Shown: positions 1 through 64,000 of the stretch, in pieces
Numbering within the stretch: position 1 is the stretch's first letter
How the letters are laid out: each line of letters starts with the position of its first letter
DNA from: Bradyrhizobium oligotrophicum S58
GTDB taxonomy: Bacteria > Pseudomonadota > Alphaproteobacteria > Rhizobiales > Xanthobacteraceae
Assembly (NCBI RefSeq): GCF_000344805.1
Contig: NC_020453.1
Span: 124,001 to 188,000 of the forward strand
DNA: 64,000 nt
Direction of reading: 5' to 3'
Position numbers and translations under genes: made by a program
The notes under the pieces: model-generated
What the model was told of the DNA's origin: nothing
What the model saw: only the letters and a program-made list of their open reading frames with translations
Database searches by the model: none

Positions 1-591
1 AAGGACAAGACCTACGACTATTCCGGCCGCGGCAATCAGAGCGAAAGCCGGTTCGGCACCGGCGAGTGCGCGATCTTCCTGACGTCGTCAGGTTACTACG
101 CGAGCGCCAAGAGCACGGCCAAGTTCGACTTCACCTCGGCGCCGATGCCGTATTACCCCGACGTGCAGGGCGCGCCGCAGAACTCGATCATCGGCGGTGC
201 GTCGCTGTGGGTGATGGGCGGCAAGACGGCCGACGAATACAAGGGCGTCGCCAAGTTCTTCACCTTCCTGTCCGACACCAACCGCCAGGCCAAGCTGCAT
301 CAGGAATCCGGCTATCTGCCGATCACCAAGGCGGCCTATGAGAAGACCAAGGCCGACGGCTTCTACGAGAAGAATCCGACCTTGCAGACGCCGCTGAAGG
401 AACTCACCAACAAGGAGCCGACCGAGAATTCGCGCGGCCTGCGCTTCGGCAACATGGTGCAGATGCGCGACGTCTGGGCCGAGGAGATCGAGGCGGCGCT
501 CGCCGGCAAGAAGTCTGCCAAGGAGGCGCTCGACGCCGCGGTGGCCCGCGGCAACGCCATGTTGCGCACCTTCGAGAAAACGGCCAAGTAA
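1..591 (+). CDS. ugpB: UgpB-like sn-glycerol-3-phosphate ABC transporter substrate-binding protein (3' part)
   Basis: C-terminal 196 residues of a periplasmic extracellular solute-binding protein (family 1); the 5' part lies outside the window. The reading frame is open from base 1 and ends with TAA. The visible part has the typical lobe motifs of UgpB, including GTGECAIFLTSSGYY near the start, the segment GGASLWVMGGKTADEYKGVA and a QESGYLPIT segment. It is followed by ugpA, ugpE and ugpC on the same strand, which supports uptake of glycerol-3-phosphate or glycerophosphodiesters. Substrate is inferred from family and operon, since the N-terminal binding residues are not visible. Confidence 0.88.
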   Translation, partial: KDKTYDYSGRGNQSESRFGTGECAIFLTSSGYYASAKSTAKFDFTSAPMPYYPDVQGAPQNSIIGGASLWVMGGKTADEYKGVAKFFTFLSDTNRQAKLHQESGYLPITKAAYEKTKADGFYEKNPTLQTPLKELTNKEPTENSRGLRFGNMVQMRDVWAEEIEAALAGKKSAKEALDAAVARGNAMLRTFEKTAK

Positions 592-607
592 GACCTCACG
601 GACGAAG

Positions 608-635
608 CTCCCCCTCCCGCCGGAGGGGGAGTTTT
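608..635 (+). terminator. Hairpin with T run between ugpB and ugpA
   Basis: A perfect 10-bp stem (608-617 with 622-631) closes a 4-nt loop and is followed by TTTT. It lies 16 nt after the ugpB stop and 28 nt before the ugpA ATG. Such a site inside an operon usually lowers downstream expression, so that the binding protein is made in excess over the membrane subunits. Partial read-through is inferred, not shown. Confidence 0.7.
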
Positions 636-663
636 GTCATCCGTCCCTCCCGCGGCATCCTCG

Positions 664-1545
664 ATGGAAAAATCAGTCGTCTTCAACGGCAAGCTGCTGC
701 CCTATCTGCTGCTGGCGCCGCAGCTCGCGATCACGCTGATCTTCTTCTACTGGCCGGCCAGCCAGGCAATCCGGCAATCGTTCCTGCAGGAGGACGCGTT
801 CGGCCTCAATTCCGAATTCGTCGGCCTCGAAAACTACCAGGCGCTGTTCGCGCAGCCGGAATATTACACCGCGATCGGCACCACGGTGGTGTTCTCGTCG
901 CTCGTCACGGTGCTCTCGCTCGGCGTCGCACTGCTGTTCGCGACCCAGGCGGACAAGAACCTCAAGGGCGGCTCGATCTACAAGACGCTGATGGTGTGGC
1001 CCTATGCGGTGGCGCCCGCCGTTGCCGGCGTGCTGTGGTTCTTCATCTTCCATCCGACGCTGGGGACGCTCGCACGGCCGCTGCGCCTGATGGGCTTCGA
1101 CTGGAATCCGATGCTGAACGGCACCCACGCGATGATCCTCGTGGTGATGGCCGCGGTGTGGAAGCAGGTCGCCTATAATTTCCTGTTCTTCCTCGCCGGC
1201 CTGCAGGCGATCCCGAGAAGCGTGATCGAGGCCGGCGCGATCGACGGCGCCGGGCCGCTGCGGCGGTTCTGGACCATCATCTTCCCGCTGCTGTCGCCGA
1301 CCACGTTCTTCCTTCTGGTGGTCAACATCGTCTACGTGTTCTTCGAGACGTTCGGCATCATCGACGCCGTCACCTCGGGCGGCCCCGCCGGCTCGACCAC
1401 GACGATGGTCTACAAGGTGTTCGCCGATGGCCGGCTCGGCGGTGATCTCGGCGGCTCGGCGGCGCAATCCGTCGTCCTGATGGTGATCGTGATCGCACTG
1501 ACGGCGATCCAGTTCCGCTATGTCGAACGCAAGGTGCAGTACTGA
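664..1545 (+). CDS. ugpA: UgpA, glycerol-3-phosphate ABC transporter permease
   Basis: Inner-membrane permease of 293 residues, close to the usual 295 for UgpA. The ATG at 664 is chosen because it begins directly before the conserved N-terminal membrane segment ([20 protein letters not shown]); an upstream TTG at 634 would lie on the terminator hairpin. The EAA loop that contacts the ATPase is visible as [15 protein letters not shown] around residue 190. About six membrane helices are evident. The stop overlaps the ugpE start by one base (TGATG), so the two permeases are translationally coupled. Confidence 0.93.
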
Positions 1546-2393
1546 TGGTCGAGCACCGCCCGCTGCGCGACTTCATCGCCTATGCCGTGCTCTCGTTCGG
1601 CATCGTCATCTTCGCCTTCCCGGTCTATGTCGCGTTCATCGCCTCGACCTACGACGCGGCGACCGTCGTCAGCGGCAACCTTCCCCTGACGCCGGGCCGT
1701 AACCTGCTCGAGAACTATTATCGCGCCGTGTTCGTCGGCGGCTCGCGCTTCATGAATCAGCCGGTCGGGGTGCTTCTCCTCAACTCCTTCATCTCCGCGA
1801 TCGGCATCGCCGTCGGCAAGATCTTCATCTCGATCCTGTCGGCGTTCGCGATCGTCTATTTCCGCTTTCCGTTCCGCAAGACCGCATTCTGGATCATCTT
1901 CGTCACCCTGATGCTGCCGGTCGAGGTCCGCATCTATCCGACCTACAAGATCGTCGCCGACCTGCACATGCTGGACACCTATGCCGGGCTGATCCTGCCG
2001 CTGATCGCCTCGGCCACCGGCACGCTGCTGTTCCGCCAGTTCTTCATGACCGTCCCCGACGAGTTGCTGGAAGCGTCGCGCATCGACGGCGCGGGTCCGC
2101 TGCGCTTCTTCTGGGACACGCTGCTGCCGCTGTCGATGACGACCGTGGCGGCGCTGTTCGTCATCCAGTTCATCTACGGCTGGAATCAGTATCTCTGGCC
2201 GCTGCTGATCACCACCAAGGATTCGATGCAGACGATCGTGATCGGCATCAAGAAGATGCTGAGCACGACCGACGAGCTCGCGGAATGGCAGCTGGCGATG
2301 GCGACCGCCGTGCTGGCGATGCTGCCGCCGGTCGCCGTCGTCGTCTTCATGCAGCGTCTGTTCGTGAAAGGTCTCGTGGAGACCGAAAAGTGA
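1545..2393 (+). CDS. ugpE: UgpE, glycerol-3-phosphate ABC transporter permease
   Basis: Second membrane subunit of the importer, 282 residues, the normal UgpE length. The EAA loop reads [20 protein letters not shown] around residue 180 and is followed by a conserved stretch FIYGWNQYLWPLLIT. Six hydrophobic segments can be seen. It forms a heterodimeric channel with UgpA and is energised by UgpC encoded 107 bp downstream. Start is fixed by the TGATG overlap with ugpA. Confidence 0.93.
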   Translation: MVEHRPLRDFIAYAVLSFGIVIFAFPVYVAFIASTYDAATVVSGNLPLTPGRNLLENYYRAVFVGGSRFMNQPVGVLLLNSFISAIGIAVGKIFISILSAFAIVYFRFPFRKTAFWIIFVTLMLPVEVRIYPTYKIVADLHMLDTYAGLILPLIASATGTLLFRQFFMTVPDELLEASRIDGAGPLRFFWDTLLPLSMTTVAALFVIQFIYGWNQYLWPLLITTKDSMQTIVIGIKKMLSTTDELAEWQLAMATAVLAMLPPVAVVVFMQRLFVKGLVETEK

Positions 2394-2398
2394 GGTGG

Positions 2399-2490
2399 GC
2401 GAATGGCGAGTAGCGAATAGGAGGAGCCGAGCATGAGGCCCCATTCGCCCTTCCCTATTCGCCACTCCCTATTCGCTACTCCCCATTCGC
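2399..2490 (+). repeat. Imperfect inverted repeat between ugpE and ugpC
   Basis: The arm at 2399-2422 and the reverse complement of 2467-2490 match at 22 of 24 positions; a further partial copy (CCTATTCGCC) lies just inside the right arm. It fills most of the 107-bp gap between ugpE and ugpC. It looks like a small dispersed extragenic palindrome; it could fold in the mRNA and protect or attenuate the operon transcript. Confidence 0.7.
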
Positions 2491-2500
2491 TAGGTAACCC

Positions 2501-3580
<1,080 letters not shown>

Positions 3581-3620
3581 GCCGTTCCACAGGCAGGGCA
3601 GTTCCGCGGGGGCTTGGGTG

Positions 3621-3650
3621 CTTGAACCCACCCCGCGGCGTGACCATATT
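3621..3650 (+). promoter_or_regulatory. Probable RpoH (sigma32) promoter of hsp20
   Basis: CTTGAA at 3621-3626 and CCATATT at 3644-3650 are separated by 17 nt. This is close to the alphaproteobacterial heat-shock consensus CTTGAA-N16/17-CYTATNT. It predicts a start near 3657 and a leader of about 59 nt before the hsp20 ATG at 3716, which fits a heat-inducible small heat-shock gene. Confidence 0.6.
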
Positions 3651-3685
3651 GCTGCTCAAGGGGTGCCGACAGGGCCCTGATACAT

Positions 3686-3709
3686 CAAAGTCGCTTCGAG
3701 AGGACTTTG
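3686..3709 (+). promoter_or_regulatory. Leader hairpin at the hsp20 ribosome binding site (possible RNA thermometer)
   Basis: CAAAGTC (3686-3692) pairs perfectly with GACTTTG (3703-3709) around a loop that contains the GAGAGG ribosome-binding stretch, just before the ATG at 3716. Small heat-shock genes of Bradyrhizobium are known to be controlled by ROSE-type leader thermometers. This leader is shorter than typical ROSE elements and the exact fold is not established, so the thermometer role is inference. Confidence 0.35.
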
Positions 3710-3715
3710 TAAACC

Positions 3716-4141
3716 ATGTCTCGTGTTCCTTCGCTCTCCAGTCCGTTCCTTTTGGGCTTCGACGAGATCGAGCGTGTGCTCGACCGCGTCGTCAAAGGTG
3801 CCGACGGTTATCCGCCCTACAATATCGAGCGGTTCGAACGCACCAATGGCCAGCCCGAGCGTCTCAGGATCACGCTGGCGGTAGCGGGTTTCACCCGCGA
3901 CCAACTCGATGTCACCATTGAGGAAAACCAGCTCGTCATCCGCGGACGCCAGCAGGACGACAAGACCAGGCAATACATTCATCGCGGCATTGCCGCGCGC
4001 CACTTCCAGCGCACCTTCGTGCTGGCGGAGGGAATGCACGTGCTCGGTGCGGATCTGAGGAACGGGTTGTTGTCGGTCGATCTGGCCAGGCCCGAGCCTG
4101 AGCGGATCGTTAAGACAATAGCGATCAATGAACACGAATAA
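3716..4141 (+). CDS. Small heat-shock protein, Hsp20/IbpA family
   Basis: Cytoplasmic ATP-independent holdase chaperone of 141 residues. The alpha-crystallin domain spans about residues 35-130: NIERFERTNG, the GFTRDQLDVTIEENQLVIRG core and a final strand GLLSVDLARPEPE. The C-terminal tail is short, with no clear IXI motif beyond KTIAINEHE. It resembles the class A rhizobial small HSPs related to E. coli IbpA. It has an RpoH-like promoter upstream and a DUF1150 gene 57 bp downstream. Confidence 0.92.
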   Translation: MSRVPSLSSPFLLGFDEIERVLDRVVKGADGYPPYNIERFERTNGQPERLRITLAVAGFTRDQLDVTIEENQLVIRGRQQDDKTRQYIHRGIAARHFQRTFVLAEGMHVLGADLRNGLLSVDLARPEPERIVKTIAINEHE

Positions 4142-4198
4142 TGGTTGATGGAACGAGTAGCGGACTCGACCGCTTGAGTCTCAGAAGGAGTCGAGACC

Positions 4199-4462
4199 AT
4201 GACTGAAGTTAACGTTGCGTCTGATTCTCGCGTCTCTCCGGAGGCGCTGGCCACCCTCGGTGAAGGTCACATCGCGTATGTGAAGCAGATCCGTTCCGAG
4301 GACGTGCCGGACCTGTTTCCGCAGGCGCCGCGCATCGCGCCGGGATTGAAGCTGTTCGCGCTGCACGCCGCCGACGGCACGCCGATCATGCTCACCGACA
4401 GCCGCGAGGCCGCGATTGCGAACGCGTGGAGCCATGAGCTCCAGGCCGTGAGCGTGCACTGA
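4199..4462 (+). CDS. DUF1150 family protein
   Basis: Soluble 87-residue protein of the alphaproteobacterial DUF1150 family, with the typical features GEGHIAYVKQI, a central LFPQAPRIAPGLKLFALHAADGTPI and the SREAAIANAW end. A strong ribosome-binding site AGAAGGAG lies about 10 nt upstream. It follows hsp20 by 57 bp on the same strand and so is probably co-transcribed with it under heat-shock control. The biochemical role is unknown. Confidence 0.85.
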   Translation: MTEVNVASDSRVSPEALATLGEGHIAYVKQIRSEDVPDLFPQAPRIAPGLKLFALHAADGTPIMLTDSREAAIANAWSHELQAVSVH

Positions 4463-4479
4463 CGCGAAGATTGCGAATC

Positions 4480-4609
4480 TTGGCCGAGCTCAGGTCCCGA
4501 CCATGAGGGCTCGGCCAACAGGCTCGTAGCGACAGCCTCCCGTGAGATCATGCGGTTCGTGCCGTCTTCTGACGAGGGCAGTCTCCTGAAAAGGGGACGG
4601 CCCTTTTTC
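4480..4609 (+). terminator. Two hairpins after DUF1150, the second an intrinsic terminator
   Basis: The first hairpin has a 10-bp perfect stem (4480-4489 with 4509-4518) and a 19-nt loop but no T run. The second has AAAAGGG (4589-4595) paired with CCCTTTT (4601-4607) and continues into T residues. Together they probably end the hsp20-DUF1150 transcript before the acetyltransferase gene at 4636. Confidence 0.6.
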
Positions 4610-4635
4610 TTGAGTGTGGCCGAGAGCGTCAGCAC

Positions 4636-5145
4636 ATGCCCCCGGTGACGATCACGCCCGTCACGTCCGCTGATCTGCGCGCCGAGCCGGAGCGCGCGGC
4701 GGCACTGCTGGCGCTCAACAATGCGCATGCGTCCGAGTTGTCCTGGCTCACGCCCGACGCGTTCGCGCATCTGCTCGATCAGGCGTGGCGCGCGTGGCAG
4801 ATCGGCGCCGCCGATGCACTGATGATCGCGCTGGATCATGAGGCCGCCTACGACAATCCCAATCATCGCTGGTTTCTTGGCCGCTACGATCGCTTCGTCT
4901 ATGTCGACCGCATCGTGGTGGCGCCAGCCGCGCGGGGCCTGGGCCTGGCGCGCCGGCTGTATGAGCAGCTGATTCGAGCAGCAGCTGCGGCGGGACACGC
5001 GCGCCTCGTGTGCGAAGTCAATCTGGACCCGCCCAATCCGCAGTCCGATGCGTTCCACGCGGCGCTCGGCTTCGAGGCGGTGGCGACCGCCAGCATTCAT
5101 GGCGGCGCCAAGACCGTGCGCTACCTCGTGAGATCTTTGCGATAG
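4636..5145 (+). CDS. GNAT family N-acetyltransferase
   Basis: Cytoplasmic acetyl-CoA dependent acetyltransferase of 169 residues. The acetyl-CoA binding motif A is seen as VDRIVVAPAARGLGLARRLYEQL (R/Q-x-x-G-x-G/A type) near residues 92-115. The LVCEVNLDPPNPQSDAFHAALGFE region near the C-terminus is typical of this fold. The acceptor substrate cannot be told from sequence. It converges with ptsN (15 bp between stops). Confidence 0.85.
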   Translation: MPPVTITPVTSADLRAEPERAAALLALNNAHASELSWLTPDAFAHLLDQAWRAWQIGAADALMIALDHEAAYDNPNHRWFLGRYDRFVYVDRIVVAPAARGLGLARRLYEQLIRAAAAAGHARLVCEVNLDPPNPQSDAFHAALGFEAVATASIHGGAKTVRYLVRSLR

Positions 5146-5160
5146 AGCAAGAGCGACGGT

Positions 5161-5622
5161 TCAGGCCGCGGAGGCCGGCGGCAGCGCCAGCACGGAATAG
5201 ATCGCCTGGGCGTCACGGGAGGCCCGGAGCTTCTTGGCGACGTCCTGGTCGCGCAGCAGCCGGGCGATGCGCGCCAGCGCCTTCAGATGGTCCGCACCGG
5301 CGCCTTCCGGCGCCAGCAGCAGGAACACCAGATCGACCGGCTGGCCATCCATGGCCTCGAAATCGATCGGCCGTTCCAGCCGGGCGAACAGGCCGAACAG
5401 CTTCTCCAGCTTCGGCAGCTTGCCATGCGGGATCGCCACGCCGTAACCGACAGCCGTGGTTCCGAGCTTCTCACGCTGCAGCAGGACCTCGAAGATCGTG
5501 CGCTCGTTCTGGCCGGTCAGGCCGGCAGCCCGGGCCGCCAACTCCTGAAGCGCCTGCTTCTTACTGATGACTTTCAAAGCCGGCAGGATCGCCTCGGGTG
5601 CGACCAGATCGGTAATCGGCAT
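5161..5622 (-). CDS. ptsN: PtsN, nitrogen PTS EIIA(Ntr) component
   Basis: Phosphoryl-accepting regulatory protein of 153 residues, full length for EIIANtr. The active-site His is His66 in the motif YGVAIPHGK. It receives phosphate from NPr/EINtr and regulates potassium and nitrogen-linked functions by protein contact. It lies downstream of hpf and rpoN in the order rpoN-hpf-ptsN, an arrangement conserved in many proteobacteria. A gap of 328 bp to hpf suggests its own promoter. Confidence 0.93.
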   Translation of the reverse strand: MPITDLVAPEAILPALKVISKKQALQELAARAAGLTGQNERTIFEVLLQREKLGTTAVGYGVAIPHGKLPKLEKLFGLFARLERPIDFEAMDGQPVDLVFLLLAPEGAGADHLKALARIARLLRDQDVAKKLRASRDAQAIYSVLALPPASAA

Positions 5623-5950
5623 AGGGCGTTCCGAGGTGATTGAACCGTCAGGGTGCGAAATAGGTCGGGACAGACCGGCGTCAAGAAGCTGAGGCGGCAG
5701 GCGGGCTTAACCCGTGTCCGATGCGAGGGGCTTCTACCCCAACGCAACGGCCGTGCCAACTCCCGCAAGCATGTTCCCGCTGCCTATCCTTAAGATCGCC
5801 GCAGCATGGCAGCCTGAAGGCGCCAACGCCCCGGCCGGCTTATCGCACCTCTTCAATGCCGTGGCGTGACGCCGCAACTGCCCTGCCAAGCAACTGATCG
5901 GGAACCGGTTTTCTGAACGCTCCGCGAGCGGCCGAAGAGCTTCCGTGGGA
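5623..5950. other. 328-bp intergenic stretch between hpf and ptsN
   Basis: No convincing coding frame on either strand and no strong terminator. It should hold the ptsN promoter and the end of the hpf transcript. Confidence 0.6.
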
Positions 5951-6553
5951 CTACGGCTTCACCGCGGGGGGATCGACCCAGCCGATGTTGCCGTCGGCAC
6001 GGCGGTAGATGATGTTCACTCTCCCGCTGGAGCCATGCTGAAATACCATGCAGGGTGCTCCGGAAAGGTCGAGCTCCAGCACCGCTTCGGACACAGACAG
6101 CCGCTTCAGCGCAGTGGTGTTCTCGGCGATGATCACGGGGCTGTATCCGGTGATCTCCTCGTCGCCTTCGGCCGGCGCCTCGATCACATAGCTCGGCGCA
6201 TCCAGCACCGCCCCGTCCAGGCCGGCAAGCGCGGCATTGGCCGCATGGGATTTGCGCCCGGAGCGGTCCTTGAGCCGGCTCTTGTAGCGGCGCAGCCGCT
6301 TTTCGATCATCAGCAGCGCCTGGTCGGCGCTGGCATAGGCGTCCTGCGCGTTCGATTCGGCCTCGAGCGTGATGCCCGAATCAAGGTGCAGTGCGCAATC
6401 GGTCTTGAACCCGAAACCATCCTTGGAAAGCGTGACGTGGCCGGAATAGTTGCCGTCGAAGTACTTTCGCAAGACTTCGTCGGTGCGCTCGCTGACGCGC
6501 CCGCGCAGCGCCTCGCTGACGCTGATGCTTTTTCCGGAAATCCGCAGGGTCAT
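5951..6553 (-). CDS. hpf: Long-form ribosome hibernation promoting factor HPF
   Basis: Ribosome-binding protein of 200 residues, the long form: an N-terminal S30AE domain (about residues 1-110, starting MTLRISGKSISVSEALR) joined by a basic linker (SRLKDRSGRKSHAAN) to a C-terminal dimerisation domain (EMPV-like region near 140-190, with ALKRLSVSEAVLELDLSG and the MVFQHGSSGRVNIIYRRADGNIGW end). Long HPFs bind 70S ribosomes and drive 100S dimers in stationary phase. It follows rpoN by 72 bp on the same strand. Confidence 0.93.
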   Translation of the reverse strand: MTLRISGKSISVSEALRGRVSERTDEVLRKYFDGNYSGHVTLSKDGFGFKTDCALHLDSGITLEAESNAQDAYASADQALLMIEKRLRRYKSRLKDRSGRKSHAANAALAGLDGAVLDAPSYVIEAPAEGDEEITGYSPVIIAENTTALKRLSVSEAVLELDLSGAPCMVFQHGSSGRVNIIYRRADGNIGWVDPPAVKP

Positions 6554-6625
6554 GTGCCGCCTCGATTCATGTGAACCGATGATGACACTAAGCCTATTTG
6601 GTTAAGGCGCAATCGCGGGGCATGG

Positions 6626-8266
6626 TCAAACTGACGCGGTATCGCGGGTGCGGTCGACGCCGGCGGGCGCCGACAGGGCATGCGCCAGCATGCTCTGCTT
6701 GTCCCGGCGGCGCTGCACCGAGGACGGGATCCGCATCGCCTCCCGGTATTTCGCGACCGTGCGGCGGGCGATGTCGATGCCGGCGGCGCGCAGCTTCTCC
6801 ACGATGGTGTCGTCGGAGAGAATTGCGGAGGGTTCTTCCGCATCGATCAGCTGCTTGATGTGATGACGCACGGCTTCCGCCGAATGCGCCTCGCCGCCAT
6901 CGGCCGACGCGATCGAGGCCGTGAAGAAATATTTCAGCTCGAAAGTTCCGCGATTGGTCGCCATGTATTTGTTGGCGGTGACGCGCGACACCGTCGATTC
7001 GTGCATCTGGATCGCATCCGCAACGGCCTTCAAATTCAGCGGCCGCAGATGCGCGACACCGTGCGTGAAGAAGCCATCCTGCTGGCGCACGATCTCGGTC
7101 GCCACTTTCAGGATCGTACGCGCGCGCTGATCGAGCGCGCGCACCAGCCACGTCGCATTCTGCAGGCAGTCGGTGAAGTAGGATTTGTCGCCGTCCTTGC
7201 GGATCGTCTTCGACAGTTCGGAGTAATAGACCTGGTTCACCAGGACGCGCGGCAGCGTGTCGCTGTTGAGCTCGACCAGCCAGCCGCCATCGGGACCGGG
7301 ACGCACATAGACGTCGGGCACCATGGTCTGCGTGCGCGTGGTACCGAACTTGAGGCCGGGCTTCGGATCGAGCCTTCGGATCTCGCCGATCATGTCGACC
7401 AGATCCTCGTCGTCGACGCCGCACAGCTTGCGCAAGTTCACGAAGTCGCGCTTGGCGAGGAGATCGAGATGCTCGACCAGCGCCTGCATTGCCGGATCGT
7501 AGCGGTCGAGCTCGCGCAGCTGGATCGCGAGGCATTCGCTCAGATTGCGCGCGCAGATGCCGGGCGGATCGAACGTCTGCAGCACGCCGAGCACCGCGTC
7601 GACATCGGCCTGCTCGGCGCCGAGCCGGTCGGCGGCCTGGCCGAGATCGGCCGGCAGATAGCCGGCCTCGTCGACGAGATCGATCAGGTACTGGCCGATC
7701 ATGCGGTCGGCCGGCGCGATGAAGGCCACCGCCGCCTGCTCGGCGAGATGATCCGACAGCGTGGTCTCGGCCGCGACGAAGGCTTCGAGATTGTAGTCCT
7801 CGTCACCCGAGGCGCCGCCGCCCCATTCGGTGTAGGTGGTGGGCGCGGCGTCCTGCGCAGTGCGTGCCGCCGCTTCCGCAGGCTCCTCGGAGAACACGTT
7901 TTCGAGCCCGGAATCGAGCGTCTGTTCGATCTCCGTACGGGTGCCGAGGTCGCGGCTCATCCAGTCGTCCTGGGCGCCCTCGAAGCTCTCGCCGCCGCTG
8001 CTGCCGCCGCCCTCGCCGAAATCTTCGCCGCCGCTCTCGCTACCTTCCGAGAATTCGGCGCGCTCGGACATCTGCTGCTCGCCGGCCACCGGCGTTTCCG
8101 GGCCATCGGCCGCGCGCTCCAGCAGCGGATTGCGCTCCAGCTCTTCTTCGACGAACGTGGAGAGGTCGAGGTTGGACAGCTGCAGCAGCTTGATCGCCTG
8201 CATCAGCTGCGGCGTCATCACCAGCGACTGCGACTGGCGGAATTCTAATCTCTGCGTCAACGCCAT
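6626..8266 (-). CDS. rpoN: RNA polymerase sigma-54 factor RpoN
   Basis: Sigma factor of 546 residues. The N-terminal glutamine-rich region I reads LEFRQSQSLVMTPQLMQAIKLLQLSN (residues 7-32). An acidic Gly/Ser/Glu-rich region II follows (about 55-150), longer than in enteric RpoN. The core-binding region, the helix-turn-helix (MHESTVSRVTANKYM) and the RpoN box ARRTVAKYR (about 500-508) recognising -24/-12 promoters are intact. A 38-residue tail follows the box. It controls nitrogen-related genes with enhancer-binding ATPases. The ATG at 8264-8266 directly precedes region I. Confidence 0.95.
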   Translation of the reverse strand: MALTQRLEFRQSQSLVMTPQLMQAIKLLQLSNLDLSTFVEEELERNPLLERAADGPETPVAGEQQMSERAEFSEGSESGGEDFGEGGGSSGGESFEGAQDDWMSRDLGTRTEIEQTLDSGLENVFSEEPAEAAARTAQDAAPTTYTEWGGGASGDEDYNLEAFVAAETTLSDHLAEQAAVAFIAPADRMIGQYLIDLVDEAGYLPADLGQAADRLGAEQADVDAVLGVLQTFDPPGICARNLSECLAIQLRELDRYDPAMQALVEHLDLLAKRDFVNLRKLCGVDDEDLVDMIGEIRRLDPKPGLKFGTTRTQTMVPDVYVRPGPDGGWLVELNSDTLPRVLVNQVYYSELSKTIRKDGDKSYFTDCLQNATWLVRALDQRARTILKVATEIVRQQDGFFTHGVAHLRPLNLKAVADAIQMHESTVSRVTANKYMATNRGTFELKYFFTASIASADGGEAHSAEAVRHHIKQLIDAEEPSAILSDDTIVEKLRAAGIDIARRTVAKYREAMRIPSSVQRRRDKQSMLAHALSAPAGVDRTRDTASV

Positions 8267-8477
8267 GGGAGCAAGAACATTCCCTTACTGGTCCAATTCT
8301 TGCTTATCCTAATCTGCGCGCGATGTACACGGCTTGACGAATAAGAAAAACGGAGTATGGCGCGGCGGAAGACGAGGTTACCGCTGCTGACAAGCCTGCT
8401 GGAAACAGCGGTATTTGCAGCGTTTCCGTGACCTGTCCCGCTTCCGACGAAAGCCGACAAAGACCGCGTCGGCAATC

Positions 8478-9488
8478 CTACAGCCGGAATTCCTCGCCGA
8501 GATAGAGCCGGCGCACGTCGGGATCGGCGACGATCTCCTCGGGGCTGCCTTCGGTGAGAATCTGTCCGGCATAGACGATGTAGGCGCGGTCGGTGAGCCC
8601 CAGCGTTTCGCGGACGTTATGGTCGGTGATCAGCACGCCGATGCCGCGATTGGTGAGATGGCGCACCAGTTGCTGAATGTCGCCGACCGCGATCGGATCG
8701 ATGCCGGCGAACGGCTCGTCGAGCAGCATGTAGTTCGGGCGCGTGGCGAGCGCGCGCGCGATCTCGACGCGGCGGCGCTCGCCGCCGGACAGCGCGATCG
8801 ACGGCGACTTGCGCAGCCGCGTGATGGTGAATTCCTCCAGCAGCGCATCGAGCTCGCGCTCGCGCTTCTTGCGCGAGGGCTCGACGACTTCGAGCACGGC
8901 GCGGATGTTCTGCTCGACGGTGAGGCCGCGGAAGATCGAGGCTTCCTGCGGCAGATAGCCGATGCCGAGCCGCGCGCGCTGATACATCGGCAGCCGCGTG
9001 ACGTCGTGGCCGTCGAGCTCGATGGCGCCGCGATCGGCCTTGATCAGCCCGGTGATCATGTAGAACACGGTGGTCTTGCCGGCGCCGTTCGGCCCGAGCA
9101 GGCCGACCGCCTCGCCACGGCGAACGTAGATGCTCACCCCGCGCACGACCTGGCGGCTGCCAAAGCTCTTCTCGATCGAATGCACGGCGAGGAAGCCCGG
9201 CCGGCGCAGCAGCTGCGGAGCGCCGCTGCCATTGTTGCGCGGCTTGGCCGGTGTCGGCTGCGATGCCGGCCGCTTGCGCTGGATCTGCTCGGTGTTCTGC
9301 GGCGAGCGCGGATTGATCCGCGTGGTCGGCTGCTCGCGCACGGAATCGGCAAGCGCGGCGAGCGGATCATCATTGTAGGAATCGCCGAAGGGGTCGTTGA
9401 TGGCTGTGATGTCGTCGCGCCGGCGCGCCGAGCCACGCTGGCCGCGCTTGGCGGGACGCCCACGAAACATGCCGAGTAGATCCACCAT
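8478..9488 (-). CDS. lptB: LptB, LPS export ABC transporter ATPase with N-terminal extension
   Basis: Cytoplasmic ATPase of the LptB2FGC machine that pulls lipopolysaccharide from the inner membrane. The ATPase domain spans residues 99-336: Walker [10 protein letters not shown] (132-140), [17 protein letters not shown], signature [15 protein letters not shown] and Walker [14 protein letters not shown]. The usual protein is about 240 residues; this one has about 95 extra N-terminal residues, basic then polar and likely disordered. Internal starts are possible, but the frame is open and codon use looks coding. It follows lptC-lptA on the same strand. Confidence 0.9.
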
Positions 9489-9851
9489 CCCCGCTTCGCT
9501 TACGCCCTTCGAGGCTGCCCGTCACCGACCGCAGCGCTGGCTCGCCCGCTCACCGCGAGCGAACGCATCTCACCTGCCTCGCGAATCCCCGGGGGAGCGC
9601 GAGGGCGGCCAAAGCGCGGGAGAGGCCCGCGCTCCGGAGTTGTCGTCTGACGGCGAGGTCGCGGCCGCATCCGAGAGATGCGATCGATCGAAAAAATCGC
9701 AATCGGGGTCCGGGATCACCCGTCCGCAAGCACGACGGGCGCGGCGGCCCGGCGGCGACGGTCCGGCAACGAGACCAGCCCGCTTCGCTAGATAGAGGCA
9801 GGTGCGGCGCGGTTCAACTGGAGCCGCCGGCCTTTTGCTAAAGAATTGAAG
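9489..9851. other. 363-bp gap between lptA and lptB
   Basis: No supported gene on either strand. The stretch is GC-rich with several short palindromic pieces. It separates lptA from lptB, which are often adjacent, so it probably carries the lptB promoter. Confidence 0.5.
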
Positions 9852-10556
9852 TCACTTCGATTTGTTTGCGCCCAGCGACAGCGGCGGGCTGATCCCCGGC
9901 GTCGAGCCGGGCGCCGCGGCGGCCGACGACCCGCAGCCGCCCGTCCCCGATCCCGACCCGGCCTGCGGCAGCAGCACCTGCACCCCACGACCGCCGTCGG
10001 ATTCGACCCGCGACACGCCGGTGGTCATGTCGACCACCAAGCGGTCGCCGCGCATCACGTTCTTGCATTGGGTCATCACGACGCCGCCCTGCATCGTGAT
10101 CAAGTTGGTCTTGGTGTCGTAGACGGCGGTCTCACCGGTGACGACCTGATCCTTCTGGGTCACCACGACATTGCCGCGCGCCTCCATCCGCCGGATCGCC
10201 GAGCTGCCTTCCGGCCCCGGCGTCGCCGCCGGTGCAGCCTTGGCCGGCTTTGCCCCGCCTGGGGAGCCGGCGCCGCCGTCATAGAACACGACCAGCGATT
10301 TCGAGGTCATGGTGGTATCGCCCTGCACGACCTTCACGTTGCCGGAGAAGGTCGCCTCCTTCTTCTTGTCGTGCATCTCGAGCGCAGCCGCCTCGATCTG
10401 GATCGGCTGGTCGCGATTCTGCGAGAAGCCCTGCATCGCGTTCTGCCCGCCGGTGATTGTGGACTGGGCCTGCAGCGGGGCGGACAGCAGCATCGTGGTC
10501 AGCGCGACGACGCCGGCGCCACGAATAGTTGCTGGGATGAAACGTAACGTCGTCAT
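9852..10556 (-). CDS. lptA: LptA, periplasmic LPS transport protein (OstA family)
   Basis: Periplasmic bridge protein of 234 residues. A signal peptide covers about residues 1-31 (cleavage after SAPLQA). The OstA beta-jellyroll region covers about 35-180 (PIQIEAAALEMHDKKKEATFSGNVKVVQGD is the typical start). A proline/alanine-rich insert near 90-105 and a Gly/Ser-rich tail after 200 are outside the core. It begins 4 nt after the lptC stop, so both are cotranslated. Confidence 0.9.
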   Translation of the reverse strand: MTTLRFIPATIRGAGVVALTTMLLSAPLQAQSTITGGQNAMQGFSQNRDQPIQIEAAALEMHDKKKEATFSGNVKVVQGDTTMTSKSLVVFYDGGAGSPGGAKPAKAAPAATPGPEGSSAIRRMEARGNVVVTQKDQVVTGETAVYDTKTNLITMQGGVVMTQCKNVMRGDRLVVDMTTGVSRVESDGGRGVQVLLPQAGSGSGTGGCGSSAAAAPGSTPGISPPLSLGANKSK

Positions 10557-10560
10557 GAGG

Positions 10561-11256
10561 TCACTTCGGGTTGCGGGCCGGCCGGCCCGGATCGGCGCTC
10601 GCCGTCGTGGTCGGCGCCGTATTCATGTTGTCGAGGTTCATCACGACATTGCCCTCGAAGCGGATGACCTCGCCATTGTCGGTGATGCGCAGGCGATCCG
10701 CCGACAGCGTGCCGTTGGTGAGCTTGACGTCGACGCGCTCGTCCGAGCTCACGGTGCCCTTGGCCATGTCCACCGAGGCGCGGCTCAGGCGCGCCTGGTA
10801 ACCGGTCGAGGTCGTCAGCAGGATGTCCTTCTTGAGCTCGAGCTGCTGCTGCTTGGTGTCGAATACGCCGGTCTTCGCATTCAAGGTCACCGTCGACTGA
10901 TCCTCCATCAGCACCTTGGCGCGGAGGATGTTGAGCTCGACATGATCGGGATCGGTGAGGTCCTGCACGGCGGTGTTGGCGACCAGATCATACGGCCGCT
11001 GGTCCGGCGTGAAGCCGGTCAGATGCGGTGTCTCCATCGTGATCTTGCGGCCGGAGATGACGAGGTTGCCGGTGACATTGCCGGTGTCGACCGCAACGCG
11101 GATCTCGAAGGAGATGTAGAGAAGGGCGGCCATCGCCACCCCGACCGCTGCGGGCACCGCGATCCGCAACGTGCGCACGATGCGGCTGTGGCGCGCCGCG
11201 ACTGCAAAGCGCGCCTGAAGGCTGGGATCGTAAACGGGGTTGTGGACCGAGTTCAC
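10561..11256 (-). CDS. lptC: LptC, LPS export protein
   Basis: Bitopic inner-membrane protein of 231 residues linking the LptB2FG complex to LptA. A single N-terminal membrane helix lies at about residues 28-50 (IAVPAAVGVAMAALLYISF), followed by a periplasmic beta-jellyroll that includes NLVISGRKITMETPHLTGF and a SSDERVDVKLTNGTLSADRL segment. The C-terminal tail is Thr/Ala-rich. Upstream runs RNase D in the same direction (158 bp away); downstream lptA follows after 4 nt. Confidence 0.9.
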   Translation of the reverse strand: MNSVHNPVYDPSLQARFAVAARHSRIVRTLRIAVPAAVGVAMAALLYISFEIRVAVDTGNVTGNLVISGRKITMETPHLTGFTPDQRPYDLVANTAVQDLTDPDHVELNILRAKVLMEDQSTVTLNAKTGVFDTKQQQLELKKDILLTTSTGYQARLSRASVDMAKGTVSSDERVDVKLTNGTLSADRLRITDNGEVIRFEGNVVMNLDNMNTAPTTTASADPGRPARNPK

Positions 11257-11414
11257 CAGGGCTCCGAGACGCGAGACAGCTCGCCAACGACTCCCACCCT
11301 ACCATGGGCGCGCCGGCCATTGCAGCCTGGAACTGGCGCGAAATCGCGACCCAGAACGCCCGCAGATCATTAAGAGACATTAATGATCGTGAACAGACGC
11401 GCGATTCGTCCGGC

Positions 11415-12029
11415 TCATGAATGCGCGAAAATGTCCTCGGCCTCGAATCCGCCCAGATCGAGCGTCGCGCGGTGCGGCAGGAACGCGAAACAGGCCTGGG
11501 CCAGCGCCAGCCGCCCTTCCCGCGCCAGCATCACGTCGAGCTTTTCGCGCAGCGCATGCAGATGCAGCACATCGGAGGCGGCGTAGGCGAGCTGCGGCTC
11601 GCTCAGGGCATCCGCGCCCCAATCGCTCGACTGCTGCTGCTTGGAGAGATCGACGTTGAGCAGCTCGCGCACGAGGTCCTTCAGGCCGTGGCGATCGGTA
11701 TAGGTACGCGCCAGCCGCGAGGCGATCTTAGTGCAGTAGACCGGCTGCGGCATGACGCCGAATGCGTGATACAGCATCGCGACGTCGAAGCGCGCGAAAT
11801 GGAAGATCTTGGTGATGGCGGGATTGCCGAGCAGCGCCTTCAGGTTCGGCGCATCGGTGTGCCCCTTGGGGATCTGCACCACATCGGCCGAACCGTCGCC
11901 GGGCGACAGCTGCACCACGCACAGCCGGTCGCGGTGCGGATTGAGGCCCATGGTTTCGGTGTCGATCGCGACGGAGGTCGTGTAGCGGGAAAGATCAGGC
12001 AGGTCGCCGCGGTGCAGGCGTACAGTCAT
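11415..12029 (-). CDS. rnd: Ribonuclease D-like 3'-5' exonuclease
   Basis: DEDDy exonuclease of 204 residues containing only the catalytic domain; the HRDC domains of E. coli RNase D are absent, as in the short alphaproteobacterial form. Motif I is SVAIDTETMGL, motif II includes KIFHFARFDVAML, and motif III with the catalytic Tyr and Asp is AYAASDVLHL. Start ATG at 12027-12029 (MTVRLHRGDL) fits the family start; the open frame extends upstream without family similarity. Likely role is tRNA or other RNA 3'-end trimming. Confidence 0.88.
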   Translation of the reverse strand: MTVRLHRGDLPDLSRYTTSVAIDTETMGLNPHRDRLCVVQLSPGDGSADVVQIPKGHTDAPNLKALLGNPAITKIFHFARFDVAMLYHAFGVMPQPVYCTKIASRLARTYTDRHGLKDLVRELLNVDLSKQQQSSDWGADALSEPQLAYAASDVLHLHALREKLDVMLAREGRLALAQACFAFLPHRATLDLGGFEAEDIFAHS

Positions 12030-12170
12030 GGGCTTGAAACCTTGGTCAGAATCGAGGCGGCGCGACCCTAGCGCCCAATGCGGCCCGAGGCGAGCGGGAA
12101 GGACAAGGAGACGACGAGCTTGGTATTCAAGTCGCAAATTGCGGGTTTGCACCGGCCGGCCAGCGACGCG

Positions 12171-12191
12171 ACCGCTCGCCGCGCGAGCGGT
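12171..12191 (-). terminator. GC hairpin after the cco operon
   Basis: A perfect 9-bp stem (12171-12179 with 12183-12191) with a 3-nt loop sits 9 nt beyond the ccoS stop. There is no T run on the leftward strand, so it may be only a transcript-end stabiliser. Confidence 0.4.
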
Positions 12192-12200
12192 GAACCGTGA

Positions 12201-12392
12201 TCACGGGGGTGATCGACGCCGCGCAGGGTCGCCGTCATCCCGAATCGGGCCGTCGCCGTGTTGGAACAGGATCCGCTGCGCAGCGCCTTCGAGGTCATCA
12301 TATTGTTCGCTTCGCAACGTCCACAGGAATGCGGCGAGCGCGACGAGGCCCATGGCCACCGCAAGGGGCACCAGGAACAAGAAATTGATCAT
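12201..12392 (-). CDS. ccoS: CcoS/FixS, cbb3 oxidase assembly protein
   Basis: Small membrane protein of 63 residues with one N-terminal helix (MINFLFLVPLAVAMGLVALAAFLW) followed by the family signature LRSEQYDDLEGAAQRIL. CcoS is needed for heme and copper insertion into the cbb3 oxidase. Its start overlaps the DUF2189 gene end by 4 nt, so it belongs to the same operon. It is normally found with ccoG, ccoH and ccoI, which are not in this window. Confidence 0.88.
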   Translation of the reverse strand: MINFLFLVPLAVAMGLVALAAFLWTLRSEQYDDLEGAAQRILFQHGDGPIRDDGDPARRRSPP

Positions 12393-13186
12393 GACGCCGG
12401 CCCTGGTTGCACGGCCCGATAGGCGTGCCATGTGGCGTGGCCGAGCAAGGGATAGATGACCACGAGCCCGAGCATCCCGGTCACGAGGCTTGCAAGGAAG
12501 AGCACCAGCACGATGGCGGCCCAGACCAACAGCACCCGCAGATTGGTCCAGACCAGCGCCATGCTCGAGCCCATCGCAGTCAGCGCGTCCGTGTCCTGAT
12601 CAAGCAGCATGGGGATCGAAAACGCGCTGATGGCAAACGAGAACGCTGCGAACAAGCCGCCGACGGCGGTGCCGACCAGCAGCATCGCCCAACCGACCGC
12701 CGTGGTGAACAGCATCGGCGCGATGTGGTCGAGCCCAGGGAAAGGCAGCAGCCCGAAGAACAGCGCATAGATCAGGACGGCTGCGCGCATCCACAGCATC
12801 ATCAGCAGGCACAGCAGCACGCCGGTGAAGAGGAGCTGGCCGCCGGACCGCGCGCGGACCATGACGATGCTGGACCAGTTGAGCGGCGATCCGTGCTCGA
12901 GCCGGCGGCTCTTTTCATAGAGGCCGATCGCCAGGATCGGGCCGACCACCATGAACCCGGCAAAGGCGGGAAACAGGATGTAGTCGCGTCCGGTCGCCAC
13001 GAGGCCGCCGACCATTGCGACCGAGAGCACGAAGATCACGAGGCCATACGCGATGCTGATCGCGGGGGCGGTGACCAGGTCCTTGTAGCCCTGTGCGAGC
13101 CAGCCGAATGGATCGGACGACGTCAGCGGGCGCACCCAGCGATTTCCGACCGGGATCGGAGATGAGACCGGCGGGATCGTGGTCAT
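12389..13186 (-). CDS. DUF2189 multi-spanning membrane protein
   Basis: Predicted inner-membrane protein of 265 residues with about six hydrophobic segments and the typical DUF2189 start VRPLTSSDPFGWLAQGYKDL. The ATG at 13184-13186 is chosen because similarity to the family begins at once and it overlaps the preceding gene by 4 nt; an open upstream extension is out of character. The position between ccoP and ccoS with overlaps on both sides suggests a role in making or stabilising the oxidase. The function is not established. Confidence 0.82.
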   Translation of the reverse strand: MTTIPPVSSPIPVGNRWVRPLTSSDPFGWLAQGYKDLVTAPAISIAYGLVIFVLSVAMVGGLVATGRDYILFPAFAGFMVVGPILAIGLYEKSRRLEHGSPLNWSSIVMVRARSGGQLLFTGVLLCLLMMLWMRAAVLIYALFFGLLPFPGLDHIAPMLFTTAVGWAMLLVGTAVGGLFAAFSFAISAFSIPMLLDQDTDALTAMGSSMALVWTNLRVLLVWAAIVLVLFLASLVTGMLGLVVIYPLLGHATWHAYRAVQPGPAS

Positions 13187-13395
13187 TGCGGCGCTCCAAT
13201 GTCGACCGGCGAGCAGGAGGACTGCGCGGCGCTGAAGGCCCCCGACGCCCCCGCGCCGGCGCCGAGACGCGTATGTGCGACACAGGCCGGCTGCGAGCTG
13301 ATCGCCACGTAGAGCAGATGCACATTCGCGGCCGCCACCAGGGCGACAGCGAGCGCAACCAGGAGCCACAGCTTCCGCGAAGCCCGCAAACTCAT
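13183..13395 (-). CDS. Small membrane-anchored protein of unknown function
   Basis: A 70-residue protein with one N-terminal membrane helix (about residues 9-31) and a short, probably periplasmic tail containing two Cys (38 and 61) that could form a disulfide. I do not recognise a family. It overlaps the ccoP end and the DUF2189 start by 4 nt each, so it is clearly a unit of the cbb3 operon. An accessory or assembly role is inferred from position only. Confidence 0.7.
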   Translation of the reverse strand: MSLRASRKLWLLVALAVALVAAANVHLLYVAISSQPACVAHTRLGAGAGASGAFSAAQSSCSPVDIGAPQ

Positions 13396-14276
13396 CGCGC
13401 GCTCCTCTTGTCGGTCAAGTAGAGCGTCAGGATCTTGCGGTCGAGTTCGGAGAGGCGGCTTTCCCAGGCCGGCATGTGGCCCTGACGTCCGCCCCAGATC
13501 GTCGTCTCGATGGTCGCGAGATCGCCGCCATAGATCCAGGACCGGTCGGTGAGGTTCGGCGCGCCGAGCGAGGGATTGCCCTTGGCATCATCGCCATGAC
13601 AGGCCACGCAATTGGCGGCGAAGATCGCCTTGCCTTCGTCGACCCGCTTCGGGTCGACAGCCCCGGATGCGGGATGCGAGAGCGAAAAGACGTAGCTTGC
13701 CACCTTGAACACGTCTCCGCGCGGCAACATCTGGTCGCGACCGAACGCCGGCATCTGCGAGACGCGGGTCTCCTGGTGCGCCGAATTGATGCCGGCACGA
13801 ATCGTGGTGAAGACATCGTCCGGCTCGCTGCCCCAGAGCAATGACGAGGCCGTCAGATCGGGAAAGCCGGGTCCGCCCTTGGCGTCGACGCCGTGGCAGG
13901 GCGCGCAATTGTTGCCGAACAACGCAGGCCCGGTTTCGCGCACGACCTTCATCAGCGACGGATCCGCAGCGACGACGGCGTAATTGCCGCCAACGATCTT
14001 CTCGCTCCAGGCCCTGCGGTCGAGCGCGGCGTCCTTCAGCGAGGCGGCAACGAGATTGCGCTGGTCGAGACCGAGCAGCCCCTTGGTGTAGACCGCGCCC
14101 AGCGGCCAGGCCGGCATCAGCACCCAGTAGCCGAGCGAGAACAGGAAGGCCAAGGCGAGCAACGCATACACGGCGCGCGGCACCGGCGTGTTCAACTCGG
14201 TGATGCCGTTCCACTCGTGGCCGGTGGTGAGATAGCCGGTCAGGCCGTCGCGCGCGGGCTCGTGCTCTAGCGCCAT
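13392..14276 (-). CDS. ccoP: CcoP/FixP, diheme cytochrome c subunit of cbb3 oxidase
   Basis: Membrane-anchored subunit of 294 residues. The N-terminal FixP domain has one transmembrane helix (about 36-57), followed by two cytochrome c domains with heme motifs CAPCH (124-128) and CVACH (223-227); axial Met ligands are likely in VSQMPAFG and GHMPAW. It accepts electrons from cytochrome c and passes them to CcoO and CcoN. The start overlaps ccoQ by 10 nt. Confidence 0.95.
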   Translation of the reverse strand: MALEHEPARDGLTGYLTTGHEWNGITELNTPVPRAVYALLALAFLFSLGYWVLMPAWPLGAVYTKGLLGLDQRNLVAASLKDAALDRRAWSEKIVGGNYAVVAADPSLMKVVRETGPALFGNNCAPCHGVDAKGGPGFPDLTASSLLWGSEPDDVFTTIRAGINSAHQETRVSQMPAFGRDQMLPRGDVFKVASYVFSLSHPASGAVDPKRVDEGKAIFAANCVACHGDDAKGNPSLGAPNLTDRSWIYGGDLATIETTIWGGRQGHMPAWESRLSELDRKILTLYLTDKRSAR

Positions 14277-14437
14277 GGCTTGTCCTCGTCACGCAGGATC
14301 GATTGTGCCGCGTGGTCGAAACGCGGCTTGTTGCTCGGCCAGAGCGTGTAGGCCACCACGCCGATGGACAGCGCGATCAGGTAGAACAGTCCGAACGATT
14401 TGGAGATGCCGACCACGACATCGTGCGCGACGCTCAT
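14267..14437 (-). CDS. ccoQ: CcoQ/FixQ, small cbb3 oxidase subunit
   Basis: A 56-residue gene between ccoO and ccoP, read directly from the sequence: it starts MSVAHDVVVGISKSFG, has one membrane helix (FGLFYLIALSIGVVAYTLW) and ends DEDKPWR. This is the normal size and shape of FixQ, which stabilises CcoP and protects the complex. The ATG overlaps the ccoO stop by 4 nt and the stop overlaps the ccoP start by 10 nt. Confidence 0.9.
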   Translation of the reverse strand: MSVAHDVVVGISKSFGLFYLIALSIGVVAYTLWPSNKPRFDHAAQSILRDEDKPWR

Positions 14438-15177
14438 CGGCGGCCTCCCAGATCGGCCAGCGGCTTCTGGGCGGCCATGGTCAGGCGCCCGAGCACCTGC
14501 AGATAGGCGACCAGGGCATCCATCTCGGTGAGCACCGTGGGACGTCCGTCGAAGGCGCGCAACGTGGTCTCCTTGCCGTAGCGTCTGCTGACGCTCTCGG
14601 CCTGCGGCGAATCCGGATTGGCTTGTCCGTAGGCGTCGCGCGCGGCGTTCTCGATCATGTCGTCGGTATAGGGGACGCCGACGGTGCGTTGCGCACGCAA
14701 GTGCAGCGAAAGGTCGTCGGTGCGCAGCTCAGTCTTGAGCAGCCAGCCATAGGCGGGCATGATCGAGACCGGCACGACGTCGCGCGGATTGTTCAGGTGC
14801 TTCACGTGCCATTCGTCCGAGTATTTCTCGCCGATGCGAGCGAGATCCGGGCCGGTGCGCTTCGAGCCCCACAGCATCGGGTGGTCGTATTTGGATTCGA
14901 CGGCGAGCGAATAGGGTCCGTAGCGATCGACCTCGTCGCGCAGCGTGCGGATCATCTGCGAATGGCAGGCGTAGCAGCCCTCGCGAATGTAGATGTTGCG
15001 GCCGGCAAGCTCGAGCGGCGTGTACAGCCGCATGTCCGGCGCATCCTCCACGGTCTGGTGGATGGTGAACAGCGGCGCGATCTCGACGAGCCCGCCGATG
15101 CTCGCGACCGCGATGATGGCGAGGACAAAGCCGATCGCCCTGCGCTCGAGACGGTAGTGCAGCCCGAACAACGACAT
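14434..15177 (-). CDS. ccoO: CcoO/FixO, monoheme cytochrome c subunit of cbb3 oxidase
   Basis: Membrane-anchored cytochrome c of 247 residues. One N-terminal helix (about 14-34) is followed by the heme site CYACH (68-72) in REGCYACHSQMIRTLRDE, a pattern specific to FixO. The axial ligand Met is likely in VSIMPAYGWL. It carries electrons from CcoP to the CcoN active site. It begins 3 nt after ccoN. Confidence 0.95.
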   Translation of the reverse strand: MSLFGLHYRLERRAIGFVLAIIAVASIGGLVEIAPLFTIHQTVEDAPDMRLYTPLELAGRNIYIREGCYACHSQMIRTLRDEVDRYGPYSLAVESKYDHPMLWGSKRTGPDLARIGEKYSDEWHVKHLNNPRDVVPVSIMPAYGWLLKTELRTDDLSLHLRAQRTVGVPYTDDMIENAARDAYGQANPDSPQAESVSRRYGKETTLRAFDGRPTVLTEMDALVAYLQVLGRLTMAAQKPLADLGGRR

Positions 15178-15180
15178 CGC

Positions 15181-16833
15181 TCACTCCGCCGGTTGGGCGG
15201 CCAACCCGCCGGTCCGCGGCGCCGGCGCGTCGCCCGCGACCGCAACAGCGGGCTTGCCGACCGCGATGGTCTTCCAGAGATTGTAGGCTCCGATGCAGCC
15301 GCCAATCAGGAACAACAGCCCGCCGGCGGCGCGGGCGATGTAGTACGGCCGCATCGCGATCAGCGAGTCGAGGAACGAATAAGCGAGCGTGCCGCTTTCA
15401 TTGTAGGTCCGCCACATCAGCCCTTGGATGATGCCGGAATTCCACATCGCAAAGACATAGACGACCGTGCCCGCCAGCGCGAACCAGAAGTGGGCCTCGA
15501 CGAGCCGCGCCGAATACATGCCGTCGCGCTTCCACAGCCAGGGCACCAGCGAATAGATCGAGCCGAACGTGATCATGGCCACCCAGCCCAGCGCGCCGGC
15601 ATGGACGTGACCGATGGTCCAGTCGGTATAATGCGAGAGCGAGTTCACCGAACGGATCGCCATGAACGATCCCTCGAACGTCGTCAGGCCGTAGAACACG
15701 GCCGCCACCATCATGAAGCGCAAGGTCGCGTCATCACGCACCTTGTGCCAGGCGCCGTTCAGCGTCATCAGCGCGTTGCCGGCCGATGCCCAGGAGGGGA
15801 TCAGCAGCATCAGCGAGAAGGTCATTCCGAGCGTCTGCACCCATTGCGGCAGCGCCGTGTAGTGCAGGTGATGAGAGCCCGCCCACATGTAGAAGAACGT
15901 GATGCCCCAGAACGAAATGATCGACATGCGGTAGGAAAAGATCGGCCGCCCGGCGCGCATCGGCAGGAAGTAGTACATCATGCCGAGGAAGCCGGCGGTC
16001 AGCAGAAAGGCCACCGCGTTGTGCCCGTACCACCACTCGGTCATCGCATCCTGGACGCCGGAAAACAGCGAATAGCTCTTGGCGCTGCCGAACGAGATCG
16101 GGACGGCCAGGTTGTTGACGATATGGAGCATCGCCACGACCAGGATGAAGGCCATGTAGTACCAGTTGGCGACGTAGATGTGCGGCTCCTTGCGCCGCGC
16201 CAGCGTGCGCAGATAGATCAGGAAGTACACGACCCAGACCACCACGAGCCAGAGATCGACATACCATTCCGGCTCGGCATATTCCTTGGACTGGGTGATG
16301 CCCATCATGTAGCCGGTGACGGCGAGCACGCAGAACAGGTTGTAGCCGAGGAGCACGAACCAGGGGCTGAGCTGGTCCGGCAGGCGCGCCCGCGAGGTGC
16401 GCTGCAGGACGTAGAACGAGGTCGCAATCAGGCCGTTGCCGCCGAAGCCGAAGATCACCGCGGTGGTGTGGACCGGCCTGATCCGGCCGAAGCTGGACCA
16501 GCCTTCGCCGAAGGTCAGATCAGGATAGACCAGTTGCCATGCGGCCCAGTCGCCGACGGCGAAACCGACGACGGCCCAGATCATCGCCAGCACGACGCCC
16601 GCCCTGGTCGGGTCGTCATAGTAGTGAGCCAGCCGGTCATCCGACGGTTCCGGCGCGTGATAGTCGTGACCGATCCGAAACACCAAGGCGACGGCGCAGA
16701 TGAAAACAAGCGCGCCATGAATACCGAGCGGGTCATTGCGCCCGAGCAGGCCGAGTGTCAGCCCGAACAGTGCAACCAGGATGCTGATCAGGATCGCGCC
16801 TTGGCGCTCGCTCCGCGTCAGATGGGCAATCAT
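15181..16833 (-). CDS. ccoN: CcoN/FixN, catalytic subunit of cbb3 cytochrome oxidase
   Basis: Heme-copper oxidase subunit I of 550 residues with about 12-14 membrane helices, reducing O2 with high affinity. Metal ligands fit the C-family: FGRIRPVHTTAVIFGFGGN (low-spin heme His), WWYGHNAVAFLLTAGF (CuB His and the catalytic Tyr region), AGSHHLHYTALP (CuB His pair), and IGHVHAGALGW (heme His). The ATG at 16831-16833 (MIAHLTRSERQ) is preceded by a GCAGGA ribosome site; the frame stays open upstream but that part lacks similarity. First gene of the cco operon. Confidence 0.95.
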   Translation of the reverse strand: MIAHLTRSERQGAILISILVALFGLTLGLLGRNDPLGIHGALVFICAVALVFRIGHDYHAPEPSDDRLAHYYDDPTRAGVVLAMIWAVVGFAVGDWAAWQLVYPDLTFGEGWSSFGRIRPVHTTAVIFGFGGNGLIATSFYVLQRTSRARLPDQLSPWFVLLGYNLFCVLAVTGYMMGITQSKEYAEPEWYVDLWLVVVWVVYFLIYLRTLARRKEPHIYVANWYYMAFILVVAMLHIVNNLAVPISFGSAKSYSLFSGVQDAMTEWWYGHNAVAFLLTAGFLGMMYYFLPMRAGRPIFSYRMSIISFWGITFFYMWAGSHHLHYTALPQWVQTLGMTFSLMLLIPSWASAGNALMTLNGAWHKVRDDATLRFMMVAAVFYGLTTFEGSFMAIRSVNSLSHYTDWTIGHVHAGALGWVAMITFGSIYSLVPWLWKRDGMYSARLVEAHFWFALAGTVVYVFAMWNSGIIQGLMWRTYNESGTLAYSFLDSLIAMRPYYIARAAGGLLFLIGGCIGAYNLWKTIAVGKPAVAVAGDAPAPRTGGLAAQPAE

Positions 16834-17110
16834 GGCAATCCTGCAAACAAACCAGGGTTTTGGCGATCCGAAAGAGGCCGTCGACCTGCAGCGTCCGCAG
16901 GCGGTCGCTAAGGTCGGCGACAAGTCGAAGCAGCAGCCGGATCCATTGTCGGCTGACACGCGCACTGCCCCCGCATTCGGGGTGGCCGGCTGCGCGTGTC
17001 CTCGTTGTTGGATCTCTGAAATCGTGGATTGACGGCATCCGGGCCGCTGTCGTTTCGCAAGCGTATCGTGTTCTCGGCTGGACGCAAAGCCTGGACCTGC
17101 AAAGACCGCC

Positions 17111-17141
17111 GGGAATGCCCACGACTGTTGCCGGCATTCCC
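17111..17141. promoter_or_regulatory. Perfect 9-bp inverted repeat, possible operator
   Basis: GGGAATGCC (17111-17119) and GGCATTCCC (17133-17141) are separated by 13 nt, lying 278 bp before ccoN and 303 bp before dctP. It could be a dimeric regulator site or a hairpin. Confidence 0.4.
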
Positions 17142-17279
17142 TGACTCGTCGCCGTCGCGGCGTCCAACAGGCCGCTCGCCTCAGGGAGGAGTTCGATCCG
17201 GTTGGCCGCCTGCAGGTCCGCCACGGTCGGGCGGTGAGGGCTCGCCGCACCGCTTGCTTGCGTCGCGGCGAAGGCCATC

Positions 17280-17313
17280 CATTGATCGATGCAACTCCTG
17301 CATTGATCGATGC
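17280..17313. promoter_or_regulatory. Two 13-bp direct repeats spaced by 21 bp, possible operator
   Basis: CATTGATCGATGC occurs exactly at 17280-17292 and 17301-17313. The period of 21 bp is two helical turns, so a regulator could bind both copies on one face. Each copy holds the palindrome ATCGAT. It lies 131 bp before the dctP start, in a fitting place for control of the TRAP operon. Confidence 0.5.
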
Positions 17314-17443
17314 CGCATTTGGCTTGGACAGAAAATGCCGCCGGCCCTAGGCACGACATTGGCGCTTGACTTCGGAACCGAAGTGGAGCGACCCAAGGCG
17401 GCTCTGCCCAACAACGACACAATCAACAAAGGAGGAAGCTTAG

Positions 17444-18415
17444 ATGAAGGCACTGACAGGGATCATTGCGGCCGCTGTGCTGGCGGTCTCGTCGCCCTTG
17501 GCGATTGCGCGCGATTTCCGCTCCGCCGACGTGCACCCCGCCGATTATCCGACCGTCGAAGCCGTCAAGTTCATGGGCAAGGAGCTCGCAGCGGCGAGCG
17601 GCGGCAAGCTCGGCGTCAAGGTGTTTCCGAACGGCGCCCTCGGCTCCGAGAAGGACACCATCGAGCAGCTCAAGATCGGCGCGCTCGACATGATGCGGAT
17701 CAACTCCTCGCCGCTCAACAATTTCGTCCCCGAAACCGTCGCGCTGTGCCTGCCCTTCGTCTTCCGCGACACGCAGCATATGCGCACCGTCCTGGACGGG
17801 CCGATCGGCGACGAGATCCTGGCCGCCATGGAGCCCGCGGGCCTGGTCGGCCTCGCTTATTATGACAGCGGCGCACGCTCGATCTACACCGTCAAGGCGC
17901 CGGTCAAGTCGCTCGCCGACCTCAAGGGCCTGAAGATCCGCGTGCAGCAGTCCGACCTCTGGGTCGGCATGATCCAGAGCCTCGGCGCCAACCCGACCCC
18001 GATGCCCTATGGCGAGGTCTACACCGCGCTGAAGACCGGCCTCGTCGACGCGGCCGAGAACAACTGGCCGTCCTACGAGTCCTCGCGCCATTTCGAGGCC
18101 GCCAAGTTCTACAACGTCACCGAGCACTCGCTGGCGCCTGAGGTCCTCGTGATGTCCAAGAAGGTCTGGGACAATTTGAGCAAAGAGGACCAGGCCTTGG
18201 TCCGCAAGGCGGCCAAGGACTCCGTACCGGTGATGCGCAAGCTCTGGGACGAGCGTGAGCAGGTCTCCCGCAAGGCCGTCGAGGCCGCCGGCGTCCAGGT
18301 CGTGACGATCGCCAACAAGCAGGAATTCGTCGACGCGATGAAGCCGGTCTACCAGAAGTTCGCCGGCGACGAGAAGCTCCAGAGCCTCGTCAAGCGCATC
18401 CAGGACACCAAGTAA
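17444..18415 (+). CDS. dctP: DctP-type TRAP transporter substrate-binding protein
   Basis: Periplasmic binding protein of 323 residues. A signal peptide spans residues 1-22 (cleavage after PLAIA). The DctP domain includes the conserved carboxylate-binding Arg in LKGLKIRVQQSDLWVGM and the GANPTPMPYGEVYTALKTG motif, with the following AENNWPSY aligning the ligand. The RBS AAAGGAGG is strong and 8 nt upstream. The ligand is probably an organic acid; whether a C4-dicarboxylate or sugar acid is not clear. First gene of dctPQM. Confidence 0.92.
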   Translation: MKALTGIIAAAVLAVSSPLAIARDFRSADVHPADYPTVEAVKFMGKELAAASGGKLGVKVFPNGALGSEKDTIEQLKIGALDMMRINSSPLNNFVPETVALCLPFVFRDTQHMRTVLDGPIGDEILAAMEPAGLVGLAYYDSGARSIYTVKAPVKSLADLKGLKIRVQQSDLWVGMIQSLGANPTPMPYGEVYTALKTGLVDAAENNWPSYESSRHFEAAKFYNVTEHSLAPEVLVMSKKVWDNLSKEDQALVRKAAKDSVPVMRKLWDEREQVSRKAVEAAGVQVVTIANKQEFVDAMKPVYQKFAGDEKLQSLVKRIQDTK

Positions 18416-18495
18416 GAACCAGGCAAGGCAAAAGGGGCCGGGTCCGGTGTCGCCACGCGGCGACGCCGGACATCGGCACAAGGGGAGGGGCAGGA

Positions 18496-19041
18496 ATGAC
18501 AGACCCACATGTCGCGAGCCACGAGGTGGAGGACGGACCCCCGTCGACCGGCCTGCTATCGCGGATCAACGCCGTCGTCGCGCGCCTGGGCATGTATCTG
18601 TCCGTCGCCGGCCTGCTCGTCATCGTCACCATCGTGTTCTATCAGGTGTTCGGGCGCTACGTACTGAACTCCAGCCCGACCTGGACCGAGAACCTGGCGC
18701 TGGTCCTGATCCTCTATGTCACCCTGATCGGCGCCGCCGTCGGCGTTCGCGACGCCGGCCATATCGGCATGGACAGCCTGCTGGTGATGCTGCCGGATCG
18801 CGTGCGAGAGAAGATCGAGCTCGTGATCCACGTGCTGGTCGCCCTGTTCGGCCTTGCGATGGCCTATAATGGCTGGATTCTCGGCGCCTCCGTCGGCACC
18901 GTGAAGATCCCCAATCTCGGCCTGCCCGAAGTCGTCCGCTACGTGCCGCTGGTCGCTTCCGGGGTCCTGATCGTCTCCTTTTCAATCGAGCACATCATTG
19001 CGCTGCTGCGCGGCGAAGAGGTCGTCCCCTCATGGAACTGA
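18496..19041 (+). CDS. dctQ: DctQ-type TRAP transporter small permease
   Basis: Inner-membrane protein of 181 residues with four hydrophobic helices, of the DctQ family; the signature stretch FYQVFGRYVLNSSPTWTENLAL near residue 50 is typical. It clamps the large subunit DctM in sodium-driven uptake. A GGGGAGGGG stretch before the ATG serves as the ribosome site. The last 10 nt overlap the dctM start. Confidence 0.92.
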   Translation: MTDPHVASHEVEDGPPSTGLLSRINAVVARLGMYLSVAGLLVIVTIVFYQVFGRYVLNSSPTWTENLALVLILYVTLIGAAVGVRDAGHIGMDSLLVMLPDRVREKIELVIHVLVALFGLAMAYNGWILGASVGTVKIPNLGLPEVVRYVPLVASGVLIVSFSIEHIIALLRGEEVVPSWN

Positions 19042-20324
19042 TCATTCTCGGCGCCACCTTCTTCGGCTTCCTGATCCTCGGCGTCCCCGTCGCGTTTGCG
19101 ATCGGCCTGTCGGCGTTCTGCACCATTCTCTATGAGGGCCTGCCGGTCGCCGTCATCTTCCAGCAGATGATGTCGGGGATGAACATCTTCTCGTTCCTCG
19201 CCATCCCGTTCTTCGTCTTCAGCGGCGAGCTGATGCTGCATGGCGGCGTCGCCGACAAGATCGTGCAGCTCGCCAAGAACCTCGTCGGCCACATCCGCGG
19301 CGGGCTCGGCATGTCCAATGTCGTCGCCTGCACCCTGTTCGGCGGCGTCTCCGGCTCTCCGGTCGCCGACGTCTCGGCGATGGGCGCGGTGATGATCCCG
19401 ATGATGAAGAAGGAAGGCTTCGACACCGACTACGCCGTCAACGTCACCACCCACGCCTCGCTGGTCGGAGCCTTGATGCCGACCAGTCACAACATGATCA
19501 TCTATGCGCTCGCCGCCGGCGGCAAGGTGTCGATCGGCGCGCTGATCGCCGCCGGCCTGCTGCCGGCGCTGGTGCTGATGATCTGCATGCTGGTGGCCGC
19601 CTACGCGGTCGCCGTCAAGCGCGGCTATCCCGCCGGAAAGTTTCCAGGCTGGGCCGAGGTGGTCCGCTCGTTCGCGGCGGCGCTGCCCGGCCTGCTGATC
19701 GTCGGCATCATCCTGGCGGGCATCCTGTCCGGCGTCTTCACCGCCACCGAGTCGGCAGCCGTCGCGGTCACCTACACGATCGTTCTGACGTTCTTCATCT
19801 ACCGCACGATGACCTTGGCCAACTTCCTGCGCGCCGCCGCCAAGGCGGTCAAGACCACCGGCGTGGTGCTGCTGCTGATCGGCGTCTCCACCATGTTCCA
19901 GTACCTGATGGGACTCTACGAGGTGGCCGACTTCGCCGGCGACCTGATGAACAAGGTCTCCTCGCAGCCCTGGATGATCTTCCTGCTGATCAACGTCATC
20001 CTGTTCCTGCTCGGCACGTTCATGGACATGGCGGCCACCATCCTGATCTGCACCCCCATCTTCCTGCCGATCGCGATGAAGGCCGGGATGGATCCGGTGC
20101 AGTTCGGCATGCTGATGCTGATCAACTGCGCGCTCGGCCTCAACACCCCGCCGGTCGGCACCACGCAGTTCGTCGGCTGCGCCATCGGCGGCATCTCGGT
20201 CGGCGCCGTCATGCGCACCATCCTGCCGTTCTACGCCGCGCTGATCGCAGCCCTGATGTTCGTGACCTACGTCCCCGCCTTCTCGCTGTGGCTGCCGCGC
20301 CTGCTGATGGGCTACAAGGGATAG
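19032..20324 (+). CDS. dctM: DctM-type TRAP transporter large permease
   Basis: Main transport subunit of 430 residues with about 12 membrane segments, driving uptake by a sodium gradient. Family motifs: SFLAIPFFVFSGELM, the GGVSGSPVADVSAMGAVMIP loop near residue 100, GIILAGILSGVFTATESAAVAV near 240, and LNTPPVGTTQFV near 375. The ATG at 19032 lies inside the end of dctQ, so the two are translationally coupled. Confidence 0.93.
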   Translation: MELIILGATFFGFLILGVPVAFAIGLSAFCTILYEGLPVAVIFQQMMSGMNIFSFLAIPFFVFSGELMLHGGVADKIVQLAKNLVGHIRGGLGMSNVVACTLFGGVSGSPVADVSAMGAVMIPMMKKEGFDTDYAVNVTTHASLVGALMPTSHNMIIYALAAGGKVSIGALIAAGLLPALVLMICMLVAAYAVAVKRGYPAGKFPGWAEVVRSFAAALPGLLIVGIILAGILSGVFTATESAAVAVTYTIVLTFFIYRTMTLANFLRAAAKAVKTTGVVLLLIGVSTMFQYLMGLYEVADFAGDLMNKVSSQPWMIFLLINVILFLLGTFMDMAATILICTPIFLPIAMKAGMDPVQFGMLMLINCALGLNTPPVGTTQFVGCAIGGISVGAVMRTILPFYAALIAALMFVTYVPAFSLWLPRLLMGYKG

Positions 20325-20410
20325 CTGAAGCGCGTTCGCCGACCTTGTTGATGGCCAGCTCTGGCCGGCGAACTGCCCCTGAGATGGTCCGCCTGACAGC
20401 CACATCCTCC

Positions 20411-20564
20411 GCTGTCGTCCCGGACAAGCCCGCCGACGCAACGCGTCGGCGAGCGCAGATCCGGGACCCATAGCCACCGGCTGTCATGAGGCGCGCGGTA
20501 CGCGCCGCCTGCCCGTTCCAGACATCACGCGGTATGGGTCCTCGCGTTCCGCGAGGACGACAGC
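20411..20564. repeat. Dispersed palindromic element with 10-bp perfect terminal inverted repeats
   Basis: GCTGTCGTCC (20411-20420) is the exact reverse complement of 20555-20564. Inside are further hairpins (CGCCGACGC/GCGTCGGCG and GGCGCGCGGTACGCGCC). A diverged copy lies at 24260-24421, sharing ACCCATAGCCACCGGCTGTC and GCGGTATGGGTC blocks. No gene is present in the 358-bp gap 20325-20682. Confidence 0.75.
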
Positions 20565-20682
20565 TGTGGTTGGCGTGTTCAGCGTTGCCTCTGAGAAAAG
20601 TTCAAAGCGTGCGATGTCGTTCTCGCCGTCATTTCGGCGACGGTGCATGCATGCGTCGTCGCGGCTCCTTGGGCCACGCCGA

Positions 20683-21447
20683 CTATTTCGGCTCCTGCAG
20701 CGTTACACCATAGCGGCTGTAGATGCGCGTGACGGTGCCGTCGGCACGCAAACGCGCCAGCGCCGCCTCGATCGCCTCGCGCAGGGCGTCGTCCGGGCGG
20801 ACCATGCCGATCGCCACGTTCCAGTTGAGGCTCGCCTCGCTGTCGTCCAGCGCAATGATGCGGACCGTCTTGTCCGGATGGGTCTGGTTGTAATAGGCGG
20901 CGTTGGCCGGCGTCACCGCCGCGGCATCGATTTCGTGATTGGCCAGGGCGTCCAGGCTGTCGATCTCGAAGCCGAAGGTCGATGTCGGCACGTGACGCTG
21001 GCTGATCAGCATCGCCGCGACCGAGCCCACCTGCACGCCGACCTTTGTCGTCGGGTCGAGGCCCGCGGCGGAGGTGAGCTTGCTCGCCTGGGGCAACGCC
21101 AGCGCCACGCCCGTGCGATAATAGGGTTTGGTCGTCTTCAGCCTCGTTTCCTCGAGCGCCTCCCGATCTGCAATGACGTCCATGACGATGTCGCAGCCGG
21201 CGGCGCGGAGCTGGAACATGGTGATGATCCAGTCCAGCCGCAGCGAGACGCCGAGTTCGCGCGCCAGCGCCTGGCCCATCTCGACCTGGAAGCCCGGCGG
21301 GTCGCCGGCCTTGCTGGCGAAGGGCAGCGAATTCGGATGGGCGCAGAGCCCGATCTGGCCGAGCGAGCGGATGGCGTCGAGCGAGCGCGCCTCCGCCGGA
21401 CCGATCAGCCCGACCAGGATGGCGAGCAGCGCGAGCGATCGTGTCAT
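20683..21447 (-). CDS. Quinoprotein-associated periplasmic substrate-binding-like protein (MoxJ/XoxJ type)
   Basis: Periplasmic protein of 254 residues with a signal peptide (about 1-20, cleavage after GPAEA) and a family 3 solute-binding fold: LPFASKAGDPPGFQVEMGQALARELG, then DIVMDVIADREALEETRLKTTKPYY and GVQVGSVAAMLI. No ABC permease or ATPase is nearby. Instead it is the last gene after a PQQ dehydrogenase and a cytochrome c, the standard place of MoxJ/XoxJ proteins, thought to help activate or assemble the dehydrogenase. Start ATG at 21445-21447 precedes the signal peptide. Confidence 0.82.
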   Translation of the reverse strand: MTRSLALLAILVGLIGPAEARSLDAIRSLGQIGLCAHPNSLPFASKAGDPPGFQVEMGQALARELGVSLRLDWIITMFQLRAAGCDIVMDVIADREALEETRLKTTKPYYRTGVALALPQASKLTSAAGLDPTTKVGVQVGSVAAMLISQRHVPTSTFGFEIDSLDALANHEIDAAAVTPANAAYYNQTHPDKTVRIIALDDSEASLNWNVAIGMVRPDDALREAIEAALARLRADGTVTRIYSRYGVTLQEPK

Positions 21448-21528
21448 GTCGTGGTTCCCAACAGGATGACTCTCATTCCGGCGTGCACCTCGGATCGCGG
21501 GCAACGAACGACGACCTCTCACCGTCCG

Positions 21529-21990
21529 CTAATCCGGCTTCAACGCTCTGATATAGGCGATGATCGCGTCGATCTGCGCGTCCGTGAAGGCCTCGCCGAA
21601 CGCCGGCATCGCGCCGGGCTTGCCGACCTTGATCCGGTTGCGCAGGAACTCGTCGCTGCGTTGCGTATCCATCAGCTGCGGCCCCTTGCCGGCAACTCGG
21701 CCGGCATCCGAATGGCACCAGCCGCAGGTCGACGCGAACAATTGCTGCACGTCGAACGGCTCGGCCTGCTGTGCGGGCGCGGCGGACTGCGCGAACGCCG
21801 GTACGGCGCAGGCCAGCATAGCGGACATGATCCCTGGCCGCACGGCGCGGGCGGTCGCACCGCGCAGCACCGCTCCGATCGTCGCCCACACCGGTTTCGC
21901 GGGACTGGGCGTCGCCCGGAACAGCTTCGTCCAAGCCAGCATCGTCAAGATAAGTCTGGTCCACTCGGGCATCATCGAGTCGAGGATCAT
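21529..21990 (-). CDS. c-type cytochrome, probable electron acceptor of the PQQ dehydrogenase
   Basis: Exported monoheme cytochrome c. The heme motif is CGWCH (in STCGWCHSDAGRVAGKGPQL) and the axial Met is in KPGAMPAFGEAFTD. The secretion signal is SAMLACAVPAFAQ; the region before it is unusually long and start choice is uncertain (several ATGs: 21990, 21975 or later), so the N-terminus is tentative. It sits between the dehydrogenase (84 bp upstream) and the binding protein, the same order as xoxF-xoxG-xoxJ. Confidence 0.78.
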   Translation of the reverse strand: MILDSMMPEWTRLILTMLAWTKLFRATPSPAKPVWATIGAVLRGATARAVRPGIMSAMLACAVPAFAQSAAPAQQAEPFDVQQLFASTCGWCHSDAGRVAGKGPQLMDTQRSDEFLRNRIKVGKPGAMPAFGEAFTDAQIDAIIAYIRALKPD

Positions 21991-22074
21991 TAAGCAAGTC
22001 CGTTGTCGTGACGTCTCGTCATGCCTGCGAAAGCCACGGGGACCGGCGTGGCCGGCCCCCGCGATCTGCACCGC

Positions 22075-23796
22075 CTATTTCAGGCTGTAGACAATGAGCG
22101 CGCCGTCATCCCTGGGCATGCTCTTGTAGACGCCGCCGAAGGTCGGCGCGTAGTCGTCGGCTGCCATGCCGCCGAAGCCGGCGGTGATGGCGATGTATTG
22201 CTTGCCGTTGACCGCGTAGCTGATGATGCCGCCCTGGTGGCCGGTGCCGTCTGAGTGGTTCCACAGCTCGGTGCCGTTCTCGGCGTCATAGGCATGAACG
22301 GTGCCGCGCGAATCCGGCACGAACACGAGATTGCCTCCGGTCGAGAGCACGCTGGCGAGCGGCGGCTCGGGGAAGCGGACCTCCCATTTCTTGGCGCCGG
22401 TGACGGGGTCGCGGGCGTCGAGATGGCCGTAGATCTCGCCGCTCGGCGGCTTCGCGATCGTGAAGTTGGCGCCGATGTTGAGCTGCGCCTGCGGTGCCAC
22501 CACCGGCGTGGTCTTGACGATGTCGAGCGTCATGCACCATTCCTGGCCGAGCTTGTAGTAGAGGCCCGTCTTCGGATTGTAGGCGCCGGCGTTCCAGCTG
22601 ACGCCGCCGGAGATGTGCGGGCAGAGCGGCTCGCTGACCTTTCCGGCCGTGAAGTCGCGACGTCCGATCAGCTCGCCGGTCTTGGGATCGATATTCTTGA
22701 CGAAGTTGCTGTTCTCGGTGATGCGCCAGACGTTCTGCACCTTGGCTTCGCGGTCATAGACGAAGATGTAGCCGCTCTTGTTGGGGTGCACCGTCAGCTT
22801 CTTGCCGTCGCGATCGAGCATCAGGAATTCGCCGACCGCGCTGTCGAAATCCCAGGCGTCGTGCGGCAGCTCCTGATGATAGAATTTCAGTTTGCCGCTG
22901 TCGACGTCGAGGCCGATCACCGACGACGTATAGAGATTGTCGCCGGGGCGGGCGCCTTGCGTCTTCCAGTCGCCGCCCGACCAGTCGTAGAGCGGCGCCG
23001 GGTTGGCGGTGCCCCACCAGATCGTCGAGGTCTCGCTGTCATAGGTGCCGGGCATCCAGCCGCCGCCACCGCCGGTGCGCCAGGAATCGTTGCCCCATGT
23101 CTTCTGCGCCTCCTCGGTGCCCGCCACCGTCAGGAACTCCCATTTCTTCGCGCCTGACGCGGCGTTGACGCCGAAGATCGGCCCGCGGCCGGGCCATTCG
23201 CCGCCCTGCGCGCCGATCACGACGTTGCCGTTGGCGTAGAGCGGCGCGCCGGTGAAGCCGACCGTCAGCTTCTGCGAGTCGAGCAGCTTGGTTTCCCAGG
23301 CCAGCTTGCCGGTCTTCATGTCGAGCGCGATCAGCCGCCCGTCCATCGTGCCGACGAACACCTTGCCCTCGCCGATCGCAACGCCGCGATTGTAGGGCGA
23401 GTGGGTCTGGCGCGCGACCAGCGCTTCGTCCAGCTCCGGGAAGTACGACCAGATCACCTCGCCGGTGGCGCCGTTCAGCGCAAACACGCGGCTGTAGGAA
23501 CCGGTGTAATAGAGCACGCCGTCGGCGGCCAGCGGCATCGACTGCAGGCCGCGGGTGGAGCGTCCGGGAATGTGGATCCAGGCGACGCCGAGATTGCCGA
23601 CATTGCTGGCGTTGATCTGGGCCAGCGGGCTGTAGTGATAGGACTTGTAGGAGCCGTGGTAGGTCAGCCAGTCGTTCTGGCCGCCGGCTTCGATGCGCGC
23701 GGTATCCACCGCTTGCGCCGAGGCCGCAGACGCCGCAAGCGTCGTGGTGATGGCGAGTGCGATCGGGCCAGCCAAACGTTTCCGTTGCTTCATCAT
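22075..23796 (-). CDS. PQQ-dependent alcohol dehydrogenase with lanthanide-type active site
   Basis: Periplasmic eight-bladed quinoprotein of 573 residues with a signal peptide (1-28). Metal and PQQ ligands by motif: Glu200 (GAQGGEW), Asn265 (WGTANPAP), catalytic Asp316 and an extra Asp318 in HDAWDFDSA. An Asp two residues after the catalytic Asp marks the lanthanide-using XoxF/PedH-type enzymes; calcium MxaF has Ala. The usual vicinal Cys-Cys before the conserved NRG is absent: the matching residues are Thr131-His132. Start ATG at 23794-23796 has GGAGGAA upstream. Substrate (methanol or other alcohol) is not settled. Confidence 0.85.
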   Translation of the reverse strand: MMKQRKRLAGPIALAITTTLAASAASAQAVDTARIEAGGQNDWLTYHGSYKSYHYSPLAQINASNVGNLGVAWIHIPGRSTRGLQSMPLAADGVLYYTGSYSRVFALNGATGEVIWSYFPELDEALVARQTHSPYNRGVAIGEGKVFVGTMDGRLIALDMKTGKLAWETKLLDSQKLTVGFTGAPLYANGNVVIGAQGGEWPGRGPIFGVNAASGAKKWEFLTVAGTEEAQKTWGNDSWRTGGGGGWMPGTYDSETSTIWWGTANPAPLYDWSGGDWKTQGARPGDNLYTSSVIGLDVDSGKLKFYHQELPHDAWDFDSAVGEFLMLDRDGKKLTVHPNKSGYIFVYDREAKVQNVWRITENSNFVKNIDPKTGELIGRRDFTAGKVSEPLCPHISGGVSWNAGAYNPKTGLYYKLGQEWCMTLDIVKTTPVVAPQAQLNIGANFTIAKPPSGEIYGHLDARDPVTGAKKWEVRFPEPPLASVLSTGGNLVFVPDSRGTVHAYDAENGTELWNHSDGTGHQGGIISYAVNGKQYIAITAGFGGMAADDYAPTFGGVYKSMPRDDGALIVYSLK

Positions 23797-24259
23797 GGCA
23801 CTTCCTCCGCTACATTCTTGATGTGTGGCCGCCGCGTTGTCGCAAGCCGCCTTCGCCAGATCGTCTGCCGCTACGCCGAGCTCGTGTGATGCGCCGTGTG
23901 TCGACGGGACGAGGGACGCGCTCAACCTAACGTCGAATTGTACCGCTGTGAATGCAGGGCAAGGGAAGTCCTCCCGGCCACGACGGGCATGCGTCCCGCA
24001 ACATATCGGCAATGCAGCAAGCCGGATTGCGCCAGCAAAGGCCACCGAGCGCCATGCTGCTAGGCGGGATGATGATGAGAGCGATGCGATTGCGGACGTT
24101 TGCACGGCTTGTCTGCGGCTTTGAAGCGACATTGGACACGCCACAGCGATCCGTCAGTCATGCTGCCCGATCGCACGTGCGAAAAACAAAATGAGACTAA
24201 GCGTCAAGGCGGCGTGGGCGATGACGATCAACAGGGGGGACGAGGCGAACGACTCTCCC

Positions 24260-24421
24260 CGTCGTCTCCGCTGCTTCCGGGACAAGCGCGCCGACGCAAC
24301 GCGGCGGCGGCGAGCGCAGATCGGAACCCATAGCCACCGGCTGTCCCGAGGCGCGCGCAACGTGCCGCCTGCCCACTTCAGACATCCCGCGGTATGGGTC
24401 TCCGCGTTCGCGGGGACGACA
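24260..24421. repeat. Diverged copy of the 20.4-kb palindromic element
   Basis: Shares order and blocks with 20411-20564 (GACAAGC, GCCGACGCAACGCG, ACCCATAGCCACCGGCTGTC, GCGGTATGGGTC, GGACGACAG). Its ends GTCGTCTCCGC and GCGGGGACGAC remain near-complementary. It lies in the 897-bp gap 23797-24693, which holds no gene I can support. Confidence 0.7.
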
Positions 24422-24532
24422 GGAGAGAGTGGGACGAACAGCCTCGCTCCGAACTCACATTCCGTTCGTTCCGGCCGATGAAAGCTGGTAGTCGCAGTCT
24501 TCGTGCGGCTACTCGTCACGATGCTCGCCAAC

Positions 24533-24597
24533 GTCATTGCGAGGAGTGAAGCGACGAAGCAATCCAGGGCGCCAACGGGGACCCCGGATTGCTTCCA
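24533..24597. repeat. GTCATTGCGAGGAG-type palindromic repeat, copy 1
   Basis: Starts GTCATTGCGAGGAGTGAAGC and ends with an inverted GGATTGCTTC. Related copies are at 25719-25798, 28066-28146 and 45735-45808. This copy is truncated on its right side relative to the others. Confidence 0.75.
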
Positions 24598-24693
24598 CCC
24601 ATCGCCTGTCGGGCCATGGCGGGCGTGCCGCGCCGGTGCGCCCGCGGGCGTCCATTCTTGGACGTCCATTCTTGGAATGAAGAGGAACTCGCA

Positions 24694-25578
24694 ATGGTGA
24701 CGATCGGATTCATCGGTTTGGGTGTCATGGGCGAGCCGATGTGCCGCAATCTGGCGCGGAAGTCCGGCGCCAGGGTGCTCGGCTTCGATCTTGCGGACGC
24801 GCCGCTGCAGCGGCTTGCCCAGGTCGGCGTCAGGCGTGCCGCGTCGCTCGCAGAGCTGGCACGCGAGGCTGACGTGATCTTCATGGCGTTGCCGAGCGGC
24901 AAGCATGTCCAGGCCGTGTGCGACGGCGATGACGGCCTGCTCCGCCACGTCGAGGCGCGTCACACCATCGTGGACCTCGGCACCTCGCCGGTGCAGGCCA
25001 GCCGGGAGTTGGCCTCGCGTTTCGCGGCCAAGGGCGCCGCGTTCGCCGATGCGCCGATCGCCCGCACCCGGCAGGCGGCCGAAGACGGCACGCTGAGCGT
25101 GATGGTCGGGGCCGACGCGGCGACGTTCGAGAGGCTGCGGCCGCTGATCGCAATGTTTGCGACCGACATCACTCATTGCGGCGGCGTGGGCGCCGGCCAG
25201 GTCGTGAAGATCCTCAACAACATGGTACTGATGCAGACCGTGGTCGCGCTCGGCGAGGCACTGGAGACCGCCAAGCGCGCGGGCCTCGATCCCAAGCTGC
25301 TGTTCGAGACGCTCGCCAAGGGCTCGGCCGACAGCTTCGCGCTGCGCAACCACGGCATGAAGGCGATGCTGCCTGACACATTTCCCGAGCGCGCGTTCTC
25401 GACCGAATATGCGCGCAAGGACATCAGCTACACCCTCGATCTCGCCAGGTCCGTGCAGATCGATCTGCCGGGCGCCGAACTCGCCGACAGGCGGCTTGGA
25501 GAGGCCATCCAGGCGGGGTATGGCGATCTGTATTGGCCGGTGCTGGCCCGCGTGATCGCGGCGTCACGCAAGGCGTGA
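24694..25578 (+). CDS. NAD(P)-dependent oxidoreductase, 3-hydroxyisobutyrate dehydrogenase family
   Basis: Cytoplasmic beta-hydroxyacid dehydrogenase of 294 residues. The Rossmann motif GFIGLGVMGEPM (residues 5-16) binds NAD(P). The substrate signature is degenerate (DAPIARTRQAAEDGTLSVMVGA) and the catalytic Lys is in GAGQVVKILNNM. The C-terminal all-helical domain follows. Possible substrates include 3-hydroxyisobutyrate and tartronate semialdehyde; the context does not decide. The ATG at 24694 is chosen by the immediate Rossmann start and the AGAGGA ribosome site. Confidence 0.88.
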   Translation: MVTIGFIGLGVMGEPMCRNLARKSGARVLGFDLADAPLQRLAQVGVRRAASLAELAREADVIFMALPSGKHVQAVCDGDDGLLRHVEARHTIVDLGTSPVQASRELASRFAAKGAAFADAPIARTRQAAEDGTLSVMVGADAATFERLRPLIAMFATDITHCGGVGAGQVVKILNNMVLMQTVVALGEALETAKRAGLDPKLLFETLAKGSADSFALRNHGMKAMLPDTFPERAFSTEYARKDISYTLDLARSVQIDLPGAELADRRLGEAIQAGYGDLYWPVLARVIAASRKA

Positions 25579-25718
25579 CCTGCGCATCGGACTCTCCTGA
25601 CTGCCTTGGATTGGCGAACTACGCCTGTGATGGTAGCGCGTAGCGGCATCCTTTGTCATCGATGAGCCGCTCGCGCACTCAGCGCAAAAGGTGACAGCCC
25701 GCATTGATGCTTGCCACA

Positions 25719-25798
25719 GTCATTGCGAGGAGCGAAGCGACGAAGCGATCCAGGGCGACACCCGCAGCCCTGGATTGCTTCGCTGCGCTCGCAATGAC
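25719..25798. repeat. GTCATTGCGAGGAG-type palindromic repeat, copy 2
   Basis: Ends GTCATTGCGAG and CTCGCAATGAC are exact inverted complements around AGCGAAGCGACGAAGCGATC and a matching inner arm TGGATTGCTTCGCT, so the whole 80 bp can form one long hairpin. Confidence 0.8.
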
Positions 25799-25974
25799 GG
25801 CGGAGCTATCAGCATGCCTCTCATGCATCGTCTGCCCGTCGTGCCAGTCTGTCGCACCATCGGGCCTTGCGCCGTCGGGCAAATCAGCTGCACATTTCCG
25901 CGCGTCCCTGCTGCCGCATGAGGGGCGTTTCGCGACCGTCACGGATCGTTGGCAGTGGGATGCGATGGGCGTGT

Positions 25975-26325
25975 GTCGACGCAGCGTGAGCTAATCGCGC
26001 GGACGAACGGCGATGCACGCACGGTCAAGTCGCGCGGTCCTGATATCCCGATGCTGATATCAACTCATGGCGGAGCTTTCGCTTTGCGTGGGGATGGTGG
26101 CCAGCAAGCCGGCGCACCAGGGAGAACGCGAAGCAGCCGTTAAAACCACTCGCGCAGGGAAGGCCGGATGCTCCGGCGCGTACCTGTGGTTCCTGCCGCC
26201 AGCATTTCTTCCGCTGGCGGGCCATGGGTGCGGTCGGCACCCGGCCTTCCCTGCGCCCTCATGATGTCGAGGGCGGGACGAGAAGCACAACTCGGGCGCG
26301 GGACGCGCCGCGAGGATGAGGATGC
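25975..26325. repeat. Structured dispersed repeat, copy A
   Basis: About 300 bp similar to 56762-57085. The core folds as: outer stem 26152-26167 with 26241-26256 (16 bp perfect), middle helix 26182-26190 with 26221-26229 (9 bp with G-U pairs), inner stem 26196-26203 with 26213-26220 (8 bp perfect) and a 9-nt loop. Compared with copy B the outer stem has a G:C for T:A change and the inner stem an A:T for T:A change, both compensated. No convincing protein is encoded; short frames read through it. Confidence 0.75.
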
Positions 26326-26389
26326 TCGCCCGCAAGCCGCGAATGATCAGGACGCTGGAAATGTCGACAAGCTGTGACGCACGCTCGGT

Positions 26390-26551
26390 CCACCCTTCCC
26401 TGGAGGGGGAGGGTCGCCTCACGGAGAGCGAAGCGAAACGTGAGGCGGGGTGGGGTGATCTCTCCACGAGCACCGATTTGCCCGGAGAGATCACCCCACC
26501 CCGCTCGACCGTTTCGCGTGCGATCGCCCCTCCCCTCCAGGAGAAGGTGGG
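26390..26551. repeat. Head-to-head palindromic repeat pair
   Basis: The arm 26390-26465 and the arm 26484-26551 are imperfect inverted copies (GGGGTGGGGTGATCTCTCC against GGAGAGATCACCCCACCCC is exact) joined by an 18-nt spacer. The GGGGGAGGG and GGGGTGGGG blocks resemble the repeats that flank the DUF559 gene at 35.5-36.0 kb. No gene sits between the arms here. Confidence 0.75.
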
Positions 26552-26754
26552 AGCGCGCGGCTCGCTACACGCGCCATAACAACTATCGGGAGCGGGATGA
26601 TCAGAACGGCTTCGGAAAGACCGGCGAGCGGGCGTGGGGCACCCCTGCGCGCACATCAGCCGATGCCATCAGCTGCGGCGTCAATCCGCCGCCGAGGCGC
26701 GTCAGCGCGCTCGTCTGTCGGACATCTGTTGTGCGGGGGAGGTCACCACAAAAA

Positions 26755-26841
<87 letters not shown>

Positions 26842-27063
26842 ATGGAGGCGGTGTGTACGGAGCGAACGGCCGCTTGTCAAACCGCTGAAAGCCCAAGATG
26901 ACAATTTTTCTTAGCCCCCGCGCAAAAACACGGCTCTCTTTTCCGCGGTGCGGACGATGGGCTATACAGCGGCGCAGGATGGCGGGCCGCGGGGTTGCGA
27001 ATCGCCGCTGAAAGCCCTCTCGTCCGGGCGGACCGACCGCCCGGCAATCCCAGGAATGATCCC

Positions 27064-28044
27064 ATGGCAGCAAATCCGGCATCGAATCTGGACACCCTCG
27101 TCACCGTATTCGGCGGCTCCGGCTTCGTCGGACGCAACGTGGTCCGGGCGCTGGCCAAGCGCGACTACCGCATCCGCGTCGCCGTGCGCCGGCCGGAGCT
27201 CGCCGGCCATTTGCAGCCGCTCGGCCGGGTCGGCCAGATCCACACCGTGCAGGCCAATCTGCGCTATCCCGACTCGGTCGCATCGGCGCTGCGCGACAGC
27301 CATGTCGCGATCAACCTGGTGGGCATCCTGACCGAAGGCGGCGCTCAGACCTTCAATGCCGTGCAGGCCGAGGGCGCTGCGACCGTGGCCAAGGCTGCAG
27401 CGGCGGCCGATGCCCGCCTGGTGCACGTCTCGGCGATCGGCGCCGATGCCGAATCGGCCTCGAGCTACGCCCGCGCCAAAGCGGCCGGCGAGGCCGCCGT
27501 GCTGGCAGCGGTGCCGGAGGCCGTGATCATGCGCCCCTCGGTCGTGTTCGGCCCCGAAGACCAGTTCACCAACCGCTTTGCGGGGCTGGCGCGGATGTCG
27601 CCGTTCCTGCCGCTGATCGGAGGCGGTGAGACGAAGATGCAGCCGGTTTATGTCGGCGACGTCGCGTCAGCGGTGGCCGATGCGGTCGACGGCAAGGCGC
27701 AGGCCGGCGCGACCTATGAGCTCGGCGGACCGGAGGTGCTGAGCTTCCGCGAGATCCTCAAGATCATCCTGGATATCACCGACCGCGACCGCGCGCTGCT
27801 GCCGCTGCCGTTCGGGCTTGCCAAGCTGCAGGCCGCGGTGCTGCAGTTCGCGCCGGGCCCGCTGAAGCTGACGCCGGACCAGGTCGAGCTGCTGCGTCAT
27901 GACAACGTAGTGTCGGAGGCCGCCAAGGCAGCCGGGCTGACCCTGCAGGGCCTCGGCATCACGCCGGATTCGCTCGAGGCGGTCGCCCCGCAATATCTCT
28001 GGCGCTTCCGGCCCTCCGGGCAGTTCCAGCGCAAGAACGCGTGA
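27064..28044 (+). CDS. NAD-dependent epimerase-like protein, complex I NDUFA9 subfamily
   Basis: Atypical short-chain dehydrogenase of 326 residues. The N-terminal nucleotide-binding motif is VFGGSGFVGRNVVRAL (residues 14-29). The segment NLVGILTEGGAQTFNAVQAEGA and the RPSVVFGPEDQFTNRFA motif are typical of the NDUFA9-like family; the classical YxxxK is replaced by YARAKAAGE. In alphaproteobacteria these relatives are often called complex I accessory-like proteins, but a direct role in respiration is not certain. Start ATG at 27064 follows from the immediate Rossmann fold. Confidence 0.85.
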   Translation: MAANPASNLDTLVTVFGGSGFVGRNVVRALAKRDYRIRVAVRRPELAGHLQPLGRVGQIHTVQANLRYPDSVASALRDSHVAINLVGILTEGGAQTFNAVQAEGAATVAKAAAAADARLVHVSAIGADAESASSYARAKAAGEAAVLAAVPEAVIMRPSVVFGPEDQFTNRFAGLARMSPFLPLIGGGETKMQPVYVGDVASAVADAVDGKAQAGATYELGGPEVLSFREILKIILDITDRDRALLPLPFGLAKLQAAVLQFAPGPLKLTPDQVELLRHDNVVSEAAKAAGLTLQGLGITPDSLEAVAPQYLWRFRPSGQFQRKNA

Positions 28045-28065
28045 GGGGCGCACTGTCCTCGCCGC

Positions 28066-28146
28066 GTCATTGCGAGGAGCGAAGCGACGAAGCAATCCAG
28101 AGTCCCGCACACCACACTGGATTGCTTCGCTTACGCTCGCAAAGAC
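28066..28146. repeat. GTCATTGCGAGGAG-type palindromic repeat, copy 3
   Basis: Begins GTCATTGCGAGGAGCGAAGC and ends with inverted ATTGCTTCGCTTACGCTCGC; it lies between two convergent genes, 22 bp after the epimerase-like gene, and may end transcription from both sides. Confidence 0.8.
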
Positions 28147-28169
28147 GGTGGATAGAGCCGGGGCTCAAC

Positions 28170-28976
28170 TCACTTCCCCAGCGCCAGCGCGATCAGGCCG
28201 AGGGTGCCGACGATGACGCGCCACCAGGCGAACAGCACGAAGCCGTGGCGGGTGACGTAGCCGAGGAAGGCCTTCACCACGATCATCGCGGTGATGAAGG
28301 AGACGACGAAGCCGATCGCGATCAGGCCGAGATGGTCGGACGTCATCTCGGCGCGGCTCTTGTAGAAGTCGTAGACGAAGGCACCGACCATGGTCGGGAT
28401 CGCCAGGAAGAAGGAGAACTCCGCGGCCGAACGCTTGTCGCCGCCGAGCAGCATCGCCGCCACGATGGTCGAGCCGGAGCGCGACACGCCGGGAATCATC
28501 GCCAGGCACTGCGCGACGCCGATCCACAGATACATCATCAGCGGATAGCGCGTGGCGTCGTGCTCCCGCGGCTTGAGGTCGATCTGGTCGACCCACAGCA
28601 GGATGGCGCCGCCGACGATCAGCGAGAAGCACACGATCCAGGGATCGAACAGCAGCGCCTTGATGTATTTGCCGGCGATGAGCCCGATGACGACGGCCGG
28701 CAGGAAGGCGATCAGCACGCCGATGATGAAGCGGCGGTCATCGGGGTTGGTGAGCGCGCCGATGGCGACGCGATACAGCTTGAAGAAGTACAGCGCGACG
28801 ATGGCGAGGATGGCGCCGAGCTGGATCAGGATCGCAAAACTCTTCCAGAAGCCGTCCTCGCCGAGCCCGAAGAAGCGCTCCGCCAGCAGCAGATGGCCGG
28901 TCGAGGATACCGGGAGAAACTCGGTGACGCCCTCGACGATGCCGAGAAGCACCGCCCGCAGCGTATCTGACATCAT
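28170..28976 (-). CDS. uppP: Undecaprenyl-diphosphate phosphatase UppP/BacA
   Basis: Inner-membrane enzyme of 268 residues that dephosphorylates undecaprenyl pyrophosphate for reuse in peptidoglycan and other envelope polymers, and confers bacitracin tolerance. Both catalytic motifs are intact: GIVEGVTEFLPVSSTGHLLL (residues 12-31, with the key Glu residues) and PGVSRSGSTIVAAM near residue 168. About eight membrane helices are visible. Two ATGs (28976 and 28973) are possible starts. Confidence 0.95.
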   Translation of the reverse strand: MMSDTLRAVLLGIVEGVTEFLPVSSTGHLLLAERFFGLGEDGFWKSFAILIQLGAILAIVALYFFKLYRVAIGALTNPDDRRFIIGVLIAFLPAVVIGLIAGKYIKALLFDPWIVCFSLIVGGAILLWVDQIDLKPREHDATRYPLMMYLWIGVAQCLAMIPGVSRSGSTIVAAMLLGGDKRSAAEFSFFLAIPTMVGAFVYDFYKSRAEMTSDHLGLIAIGFVVSFITAMIVVKAFLGYVTRHGFVLFAWWRVIVGTLGLIALALGK

Positions 28977-29334
28977 TGATCTGATCCGTGATTGCCGGCA
29001 AAACGCCGCCCTTCTCGCCTATTCGGCTCCCTCCCGCAATTGCAAAAAGCGAAAGCGCCGCCACATCGGACGAATGAACCGAAACGCGACCGGCCATACG
29101 AATCAGCACGACACGACGTTGGACAACGCCACCGGCGCGTTGATTCGCGGTCCCGGGAACGCGGTTTCCCGCATGCCGCCCCGTCGCCCTACTGCTTACA
29201 CTTTCCCCGACCATGCGCTAATGGTCCGATTCGCAACGGCAACGCTGCGCCGGTATCGGGACGATGCAGCGGCGCGAACCGATGGTTGATCGTTCGTTAA
29301 GCGCAAAGCGGCCGCACGATAGTCGAAAGGCTCC
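28977..29334. other. 358-bp divergent gap between uppP and the FzlA-like gene
   Basis: No supported gene or repeat. It should carry the two divergent promoters; I could not assign a clear -35/-10 pair. Confidence 0.5.
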
Positions 29335-30027
29335 ATGTACACGCTCTACCACCATCCCTTCTGCCCGCATTCGCGCTTCGTCCGGCTGGTGCTCGGCGAA
29401 TACGGGCTCGATCTGCGCCTGGTGGAGGAACGCGCCTGGGAGCGCCGCGAGGCGTTCCTCGTGCTCAATCCTGCGGGAACGACGCCGGTGCTGTCGGTCG
29501 AGGGCGTGCCGGCCGTGCCCGGTGTCGGCGTCATCGCCGAATATCTCGACGAGGTCTGCGGCATCGAGATGGGCGACCGCCGGCTGATGCCATCATCGCC
29601 GGCCGAGCGCATCGAGGTGCGCCGGCTGATGGCGTGGTTCAACGACAAGTTCTTCGAGGAGGCCTCGAATCTCCTGGTCACCGAGCGCATCTACAAGCGC
29701 TTCATGAACGAGGAGGACGGCGGCGGGCCGCCCTCGACCGACGTGATTCGCGCCGCCAAGACCAATGTGCGCTATCATCTGGCCTATATCGGCTGGCTGG
29801 CGCAGCGGCGCAATTTCCTGGCTGGCGACCGCCTGACCTATGCTGATCTGGCCGCCGCCGCGCATCTGTCGGCGATCGACTATCTGGGCGACGTGCCATG
29901 GATCGAGGACGACGCAGCAAAGGCCTGGTACGCGCGGGTGAAGTCGCGGCCGTCGTTCCGGCCGCTGCTGAGCGACTGGCTGGCGGGCGTGCCGGCGTCG
30001 CGGACCTATGTGGATCTCGACTTCTGA
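29335..30027 (+). CDS. fzlA: Glutathione S-transferase-fold protein, probable FzlA cell-division factor
   Basis: Cytoplasmic GST-like protein of 230 residues: thioredoxin-like domain (1-80, [32 protein letters not shown] cis-Pro loop reading [13 protein letters not shown]) and an all-helical domain (95-230, with the [25 protein letters not shown] hydrophobic staple). It resembles alphaproteobacterial FzlA, which binds FtsZ filaments and controls constriction and has lost GST activity. The end DLDF overlaps queG. FzlA assignment rests on overall resemblance; a plain GST is the alternative. Confidence 0.68.
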
Positions 30028-31160
30028 GCCGCGACGCCCCCGCGCCGGACGACCTGAAGACGGCACTGGCCGCCGAGGCGCTGCGGCTCGGCTTCGATAC
30101 GATCGGCGTCACCGCGCCGGTCGTGAGCGCAGAGCGCGCCGCCGCGTTCGAACGCTTCCTCGCCGAGGGCCATCACGGCGACATGGACTGGCTGGCGCGT
30201 GAGCCGTCCCGCCGCACCGACCCAGCGACGCTGTGGAGCGACGTCCGCAGCGTGATCATGCTCGGCGTCAATTACGGCCCCGACGAGGATCCCCGCGCGG
30301 TTCTCGCCGCACGCAGCCGCGGCGCGATCTCGGTCTATGCCCGCGGCGGCGACTATCACGACATCATCAAGAAGAACCTCAAGGCGCTGGCGCGCTGGCT
30401 GGTCGCAACAGCCGGCTGCGACGTGAAGGTGTTCGTCGACACCGCGGCCGTCATGGAGAAGCCGCTGGCGGAAGCGGCCGGATTGGGATGGCAGGGCAAG
30501 CACACCAACCTGGTGTCGCGAGGCTTCGGCTCATGGCTGTTCCTCGGCGCCATCTACACGACGCTCGATCTGCCGGCGGATACGTCCGAGCAGGATCATT
30601 GCGGCTCGTGCCGGGCCTGTCTCGACAGCTGCCCGACAGCGGCGTTCCCGGCCCCGTACCAGCTCGATGCGCGGCGCTGCATCTCGTATCTCACGATCGA
30701 GACCAAGGGGCCGATCCCGCGCGAATTCCGCAAAGCCATCGGCAACCGCATCTATGGCTGCGATGACTGCCTGGCCGCCTGCCCCTGGAACAAGTTCGCG
30801 CAAGCCGGGCGAGAGGCAAAGCTGGCGGCGCGCGAGGCATTGCGCGCGCCTTCGCTCGCTGAACTTGCGGCGCTCGACGACGCAGGCTTTCGCGCGCTGT
30901 TCACGAAGTCGCCGGTCAAGCGTGTCGGCCGCGACCGCTTCCTGCGCAACGTGCTGATCGCGATCGGCAACTCCGGCGACGCGACGCTCGTCGGAGCCGC
31001 CGAGCGGCTGACATCCGATCCGAATCCGCTGGTGCGGGGCGCGGCCGCCTGGGCGCTGGCGCAGCTGCTCGATGCCGAGGGTTTCGCACGGCGGGCACAC
31101 GCCGCGCTGGGATTCGAGGCCGACGACAGCGTCCGCGCGGAATGGCAGGCGCCGCGCTGA
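30024..31160 (+). CDS. queG: Epoxyqueuosine reductase QueG
   Basis: Cobalamin- and Fe-S-dependent enzyme finishing queuosine at tRNA position 34. About 378 residues: general acid Asp139 in [11 protein letters not shown], two 4Fe-4S clusters from [12 protein letters not shown] and CDDCLAACP, the conserved [10 protein letters not shown], and HEAT-like repeats at the C-terminus ([33 protein letters not shown]). No ATG, GTG or TTG is in frame near the family start; CTG at 30024, overlapping the fzlA stop, gives the right length, while ATG at 29898 would add 42 residues within fzlA. Confidence 0.9.
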
Positions 31161-31171
31161 GCGCGGACGGC

Positions 31172-31957
31172 TCAGCCCATCTCGCTGACGGCGGCCAGCA
31201 TTCGAGCGATGTCCTGCGGCCGCGACAGCCGGTGGTCGCCGTCCTGGATCATGGTCAGCACCACGTCGTCGGCCGGCAGGCGGTGAGTCAGTGCGAACGC
31301 ATGCTGCCATGGCACGTCGGGGTCCTGCGCCCCCTGCAGGATACGCACGGGACAGCCGACATTGATGGCGCCGCCGAGCAGCAGGTGGTTGCGGCCATCC
31401 TCGATCAGCGCCCTGGTGATCGGATAGGGCTCGCCATACTCGGAAGGGCGCATCCAGACGCCCTTGGTCTCGATCTCGGTCCGGATGTCGGGCGAAAAGC
31501 CCTTCCACATCAGCTCCTCGGTGAAGTCGGGCGCCGGGGCGATCAGGACCAGGCCGGCCAGCGCCGCCTCGGCCGGCTGCCGCAGCAGCTCGCGCGCGAG
31601 CAGCAGCGCCATCCAGCCGCCCATCGAGGAGCCGATCACGACCTGCGGCCCACGGCAGAACTGCCGGAACACGGCGACGCTCTCCTCGAGCCAGCGCCCG
31701 ATGGTGCCGTCGACGAAGCGGCCGCCCGATTCGCCGTGCCCGGAATAATCGAAGCGGACGCAGGCGCGGCCACGCTCAGTCGCCCAGGCCTCGAGCGCCA
31801 GCGCCTTGGTGCCCTTCATGTCGGAATTGAAGCCCCCCAGCCAGAACAGGCCGGGCGAGCTGCCCTCACGGGCCCGCACCGCGATCCGGCGCGACGAATG
31901 GCCCGCACCGACCTCGATGAAGGCGGGCAGATCGGCAGTTTCGAGAGCTTGGTTCAT
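31172..31957 (-). CDS. Alpha/beta hydrolase, ABHD10-like
   Basis: Cytoplasmic serine hydrolase of 261 residues. The nucleophile elbow is GSSMGG with Ser111; the oxyanion region is LGGFNSDMKGTKA (39-51) and CVRFDYSGHGESGG follows (66-79), a combination seen in ABHD10-type depalmitoylases or acyl-thioesterases. Candidate acid and base are Asp in GAQDPDVPW and His in QDGDHRLS. It converges on queG with 11 bp between. The substrate is unknown. Confidence 0.85.
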   Translation of the reverse strand: MNQALETADLPAFIEVGAGHSSRRIAVRAREGSSPGLFWLGGFNSDMKGTKALALEAWATERGRACVRFDYSGHGESGGRFVDGTIGRWLEESVAVFRQFCRGPQVVIGSSMGGWMALLLARELLRQPAEAALAGLVLIAPAPDFTEELMWKGFSPDIRTEIETKGVWMRPSEYGEPYPITRALIEDGRNHLLLGGAINVGCPVRILQGAQDPDVPWQHAFALTHRLPADDVVLTMIQDGDHRLSRPQDIARMLAAVSEMG

Positions 31958-32290
31958 GGATCGTTACTCGATGTCGAAAGTTGTCTGGGCGGACCGACCC
32001 GGGGCGTCAATCGGGTCGAACCGATGCTTCCGCTTGCGAAACGGCCCGGCGCACTCTATGTGGCACGCGGAACATGATGGCCAGGCTTTGCGGATTTGAT
32101 CGCAGTTTTCGGCCAAATGGACCTTCTGGGACGTGCATGAGCTGACCGTCGCACCGAAATGCCTGCGCGTGCGACGCAAGAGCCGCGACGGCCGGGCGGA
32201 AATTCGACGCACCGGACGCGCGCGATCTTGCCCGCGAGGGCATCTTCCTTCAAAATAGCCGCCTTCTTCCACAACCTTGGAGAACTACCC
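31958..32290. other. 333-bp leader/promoter region of infC
   Basis: Divergent gap between the hydrolase and infC. Although the infC frame stays open back to about 32159, that part is Arg-rich and unlike IF3. It probably contains the infC promoter and a leader over 100 nt long. No other gene is supported. Confidence 0.5.
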
Positions 32291-32830
32291 ATTCGCCGCC
32301 CCAATAGAGCCCCGCCCGCTGCCGTCAAAGACGGGCCGCGCACCAATGACGAGATTCGCAATGCGCAGATCCAGCTGATCGATTCAGAAGGGACCAACCG
32401 CGGCACCGTCGAGACCGTGGTCGCGATCAAGATGGCCATCGAAGCAGGCATGGATCTGGTCGAGATTTCGCCGAACAATACGCCTCCCGTCTGTAAGATC
32501 ATGGACTACGGGAAGTACAAATATTCGGCGCAGAAGAAGGCCGCCGAGGCCCGCAAGAAGCAGAAGGTCGTCGAGATCAAGGAGATCAAGCTCCGCCCGA
32601 TGATCGATGACCACGACTACGACGTGAAGATGCGGGCGATGCAGCGCTTCTTCGAAGAGGGCGACAAGGTCAAGATCACGCTGCGCTATCGCGGCCGCGA
32701 AATGGCGCACCAGGAGATCGGCACCAAGCTGCTCGACAAGGTGAAGTCCGACGTGGCGGCGTTCGCCAAGGTCGAGCAGGACGCCAGGTTCGAGGGCCGT
32801 CAGGTCGTCATGGTGCTGGCCCCGCGCTAG
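32291..32830 (+). CDS. infC: Translation initiation factor IF-3, ATT start codon
   Basis: IF3 of 179 residues: N-terminal domain starting [21 protein letters not shown] with [12 protein letters not shown] core ([16 protein letters not shown]), linker with [17 protein letters not shown], and C-terminal domain [19 protein letters not shown]. No ATG, GTG or TTG matches the family start; ATT at 32291 does, with GGAGAA 6 nt upstream. IF3 genes in E. coli use AUU, through which IF3 represses its own translation. It heads the infC-rpmI-rplT-pheST block. Confidence 0.93.
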
Positions 32831-32857
32831 GCCGGCACCTCCGAGACCTGCAACCGG

Positions 32858-32884
32858 GCCCGCCACGCGTTTGGCGGGCTTTTC
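32858..32884 (+). terminator. Intrinsic terminator after infC
   Basis: GCCCGCCA (32858-32865) pairs with TGGCGGGC (32872-32879), followed by TTTTCTCTT, 28 nt after the infC stop. It separates infC from rpmI, where a leftward gene intervenes. Confidence 0.8.
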
Positions 32885-32931
32885 TCTTGTGGGCGCCTGC
32901 GCCTGTCAGGACCGCTCTTTGCGGGCCTCGA

Positions 32932-33312
32932 TCAAGAGCGCGTCGCCTGCCACCGCCCGCTGCAGCTGCCGGACGAGCCCTTGCCGCTCCAGCGGCCGAA
33001 GCCCGAACTGGCACCGAGCCGGCCGGTGCCACTGGCCGAGGCGCCACCCTGGGATACCCGCACCGTGACGGCGCCGCCGCGGCCGACAGCGCCGGTGATG
33101 TTGGCGGTGCTGCTGGATGTCACCCGGCCGCCGCTGATCTGGATCGGGAAGCTGTAGCCCTGGTCGCAACTGCCGGCCTCGGTGATGATCAGGACGGTCC
33201 ACGGGCCGTCGAAACCGGCGGCGCGGGCAGGGCCAGCCGTCCAGACGGCGAGGCCGCCCATCAGCGTGATCGCAAGGGCGGCAGAGGTGGTCGAGCGGGC
33301 GAGGTGGGTCAT
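32932..33312 (-). CDS. Small secreted Gly/Ser-rich protein of unknown function
   Basis: Exported protein of 126 residues. A signal peptide covers about 1-31 (ALAITLMGGLAVWTAGPARAA). The mature part starts FDGPWTVLIITEAGSCDQGYSFPIQISGGRV and ends in a Gly/Ser-rich stretch with SCSGRW; two Cys may form a disulfide. The pattern recalls a family common in Bradyrhizobium that carries an FDG-W and a C-terminal SG-W motif, with no known function. It lies leftward between infC and rpmI, unusual for this conserved operon. Confidence 0.72.
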   Translation of the reverse strand: MTHLARSTTSAALAITLMGGLAVWTAGPARAAGFDGPWTVLIITEAGSCDQGYSFPIQISGGRVTSSSTANITGAVGRGGAVTVRVSQGGASASGTGRLGASSGFGRWSGKGSSGSCSGRWQATRS

Positions 33313-33572
33313 GGTCGATCCTGCGCTGGTGTGTCGGCTGATCATGGGTCGGAATAGCCGATTCGGCGGTTCGACGTTGCCAAGGGCCGTCGTCTCTGGC
33401 ATAAGCGCGGCCTTCGTCGCCCGGCTGATCAAGGGCTGCCGTGGCGATGACCCTGTGCGGGTGGGTCCGGGTTCGGACAGAAAACCTGAGCACAACCAAC
33501 GCTCTAACGAGCATTTTCGCCGGATGGCGCCGCTTTTGCGGGCGGCTTGCCGTTGGCATGAAGGAGAGCCAA

Positions 33573-33773
33573 ATGCCCAAGCTGAAGACCAAATCCGGCG
33601 CCAAAAAGCGCTTCAAGGTGACTGCCACCGGCAAAGTGATGCACGCCCAGCGCGGCAAGCGTCACGGCATGATCAAGCGGACGAAGAAGCAGATCCGGCA
33701 GCTGCGCGGCACCCGCGTGCTGTTCAAGACCGACGGCGACAACGTCAAGAAGTACTTCTTGCCGAACGCCTGA
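33573..33773 (+). CDS. rpmI: 50S ribosomal protein L35
   Basis: Basic protein of 66 residues with the L35 signature [20 protein letters not shown] and the end [19 protein letters not shown] lies 6 nt before the ATG at 33573. Part of the large ribosomal subunit; followed by rplT after 76 bp. Confidence 0.96.
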
Positions 33774-33849
33774 CCGGCTCCCGCTTCCGAAACCCTGGCC
33801 GCCTCAAAGCCGCGGCTGATCGTCATCTCTGAATCCAAGGATTTCCGTC

Positions 33850-34209
33850 ATGTCTCGCGTCAAACGCGGTGTGACCGCTCACGCCAAGCACAAGAAAGTC
33901 TTCAAGGCCGCCAAGGGCTATTACGGCCGCCGCAAGAACACGATCCGCACCGCCAAGCAGGCCGTCGAAAAGGCCGGCCAGTATGCGTTCCGCGATCGCA
34001 AGCGCAAGAAGCGCACCTTCCGCGCGCTCTGGATCCAGCGCCTGAACGCCGCCGTGCGTCCGTTCGAGCTCACCTACAGCCGATTTATCGACGGCCTGTC
34101 CAAGTCCGGCATCACCGTCGACCGCAAGGTGCTGTCGGATCTCGCGATCAACGAGCCCGCCGCGTTCCAGGCGATCGTTGAGAAGGCCAAGGCGGCGCTC
34201 GCCGCCTGA
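33850..34209 (+). CDS. rplT: 50S ribosomal protein L20
   Basis: Basic protein of 119 residues, full length. It starts [20 protein letters not shown] and has the L20 core [28 protein letters not shown]. Besides its assembly role, L20 is an autoregulator of rpmI-rplT in several bacteria. A strong terminator follows. Confidence 0.97.
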
Positions 34210-34234
34210 TCGCCCTGCGCATCGTGAGGATTTC

Positions 34235-34265
34235 AAAAGCGGCCGATGCTCTCGGCCGCTTTTTG
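34235..34265 (+). terminator. Intrinsic terminator after rplT
   Basis: AGCGGCCGA (34238-34246) pairs with TCGGCCGCT (34252-34260) around a 5-nt loop and runs into TTTTT. It ends the rpmI-rplT transcript or sets its ratio to pheST. Confidence 0.85.
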
Positions 34266-34365
34266 CTATCCGGCGACATGCCGGTTTGCTTGCCTGCTTT
34301 CGCTTGACCGCTGTCGCCCGCGCGGCGACAACCCAGCCGCCTTTTGTCCCGCGGAGAATTTGCCC

Positions 34366-35448
34366 GTGTCCGACCTCGCCTCGCTCGAAACCTCGATCCT
34401 CGACCAGATCGCCGCCGCCGGCGACGAAGCCGCGCTGGAGGCGGTGCGCGTCGCAGCGCTCGGCAAGAAGGGCTCGATCTCGGCGCTGCTGGCGACGCTC
34501 GGCAAGATGTCGCCCGACGAGCGCAAGACGCAAGGCGCTGCGATCAATCTCGCCAAGGACAAGGTCACGCAGGCGCTGACCGCGCGCCGCGACGTGCTCA
34601 AGGCTGCCGCGCTCGATGCCCGCCTCGCCGCCGAGACCATCGACGTCACCCTGCCCTTGCAGGATTCGCCGGCCGAGACCGGCCGCATCCATCCGCTCAG
34701 CCAGGTGATGGACGAGCTGACCACGATCTTCGCCGACATGGGCTTCTCGATCGCCGAGGGTCCCGACGTCGAGACCGACGACTACAACTTCACCAAGCTG
34801 AACTTCCCGGAAGGCCATCCGGCGCGGGAGATGCACGACACGTTCTTCTTCAATCCGAAGCCGGACGGCTCGCGCATGCTGCTGCGGACCCACACCTCGC
34901 CCGTGCAGGTGCGGACCATGCTGAGCCAGAAGCCGCCGATCCGCGTCATCTGCCCGGGTCGCACCTATCGGATCGATTCGGACGCGACCCACACGCCGCA
35001 ATTTCACCAGGTCGAGGGCCTCGTCATCGACAAGGGCTCGCATCTCGGCCACCTCAAATGGATCCTGCACGAGTTCTGCAAGGCGTTCTTCGAGGTCGAC
35101 AACATCAACATGAAGTTCCGGCCGTCGTTCTTCCCGTTCACCGAGCCGTCGCTCGAGGTCGACATCCAGTGCCGCCGCGACAAGGGCGAGATCCGCTTCG
35201 GCGAGGGCGAAGACTGGCTGGAGATTCTCGGCTGCGGCATGGTGCATCCGAACGTGCTGCGCGCCTGCGGCATCGATCCCGACGAGTACCAGGGCTTTGC
35301 CTGGGGCATGGGCATCGACCGCATCGCGATGCTGAAATACGGAATGAGCGATTTGCGCCAGCTGTTCGAAGGCGATGTCCGCTGGCTGTCCCACTACGGC
35401 TTCAAGCCGCTCGAGGTGCCGACCTTGGCGGGAGGATTGAGCGCGTGA
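34366..35448 (+). CDS. pheS: Phenylalanyl-tRNA synthetase alpha subunit
   Basis: Class II synthetase catalytic subunit of 360 residues. The N-terminal coiled-coil (about 1-85) precedes the catalytic domain with motif 2 ([38 protein letters not shown]) and motif 3 ([18 protein letters not shown]). Start is GTG at 34366 with GCGGAGAA upstream; the protein begins [11 protein letters not shown]. It pairs with PheT, here separated from it by an inserted DUF559 gene. Confidence 0.95.
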
Positions 35449-35487
35449 GCGTTGCCAGCCTCGCTGTCTCCGCTCGGGCGGTCGGAC

Positions 35488-35530
35488 TCCCTCTCCCGCG
35501 TGCGGGGGAGGGCTGGGGTGGGGGTCTCTC
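35488..35530. repeat. Palindromic repeat flanking the DUF559 gene, left copy
   Basis: A 43-bp G/C-rich repeat containing the hairpin CTCCCGCGTGCGGGGGAG, 16 bp before the DUF559 ATG. It matches the reverse complement of the right copy (35915-35955) at about 36 of 43 aligned positions. Confidence 0.78.
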
Positions 35531-35546
35531 CGCACGGGAGGTGTCG

Positions 35547-35987
35547 ATGGACGACGACAAGCCGACCTGGAAAGTTTCTCAGAAACTTCGATCGAACGCT
35601 CGAGCACTCCGCCAGAACTCGACCGATGCCGAACAGATCTTATGGTCGGAACTGCGCGGCCATCGCCTGCTCGGCGCAGGCTTTCGTCGTCAAGCCCCGA
35701 TCGACCGCTACATCGCCGACTTCGTCTGCCACGCCGCACGTCTCGTGATCGAGCTCGATGGCGGACAGCATTTCTCGACGGAAGGCGAGCAGCGCGACGC
35801 TGCACGCTCAGCTGTAATAGAAGCCAAGGGATTTCACATCCTGCGCTTTGCCAACAACGACGTGCTGGCCAATCGCGCTGGCGTTCTTGAAACCATTGCC
35901 GCTGCCGTTGCGGCGAGAGCCCCCACCCTGACCCTCCCCGCAAGCGGGGGAGGGAACAGGACTGACTTCGCAGGAACACCGCCATGA
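35547..35987 (+). CDS. DUF559 endonuclease-like protein inserted between pheS and pheT
   Basis: A 146-residue protein of the DUF559 family, related in fold to very-short-patch-repair and restriction-type nucleases. Visible motifs: [38 protein letters not shown], and [12 protein letters not shown], giving a likely Glu-Asp-Glu type active site; then [23 protein letters not shown]. The last about 18 residues ([11 protein letters not shown]) are translated from the right-hand flanking repeat. The TGA overlaps the pheT ATG by 4 nt. Function in the cell is unknown. Confidence 0.85.
35915..35955. repeat. Palindromic repeat flanking the DUF559 gene, right copy (inverted)
   Basis: A 41-bp repeat inside the 3' end of the DUF559 gene, in inverted orientation to 35488-35530 and containing the hairpin CCTCCCCGCAAGCGGGGGAGG. 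Confidence 0.78.
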
Positions 35988-38392
35988 AATTCACGCTGTC
36001 CTGGCTGAAGGACCATCTCGACACCGACGAGTCCGTCGAGAAGCTCGCCGAGAAGCTCACGATGATCGGGCTCGAGGTCGAGCATCTCGAGGACAAGGCG
36101 AAGCTGCTCGCGCCGTACAAGATTGCGCGCGTCGTCTCCGCGGAGCAGCATCCGAATGCGGATCGGCTGCGCGTCTGCATGGTCGACACCGGTGACGGTG
36201 GCGCGCCGGTGCAGGTGGTGTGCGGTGCGCCGAATGCGCGCGCGGGGCTGGTGTCGGTGTTCTCGCCGCCCGGCACCTACATTCCTGGCAAGAACATCAC
36301 GCTGTCGGTCGGCACGATCAGAGGCGTCGAGAGCCGGGGCATGCTGTGCTCCGAGGCCGAGCTCGAACTGTCGGAGAACCACGACGGCATCATGGAGCTG
36401 CCGGCGGATGCGCCGATCGGCAAGCCCTACGCCGAATGGGCCGGACTTGGCGATCCCCTGTTCGAGATCAACCTGACGCCGAACCGCCAGGACTGCACCG
36501 GCGTGCACGGCATCGCGCGCGACCTCGCCGCCGCCGACATGGGCAAGCTGAAAGACCCCGGCATCAAGCCGATCAAGGGCGAATTCCCCTGCCCGGTGAA
36601 GGTTGCGGTCGAGGACGAGAAGCTGTGCCCGGGCTTCGCGCTGCGGCTGGTGCGCGGCGTCAAGAACGGCCCGTCGCCGAAATGGCTGCAGCAACGCCTG
36701 ACCTCGATCGGCCTGCGCCCGATCAATGCGCTGGTCGACATCACCAACTACATGACGTTCGACCGCGCCCGACCGCTGCACGTGTTCGACGCCAAGAAGG
36801 TCAAGGGCAACCTCGTCGTCCGCCGCGCCCGCGACGGCGAGACCCTGCTCGCGCTCGACGGCCGCACCTACACGCTCGACCCGACGATGTGCGTCATATC
36901 GGACGATGCCGGTGTTGAATCGCTCGCCGGCATCATGGGCGGCGAGGCCTCGGGCTGCGACGCTGATACCACCGACGTGCTGATCGAATCTGCGCTGTGG
37001 AACGAGATCAACATCGCCCAGACCGGCCGCAAGCTCGGCATCAATTCGGACGCGCGCTATCGCTTCGAGCGCGGCGTCGATCCGGCCTTCATGGTGCCGG
37101 GCCTGGAGATGGCCACCAAGCTCGTGCTCGACCTGTGCGGCGGCACGCCGTCGGAGAATGTCGTCGTCGGCAATCCGTTCGGCGATGACCGCATCATCGA
37201 TTTCCCGCTGACCGAAGTGAAGCGGCTGGCGGGCATCGAGGTGCCGCTGGCGGAGATGCGGCGCATCCTGACCCATCTCGGCTTCGTGGTCGCCGGCAGC
37301 GGCCCGGTCGTGAAGGTCGCGGTGCCCTCGTGGCGCAGCGACATCCATGGCAAGGCCGATATCGTCGAGGAGATCGTGCGGATCGTCGGCGTCGACAAGG
37401 TGCCGATGACGCCGTTCGAGCGCGGCGACGCTCCGCGCAAGCCGGTGCTGACGCCGATCCAGCTGCGCACGCGGCGCGCCAAGCGCGCGCTGGCGGCGCG
37501 CGGCCTGGTCGAAGCCGTGACCTGGTCGTTCATCTCCAAGCCGGCCGCCGAATTGTTCGGCGGCGGCAAGGCCGACCTCGCGCTTGCCAATCCGATCGCC
37601 GCTGACCTGTCCGACATGCGCCCAAGCCTGCTGCCAGGCCTGGTCGCGACCGTTCAGGCCAACGCCGATCGCGGCTTCGGTGATGTCGCGATCTTCGAGG
37701 TCGGGCAGATCTTCAAGGGCGATGGTCCTTCGGATCAGTTCGTGGCCGCGAGCGGCATTCGCCGCGGCCTAGCGTCGTCGAAGGGTCTCGGCCGGCATTG
37801 GACCGGATCGCAGGTGGCGAACGCGTATGACGCCAAGGCCGATGCGTTCGCCGTGCTCGCCGCGGCCGGCGCGCCGATGGCGTCGCTGCAGATCGTCGCC
37901 GGGGGACCAGCCTGGATGCATCCGGGACGCTCGGGCACGATCCAGATGGGACCGCAGAACGTGCTCGGCCATTTCGGCGAGCTGCATCCGCGCACACTGG
38001 AGGCGCTGAAGGCCGACGGGCCCCTCGTCGCCTTCGAGGTCATTCTTGATCGCATTCCGGCGGCCAAGGCGAAGCCGACTCGCGCCAAGCCGGTGCTGGA
38101 GCTCTCGGCATTCCAGCCGGTGTCACGCGACTTCGCCTTCATCGTCGATCGCAATGTCAAGGCCGGCGATATCGTGCGCGCCGCGCAGGGCGTCGACAAG
38201 AAGTTGATCACCGACGTCACCGTGTTCGACGTCTACGAGGGCAAGGGCATCGACGACGGCAAAAAGTCGGTCGCCATCGCGGTGACCCTGCAGCCGCGCG
38301 ACAAGACCATGACCGACGAGGAGATCGACGCGGTCGCGGCCAGGATCACGGCTGACGTCGCCAAGAAGACGGGCGGCACGTTGCGCGGATGA
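35984..38392 (+). CDS. pheT: Phenylalanyl-tRNA synthetase beta subunit
   Basis: Large subunit of 802 residues. N-terminal tRNA-binding OB domain ([25 protein letters not shown], about 45-150), B3/B4 editing domain ([24 protein letters not shown]), B5, a catalytic-like domain, and a C-terminal FDX-ACB anticodon-binding domain ([23 protein letters not shown] to the end). It starts within the last codons of the DUF559 gene and its stop overlaps the next gene by 4 nt. Confidence 0.96.
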
Positions 38393-39165
38393 GCCTGTCC
38401 GGGCTCATCCCTGCCGATCTCAGCCTGTTCGCGACAACAGCGCTGGCGATCGTCGCTTTCATCGCCGCAACCGCGCGCGGCTTCTCCGGCTTCGGCGCGG
38501 CGCTGATCTTCATGCCGCTCGCGAGCAGCTTTGCGACGCCCCGTCTCGTCGCGCCCCTGCTCCTCGTGATCGACTTCGTATCGATGGCCCCGATGGTGGC
38601 GCCCGCCTGGCGCGAAGCCGACCGCAAGGCCACCGCGGTGATCGTCGCCGGCGCACTGGTCGGCGTGCCGCTCGGCACCTGGTTTCTCACCCGGCTCGAC
38701 CCGGTCACCGTCCGCTGGATCATCACCGGCTTCGTGGTCGCGCTTCTCGCACTGCTGCTGTCCGGCTGGCGCTATCGCGGCAAGGAGTACACCGCGCTGT
38801 CGGTCGCCGTCGGCGCTGTCTCCGGATTCTGTAGCGGCCTGGCGCAGACCGGAGGCCCGCCAATCGTCGGCTATTGGCTGGGGCGCCCGATCGCCTCGAA
38901 GATCGCGCGGGCGAACATCGTGCTGTTCTTCGGGGCCTCGGATTTCTTCGCCATGGTGAGCTATGCGACCAGCGGGCTGATCACGTGGGATTCGCTCAAG
39001 CTCTCGCTGCTGATCGGGCCGGTCTACGCGCTTGGCGTTGCATTCGGCGCGTCGCTGTTCGGCCGCGCGAGCGAGCGCGTGTTTCGCGCCATCTGCTATG
39101 CGCTGATCGCAATTGCTGTCATCGCCGGCCTGCCGGCCCTCGACGGCGTGCTCGGCCGGGGCTAG
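38389..39165 (+). CDS. TauE/SafE-family membrane permease
   Basis: Membrane protein of 258 residues with seven to eight helices, TauE/SafE (sulfite exporter-like) family. Motifs: [21 protein letters not shown] near residue 25 and [25 protein letters not shown] near 143, the two inverted repeats of the fold. Such proteins move sulfur oxyanions or organosulfonates; the substrate is not clear here. The ATG overlaps the pheT stop by 4 nt. Confidence 0.85.
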
Positions 39166-39199
39166 CCTCCCGGCAACGAGACCGACCGGGAGGACACCC

Positions 39200-40144
39200 A
39201 TGATCAATCGCCGCACAATGTTGTCGCTGGCGCTGGGCACAGCCGGAGCCGTCGCAGCGCCCTCGGTGTTTGCGCAAGGCGCCAAGACCGGCACGCGCAT
39301 TGTCTTCCTCGGCACCAAGGGCGGCCCGCGGGTCGGGATCGGCGCCTCGAACCCGGCCAATCTGGTGGTCGTCAACGGCACGCCGTTCGTGATCGATTGC
39401 GGCATGGGCGTCAGCCGTCAGCTCGTGAGTGCAGGCGTTCCGATTCCGTCGGTGAAGTACATCCTGATCAGCCACCATCACTCGGATCACAATCTCGAAT
39501 ACGGCAATCTGTTCTACAACGCCTGGGCCGCAGGATTGTCGACGCCGATCCAGTCGTTCGGACCGAAGGGCCTGGAAGCGATGACGCGAGGCTTCTGGGC
39601 GACCAACAAGTTCGATGTCGACACGCGCATCGAGGACGAAGGCCGGCCCGATCCGCGGCCGCTGCTGATTGCCAAGGACATCGACGATGACGGCGTCGTC
39701 CTGAAGACCGCGGACGTCACGGTGACCGCGTTCCGCACGCCGCATCCGCCGATCACCGACAATTTCGCCTACAAGTTCGAGACGCCGGACGGCACGATCG
39801 TGTTCTCGAGCGACACCGCCTACAATCCGAAGCTCGCCGAGTTTGCGAGGGGCGCCGACGTGCTCGTGCACGAATGCCTGTATGTTCCTGCGGTCGATCG
39901 CCTCGTCGCAAAAACAAAGAACGGCTCGACGCTGAAGAAGCACCTGCTCGACAGCCATACCACCACGGAAGACGTCGGACGCATCGCCGCGGCGGCGGGC
40001 GTGAAGGTGCTGGTGCTCAGCCATTTCGTGCCCGGCGACGATCCCGAGGTGACCGACGACGACTGGACCCGCGACGTGAAGAAGAACTACTCGGGCCGCA
40101 TCGTGGTGGCGAAGGACCTGATGGAGCTCAAGCTACCGGTATAG
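39200..40144 (+). CDS. Exported metallo-beta-lactamase-fold hydrolase
   Basis: Protein of 314 residues with a Tat-like signal peptide (NRRTMLSLALGTAGAVAAPSVFA). Metal-binding motif HHHSDH at 92-97, further ligands in SSDTAYNP (Asp) and LVLSHFVPGDD (His) with VHECLY. This arrangement is like RNase Z/arylsulfatase-type members of the fold, secreted to the periplasm. A GGGAGGAC ribosome site precedes the ATG. The substrate is unknown; the upstream permease may be related in function. Confidence 0.83.
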   Translation: MINRRTMLSLALGTAGAVAAPSVFAQGAKTGTRIVFLGTKGGPRVGIGASNPANLVVVNGTPFVIDCGMGVSRQLVSAGVPIPSVKYILISHHHSDHNLEYGNLFYNAWAAGLSTPIQSFGPKGLEAMTRGFWATNKFDVDTRIEDEGRPDPRPLLIAKDIDDDGVVLKTADVTVTAFRTPHPPITDNFAYKFETPDGTIVFSSDTAYNPKLAEFARGADVLVHECLYVPAVDRLVAKTKNGSTLKKHLLDSHTTTEDVGRIAAAAGVKVLVLSHFVPGDDPEVTDDDWTRDVKKNYSGRIVVAKDLMELKLPV

Positions 40145-40149
40145 TCGCC

Positions 40150-40286
40150 GTAGGGTGGGCAAAGCAGCCGCCAACGGCGGCAGCGTGCCCACCGTTGATC
40201 GGCGAACTCATCAGCAAGACGGTGGGCACGTCGCTACGACGATCTTGAGCGCGGACGGAGCACGGCTGCGCCTTTGCCCGCCCTAC
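40150..40286. repeat. GTAGGGTGGGCAAAG-type palindromic repeat
   Basis: Ends GTAGGGTGGGCAAAG and CTTTGCCCGCCCTAC are near-complementary, with inner blocks CGTGCCCACC and GGTGGGCACG inverted to each other. It fills the 164-bp gap between two convergent genes. Confidence 0.78.
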
Positions 40287-40308
40287 AGCCACCGCGATCA
40301 AGCTCGAC

Positions 40309-41718
40309 TCAATCCTCCGGCGAGGCCGACCGCACCTTGCGCCGGCGGGGCCGTTGCCGCTCGCTGCTCGGCTCCGGCTCGGGATCCCTCAATGCACCGA
40401 TGCGGCGCAGCGCGGCTTCCGCGGCGCGCTCGCCGGAGTCCCAGGCGCCGTCGACCGTGCCCCACAGCGTTTCGTGCGTGGCCTCTCCCGCAAGAAACAG
40501 CGGACCCAAGGGCTCGCCCAATATCTTGCGTGCGCCCTGGCTACCGGGCGTCGCGGCCGACATCGCCCCGAGCACGCCCGGCACCTGATTCCAGCGCGTG
40601 GCTGCGGACGACTTCACGGCAGCCGCCGCCTCGCTGCCGAACAGCTTGATCAGCCACTCTTTGGCGAATGCAACCATCGCCGCCTCGCCCTGCGCTGACA
40701 GTTCGCGGCCGAAGCTGCCTGCAACATCGATGGTGCACAGCGACGATCCGCCGATATTGGCCAGCAGCAGACCGGTCCGATTCGAATTGCTCTGCTCGAT
40801 GATCACCTCGTCGCGCGACAGGCCGAGCGGATTGCCGGTCAGCATCAGCGCAATGTGATCGGTGCTGCCCAGGCTGAGCTTGGCGGCGGCGTCGAGCTGG
40901 CGCTTCGGCAGCTCGGGCGCGAACTTGATGGCGCCGGATGTCAGCACGTTGGTGGACACCGTGAGAATGACGGCGCGGGTCGCGATCCGCCCCGCCGGCG
41001 TCTCCACCGCGACGTCGCGGTTGCTCCATACGATGCGCGTCGCAGGCGTCGACAGCAACACGGGCAGCGGCTCGCCGAGCTTGCCGAGCAGCGTGCCCAG
41101 GCCTTGGCGACAGGCCAGCGGCGCACCGCGATCCTGGGCGCGCGCCTTGTCGATCACTGAGAGATCGGCGAGATCCTTGCCGGTCGCGCTGGCGCCGAGC
41201 ACGAACGCCGTCGTGCTGGTCCAGTCGCCAAGGTCCTTCGGCAGCGCCGCCGCGCAGGACGTATCGAGCTTGCCGCGCGAGGCCTCGTCGATGGCGCGAT
41301 TGGCACGCACGAGGCCGGCGAGGAACTGCTCGGTCTCGCCCGGCCGCGCATTGCGCCGGCCGACGCGGATCTTCTGCCCGACGGGCGCCGCGACGACGTC
41401 GAGACCGACGCCACGGGCGAGCTTGCCGATCGGGTTGCTGTCGGCGTTGAGAAGCCAGCGGGCGCCGCGGTCGAACGGCACGCCGAAGGTCGCGGTATCC
41501 GTGCTGCAGCGACCACCGATCTGCGCGGATGCTTCGAGCAGGACGACCTTGCGATTGGCTGCCGCCACGCGGCGCGCCGCGGCGATCCCCGCCGCACCGG
41601 CCCCGATCACGACAATGTCAGCCTCGCGTGGGACAGCCGCTTGCGCGGCGCGGCCGACGAGGGGCAGCGCGGCCAGCGCCGCGGAAGCGGAGAGGAAGCC
41701 GCGGCGCGTGAAGCTCAT
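40309..41718 (-). CDS. Exported flavin amine oxidase-like protein
   Basis: FAD-dependent protein of 469 residues with a Tat signal (FTRRGFLSASAALAALPLVGRAAQA). The dinucleotide motif DIVVIGAGAAGIAAARRVAAANRKVVLLEA (34-63) is followed by IGGRCSTDT and GARWLLN; the C-terminal FAD segment is LFLAGEATHETLWGTVDGAWDSGERAA. It belongs to the monoamine-oxidase family. A basic tail (QRPRRRKVRS) ends the protein. The substrate is unknown. Confidence 0.87.
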   Translation of the reverse strand: MSFTRRGFLSASAALAALPLVGRAAQAAVPREADIVVIGAGAAGIAAARRVAAANRKVVLLEASAQIGGRCSTDTATFGVPFDRGARWLLNADSNPIGKLARGVGLDVVAAPVGQKIRVGRRNARPGETEQFLAGLVRANRAIDEASRGKLDTSCAAALPKDLGDWTSTTAFVLGASATGKDLADLSVIDKARAQDRGAPLACRQGLGTLLGKLGEPLPVLLSTPATRIVWSNRDVAVETPAGRIATRAVILTVSTNVLTSGAIKFAPELPKRQLDAAAKLSLGSTDHIALMLTGNPLGLSRDEVIIEQSNSNRTGLLLANIGGSSLCTIDVAGSFGRELSAQGEAAMVAFAKEWLIKLFGSEAAAAVKSSAATRWNQVPGVLGAMSAATPGSQGARKILGEPLGPLFLAGEATHETLWGTVDGAWDSGERAAEAALRRIGALRDPEPEPSSERQRPRRRKVRSASPED

Positions 41719-41908
41719 GACATGGTTTCCGAAAGCTTTGAACGAAACGAATTCCAGCCGAATTTGCCGCATCTCCCGCGCTGCGGCAACCGGGATGGTA
41801 AACGTGATACCATCGGGAACGCGTCGACTATGAACCAAATTGCAACCGCAATCGACCATCATGGAAGAAGGTAAGCAGGCGGCCGGCCAAGGTCGCCCGG
41901 GGAGCGTA

Positions 41909-42886
41909 ATGGGTATCGTGCTTGATCACATCGGCAAGCTGATTGCCGCCTATCTCCAGAAGGAGATCCCGGGCTATGAGCCGTTCACGCCGAGCGATCC
42001 GGAGTATCTCCGCAAGGATATGCAGCCCGGCGACGTGCTGCTGGTCGAAGGCAACAGCCGCATCTCCGGCATCATCAAATACCTGACGCAGTCGACCTGG
42101 TCGCACGCTGCGCTCTATGTCGGGCCGATCGACGGCGCCGTCGAGCCTGACGGCGAGCCGCACGTGCTGGTGGAAGCCTATGTCGGCGACGGCGTGATCT
42201 CGGCGCCGCTGTCGAAATACTTTGCCTATCACACCCGCGTGTGCCGCCCCGTCGGCCTGACCTTCGAGGACCGGCACACGGTGTGCCGCTACGCCATCAA
42301 CCGCATCGGCTTCGGCTACGACACCAAGAACATCGTCGACCTGATGCGCTTCCTGATTCCGCTGCCGATCCCGCAGCGCTGGCGGCGGCGCATGATCGCG
42401 CTGGGCTCGGGTGATCCGACCAAGATGATCTGCTCGGCGCTGATCGCGCAGGCGTTCGACGCGGTGCGCTATCCGATCCTGCCGAAGATCACGCGGGCGC
42501 CGTCTCGGCGTGCCAAGCGCGAGATCCTGCACATCCGCGATTCATCGCTCTACATGCCGCGCGACTTCGACATCTCGCCCTATTTCGAGATCATCAAGCC
42601 GACCATCGTCAACGGTTTCGACTACACGGCACTGCACTGGGCCGACAAGCAAAAGCCGCTCGCGGAGGTAGCGGGCGAGTTCGCCGTGTTTCCAGGAGCC
42701 GTCACAGCGCCGCCGCTCGTTCCTGAAGCGGCTGACGAAGAAGCGACGCACCCGATTCCGGCTCAGGAAGTGATGACCGAGAAGGTCAGCGAACGGCTCG
42801 TCGTCAGCGAGTATTTCCTCGTCGCCGAGCCAGTCCGAAAGGTCGCGCCGCGCGCAGCTACACGACGGCGCAAGGTCGCGGTGTGA
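41909..42886 (+). CDS. YiiX-like permuted NlpC/P60 cysteine hydrolase
   Basis: Protein of 325 residues with the circularly permuted NlpC/P60 arrangement: the His comes first (STWSHAALYVG, His66) and the nucleophile Cys later (MICSALIAQAF, Cys175). There is no signal peptide. The final 80 residues are Ala/Glu/Pro-rich and likely disordered. Start ATG at 41909 is chosen because GGGGAG lies 5 nt upstream; 41861 is an alternative. Relatives act on lipids or peptides; the function here is not known. Confidence 0.75.
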   Translation: MGIVLDHIGKLIAAYLQKEIPGYEPFTPSDPEYLRKDMQPGDVLLVEGNSRISGIIKYLTQSTWSHAALYVGPIDGAVEPDGEPHVLVEAYVGDGVISAPLSKYFAYHTRVCRPVGLTFEDRHTVCRYAINRIGFGYDTKNIVDLMRFLIPLPIPQRWRRRMIALGSGDPTKMICSALIAQAFDAVRYPILPKITRAPSRRAKREILHIRDSSLYMPRDFDISPYFEIIKPTIVNGFDYTALHWADKQKPLAEVAGEFAVFPGAVTAPPLVPEAADEEATHPIPAQEVMTEKVSERLVVSEYFLVAEPVRKVAPRAATRRRKVAV

Positions 42887-42902
42887 GCGCCGTCTATTCT
42901 GC

Positions 42903-43178
42903 TCAGCGATCAGACCGCCCGATCACGTCCATCAGCTCCGCGATCTTCTGCCGCTGATCGGCCTTGTCGCCGGAGGCAATCGCGTGCTCGACGCAATGCG
43001 CGACGTGATCGCGCAAAATCTCCTCCTCGACCCGCCGCAGCGCCGCCCTGACAGCGGAGATCTGCGTCACGATGTCGATGCAGTAGCGGTTGTCCTCGAC
43101 CATTTTCGACAGGCCCCTGACCTGCCCTTCGATCCGGCTCAAACGTTTCTGACAGGATGTCTTGATGTCGTCGCGCAT
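42903..43178 (-). CDS. csoR: CsoR-family copper-sensing repressor
   Basis: All-helical metal-sensing repressor of 91 residues. The Cu(I) ligand triad has the CsoR spacing: Cys33, His58 and Cys62 (YCIDIV and DHVAHC). The basic DNA-binding helix is [14 protein letters not shown]. Divergent from the copper ATPase with 50 bp between starts; a palindrome lies in that gap. RcnR/FrmR-type alternatives are less likely given the Cys-His-Cys pattern and the neighbour. Confidence 0.9.
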
Positions 43179-43186
43179 GCGGCCTA

Positions 43187-43205
43187 TATACCCCTAGAGG
43201 GTATA
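43187..43205. promoter_or_regulatory. CsoR operator palindrome
   Basis: TATACCC (43187-43193), a 5-nt spacer CTAGA, and GGGTATA (43199-43205). It has the TACCC-N5-GGGTA layout known for CsoR boxes and sits midway between the csoR and copper-ATPase starts, so both are likely repressed until copper binds CsoR. Confidence 0.8.
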
Positions 43206-43228
43206 GGTTTCAAGAGGCGAGGCTGGCA

Positions 43229-45712
<2,484 letters not shown>

Positions 45713-45734
45713 TGGGACGTACGCTCTATCTTCC

Positions 45735-45808
45735 GTCATTGCGAGCGCAGCGAAGCAATCCAGAGTCCCGCCCACGACCCTGGATTGCTTCGCTCCGCTC
45801 GCAATGAC
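45735..45808. repeat. GTCATTGCGAG-type palindromic repeat, copy 4
   Basis: Ends GTCATTGCGAGCGCAGCGAAG and CTTCGCTCCGCTCGCAATGAC are inverted complements with one extra base. It lies in the 204-bp gap after the copper ATPase. Confidence 0.8.
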
Positions 45809-45916
45809 GGGGGAAGCAGTCTAGACGCGTCTACGTGCGGTGGGGAGGACGGGCTTGCCGAAGCCCGCCCGCATGTCTAACTCCTGTTGCGTGTCTGGCA
45901 GAGAGGTTCCACGATA

Positions 45917-46669
45917 ATGATCGACTCCGCCGTCAAGGCGATTTCGCAGATTCTGTCGCCGCCGATGCGCTCGATCCTGTGGCGCTCGGTGGGGCTGGCG
46001 CTGGTGCTGATCACGGTGCTCGCGATCGGGCTGCAGCGGCTGCTGAGCTGGCTGGCGACGGCCGGCGAAGGCTGGGCTGAAGCCATGCTCGGACCCGGCT
46101 CGCATACGACGCTGGACGTGCTGGCCTGGATCATCTCGATCGCCGCCGGCTTCGGCGTCGTGTTCGGCGGCATCATGCTGATGCCGGCGATCACCTCGGT
46201 GGTCGCGAGTCTGTTTGTCGACGATGTCGCCGACCTGGTCGAGCGCGAGCACTATCCGGCGGAGCGACCCGGCGTCGCGCTGCCGTTCGGCATCGCCATG
46301 GCCGAGGGCCTGAAGGCGGCCGGCCTCACCATCCTGGTCTACCTGATCGCCCTGCCCTTCGTGTTCCTGGCCGGCGCCGGCTTCGTGATCTTCTTCATCG
46401 CCACCGCCTGGCTGCTCGGCCGCGAATATTTCGAGCTGGCGGCGATGCGGTTCCGGCCGCCGGCGGAAGCCAAGGCGATGCGGCGCGACAATGCCGTCAC
46501 CGTGTTCACCGCGGGACTGATCATCGCGGCCTTCGTGACCATCCCGATCGTGAACCTGGCGACGCCGCTGTTCGGCATGGCCTTCATGGTCCATTTGCAC
46601 AAGCGCCTATCCGGACCGCGGCCCGAGCTGATCGAGCCGTCGCCGGAGCGCCGGCTGCGCAGCCTCTAG
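45917..46669 (+). CDS. EI24/CysZ-like membrane protein
   Basis: Membrane protein of 250 residues with about six hydrophobic segments, of the EI24/CysZ (sulfate transporter-like) family. Typical parts: ISIAAGFGVVFGGIMLMPAITSVVASLFVDDVADLVE (about 75-112) and GREYFELAAMRF (about 170-181). It may carry sulfate or have an envelope role. Its last 63 nt overlap the end of the convergent MFS gene. Confidence 0.8.
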   Translation: MIDSAVKAISQILSPPMRSILWRSVGLALVLITVLAIGLQRLLSWLATAGEGWAEAMLGPGSHTTLDVLAWIISIAAGFGVVFGGIMLMPAITSVVASLFVDDVADLVEREHYPAERPGVALPFGIAMAEGLKAAGLTILVYLIALPFVFLAGAGFVIFFIATAWLLGREYFELAAMRFRPPAEAKAMRRDNAVTVFTAGLIIAAFVTIPIVNLATPLFGMAFMVHLHKRLSGPRPELIEPSPERRLRSL

Positions 46670-48229
46670 CGCCATCATCCGCGGCGACAGGCTCGCGGCC
46701 TTGTTGCGGGCGAAGGGAATGAGCACGAAGCCGAGCAGCGCGACGCCGGCGAGCAGCGTCCAGGCCTCGTTGACGCACAACGCGAGCGAGGCCTTCTCCA
46801 CCAGCGGGCGGACATAGGCGATGGCCTGTTCCTCCGATATGCCGCGCGGCCGGTTGCGCAGCAGCTCCGGCGCCAGCCCGATCGCCTTGGCGGTCGCGGT
46901 GTCGCCGGCCATCAGGCGGTCGCGAAAGGCCTGGGCATGCAGGGTGACGCGGCCGTAGATGATGGTGTCGATCAGCGCGATGCCGATCGCGCCGCCGAGA
47001 TTGCGCATCAGATTGAACAGGCCGCTGGCATCGGCAACCTCGGCCTGCGGCAGGTCACCGAGCGCGATCCGCGTCGGCGGCAGCAGGCAGAACATGATGC
47101 CGACGCCGCGCACCACCTGCGGCCAGAACATCTCCTGATAGTCCGCCGTCGGCGGCTGGAACGCGCTCGCAGCCAGGCCGAAGCCGAACAGCACGAAGCC
47201 GAACGCGGTGAGTAGTCGCGCATCGACCTTGCCGTCCAGCGCCGTTACCAGGGGAGCAGCGATCAGCTGGGCCACGCCGGTCACCAGCATGATCTTGCCG
47301 ATCTCGAACGCATCGTGCCCGCGCACGAAGGCGAGGAACACCGGCATCAGGTAGACCGAGCCGAACAGCCCGATGCCGAGGCAAAAACTCGACAGGCAGC
47401 CGAGCGTGAATGAGCGGCGCTGAAAGCTGCCGAGCCGCAGGATCGGATGCGCTGACGACAGCAGGCGCTGGATCAACAAGGTGAGACACGACGCGCTCAG
47501 CACCAGCAGCGCAATGCAGTTCGACGACAGCCAGCCGCCTTTCGGCGCCTCCTTCAGCCCGAGCTCGAGGCTCGCCAGCGACACCGCCAGCAGCAGCAGT
47601 GCCAGCAGATCGAGCTTGTCGAGCTCGAGCAGGTTCATGCGCTGCTTCGGCAGCAAAGCCGGCGTCGCGGTCGCCGCGATGATGCCGGGCGCGATGTTGA
47701 TGAGGAACAGCCACGGCCACGACCAGGTGTTGGTGATGAAGCCGCCGACGACGGGCCCGATGGTCGGCGCGAGCACCGCGACGACGCCGCCGATCGTGGT
47801 TGCCAGGGCATGCAGCCGCGCCGGAAACAGCAGGAACACCGCGGAGAACACCACGGGGATCAAGAGGCCGCCGAAGAAGCCCTGCACCACGCGAAACGCC
47901 AGCAGCATGTGAAAGCTGCCGCTCAGCGCGCAGCCGAGCGAGGCCAAAGTGAAGGTGCTGACGGCGCCGACGAACAGCCAGCGCAGGCTGAACACGCGCG
48001 TCAGCAGGCCGGTCAGCGGAATGGCGATGATCTCGGCGATCAGATACGCGGTCTGGATCCAGCTCATCGCCTCGGGCGAGATGCCGAGCGCCTCCTGGAT
48101 GGTCGGCAGCGACGTCGCCACCACCTGGATGTCCAGGATGGCCATGAACATGCCGACGCACATCAGGATGAAGCCGAGCCAGGTGGTGATGCCCGGCGTG
48201 CCCTGCGGCGCGGCGGCCGGTGCGCTCAT
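46607..48229 (-). CDS. EmrB/QacA-type MFS exporter (DHA2 family)
   Basis: Multidrug-type major facilitator of 540 residues with 14 predicted helices. Motifs: ILDIQVVATSLPTIQEALGIS (TM1 region), motif A-like FSLRWLFVGAV and the antiporter motif C stretch VVAVLAPTIGPVVGGF. It lies downstream of the methyltransferase and type III polyketide synthase genes with a 4-nt overlap, so it probably exports their product. Start ATG at 48227-48229. Confidence 0.88.
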   Translation of the reverse strand: MSAPAAAPQGTPGITTWLGFILMCVGMFMAILDIQVVATSLPTIQEALGISPEAMSWIQTAYLIAEIIAIPLTGLLTRVFSLRWLFVGAVSTFTLASLGCALSGSFHMLLAFRVVQGFFGGLLIPVVFSAVFLLFPARLHALATTIGGVVAVLAPTIGPVVGGFITNTWSWPWLFLINIAPGIIAATATPALLPKQRMNLLELDKLDLLALLLLAVSLASLELGLKEAPKGGWLSSNCIALLVLSASCLTLLIQRLLSSAHPILRLGSFQRRSFTLGCLSSFCLGIGLFGSVYLMPVFLAFVRGHDAFEIGKIMLVTGVAQLIAAPLVTALDGKVDARLLTAFGFVLFGFGLAASAFQPPTADYQEMFWPQVVRGVGIMFCLLPPTRIALGDLPQAEVADASGLFNLMRNLGGAIGIALIDTIIYGRVTLHAQAFRDRLMAGDTATAKAIGLAPELLRNRPRGISEEQAIAYVRPLVEKASLALCVNEAWTLLAGVALLGFVLIPFARNKAASLSPRMMALEAAQPALRRRLDQLGPRSG

Positions 48230-48732
48230 GCGGTCTGGCCGCCACTGACGCCCGACAACGCCTCGGATTCGGCGCGGATGCGGATGAACAGCACCGCCGC
48301 ATTCAACCCGGAGAAGATCAGCGCCATCAGCGGCAGGTGCAGCGCCAGCGGCAGCAGCGCGATCTCCGCGGTGACGACCAGATAGTTCGGATGCGAGATG
48401 TAGCGATACGGACCATCGGTCACCAAGGGCGCGCCAGGCAGGATGATGATGCGCGTCGTCCAGCGCGGGCCGAGCGTCGCCAGCACCCACCAGCGCAGGC
48501 CCTGCAGCAGCACGAAGCCCGACAGCAGCCACGGGTCGACCTCCTGATCGGAGCCGAGCAGCCACAGCGACACCAGCCAGGCCGCGTGCATCGAGATCAT
48601 CAGCGGATAGTGATCCGCCCCGACCTCCACCGCGCCCATGGCGCGCAGGCGCCTGGTGTTGTGGCGGGCGAGCACGAGCTCGCCGAGCCGCTGCATGGTG
48701 ACGAGGGCGAGGACGAAGGCGGCGAAGGTCAT
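48226..48732 (-). CDS. ICMT-family membrane methyltransferase (BpsB-like)
   Basis: Membrane methyltransferase of 168 residues with about five helices. The signature GPYRYISHPNYLVVTAEI near residue 108 and ARHNTRRLRAMGAVEVG near 22 are typical of the isoprenylcysteine carboxyl methyltransferase-like group that, in Bacillus, O-methylates alkylpyrones made by type III polyketide synthases. It overlaps both neighbours by 4 nt, strongly linking it to the synthase. Confidence 0.85.
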   Translation of the reverse strand: MTFAAFVLALVTMQRLGELVLARHNTRRLRAMGAVEVGADHYPLMISMHAAWLVSLWLLGSDQEVDPWLLSGFVLLQGLRWWVLATLGPRWTTRIIILPGAPLVTDGPYRYISHPNYLVVTAEIALLPLALHLPLMALIFSGLNAAVLFIRIRAESEALSGVSGGQTA

Positions 48733-49781
48733 GCGGCGTGCCTCAGTGAAACACAGCTTGCGGTGAAACCTGGTCCGAGCGCTGTCAGCACCGAGCGCGG
48801 CGGCAAGCCCCGCGCGCGGGCGCGCTCCAGCACGAACAGCACCGTCGGCGCGGACATGTTGCCGTAGTCGGCGATGATCTCGCGCTCATGATCCAGCGTG
48901 CCCTGGCCGATCGACAGCGCGCGCTCCAGCGCCGTGATCACCTTGGCGCCGCCGGGATGGCAGACGAAGCGATCGACCTCCGATGGCGAGAGCTTCATGT
49001 TGCCGAGGATCTCGGTGACCGCCGGGCCCATGTTCGCGGTGACGAAGTCCGGAATGGTGCGCTGGAAGATCACCCCAAACCCTTCGGGATCGACGCTCCA
49101 GCCCATGATATCCAGCGTATCCGGCCACAGCTTCTCGCCGGTCGCCTCGACGCGCGTCTGGCCGCCGTCACCGGCGCGCAGGATCGCGGCTGCGGCGCCA
49201 TCGCCGAACAGGCTGAGCGCGACGATGTTGGCCTTGCTCAGCTCGTCATGGCGCACGGCGAGGGTGCAGAGTTCGAAAGTCACGAACAGCACGTTGGTGC
49301 CGGGCCGTGCCTGCGCCAGCCGCGCGGCAATCGAGAGGCCCGAAACGCCGCCGGCGCAGCCGAGCCCGAACACCGGCACGCGCGAGACATCCGAGCGAAA
49401 GCCCATCCGGCCGGCGACGCGCGCCTCCAAGGTCGGCGTCGCAATGCCGGTCGAGCTCACGCTGACGATGGTGTCGATGTCGGCGGCCGTGAGATCGGCC
49501 TGCGCCAGCGCCTTGTTGGCGGCATCGACAAACAGCGCCTCTGCGCCTTCGAGATACGCTTCCGTGCGCTCCGGCCAGCCGCGCCGCTCCATATACCATT
49601 CGATCGGCTTGACGCCGTAGCGCTGGCGGATGCCGGTGTTGGCGAACAGGCTCGCCATCGTGTCGAACTGCGGAAAGCGCGGCGACAGCACCACGCGCGC
49701 CGCTTCCATCACCTCGTTCTGGCGAAACTGATGCGAGGGCACCGACGTCGCGAGCGACACGAGTGCGGCGGTATGGTCCAT
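48729..49781 (-). CDS. Type III polyketide synthase (alkylpyrone synthase-like)
   Basis: Chalcone-synthase-fold homodimeric enzyme of 350 residues. The catalytic triad is present: Cys142 (GLGCAGG), His275 (VCHPGGAKV) and Asn308 (YGNMSAPT). It should extend a fatty acyl starter with malonyl-CoA to alkylpyrones or alkylresorcinols. Start ATG at 49779-49781 has GGAAGGA upstream. It is the first gene of an operon with a methyltransferase and an MFS exporter. Confidence 0.92.
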   Translation of the reverse strand: MDHTAALVSLATSVPSHQFRQNEVMEAARVVLSPRFPQFDTMASLFANTGIRQRYGVKPIEWYMERRGWPERTEAYLEGAEALFVDAANKALAQADLTAADIDTIVSVSSTGIATPTLEARVAGRMGFRSDVSRVPVFGLGCAGGVSGLSIAARLAQARPGTNVLFVTFELCTLAVRHDELSKANIVALSLFGDGAAAAILRAGDGGQTRVEATGEKLWPDTLDIMGWSVDPEGFGVIFQRTIPDFVTANMGPAVTEILGNMKLSPSEVDRFVCHPGGAKVITALERALSIGQGTLDHEREIIADYGNMSAPTVLFVLERARARGLPPRSVLTALGPGFTASCVSLRHAA

Positions 49782-49991
49782 GCGGCTGATCCTTCCCACG
49801 TCCCGGCGCAGAAAAGTCCGAGAACGCGGGAATTGTCACGCGCCACTCACATCGCCCGGATTACAGGTTTCATCTTATGACCAATGCGGGCGGCGATGTG
49901 GCCCGGCGATGGTGAGACGGCGTCGCACCGTGACGCTAAAGTGACTGTCAAACGCGTTCTCAACGCGCAACCTTACGTCGTTCACAACGTA

Positions 49992-50840
49992 TCAGGCGGT
50001 CTTCTCAGGCCAGCGGCAGAGGTCCTTGATCAGGCACAGCTCGCAGCGCGGCTTGCGCGCCAGACAGGTGTAGCGGCCGTGCAGGATCAGCCAGTGGTGG
50101 GCATGCAGCATGAACTCGGCGGGGATCACCTTTTCCAGCCCGAGCTCGACCTCGAGCGGTGTCTTGCCGGGCGCCAGCCCCGTGCGGTTGCCGACGCGGA
50201 ACACATGGGTGTCGACCGCCATCGTGTGCTCGCCGAACGCCATGTTGAGCACGACATTCGCGGTCTTGCGTCCGGCGCCGGGCAGCGATTCCAGCTCCCC
50301 GCGCGTGCGCGGCACCTCGCCGCCGAACTCCGTGATGAGCTTCTGCGACAGCGCAATCACGTTCTTGGCCTTGGTGCGGTACAGGCCGATGGTCTTGATG
50401 TACTCGCGCAAGGTCTCCTCGCCGAGCGCGATCATCTTCTGCGGCGTGTCGGCGACCTTAAACAGTGGCCGTGTCGCCTTGTTGACACCGGCGTCGGTCG
50501 CCTGGGCCGACAGCACCACGGCGACCAGCAAGGTGTAGGGATTGAGGTGCTCGAGCTCGCCCCTGGGCTCCGGGTTCGACGCCGCGAAACGGCTGAAGGC
50601 CTCGCGGATCTCGGCAGGTGTCCAGGGCTTCGCCGCCTTCAACGCTTTCTTGACCGGCTTGGCCGGGGCCGCCTTCGACTTCGCCGCCGGGCTCGTCTTG
50701 GGAGCCTTTTTCAGAGGCGTCTTGGACGCCGACTTGGGAGCGGACTTGGGAGCTGCTCCCGACCCGGCTTTGGCAGGCTTTTTGGAGGGGCTGCGAACCG
50801 GTACCGGCTTGGCGCGTTGGGGGCGGGTGATTTTGGCCAT
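49992..50840 (-). CDS. nth: Endonuclease III (Nth) with basic N-terminal tail
   Basis: DNA glycosylase/AP lyase of 282 residues for oxidised pyrimidines. HhH motif LPGAGRKTANVVLNMAFG with the catalytic Lys, then Asp in VDTHVFRV; the 4Fe-4S cluster Cys pattern C-x6-C-x2-C-x5-C is CLARKPRCELCLIKDLC. The core is about 210 residues; the first about 70 are Lys/Pro/Ala-rich and probably bind DNA. ATG at 50838-50840. Confidence 0.94.
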   Translation of the reverse strand: MAKITRPQRAKPVPVRSPSKKPAKAGSGAAPKSAPKSASKTPLKKAPKTSPAAKSKAAPAKPVKKALKAAKPWTPAEIREAFSRFAASNPEPRGELEHLNPYTLLVAVVLSAQATDAGVNKATRPLFKVADTPQKMIALGEETLREYIKTIGLYRTKAKNVIALSQKLITEFGGEVPRTRGELESLPGAGRKTANVVLNMAFGEHTMAVDTHVFRVGNRTGLAPGKTPLEVELGLEKVIPAEFMLHAHHWLILHGRYTCLARKPRCELCLIKDLCRWPEKTA

Positions 50841-50862
50841 GATCCGGGTATACTGAGGCCCC

Positions 50863-51396
50863 ATGATGCCAGGCAATGCTTTTGCGTATCAGGAGACCGG
50901 CAACGAGGCCGCTGATCCCGAGCTGTTCGCAGCCCGGCTGACGCCGCATCGCTCGCTCAGCCGGACCGGCTTCATGGTGCTGATGGCCGTCGTCTGCGCC
51001 ATCAGCTTCGTCGGCGGCCTCGCCTCGCTGCTGATGGGCGCCTGGCCGGTGCTCGGCTTCTTCGGCCTCGATGCGCTGGCGATCTACTGGGCCTTCAAGG
51101 TCAATTTCCGCCGCGCCCGCGCCTATGAGGAGGTCTCGGTCACCCTGACCGAGTTGCGGCTTCGCCGGGTGAGCCACAAGGGCCACGTCATGGAATGGCG
51201 CTTCAACCCGCTGTGGGTGAAGCTCGATACGGTCAGCCACGAAGAGTTCGGCATCGAGAACCTCTACCTCGTCGCCCGCGGCCAGCGCGTGGCGATCGCG
51301 AGCTTCCTCGGTCCGGAGGAAAAGGCGAGTTTTGCGAAGGCGCTGACGGCAGGCCTGCAGGCCGCGAAACGCGGGCCGGTGCTGAATCCGCTGTAG
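50863..51396 (+). CDS. DUF2244 membrane protein
   Basis: Protein of 177 residues with two membrane helices (about 38-58 and 62-80) and a soluble end, fitting DUF2244: it includes LTPHRSLSRTGF and VSVTLTELRLRRVSHKG and ends with GPEEKASFAKALTAGL. Divergent from nth with 22 bp between start codons. The function is unknown. Confidence 0.85.
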   Translation: MMPGNAFAYQETGNEAADPELFAARLTPHRSLSRTGFMVLMAVVCAISFVGGLASLLMGAWPVLGFFGLDALAIYWAFKVNFRRARAYEEVSVTLTELRLRRVSHKGHVMEWRFNPLWVKLDTVSHEEFGIENLYLVARGQRVAIASFLGPEEKASFAKALTAGLQAAKRGPVLNPL

Positions 51397-51438
51397 CGGG
51401 GCCGCCACCCAAGCGGAAGCAGCGCCATCACCTCCGGT

Positions 51439-51590
51439 GTCGTTCCGGGGCGCGCGCAGCGCGAGCCCGGAACCCATACCCACAGGACATCGTGTGGGGC
51501 ACGCCGGTCATGGGCGTCTCGCCTCACACATCGTCCTGGGGGTATAGATTCCGGGGCATTCGCGCTTGCGCGCGAATGCCCCGGAACGAC
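51439..51590. repeat. Palindromic element with 12-bp perfect terminal inverted repeats
   Basis: GTCGTTCCGGGG (51439-51450) is the exact complement of 51579-51590. Inner blocks CGCGCGCAGCGCG and CGCGCTTGCGCGCG can form hairpins, and the sequence includes GGAACCCATACCC, like GGAACCCATAGCC of the 24.3-kb element. It fills the 307-bp gap before the MGMT gene. Confidence 0.78.
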
Positions 51591-51703
51591 GGAGCAAACC
51601 AAGTAGGGGCATGGGTTGAGGTGCAGGCCACTCACATCCGCCCCTAGCCTCCCGATCAGAAATCGGGTGGAGTCCCTGCCCCGGCCGCCCTACATCCGGA
51701 CTC

Positions 51704-52603
51704 ATGATGACCCTCGCCATTCACGATTCCGCCCTGGCCAAGCCGGGCCCGCAACAATCCGCCGCGCTGCGCGACTACGACGCCGTGCGCCGCGCGATCG
51801 CGTTCATTTCCGAGCACTGGCGCCGGCAGCCGGCCATCGAGGACATGGCCGACGCCGCCAGCCTGACGCCCGACGAGCTGCACCATCTGTTCCGGCGCTG
51901 GGCCGGGCTGACGCCGAAGGCGTTCATGCAGGCGCTGACGCTCGACCACGCCAAGGGCCTGCTGAAGGGCTCGGCCAGCGTGCTCGACGCCGCCCTCGAC
52001 TCCGGCCTGTCGGGCCCCGGCCGGCTGCACGATTTGTTCGTCACGCATGAAGCGATGTCGCCCGGCGAATGGAAGACCGGCGGCGCCGGCACCACCCTGC
52101 GCTACGGCTTCCACCCCTGCCCGTTCGGCATCGCCCTGGTCATGGCCACCCCCCGCGGCCTCGCCGGCCTCGCCTTCGCCGACCCCGGCGAGGAAGCCTC
52201 CGCGCTCGCCGACATGAAGAGCCGCTGGCCCCGCGCCGCCTATGTCGAGGACGTCGCCGGCACCGCCGCGCTGGCGCAACGCATCTTCGACAAGAATTTG
52301 TGGCGCCCGGACCAGCCGCTGCGCGTCGTGCTGATCGGCACCGATTTCGAGGTCCGCGTCTGGGAGTCCCTGCTCAAGATCCCCATGGGCCGAGCCGTCT
52401 GCTACTCCGACATCGCGACACGGCTGGAGTCACCGAAGGCTTCACGCGCAGTCGGCGCCGCCGTCGGCAAGAACCCGATCTCGTTCGTGGTCCCCTGCCA
52501 CCGCGCGCTGGGCAAGAGCGGCGCGCTGACGGGTTACCATTGGGGGCTCACGCGTAAGCAAGCGATGATCGGGTGGGAGGCTGGGCAGGTGGGGATGGGG
52601 TAG
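51704..52603 (+). CDS. Ada-like protein: AraC-type HTH plus O6-methylguanine methyltransferase
   Basis: Protein of 299 residues: an AraC-type helix-turn-helix (about 30-125, including FRRWAGLTPKAFMQALTLDHAKGLL) joined to a methylguanine-DNA methyltransferase domain (about 135-299) with the active Cys265 in PCHRALGKSGALTGYHWGLTRKQAMI. The N-terminal zinc/phosphotriester Ada domain is missing, so it may repair O6-alkylguanine and regulate genes without methyl-phosphate sensing. Confidence 0.9.
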   Translation: MMTLAIHDSALAKPGPQQSAALRDYDAVRRAIAFISEHWRRQPAIEDMADAASLTPDELHHLFRRWAGLTPKAFMQALTLDHAKGLLKGSASVLDAALDSGLSGPGRLHDLFVTHEAMSPGEWKTGGAGTTLRYGFHPCPFGIALVMATPRGLAGLAFADPGEEASALADMKSRWPRAAYVEDVAGTAALAQRIFDKNLWRPDQPLRVVLIGTDFEVRVWESLLKIPMGRAVCYSDIATRLESPKASRAVGAAVGKNPISFVVPCHRALGKSGALTGYHWGLTRKQAMIGWEAGQVGMG

Positions 52604-52954
52604 TGTGGCTAGAGAGCCCATCGACCGTGTTACGATCCACCGCTGCAGGTTTCAATTCCTTGTCAACGAGCGTTGTCACCATATTTTTCGGAGGATTCGC
52701 GGGGCAACAGGGGGCGCATGAGTCAAATGGACTTAGCCAAAATCGGCTCAATGTCTTGGATCCGGCTTCAGCTAATTGGAAGGCACGGAGAAGCTCCAAA
52801 CCGTTGCGATAAAGTCACCTCTTAGATTGGGGACCCATTTTAAATATCGACCGGGATCGATGCCCAATGCGGCTCGAAGGCGACTTGCCACAATACTTGA
52901 GTGTCCCTGGAACCCATTGACCACGGCGGCCCATTTTTCCGCAGTGAATGAACT
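52604..52954. other. 351-bp left edge of the lower-GC island
   Basis: Composition shifts at about 52.6 kb from high GC to a more balanced mix. I see no supported gene, tRNA end or direct repeat that would mark a site of integration. Short frames here have neither family similarity nor a ribosome site. Confidence 0.5.
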
Positions 52955-55276
52955 CTAAACACGAATCCGAACGCGTTCTTGAACTCTTTGATAGAGTTGA
53001 ATGTTCGCTCGCGATCGCAACTCGATGGCAAGGGCGAATCGTTGATCCTCTGAAGACCAGCCACTTTCACAACGGACCGCGAGGAAATATCTATCTCCAT
53101 AGCGTTGCGAGTTGGTGGTCATCGAGAATGTTGCGCACTGAAGCGTGCCCCGTTCCCGACGCTGTGCGCCGGGCTTCAAGTCACATTTGAGACTCTCTTT
53201 GATTCGGAAGACGCGGCCTTCGTCAGCCTCCCATTTGCGGAAAGCGTCGAACACCTCGCTCGCACTGGCGCCCCGTATCAAGTGAAATCCCATCTTGAGG
53301 CCGGCGTAGTCGAGCCGCGTGTGCTTCACCGGCGGGTCGAAACTGAGCGCCACCCGAATCTGCCGAGCTCCTTTAGTTTGGAACACATCGGGGATCGGCA
53401 CTTCGTAGACCGCAAACTTGTCTGCCGACAAAACGTCTTCTGCGATAAGAACAACTCGGTTGTCCTCGGATTCTAGCGCCTTAGCGACATCAGGCAGGCC
53501 GTACCCAAGGAGATTGAAGATCGCGTCGTCATCTCCGAAACTTTGATCAATGGCCGTCGGATGCTCGGCGCTTAGGGCAAGTAGCGCTCTGACCAGATTT
53601 GCTGACGCGTTGGGAAGGCTTTCGAACAGTAATGCGGCCTTGTAGGCGACCAGTGGCGCAGCAAATGACGTCCCCGAGTAGTAACTAAGCAACTGCTGTA
53701 GATATTCGTGATGCGTAGAAAGAATGCCTGCATTGGCCCGCGCAGACCCGCTTTGCAGTCGTTGTGTCGGCCCATCATAAACGGCAGTTCCGCCAAAGTC
53801 GACGAGGTCGGGCTTGAGCACTTTGTTAGTGCCTGGACCGGCGCGGGTGAACGGGGAGGGCTGAAATGTCTGCGCGATGGATCGCACGCCGACGTTTTCT
53901 GCATCAATAGTCGAAAGGCCGTTTGAATGCGCGATGGAACCAACGGTCAGAACATTGACTGCGCTTGCAGGCTCAAGAATACGATTGGCTTCGTCAAGGA
54001 GGAACCTCGGATAAGCGGTGACGATACCGTCTCCAAGGGACGCAAGGTAGGCTGAAGACGCGTTACCTGCCGAGACGACGATCACAATGTCTAGCTCTCG
54101 GGCCAAAGCATCTAGGGTCGCAGCCCAAGCGCTGGGCTTGTAGCCCGCGGACCTTTTGATGTCGCCCAAAGAGATGTTTATTACTCGGCAGCCAAACTCC
54201 GCAGTCAGCTTACGGAAAGAATTTTCCATTTGAGTAGGGACGAGTTCCTCGTCGTCGAAACGCCCCGCCGCATTTACAACCCGAGCGCTTGCTACGCGAA
54301 ATTTAGCTCGGAACGGAGTTTCGGATAAACGCTGGCGAACATCTCCGAAAATGGCAATACCCGAGACCGATGTGCCGTGTCCCTTTTCGTCGCTGTCCCC
54401 CAAGCTTGCAGGTTCACCAAACGCGGCGGCTAACGAGCCAACTATTAGTGGGTGTGCGGAGGTAAGCCCGCTATCAATTATGCCGATGGTCGGTGCCCCA
54501 TTCTCGGGAGGCAGAATCTCAGGCAAGTCGCCGAGCTCGATATTGCGTGCAGGAAGCTCCGCCCAATCCGGTGTCGGGGGACGATCAATGGTGGCAATCT
54601 CCGGCAACTCCAATAGCTGACGAACGGCGGTGCCTGTCCCGTGCATCCGCATAAGCAGTGCGGACTTACCTCGATAGGAGCTGACAACAACGCCTTCAAA
54701 TTGCTCTAGCACCGTGGTCACGCGGTGCACGAACAAGTCCGCGTTCAAACCGGAAACGGGCCAGAGCTCCACGTCATAGAATTCCGCCGGTTCGGGAATG
54801 AGTTCAGGAGTTGCATAGCCTTCCTCCTTTAGTACTGGGCCGATTCGATCGGTTGCGTCGATTGGTCGAACAGCCTCGATCGCTTCGATTAACGCAGCAT
54901 ACGGCTGGCTCTTTTGATTTTCTGGTTTTTCGCCATTATATGCGGTGACCTTTTGCTGAAATGCAGTTAGTTCCACATCGTCTGCAAAGAGTATCAATGT
55001 TTGGCCCGGCCCATTCGCCAGGACTGTCAAACCAATTTTAGCCCACTCGTCTTCGCTTATGTTTCCCGACGTCTCAACTTTCAAAATGAGCGCCGGGTCA
55101 ATGTCGCCAATTTTAGGCTTGGCTTGATGTTCCTGGAGAACTTCTTGAACTTCGGCCTGTATTTTTGCGCCATGGCTTTTGGCCTCTCGACCTGATGGTT
55201 GGCCAAAGCCAGGTCGCTTTCGGCGATCGAGTTCGCCTTCGACACGCTGTAGTGGCAAGTGTTGATATGTTGCCAT
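52955..55276 (-). CDS. ietS: Subtilisin-like S8 peptidase, IetS-type defence protein
   Basis: Serine protease of 773 residues with the full triad: Asp268 (IGIIDSGL), His300 (GHGTSVSGI), Ser537 (GTSFAAP), and oxyanion Asn405 (SAGNAS). No signal peptide, so it is cytosolic. The first about 250 residues are an unrecognised domain and the last about 170 may be a beta-rich module. It follows the AAA+ gene by 29 bp. Such ATPase/subtilisin pairs are the IetAS type, first found as a plasmid-stability pair in Agrobacterium and later as phage defence. Lower GC than the flanks. Confidence 0.8.
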   Translation of the reverse strand: MATYQHLPLQRVEGELDRRKRPGFGQPSGREAKSHGAKIQAEVQEVLQEHQAKPKIGDIDPALILKVETSGNISEDEWAKIGLTVLANGPGQTLILFADDVELTAFQQKVTAYNGEKPENQKSQPYAALIEAIEAVRPIDATDRIGPVLKEEGYATPELIPEPAEFYDVELWPVSGLNADLFVHRVTTVLEQFEGVVVSSYRGKSALLMRMHGTGTAVRQLLELPEIATIDRPPTPDWAELPARNIELGDLPEILPPENGAPTIGIIDSGLTSAHPLIVGSLAAAFGEPASLGDSDEKGHGTSVSGIAIFGDVRQRLSETPFRAKFRVASARVVNAAGRFDDEELVPTQMENSFRKLTAEFGCRVINISLGDIKRSAGYKPSAWAATLDALARELDIVIVVSAGNASSAYLASLGDGIVTAYPRFLLDEANRILEPASAVNVLTVGSIAHSNGLSTIDAENVGVRSIAQTFQPSPFTRAGPGTNKVLKPDLVDFGGTAVYDGPTQRLQSGSARANAGILSTHHEYLQQLLSYYSGTSFAAPLVAYKAALLFESLPNASANLVRALLALSAEHPTAIDQSFGDDDAIFNLLGYGLPDVAKALESEDNRVVLIAEDVLSADKFAVYEVPIPDVFQTKGARQIRVALSFDPPVKHTRLDYAGLKMGFHLIRGASASEVFDAFRKWEADEGRVFRIKESLKCDLKPGAQRRERGTLQCATFSMTTNSQRYGDRYFLAVRCESGWSSEDQRFALAIELRSRANIQLYQRVQERVRIRV

Positions 55277-55305
55277 CGTGAAAAGAACCCAAGGAAAAAG
55301 GCAGA

Positions 55306-56169
55306 TCAGCGTTGGGGGAGACGCGCTCTGATGTCCTTGCGCCGAAGTCCCTCTCGGATTGACGAGTCGAACTCAGCCTCAAGGAGAGACCGTGATTTTT
55401 TCAAAATCGATCGTTTAATTGCATTATCGCAAATTCGCTCAACGTCCGCGAAGGACATGCCTTTTAGTCGCGTTGCTTTCTCTGCAAGAGAGAAGGGCGC
55501 GGGGAAATTCTTTAGTTTGATCTCGAAGAGCCGCCGAATTTCGCGCTGAGACGGCAAGTCGAAAACCACGACCTCATCAAAACGTCGCCAGATAGCAGAG
55601 TCTAAGCTTTCTTCTAGATTGGTCGCGGCGACAAGAAATCCTTTCCCTTTGAAGCGATCGATTAGCATCAACAGGCTGTTGACCACTCGTCTCAGTTCAT
55701 TGTGCTCGGAGCTGTCAGCTCGGGCCCTCGCGAGCGCATCAAATTCATCTAAAAACAAAACACACGGCTGTTCAGCGGCGGTCTCGAATACCTTTCGTAT
55801 GTTTGTCGCAGTCTCACCGAGGAACGATGAAATGATTGCATCCAGCCGAGCCACGATAAGAGGTAAGCGGAGTTCGTGAGCAAACACCTCTGCAGTGAGA
55901 GTTTTCCCGCACCCCGGCGGGCCACAAAAGAGCAGCTTGGAGCGAATTGTTAGTCCATGTCTGCGCAGGAGGTCGGCCCCACGGAACTCTTCCATCAAGC
56001 CCAAGAACGTTCGTATGTTGTGGGGCGAGAGGACTAGCTGCTCCGGCGTTCGCTGCGGAGCTACAACTTCCACTAGATTCGAAAAAGCAGCGCTCTTGGC
56101 AAGTTTCAGCGGAATCAACGGGAGGCCAGATTCTATTGCCGTTACTGGCTTGCGCCGGGGAGACCTCAT
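55306..56169 (-). CDS. ietA: AAA+ ATPase, IetA-type defence protein
   Basis: AAA+ ATPase of 287 residues: Walker A GPPGCGKT (83-90), Walker B VLFLDEFDAL (137-146), sensor 1 AATN (181-184), Arg finger pair Arg195-Arg196, and a small C-terminal lid. The N-terminal about 60 residues are a helical domain that could recognise partners. Upstream of the S8 peptidase on the same strand; it likely controls the protease. Codon use is less GC-rich than the neighbours, consistent with horizontal gain. Confidence 0.8.
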   Translation of the reverse strand: MRSPRRKPVTAIESGLPLIPLKLAKSAAFSNLVEVVAPQRTPEQLVLSPHNIRTFLGLMEEFRGADLLRRHGLTIRSKLLFCGPPGCGKTLTAEVFAHELRLPLIVARLDAIISSFLGETATNIRKVFETAAEQPCVLFLDEFDALARARADSSEHNELRRVVNSLLMLIDRFKGKGFLVAATNLEESLDSAIWRRFDEVVVFDLPSQREIRRLFEIKLKNFPAPFSLAEKATRLKGMSFADVERICDNAIKRSILKKSRSLLEAEFDSSIREGLRRKDIRARLPQR

Positions 56170-56761
56170 ATGTGACCCGCTAAGTGTCCGATATTTGAGC
56201 GAAATTCGATGTCAAAGGTCTAGGCAAGTGCGTGCGGACGTTCGCCCGATTCCACGAGCAGCCAAGCCGAAACTGCGAAGACAGTAGGACACATTCGCGT
56301 GCGTCGCACTGGCGAACTTGGTTATCCAAAGACGATAGCGAGTTGACGAACAGCACTGTGTAACATTCCATAGACGAAGAAAAAATAGTGCTTTAGAATC
56401 AATGCGTAGATGGCTTGACGCTGCAATCCGTTCCTGCGCACCTGATAATAAAACGTCCACCGGGACTCAAATCGAGGCGCTTCGTACCCGCCAAACGGCA
56501 ATTCCGTAGGCGATGGCAGGTCGAATGTACGTTCGTTCCAAGGGATGCGGCACGGCGAGGGAATGTTGGCTGTATGGGTTCGCAGTTGCCAACGAACGAG
56601 ACATCGAATGCGCTGGTAAAGAAATTATCTTGCTATTTTTCCGAAACCATGATTATCTTCGCCCATCCCGCCTCGACGAGAGGGGCGTTGCGCGCGATCG
56701 TCACGACACGCGAGGCGGGGAGCGATGGCCGCGGTCTGCCGCAGCGTGTCTTCGGGCGCGC
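56170..56761. other. 592-bp right edge of the lower-GC island
   Basis: AT-richer stretch before the structured repeat. It should carry the ietA promoter. No supported gene; frames here are short with rare codons and no family features. Confidence 0.5.
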
Positions 56762-57085
56762 CGACGAACGGTTGGGCTGCGGACGTGAAGTCGCAGGGTC
56801 CTGATACCCCGACGCTGGTATCAACTCACGACGAAGCTTCGCTTCGCGTGGGGATGGTGGCCAACAAGCCCGGCGCGCCAGGGAGACTGCGTATAAGCGT
56901 TAAGACCGTCGCGCAGGGAATGCCGGATGATCGGCTTGACCTGTGGTACCTGCCGCCTGCATTTTTTTAGCAGGCGGGCCATGGGTGAGGCCTTCACCCG
57001 GCATTCCCTGCGCCCTCTCATCTTTCGGAGGGACATGGTCGATGCAGGACTCGGGCGAGACGCGCCGCGAGATCGCGAGGCTGTG
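56762..57085. repeat. Structured dispersed repeat, copy B
   Basis: Diverged copy of 25975-26325. Outer stem 56911-56926 with 56998-57013 (16 bp perfect), middle helix 56939-56947 with 56978-56986, inner stem 56953-56960 with 56970-56977 (8 bp perfect), loop with a T run. The stems stay perfect although the sequence differs from copy A. It borders the ietAS island. Confidence 0.75.
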
Positions 57086-57213
57086 TCTTCAGCTGTTTGA
57101 GATGTGAATCGGGGAAGAGGCGATCGGCACCGCGGTACGACGCGGAGCGCGTCCAGGCACGTGTCCGTGAACTGCGCGCCCTCCGTGCCCATCATCGTCA
57201 GGTCACTCAGGCC

Positions 57214-57300
57214 GTCATGGCCGGGCTTGACCCGGCCATCCAGCTTCTTGGAAGAAGTCCATCGAAGGGGATGGATGCCCGGGTCAAACCCGGGCATGAC
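57214..57300. repeat. GTCATGGCCGGGCTTGAC-type palindromic repeat
   Basis: The left part GTCATGGCCGGGCTTGACCC and the right part GGGTCAAACCCGGGCATGAC are inverted near-complements around a central TTCTTGGAAGAA. It lies 34 bp beyond the gpmA stop and may end its transcript. Confidence 0.78.
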
Positions 57301-57334
57301 GAGCTGATGAACTCGCTTGGCTTGGCGCGTCGGA

Positions 57335-57958
57335 TCAGCCTGCCAAATCCAGCTTCGACTCCACGGTCGAATCCGCGTTCAGCCGGTAGATGATCGGCAC
57401 GCCGGTGGCCAGTTCGCGCTTCAAAATGCCTTCGGGGGAGAGCTTTTCCAGCACCATGATCAGGGCGCGGAGCGAGTTGCCGTGGGCGGCGACGAGGGTG
57501 CGCTGGCCGCGCAGCACGCCGGGGAGGATCTCCTGGACGTAATAGGGCAGCGCGCGGGCGAGGGTGTCCTTGAGGCTCTCGCCGCCGGGCGGGGGGACGT
57601 CGTAGGAGCGGCGCCAGACGTGGACCTGATCCTCACCCCATTTGGCGCGGGCGTCGTCCTTGTTGAGGCCGGAGAGATCGCCGTAGTCGCGCTCGTTCAA
57701 GGCAAGATTTTTCTGCGTCGGCAGGCCGGTCTGGCCGAGCTCGGTCAGGATCAGGTCGAGCGTGTGCTGGGCGCGCGTCAGCACCGAGGTGAAGGCGACG
57801 TCGAAGACGAGCCCCTGCGCCTTCAGCTTGCGGCCGGCGTCCTTGGCCTCGGCGACGCCCTGCTCGGTCAGGTCCGGATCCTTCCAGCCGGTGAACAGGT
57901 TCTTCAGATTCCACTCGCTCTGGCCGTGGCGCACCAGCACCAGGAGACGTTCGCTCAT
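57335..57958 (-). CDS. gpmA: 2,3-bisphosphoglycerate-dependent phosphoglycerate mutase
   Basis: Glycolytic enzyme of 207 residues interconverting 2- and 3-phosphoglycerate. Catalytic signature [10 protein letters not shown] with the phospho-His, [11 protein letters not shown], and the second His in [12 protein letters not shown]. It is the short form typical of alphaproteobacteria. It is the last gene of the leftward set, 24 bp after dapB. Confidence 0.94.
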
Positions 57959-57982
57959 GCTAATAGATCCACTTGCGTTGAC

Positions 57983-58801
57983 TTAGAACAGGTCCTTGAG
58001 GCCGAGCACGTCGTCCATCGTGTAGTAGCCCGGCGGCTTGCCATGGGCCCACAGCGCCGCCTTGAGCGCGCCATGAGCGAAGATCATGCGGTCCTCGGCC
58101 TGGTGCGACAGCACCAGCCGCTCGGAGGGACCGGCGAAGATGACGCTGTGATCGCCAGCCGCGGTGCCGCCACGCAGCGAGGCGAAGCCGATGTCGCCGG
58201 CGCGGCGCTCGCCGGTGATGCCGTCGCGGCCGCGGACGGAATGCTCATCGAGCGTGATGCCGCGGCCGTCGGCGGCGGCGCGGCCCAGCATCAGGGCCGT
58301 GCCGGAGGGCGCGTCGACCTTGTGCTTGTGGTGCATCTCGAGGATCTCGATGTCGAAGCCGGCATCCAGCGACTTCGCCACCTGCTTCACCAGCGCCGCG
58401 AGCAGATTGACGCCGAGGCTCATATTGCCGGACTGCACCACGATGGCGCGCTTGGTGACGCTCTTGATGACGGCGTCGTCGGAAGACGACAGGCCGGTGG
58501 TGCCGACGACGTGGACGAGGCCGCGCTCGGCGGCAATGGCGACATTGGCGATGGTCGCCGCCGGCACCGTGAAATCGAGGATGCCGTCGGCCTCTGCGGA
58601 CATCGCCCAGAGATCGGCCGACAGCTTGATGCCGTTGGCGGGCAGGCCGGCGAGCATGCCGGCATCCTTGCCGATCAGCTCGGAGGTCGGCGCCTCGAGC
58701 GCGCCCGCCAGCACGGCGCCGTCGGTGTCGGCGATGGCCCGCACCAAGGCCCGGCCCATGCGGCCGCCGGCTCCTGCAACGATCAAGCGCATCTCGGACA
58801 T
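57983..58801 (-). CDS. dapB: 4-hydroxy-tetrahydrodipicolinate reductase
   Basis: Lysine/diaminopimelate pathway reductase of 272 residues. NAD(P) motif [16 protein letters not shown] (residues 7-22), substrate motif [16 protein letters not shown] with the catalytic His and Lys, and [20 protein letters not shown]. Start ATG at 58799-58801 has GGAGGAAG upstream. Confidence 0.96.
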
Positions 58802-58879
58802 GTCTTCCTCCGCCCCTCCAGGGCTATAGCCGGGGCTCGCAGCGCCGGCAACCGAGGCCGGCAAGGCGTGGTGCGTAGG

Positions 58880-59182
58880 TCAGGGCTGCGGGCCGTCGTA
58901 ACCGTCGATGATCACCAGGTCGCCTTCCGAATGCGGCGCGCGCATCGCGACCAGGCGCTGATATTCCGGAGAATTGTAGCACGCCAGCGCGGTCGCGTAG
59001 TCCTTGAACTCGATCACGACGTTGCGCGAGCGCGAGCTGCCTTCCTTGGTCTCGTACTGGCCGCCGCGGACCAGGAACCGGCCGCCGTACTGATGGAACA
59101 CGGCGCCGTTCTGCGCGACGTACTCCTTGTAGCCATCCATGTTGTGGACGTCGATGCGCGCGATCCAATAGGCCTTGGCCAT
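58880..59182 (-). CDS. DUF1330 family protein
   Basis: Small ferredoxin-fold (dimeric alpha/beta barrel) protein of 100 residues. The family pattern is seen: AYWIARIDVHNMDGYKEYV, RFLVRGGQYE and ACYNSPEYQRLVAMRAPHSEGDLVIIDGYDG. No catalytic function is known. It lies between pyrF and dapB. Confidence 0.88.
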   Translation of the reverse strand: MAKAYWIARIDVHNMDGYKEYVAQNGAVFHQYGGRFLVRGGQYETKEGSSRSRNVVIEFKDYATALACYNSPEYQRLVAMRAPHSEGDLVIIDGYDGPQP

Positions 59183-59230
59183 CCCTGTGGTCTCCTTGTC
59201 CTGAGGCGCTGTTGCTTAGCTTCGATCGGT

Positions 59231-59962
59231 CTAGCTTCGATTGGTCTTGCCGACCAGCGCGAGCGCGGCGGCGATGTCGGCGACGATGCTCTCGGCGGCG
59301 GCCGCGGGATCCGCGGCGCCGGTGACGGGACGGCCGACCACGAGGCGGTCGGCGCCGCCGGCGATCGCCAGCGCCGGGGTCATGATGCGCTTCTGGTCGC
59401 CAACGTCGGCACCCGCCGGACGGATCCCCGGGGTGACCAGCTGCATGTCAGGGCCGACGAGCGGGCGCACCAGCTGGGTCTCCTCGGGCGACAGGATCAG
59501 GCCGTGGATGCCGATGTCCTTGGCCTGGACGGCGCGCCTGGCGACGAGGTCCTTCACACCCATGGCATAGCCGGCGGCGGCGAGGTCGGCGTCGTCGTAG
59601 GAGGTCATCACGGTGACGGCGAGCAGCTCGAGGCTGGAGCCGGCCGCGCCGGCGAGCGCGGCCTTCATGCTCTGCGAAAAGCCGTGCACCGTGAGGAAGC
59701 GGGCGCCGAGCCTGGCGATCTGGCGGGTGGCGCGTTCGACCGTGGTCGGGATGTCGTGCAGCTTGAGGTCCATGAACACATGCTTGCCGGAGGCGGCGAG
59801 GCGCTCGGCGAGGCCGAGGCCGCCGGCATAGGTCAGCTCCATGCCGATCTTGTAGAACGTCACGTGATCGCCGAGCCGTGCGATCATGGCTTCGGCATCA
59901 GCCACGCTCGGCAGGTCGAGCGCCACGATCAGTCGGTCGCGCGGGGCAATCTCGGTCGGCAT
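59231..59962 (-). CDS. pyrF: Orotidine-5'-phosphate decarboxylase
   Basis: Last enzyme of UMP synthesis, 243 residues, TIM barrel. Catalytic set Asp65, Lys67 and Asp70 in [13 protein letters not shown]-terminal [16 protein letters not shown] and the phosphate loop near [12 protein letters not shown]. It begins 6 nt after the flavin reductase gene. Confidence 0.96.
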
Positions 59963-59968
59963 GTCACC

Positions 59969-60547
59969 TCACATCGTATGTTGCGCCAGATCGATCAGTT
60001 GCCGCACCAGCGCGTCGAGCGCGCCGACGTCCGCCGGCTGCCTGAGTCGATCCATGTCGTTGTAGGCCTTGTCGGCAAAGGCCAGCGCGAGCTGGCTCGG
60101 AATCACGGTGGCGTTGCAGGCGGTCAGCATCAGCCGCAAGGCTGCGAGCGCACGAACGCCGCCGAAGCGGTTTTCGGAAGCCGCGGCGATCGCAAACGGC
60201 CGGCTGCGAAACACCGCGCCGCGGCTGCCCGGCGGCTCGTCGACCCGCGACAGCCAGGCGAGGGCATTGCTCAGCAGCGGCGGCACCGAGGCGTTGTATT
60301 CGGGCGTCACCAGCAGCACGCCATCATGCGCGGCGATCATGCGCTTCAGATCGAGCGCCTCGCGCGGCACGCCGGATCGGGTCTCGACATCGGCCTCGTA
60401 GATCGGCAGCGGGAAGTCGGCGAGTGAGATGCGCGTGACGTCGGCGCCGGCCTGCACGAACTGATAGGTCGCGGCGGCGGCGAGCCTGACGTTGTGCGAG
60501 CCGGCGCGGGTCGAGCCGGGGATGACGAGGATTTTCAGGGCGGACAT
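59969..60547 (-). CDS. NADPH-dependent FMN reductase family protein
   Basis: Flavodoxin-like reductase of 192 residues. FMN phosphate loop PGSTRAGSHNVRLA (about 9-22) and TPEYNASVPPLLSNALAWLSR (about 80-100) are the family marks of YieF/ChrR-type quinone or flavin reductases. The start MSALKILVIPGS (ATG at 60545-60547) is preferred. Between pmtA and pyrF on the same strand. Confidence 0.88.
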   Translation of the reverse strand: MSALKILVIPGSTRAGSHNVRLAAAATYQFVQAGADVTRISLADFPLPIYEADVETRSGVPREALDLKRMIAAHDGVLLVTPEYNASVPPLLSNALAWLSRVDEPPGSRGAVFRSRPFAIAAASENRFGGVRALAALRLMLTACNATVIPSQLALAFADKAYNDMDRLRQPADVGALDALVRQLIDLAQHTM

Positions 60548-60592
60548 CGCGCGGTCGGACAACGACCCGCTACGAAGTGCCGCAGCTGCCGG

Positions 60593-61195
60593 TCAGGGCT
60601 TGCGATACACCCAGACGCGCGCCGGCGGAAGGTTCATCCAGATCCGCTCGGAGGCCTGCGTGGTGACGCCGGGCAGCGACTTCGGAATCGGCGGCACGAC
60701 CGAATAGGTGAACTGCACGAAGGGGGCGTTGGGCGACATCGCCGCGAACGCATCGCGCACCAGCTTCATGCGGGTCAGCATCGGCTTGGTGACGAGCGGC
60801 AGGCCGGAGACGACGGCCGCGGCTGGGGCGCTCAGGATGTTCCAGAGCGTATCGCGCAGCCGGTAGGCATCGCCCTGAACGACCTTGGCCTGCGGATAGC
60901 GGTCGCGCAGCAGCGCGCAGAAGCCGGGATTATATTCGACCAGGACGAGCCGCTTCTGATCGACGCCATGCTCGACCAGCGCATTGGTGATCGCGCCGGT
61001 GCCGGGCCCGAGCTCGATCACCGGGCCGGTGCCATGGGGATCGACATACTGCGCCATGGTGCGGGCCAGCAGCCGACCCGACGGCATGACGGCACCCATG
61101 TGCAGCGGCTTTTCGATCCATGAGCGGAGGAAGCGCACTTCGTCGTCCAGACGGAGAGGCTTTTTCGACGCACGCACGGACGTATGAAGGGGCAT
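60593..61195 (-). CDS. pmtA: Phospholipid N-methyltransferase PmtA
   Basis: SAM-dependent enzyme of about 200 residues, of the rhizobial PmtA type, which methylates phosphatidylethanolamine to phosphatidylcholine. SAM motif GPVIELGPGTGAITNALVEHGV (57-78), RLVLVEYNPGFCALL and VVQGDAYRL follow. The N-terminus has an amphipathic basic region that can bind membranes. Start ATG at 61195 gives the family length; a GTG at 61222 is possible. Confidence 0.9.
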   Translation of the reverse strand: MPLHTSVRASKKPLRLDDEVRFLRSWIEKPLHMGAVMPSGRLLARTMAQYVDPHGTGPVIELGPGTGAITNALVEHGVDQKRLVLVEYNPGFCALLRDRYPQAKVVQGDAYRLRDTLWNILSAPAAAVVSGLPLVTKPMLTRMKLVRDAFAAMSPNAPFVQFTYSVVPPIPKSLPGVTTQASERIWMNLPPARVWVYRKP

Positions 61196-61429
61196 CTCAC
61201 TACCAGACGGGACCGTTTTCACGGCGATGTCAGAAAAGAGTCACAAAGACGTATAGGTCGCAGGCGAGGCGGTCAAGCCGAACCGTAACGTACGATTAAG
61301 GCTGCCGGCCCCGGGTCATACAGTTGAATTTGATAATTTTTTGCATGTGCAGAGCAGCAAAGCCGCCCGACATGCACAACCTGAGGTCGCTCGCCGACAT
61401 GCCCCGCCCACTCGCCGCAATGACCCGGC

Positions 61430-62560
61430 TCAGCTTGCCGCCTTGCCGAAGAAATCCTTCACCTTGGTGAAGAAACCGGCGGCCTCGGGCTGCGTCGCCC
61501 CGGACGACAGCTTCTCGAACTCGGCCAGCAATTCCTGCTGCTTCTTGGTCAGATTCTGCGGCGTCTCGACCACGACCTGGACATACATGTCGCCGGTCTG
61601 GCGCGAGCGCAGCACCGGCATGCCCTTGGCCGCGATCCGGAACCGGCGCCCCGACTGCGCACCGGCCGGAATCTTGACCTTGGTCTTGCCCTTGTCGATC
61701 GTCGGCACCTCGAACTCGCCGCCAAGCGCCGCCGTCACCATCGAGATTGGCACCCGGCAGTGCAGGTCGGCGCCATCGCGCTGGAAGAACTCGTGCGTGC
61801 TCAGCGACAGGAAGATGTAGAGATCGCCCGGCGGTCCGCCGCGCAGGCCCGCCTCGCCCTCGCCGGCGAGACGAATGCGGGTGCCGTCCTCGACGCCCTG
61901 GGGAATGTTGACCGAGAGTGTACGGTCACGTGTGACCCGGCCCGAGCCCGAGCATGACGGGCACGGATCCTCGATCATCTGGCCACGGCCGTGACAGCCG
62001 GGGCAGGTCCGCTCCAGCGTGAAGAACCCTTGCGCCTGCCGGACACGGCCGGCACCGCCGCACATCGCGCAGGCCTTCGGTTTGGTGCCGGCCTTGGCGC
62101 CGGTGCCGGAGCAGGATTCGCAGGTCACCGAGACCGGAATCTCGATCTGGGCGGTCTTGCCGAGGAACGCCTCCTCGAGCGTGATCTCCATGTTGTAGCG
62201 CAGGTCGGCGCCGCGCTCGCGACCCGTTCCGCCGCGGCGCTGCCCGGCCATGCCGAACAGATCCTCGAAAATGTCGGAGAACGAGGAGGCGAAGCCGGCG
62301 CCGAAGCCGTGCGCACCCCCCATGCCGCCCTGCTCGAACGCGGCGTGGCCGTAGCGGTCATAGGCGGCGCGCTTGTCGGCGTCGCGCAGCACCTCATAGG
62401 CCTCGTTGATTTCCTTGAACTTCACCTCGCTGGAGGCATCGCCCGGATTCTTGTCCGGATGCCACTTCATGGCCAGCTTGCGAAAGGCGCCCTTGAGCTT
62501 GGTCTCGTCGGCGTCGCGTTCGACTTCCAGGGTCTCGTAGTAGCAGCGCTTGGTGGACAT
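61430..62560 (-). CDS. dnaJ: Chaperone DnaJ
   Basis: Hsp40 co-chaperone of 376 residues. J domain (1-70) with the HPD in KWHPDKN, a Gly/Phe region ([13 protein letters not shown]), four zinc motifs [24 protein letters not shown] and CPSCSGSG, then the C-terminal client-binding domains. It stimulates DnaK ATPase. It follows dnaK by 146 nt containing hairpins. Start ATG at 62558-62560. Confidence 0.96.
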
Positions 62561-62590
62561 CAATCAAACCCGCCCGAACTTCGCCCAACA

Positions 62591-62622
62591 GGAACGGCTC
62601 GCGCGACCGTCGCGCGCGTTCC
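62591..62622 (-). other. Long GC hairpin in the dnaK-dnaJ gap
   Basis: GGAACG and CGCGCGA on the left pair with TCGCGCG and CGTTCC on the right, with a 3-nt bulge (GCT) and a 3-nt loop. It lies 31 nt before the dnaJ start and may affect the relative yield of DnaJ. Confidence 0.5.
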
Positions 62623-62631
62623 GGGGCCAAA

Positions 62632-62686
62632 TGAAAATGACCCCCATCCAACGAGCCGCGACGTGTGCTCTTGGCATGGGGGTCAT
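62632..62686 (-). terminator. Terminator-like hairpin after dnaK
   Basis: ATGACCCCCAT (62637-62647) is the exact complement of 62676-62686, an 11-bp stem with a 28-nt loop. Read leftward it runs into TTTCATTT, 20 nt after the dnaK stop. It should lower transcription from dnaK into dnaJ. Confidence 0.6.
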
Positions 62687-62706
62687 GGTCATTACCTCTG
62701 CCTCAG

Positions 62707-64000
<1,294 letters not shown>

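What the first reader, a model, noticed from the sequence alone, without database searches (positions are those of the whole stretch)
25975..26325. Two-copy structured element with compensatory base changes
A roughly 300-bp element occurs at 25975-26325 and 56762-57085. Its core folds into three stacked helices in both. The outer 16-bp stem differs between copies (AAGGCCGG/CCGGCCTT against AATGCCGG/CCGGCATT) and the inner 8-bp stem differs (CCGCCAGC/GCTGGCGG against CCGCCTGC/GCAGGCGG), yet both stay perfectly paired, while the middle helix is unchanged. This covariation implies selection on the fold, as RNA or as a hairpin in DNA. The flanking blocks (CGTGGGGATGGTGGCCA) are also conserved. It could be a repeated small RNA family or a non-autonomous mobile element.
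Basis: seen in the sequence. Interest (0 to 1): 0.78.

Follow-up and report, generated by a model that had tools for sequence, protein, structure and literature searches.

The report
Genome-wide repeat with conserved RNA-like fold
Two similar stretches in this Bradyrhizobium-like chromosome belong to a family of well over a hundred copies that keep the same elaborate single-strand fold, which suggests an undescribed structured RNA that sits at borders between changeable and stable DNA.

Summary
The two copies belong to a family of at least 127 copies in this genome (147 covariance-model matches, 20 of them antisense echoes), found in 23 of 24 other same-genus genomes and in 16 of 47 genera of the family, own genus included. 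The element is about 450 nt.

Over 197 copies and 36 core pairs, 99.2% of cells pair; G.U outnumbers A.C 744 to 19, so one strand's fold is kept. Between 56 orthologous copies in two species, paired sites differ by 2.4% and unpaired sites by 14.5%, with 22 compensated double changes: the fold is kept in place.

Copies border variable, AT-richer DNA on their 5' side and conserved DNA on their 3' side. In this genome other copies are depleted within 40 kb on the 5' side (14, against 64 on the 3' side).

No Rfam family and no paper found matches. Most likely it is a transcribed structured RNA element, anciently spread and now held in place. Transcription and function are untested.

The parts
25870..26330 (+). 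copy 1 of the element (approximate ends; 5' leader degenerate)
   Evidence: blastn and CM matches; ends by analogy with G003 copies and the consensus of 127 copies
25920..25927 (+). copy 1, 5' strand of proposed closing helix P1 (GAGGGGCG), would pair with CGCCCTC near 26254-26260
   Evidence: consensus fold of 197 copies; register not distinguishable from slid versions
25962..25968 (+). copy 1, 5' strand of long-range helix P2 (GCGATGG), pairs near 26146-26153 with a bulge
   Evidence: 99% paired in 197 copies and 98% in 133 further copies, slid at most 58%
26041..26062 (+). copy 1, hairpin P5 TGATATC...GATATCA (copy 2: TGATACC...GGTATCA), covarying
   Evidence: sequence; 5 pairs with double changes
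26149..26260 (+). copy 1 core: long hairpin with outer (P7), middle (P8) and inner (P9) helices
   Evidence: A1 and model R1
26291..26316 (+). copy 1, 3' tail hairpin CTCGGGCGC..GCGCCGCGAG
   Evidence: sequence; consensus folds
56625..57085 (+). copy 2 of the element (approximate ends)
56680..56687 (+). copy 2, 5' strand of proposed P1 (GAGGGGCG), would pair with CGCCCTC near 57011-57017
   Evidence: register not proven
56722..56728 (+). copy 2, 5' strand of P2 (GCGATGG), pairs with CCGTCGC at 56906-56912
   Evidence: sequence
56802..56823 (+). copy 2, hairpin P5 TGATACC...GGTATCA
56909..57017 (+). copy 2 core hairpin
57050..57080 (+). copy 2, 3' tail hairpin
   Evidence: sequence
52955..56169 (-). 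AT-rich stretch directly 5' of copy 2 carrying an IetS/IetA-like pair (subtilase + AAA ATPase); an example of the variable 5' side
   Evidence: GC 0.59 and 0.53 at 52-54 and 54-56 kb; Pfam and PADLOC matches

Best explanation
The two copies belong to an ancient, high-copy family of large structured elements of about 450 nt. Probably the element is transcribed and works as folded RNA at each locus.

Shown: the fold, its strand polarity, its conservation in place at orthologous sites of two species, the intergenic position, and the asymmetry of surroundings (variable AT-richer DNA on the 5' side, conserved DNA on the 3' side, one-sided depletion of other copies).

Inferred: that the single strand is RNA rather than DNA; that copies arose by an old non-autonomous spread; and that today each acts in cis as a polar boundary or insulator between the exchangeable 5' DNA and the stable 3' neighbour. 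My confidence is about 0.7 for RNA-level action and about 0.3 for the boundary role specifically.
For: Covariation with controls. In 133 further full-length copies (one of them, L258, a copy of the own genome) P2, P3, P5, P6, P7 and P9 keep 94-100% pairing and P8 91%, against at most 59% when slid. G.U 744 versus A.C 19, and 183 versus 17 when the four pairs with G.U as commonest type are left out; in ortholog pairs WC-GU 34 versus WC-AC 4, p 6e-7. Ortholog pairs: 97 of 4032 paired sites changed versus 297 of 2046 unpaired sites, 22 WC-WC double changes. Ortholog identity 87.9% versus paralog 74.2%, the ortholog ranking first in 42 of 56, which speaks against gene conversion. 124 of 127 cores lie outside predicted genes. 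The downstream gene is antiparallel in 77 of 124, p 0.009, as expected if something reads out of the 3' end. 3' flank conserved in 57 of 58 site pairs, 5' flank in 33 of 58 (3'-only 25 versus 5'-only 1, p 8e-7).
Against: No promoter of sigma-70 type was found by scan at copy 2; a promoter-like TTGACG is seen by eye only in G003 copies. No RNA data were available. No Rfam family matches. The nearest neighbours share no functional theme, which speaks against a specific regulatory target. One same-genus genome (G007) has no R1 match under stricter filters, so the element looks dispensable. Single-stranded DNA could in principle give the same G.T polarity. A fold predicted afresh on 122 diverse copies recovers P3-P7 and the tail hairpin but not P1, P2, P8 or P9, although P2, P8 and P9 pair well when tested by name. 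The register of P1 and P4 is not proven, and P10 as I specified it scored below its slid versions. The boundary role does not by itself explain a 40-kb one-sided depletion.
Confidence: 0.55

Rival explanations
1. A selfish non-autonomous mobile repeat: the fold is needed only when a copy moves, and settled copies decay.
For: Copy number differs widely between species (0 found in G007 to 129 in G081). In G003, 12 of 14 other copies compared are 88-97% identical to L394 over 299-525 b, two only 74%, which shows fairly recent spread. G012 has its own subfamily with a replaced terminal stem.
Against: 58 of 70 G081 copies examined (of 129) sit at sites shared with G000, and the 56 kept for the count have paired sites six-fold more conserved than unpaired ones. 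No significant terminal inverted repeats in 5 of 6 G003 copies tested; L393 was an exception. No target duplication seen by eye; no empty site was examined.
Confidence: 0.2
2. A DNA-level structure (cruciform, replication hairpin, or a palindrome kept perfect by template switching) with no RNA role.
For: Palindrome arms can be corrected by template switching (recalled). Orientation is loosely tied to replication: 77 of 127 leading in G000, origin inferred roughly from skew of the fetched loci; 38 of 54 in G154, assuming the origin at coordinate 0.
Against: Conserved G.U pairs (for example U.G at columns 42/76 in 187 of 197 copies) and 744 G.U to 19 A.C are not expected if both strands count or if arms are copied from each other. 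Long-range helices P2 and P3 and a branched domain are unlike simple DNA hairpins.
Confidence: 0.15
3. A chromosome-organising or recombination-directing site: something acts from the element over about 40 kb on its 5' side, like a polar hotspot.
For: One-sided depletion of other copies, more regular spacing than random in the three genomes tested, variable 5' flank, leading-strand tendency.
Against: Polarity is not significant in G019 (p 0.14), nor for divergent pairs within 40 kb in G154 (p 0.24), and G126 is too sparse. No protein partner is known. Genera with few copies (1-13 matches, with at most 19 candidates scored per genome) could hardly tile a chromosome.
Confidence: 0.2
4. A multicopy trans-acting small RNA.
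For: Many structured copies with conserved unpaired stretches.
Against: Redundancy of over 100 copies should relax selection on each one, but orthologous copies as a set are constrained.
Confidence: 0.1

Closest known systems
Br-REP1 and Br-REP2 of Bradyrhizobium japonicum USDA 110 (PMC5082802; abstract and search passages seen)
   Same: Repeated, intergenic, stem-forming elements in Bradyrhizobium and Rhodopseudomonas, found in 3'-UTRs.
   Different: Short palindromes (consensus 20 and about 40 nt) with different sequence; neither matches this window with up to 3 mismatches. [quoted passage not shown]
GTAG- and CGTC-tagged REPs (PMC3733652; search passages seen)
   Same: High-copy palindromic repeats, present in bradyrhizobia; CGTC-like repeats lie next to some of our copies (by eye).
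   Different: 20-40 bp, single hairpin, tagged ends; ours is about 450 nt with long-range helices and no such tag noticed.
MITEs and other non-autonomous elements (features recalled)
   Same: Non-coding, dispersed, lineage-specific amplification.
   Different: No consistent terminal inverted repeats; copies constrained in place.
HEARO/omega RNAs and other large ornate bacterial RNAs (recalled, not searched beyond Rfam)
   Same: Large, branched, sometimes multicopy structured RNAs linked to mobility.
   Different: No Rfam match and no constant neighbour gene among the nearest proteins.

Membership tests
Any Rfam 15 family | covariance-model score above the gathering cut-off | tested here: not met
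   Window: only a tRNA at 26758-26841 reaches its cut-off; copy 2: best is an unrelated miRNA model at 31.2 of 168 bits needed
Br-REP1 / Br-REP2 | published consensus | tested here: not met
   0 matches in the window with up to 3 mismatches
REP/BIME | 20-40 bp palindrome | tested here: not met
   about 450 nt, multi-domain
REP/BIME | cognate RAYT transposase | not tested
   no search for RAYT genes was made
MITE | terminal inverted repeats | tested here: not met
   5 of 6 G003 copies show no end-to-end complementarity beyond shuffles (31-133 of 300 reach it); L393 does, 0 of 300; 13 copies also inspected by eye
MITE | target-site duplication | tested here: inconclusive
   none seen by eye in 13 copies; no empty site examined
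integrase-borne island attachment site | integrase gene beside the site | tested here: not met
   11 PF00589 matches in the genome against 127 copies; 3 of 11 lie within 5 kb of a copy, 8 of 11 on the 5' side of their nearest copy
structured RNA family (general) | covariation beyond shuffles and slid controls | tested here: met
structured RNA family (general) | is transcribed | not testable with these tools
   no expression data available

The most novel reading that the evidence does not exclude
Each element owns a one-sided chromosomal territory. Something (RNA, a translocase or recombination machinery) acts from the folded element over about 40-60 kb in its 5' direction, and a second element there is poorly tolerated. 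This gives more regular, oriented spacing and a gene-turnover zone on that side. It would be a polar, RNA-based chromosome-domain element, a kind that I do not know of in bacteria.
Probability: 0.18. Interest if true: 0.95.

Novelty: new variant of a known kind. Interest (0 to 1): 0.76.

Why it matters
A structured element of about 450 nt in more than 120 copies, still under selection for its fold where it sits, is a large unannotated part of these soil and symbiont genomes, and it marks where gene content turns over. The one-sided avoidance between copies is a quantitative pattern that known repeat biology (two-sided immunity, recombination between repeats) does not obviously predict. It can be tested directly by deletion, inversion and RNA-seq in laboratory Bradyrhizobium strains.

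Tried and rejected
Homologous recombination between copies as the cause of regular spacing: it could remove close direct repeats (adjacent copies within 20 kb: 3 same, 13 opposite orientation in G000; 2 and 15 in G081). It cannot separate convergent from divergent inverted pairs, which differ 25 to 0 within 40 kb in G000. Rejected as the sole cause.

Integrase-borne islands: only 11 integrase matches in the genome, 3 of 11 within 5 kb of a copy. tRNA linkage: 6 tRNAs in 673 kb around 127 copies, no clustering. Shared neighbour function: no theme in the nearest upstream or downstream proteins, although response regulators are the commonest downstream family, 8 of 127 (gene calls by a home-made finder that misses atypical genes). 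Phage or plasmid carriage: no match in either collection; one IMG/VR contig matches a core pattern (not examined further). Promoter scan at copy 2: none. Literature: seven searches, one of them for stretches of the sequence itself, found no description; most subscription papers are not held.

Results against the reading: G019 shows avoidance on both sides without significant polarity (5' 3, 3' 7 within 60 kb, p 0.14), and G126 has no pairs within 60 kb. In G154 the lack of divergent pairs within 40 kb is not significant by itself (p 0.24). The fold of 122 diverse copies misses P1, P2, P8 and P9; P10 in the register I tested was worse than its slid versions, and P1 and P4 cannot be told from slid versions. 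One of six conserved convergent intervals changed by 71 kb between species. R1 searches score a limited number of candidates per genome (150, 93 or 19), so copy numbers are lower bounds.

Full report
1. Observation. The sequences at 25975-26325 and 56762-57085 contain the stems as described. A blastn search of the own genome (G000, one contig of 8,264,165 bases; window = 124001-188000) finds 40 distinct copies and one antisense echo. A covariance model R1 built from the 40 cores finds 147 matches in the own genome, 127 sense copies and 20 antisense echoes, with 150 candidates scored. On 39 distinct cores 99.1% of 1404 cells pair, 7 of 36 pairs show two-sided changes, none of 500 shuffles reaches any of the five measures, and sliding the partner strand lowers pairing to 39-49%.

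2. Full element. The conserved part of 127 aligned copies extends well upstream of the core and of the reported interval. In G003, 12 of 14 other copies compared are 88-97% identical to L394 over 299-525 b (two only 74%); 7 of the 12 matches start at -281 to -289 and 8 of the 12 end at +177 to +179 around the core start. RNAalifold on a random 90 of 197 aligned copies (127 own, 70 G081), scored on all 197, gives a branched 5' domain and long-range helices besides the core. In 133 further full-length copies (one of them, L258, from the own genome) P2 (98%), P3 (98%), P5 (94%), P6 (100%), P7 (100%), P8 (91%) and P9 (99%) pair, against at most 59% for slid versions. P1 and P4 cannot be told from slid versions, and P10 was mis-registered in that test. 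A fold predicted afresh on 122 non-redundant diverse copies recovers P3-P7 and the tail hairpin but not P1, P2, P8 or P9. The full-length model matches at least part of the element in all 162 loci L228-L389, five of which come from three other genera.

3. Which strand, and where selection acts. Over 197 copies and 36 core pairs: 6268 Watson-Crick, 744 G.U, 19 A.C and 40 other mismatches; leaving out the four pairs in which G.U is commonest, 183 G.U and 17 A.C. G.U on the sense strand would be A.C on the other, so the sense strand's fold is the one kept. Of 70 G081 copies examined (of 129), 58 share a flank with an own copy in the same orientation, 2 match oddly and 10 not at all. Two of the 58 hit one own locus (L090), apparently a rearrangement with its breakpoint at the element, and were left out, leaving 56. 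The ortholog is the most similar own copy in 42 of 56, with median identity 87.9% against 74.2% for paralogs. In these pairs 97 of 4032 paired sites differ and 297 of 2046 unpaired sites differ; 22 changes are Watson-Crick to Watson-Crick doubles; single changes are 34 between Watson-Crick and G.U, 4 to A.C, 3 to other mismatches and 8 between G.U and mismatch (34 versus 4, p 6e-7). The fold is therefore maintained at fixed sites.

4. Surroundings. With a home-made gene finder, 124 of 127 cores lie outside predicted genes; the downstream gene is antiparallel in 77 of 124, and where both neighbours were called the upstream gene shows no bias, 55 to 48. The 3' flank matches in 57 of 58 site pairs, the 5' flank in 33 of 58. 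The alignment through the core stops between -260 and -365, at the element's 5' edge, in 39 of 58 pairs and runs on in 16. Three inserts examined hold ordinary-looking open frames. GC is 0.623 upstream and 0.664 downstream, lower upstream in 103 of 127, p 2e-12; G081: 54 of 68, p 4e-7. Copy 2 has an AT-rich stretch with an IetS/IetA-like pair just 5'. Of 20 G154 copies examined (of 54), five match an own copy's 3' flank in the same orientation (four at 81-87%, one at 72%) and none a 5' flank. The site of copy 1 is also filled in G081 and G114; 27 other orthologous loci of 29 examined have no R1 match in the held DNA.

5. Spacing. Gap variation is lower than random: CV 0.69 versus 0.99 in G000 (p 5e-5), 0.51 versus 0.93 in eight G081 contigs (none of 10,000 simulations) and 0.71 versus 0.97 in G154 (p 0.004). 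Much of this is one-sided. Within 40 kb G000 has 14 same-orientation, 25 convergent and 0 divergent pairs (strand-shuffle means 19.4, 9.8, 9.8), G081 has 10, 25 and 2 (means 18.7, 9.1, 9.1), and G154 has 1, 4 and 0 (divergent p 0.24, convergent p 0.016). Counted per element in G000, neighbours on the 5' side in 0-20, 20-40 and 40-60 kb are 3, 11 and 32, and on the 3' side 31, 33 and 42, about 39 expected. G154 gives 3 versus 13 within 60 kb (p 0.004). The 56 G012 copies listed (of 84 matches) give 7 convergent, 1 same and 1 divergent within 60 kb. G019 gives 3 versus 7 (p 0.14) and G126 none. G000 and G081 share sites and are not independent.

6. Distribution. 23 of 24 other same-genus genomes and 0 of 16 genomes from other families in the order match. 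Within the family 56 of 198 genomes in 16 of 47 genera (own genus included) match, with only 19 candidates scored each. No plasmid or phage record matches.

7. Interpretation. A large, sense-strand, branched fold conserved at fixed sites is best read as a functional RNA element that spread long ago. Its per-locus function is unknown. The asymmetric surroundings make a polar boundary between changeable and stable DNA the most likely role, at low confidence. The one-sided depletion of other copies is the most surprising result and is not explained by recombination between repeats, which treats convergent and divergent pairs alike.

8. Novelty. No Rfam match, no match to Br-REP1 or Br-REP2, and no description found in seven paper searches. 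Earlier genome papers may have noted such repeats without giving sequence; one mentions an undescribed larger repeat (PMC5082802, passages seen).

Noticed in passing
window 52955-56169 (-): Subtilase and AAA ATPase pair matching PADLOC IetS and IetA models, in an AT-rich stretch directly 5' of copy 2: a probable anti-phage system.
   Followed up: partly
window 25715-25810 and 57215-57305: Other dispersed palindromic repeats (GTCATTGCGAG.. and GTCATGGCCGGGCTTGACCCGGCC types, by eye) close to both copies; similar repeats flank some copies in G012 and G003.
   Followed up: no
L090 (G000) versus L168 and L185 (G081): The own locus combines the 5' flank of one G081 copy and the 3' flank of another, a rearrangement with its breakpoint at the element.
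   Followed up: no
G012 loci L230, L233, L236, L239, L242, L245, L248, L251, L254, L257: Subfamily whose terminal stem is a different sequence but still a hairpin; several G012 contigs begin at copies, as expected for closely similar repeats.
   Followed up: partly
L390-L404 (G003): Several copies begin with TTCnTATTTTCCGAATTnTC, followed in L394 and L402 by TCTTGACG, promoter-like by eye.
   Followed up: no
G000 integrase matches: 8 of 11 PF00589 matches lie on the 5' side of their nearest element copy, too few to judge.
   Followed up: no
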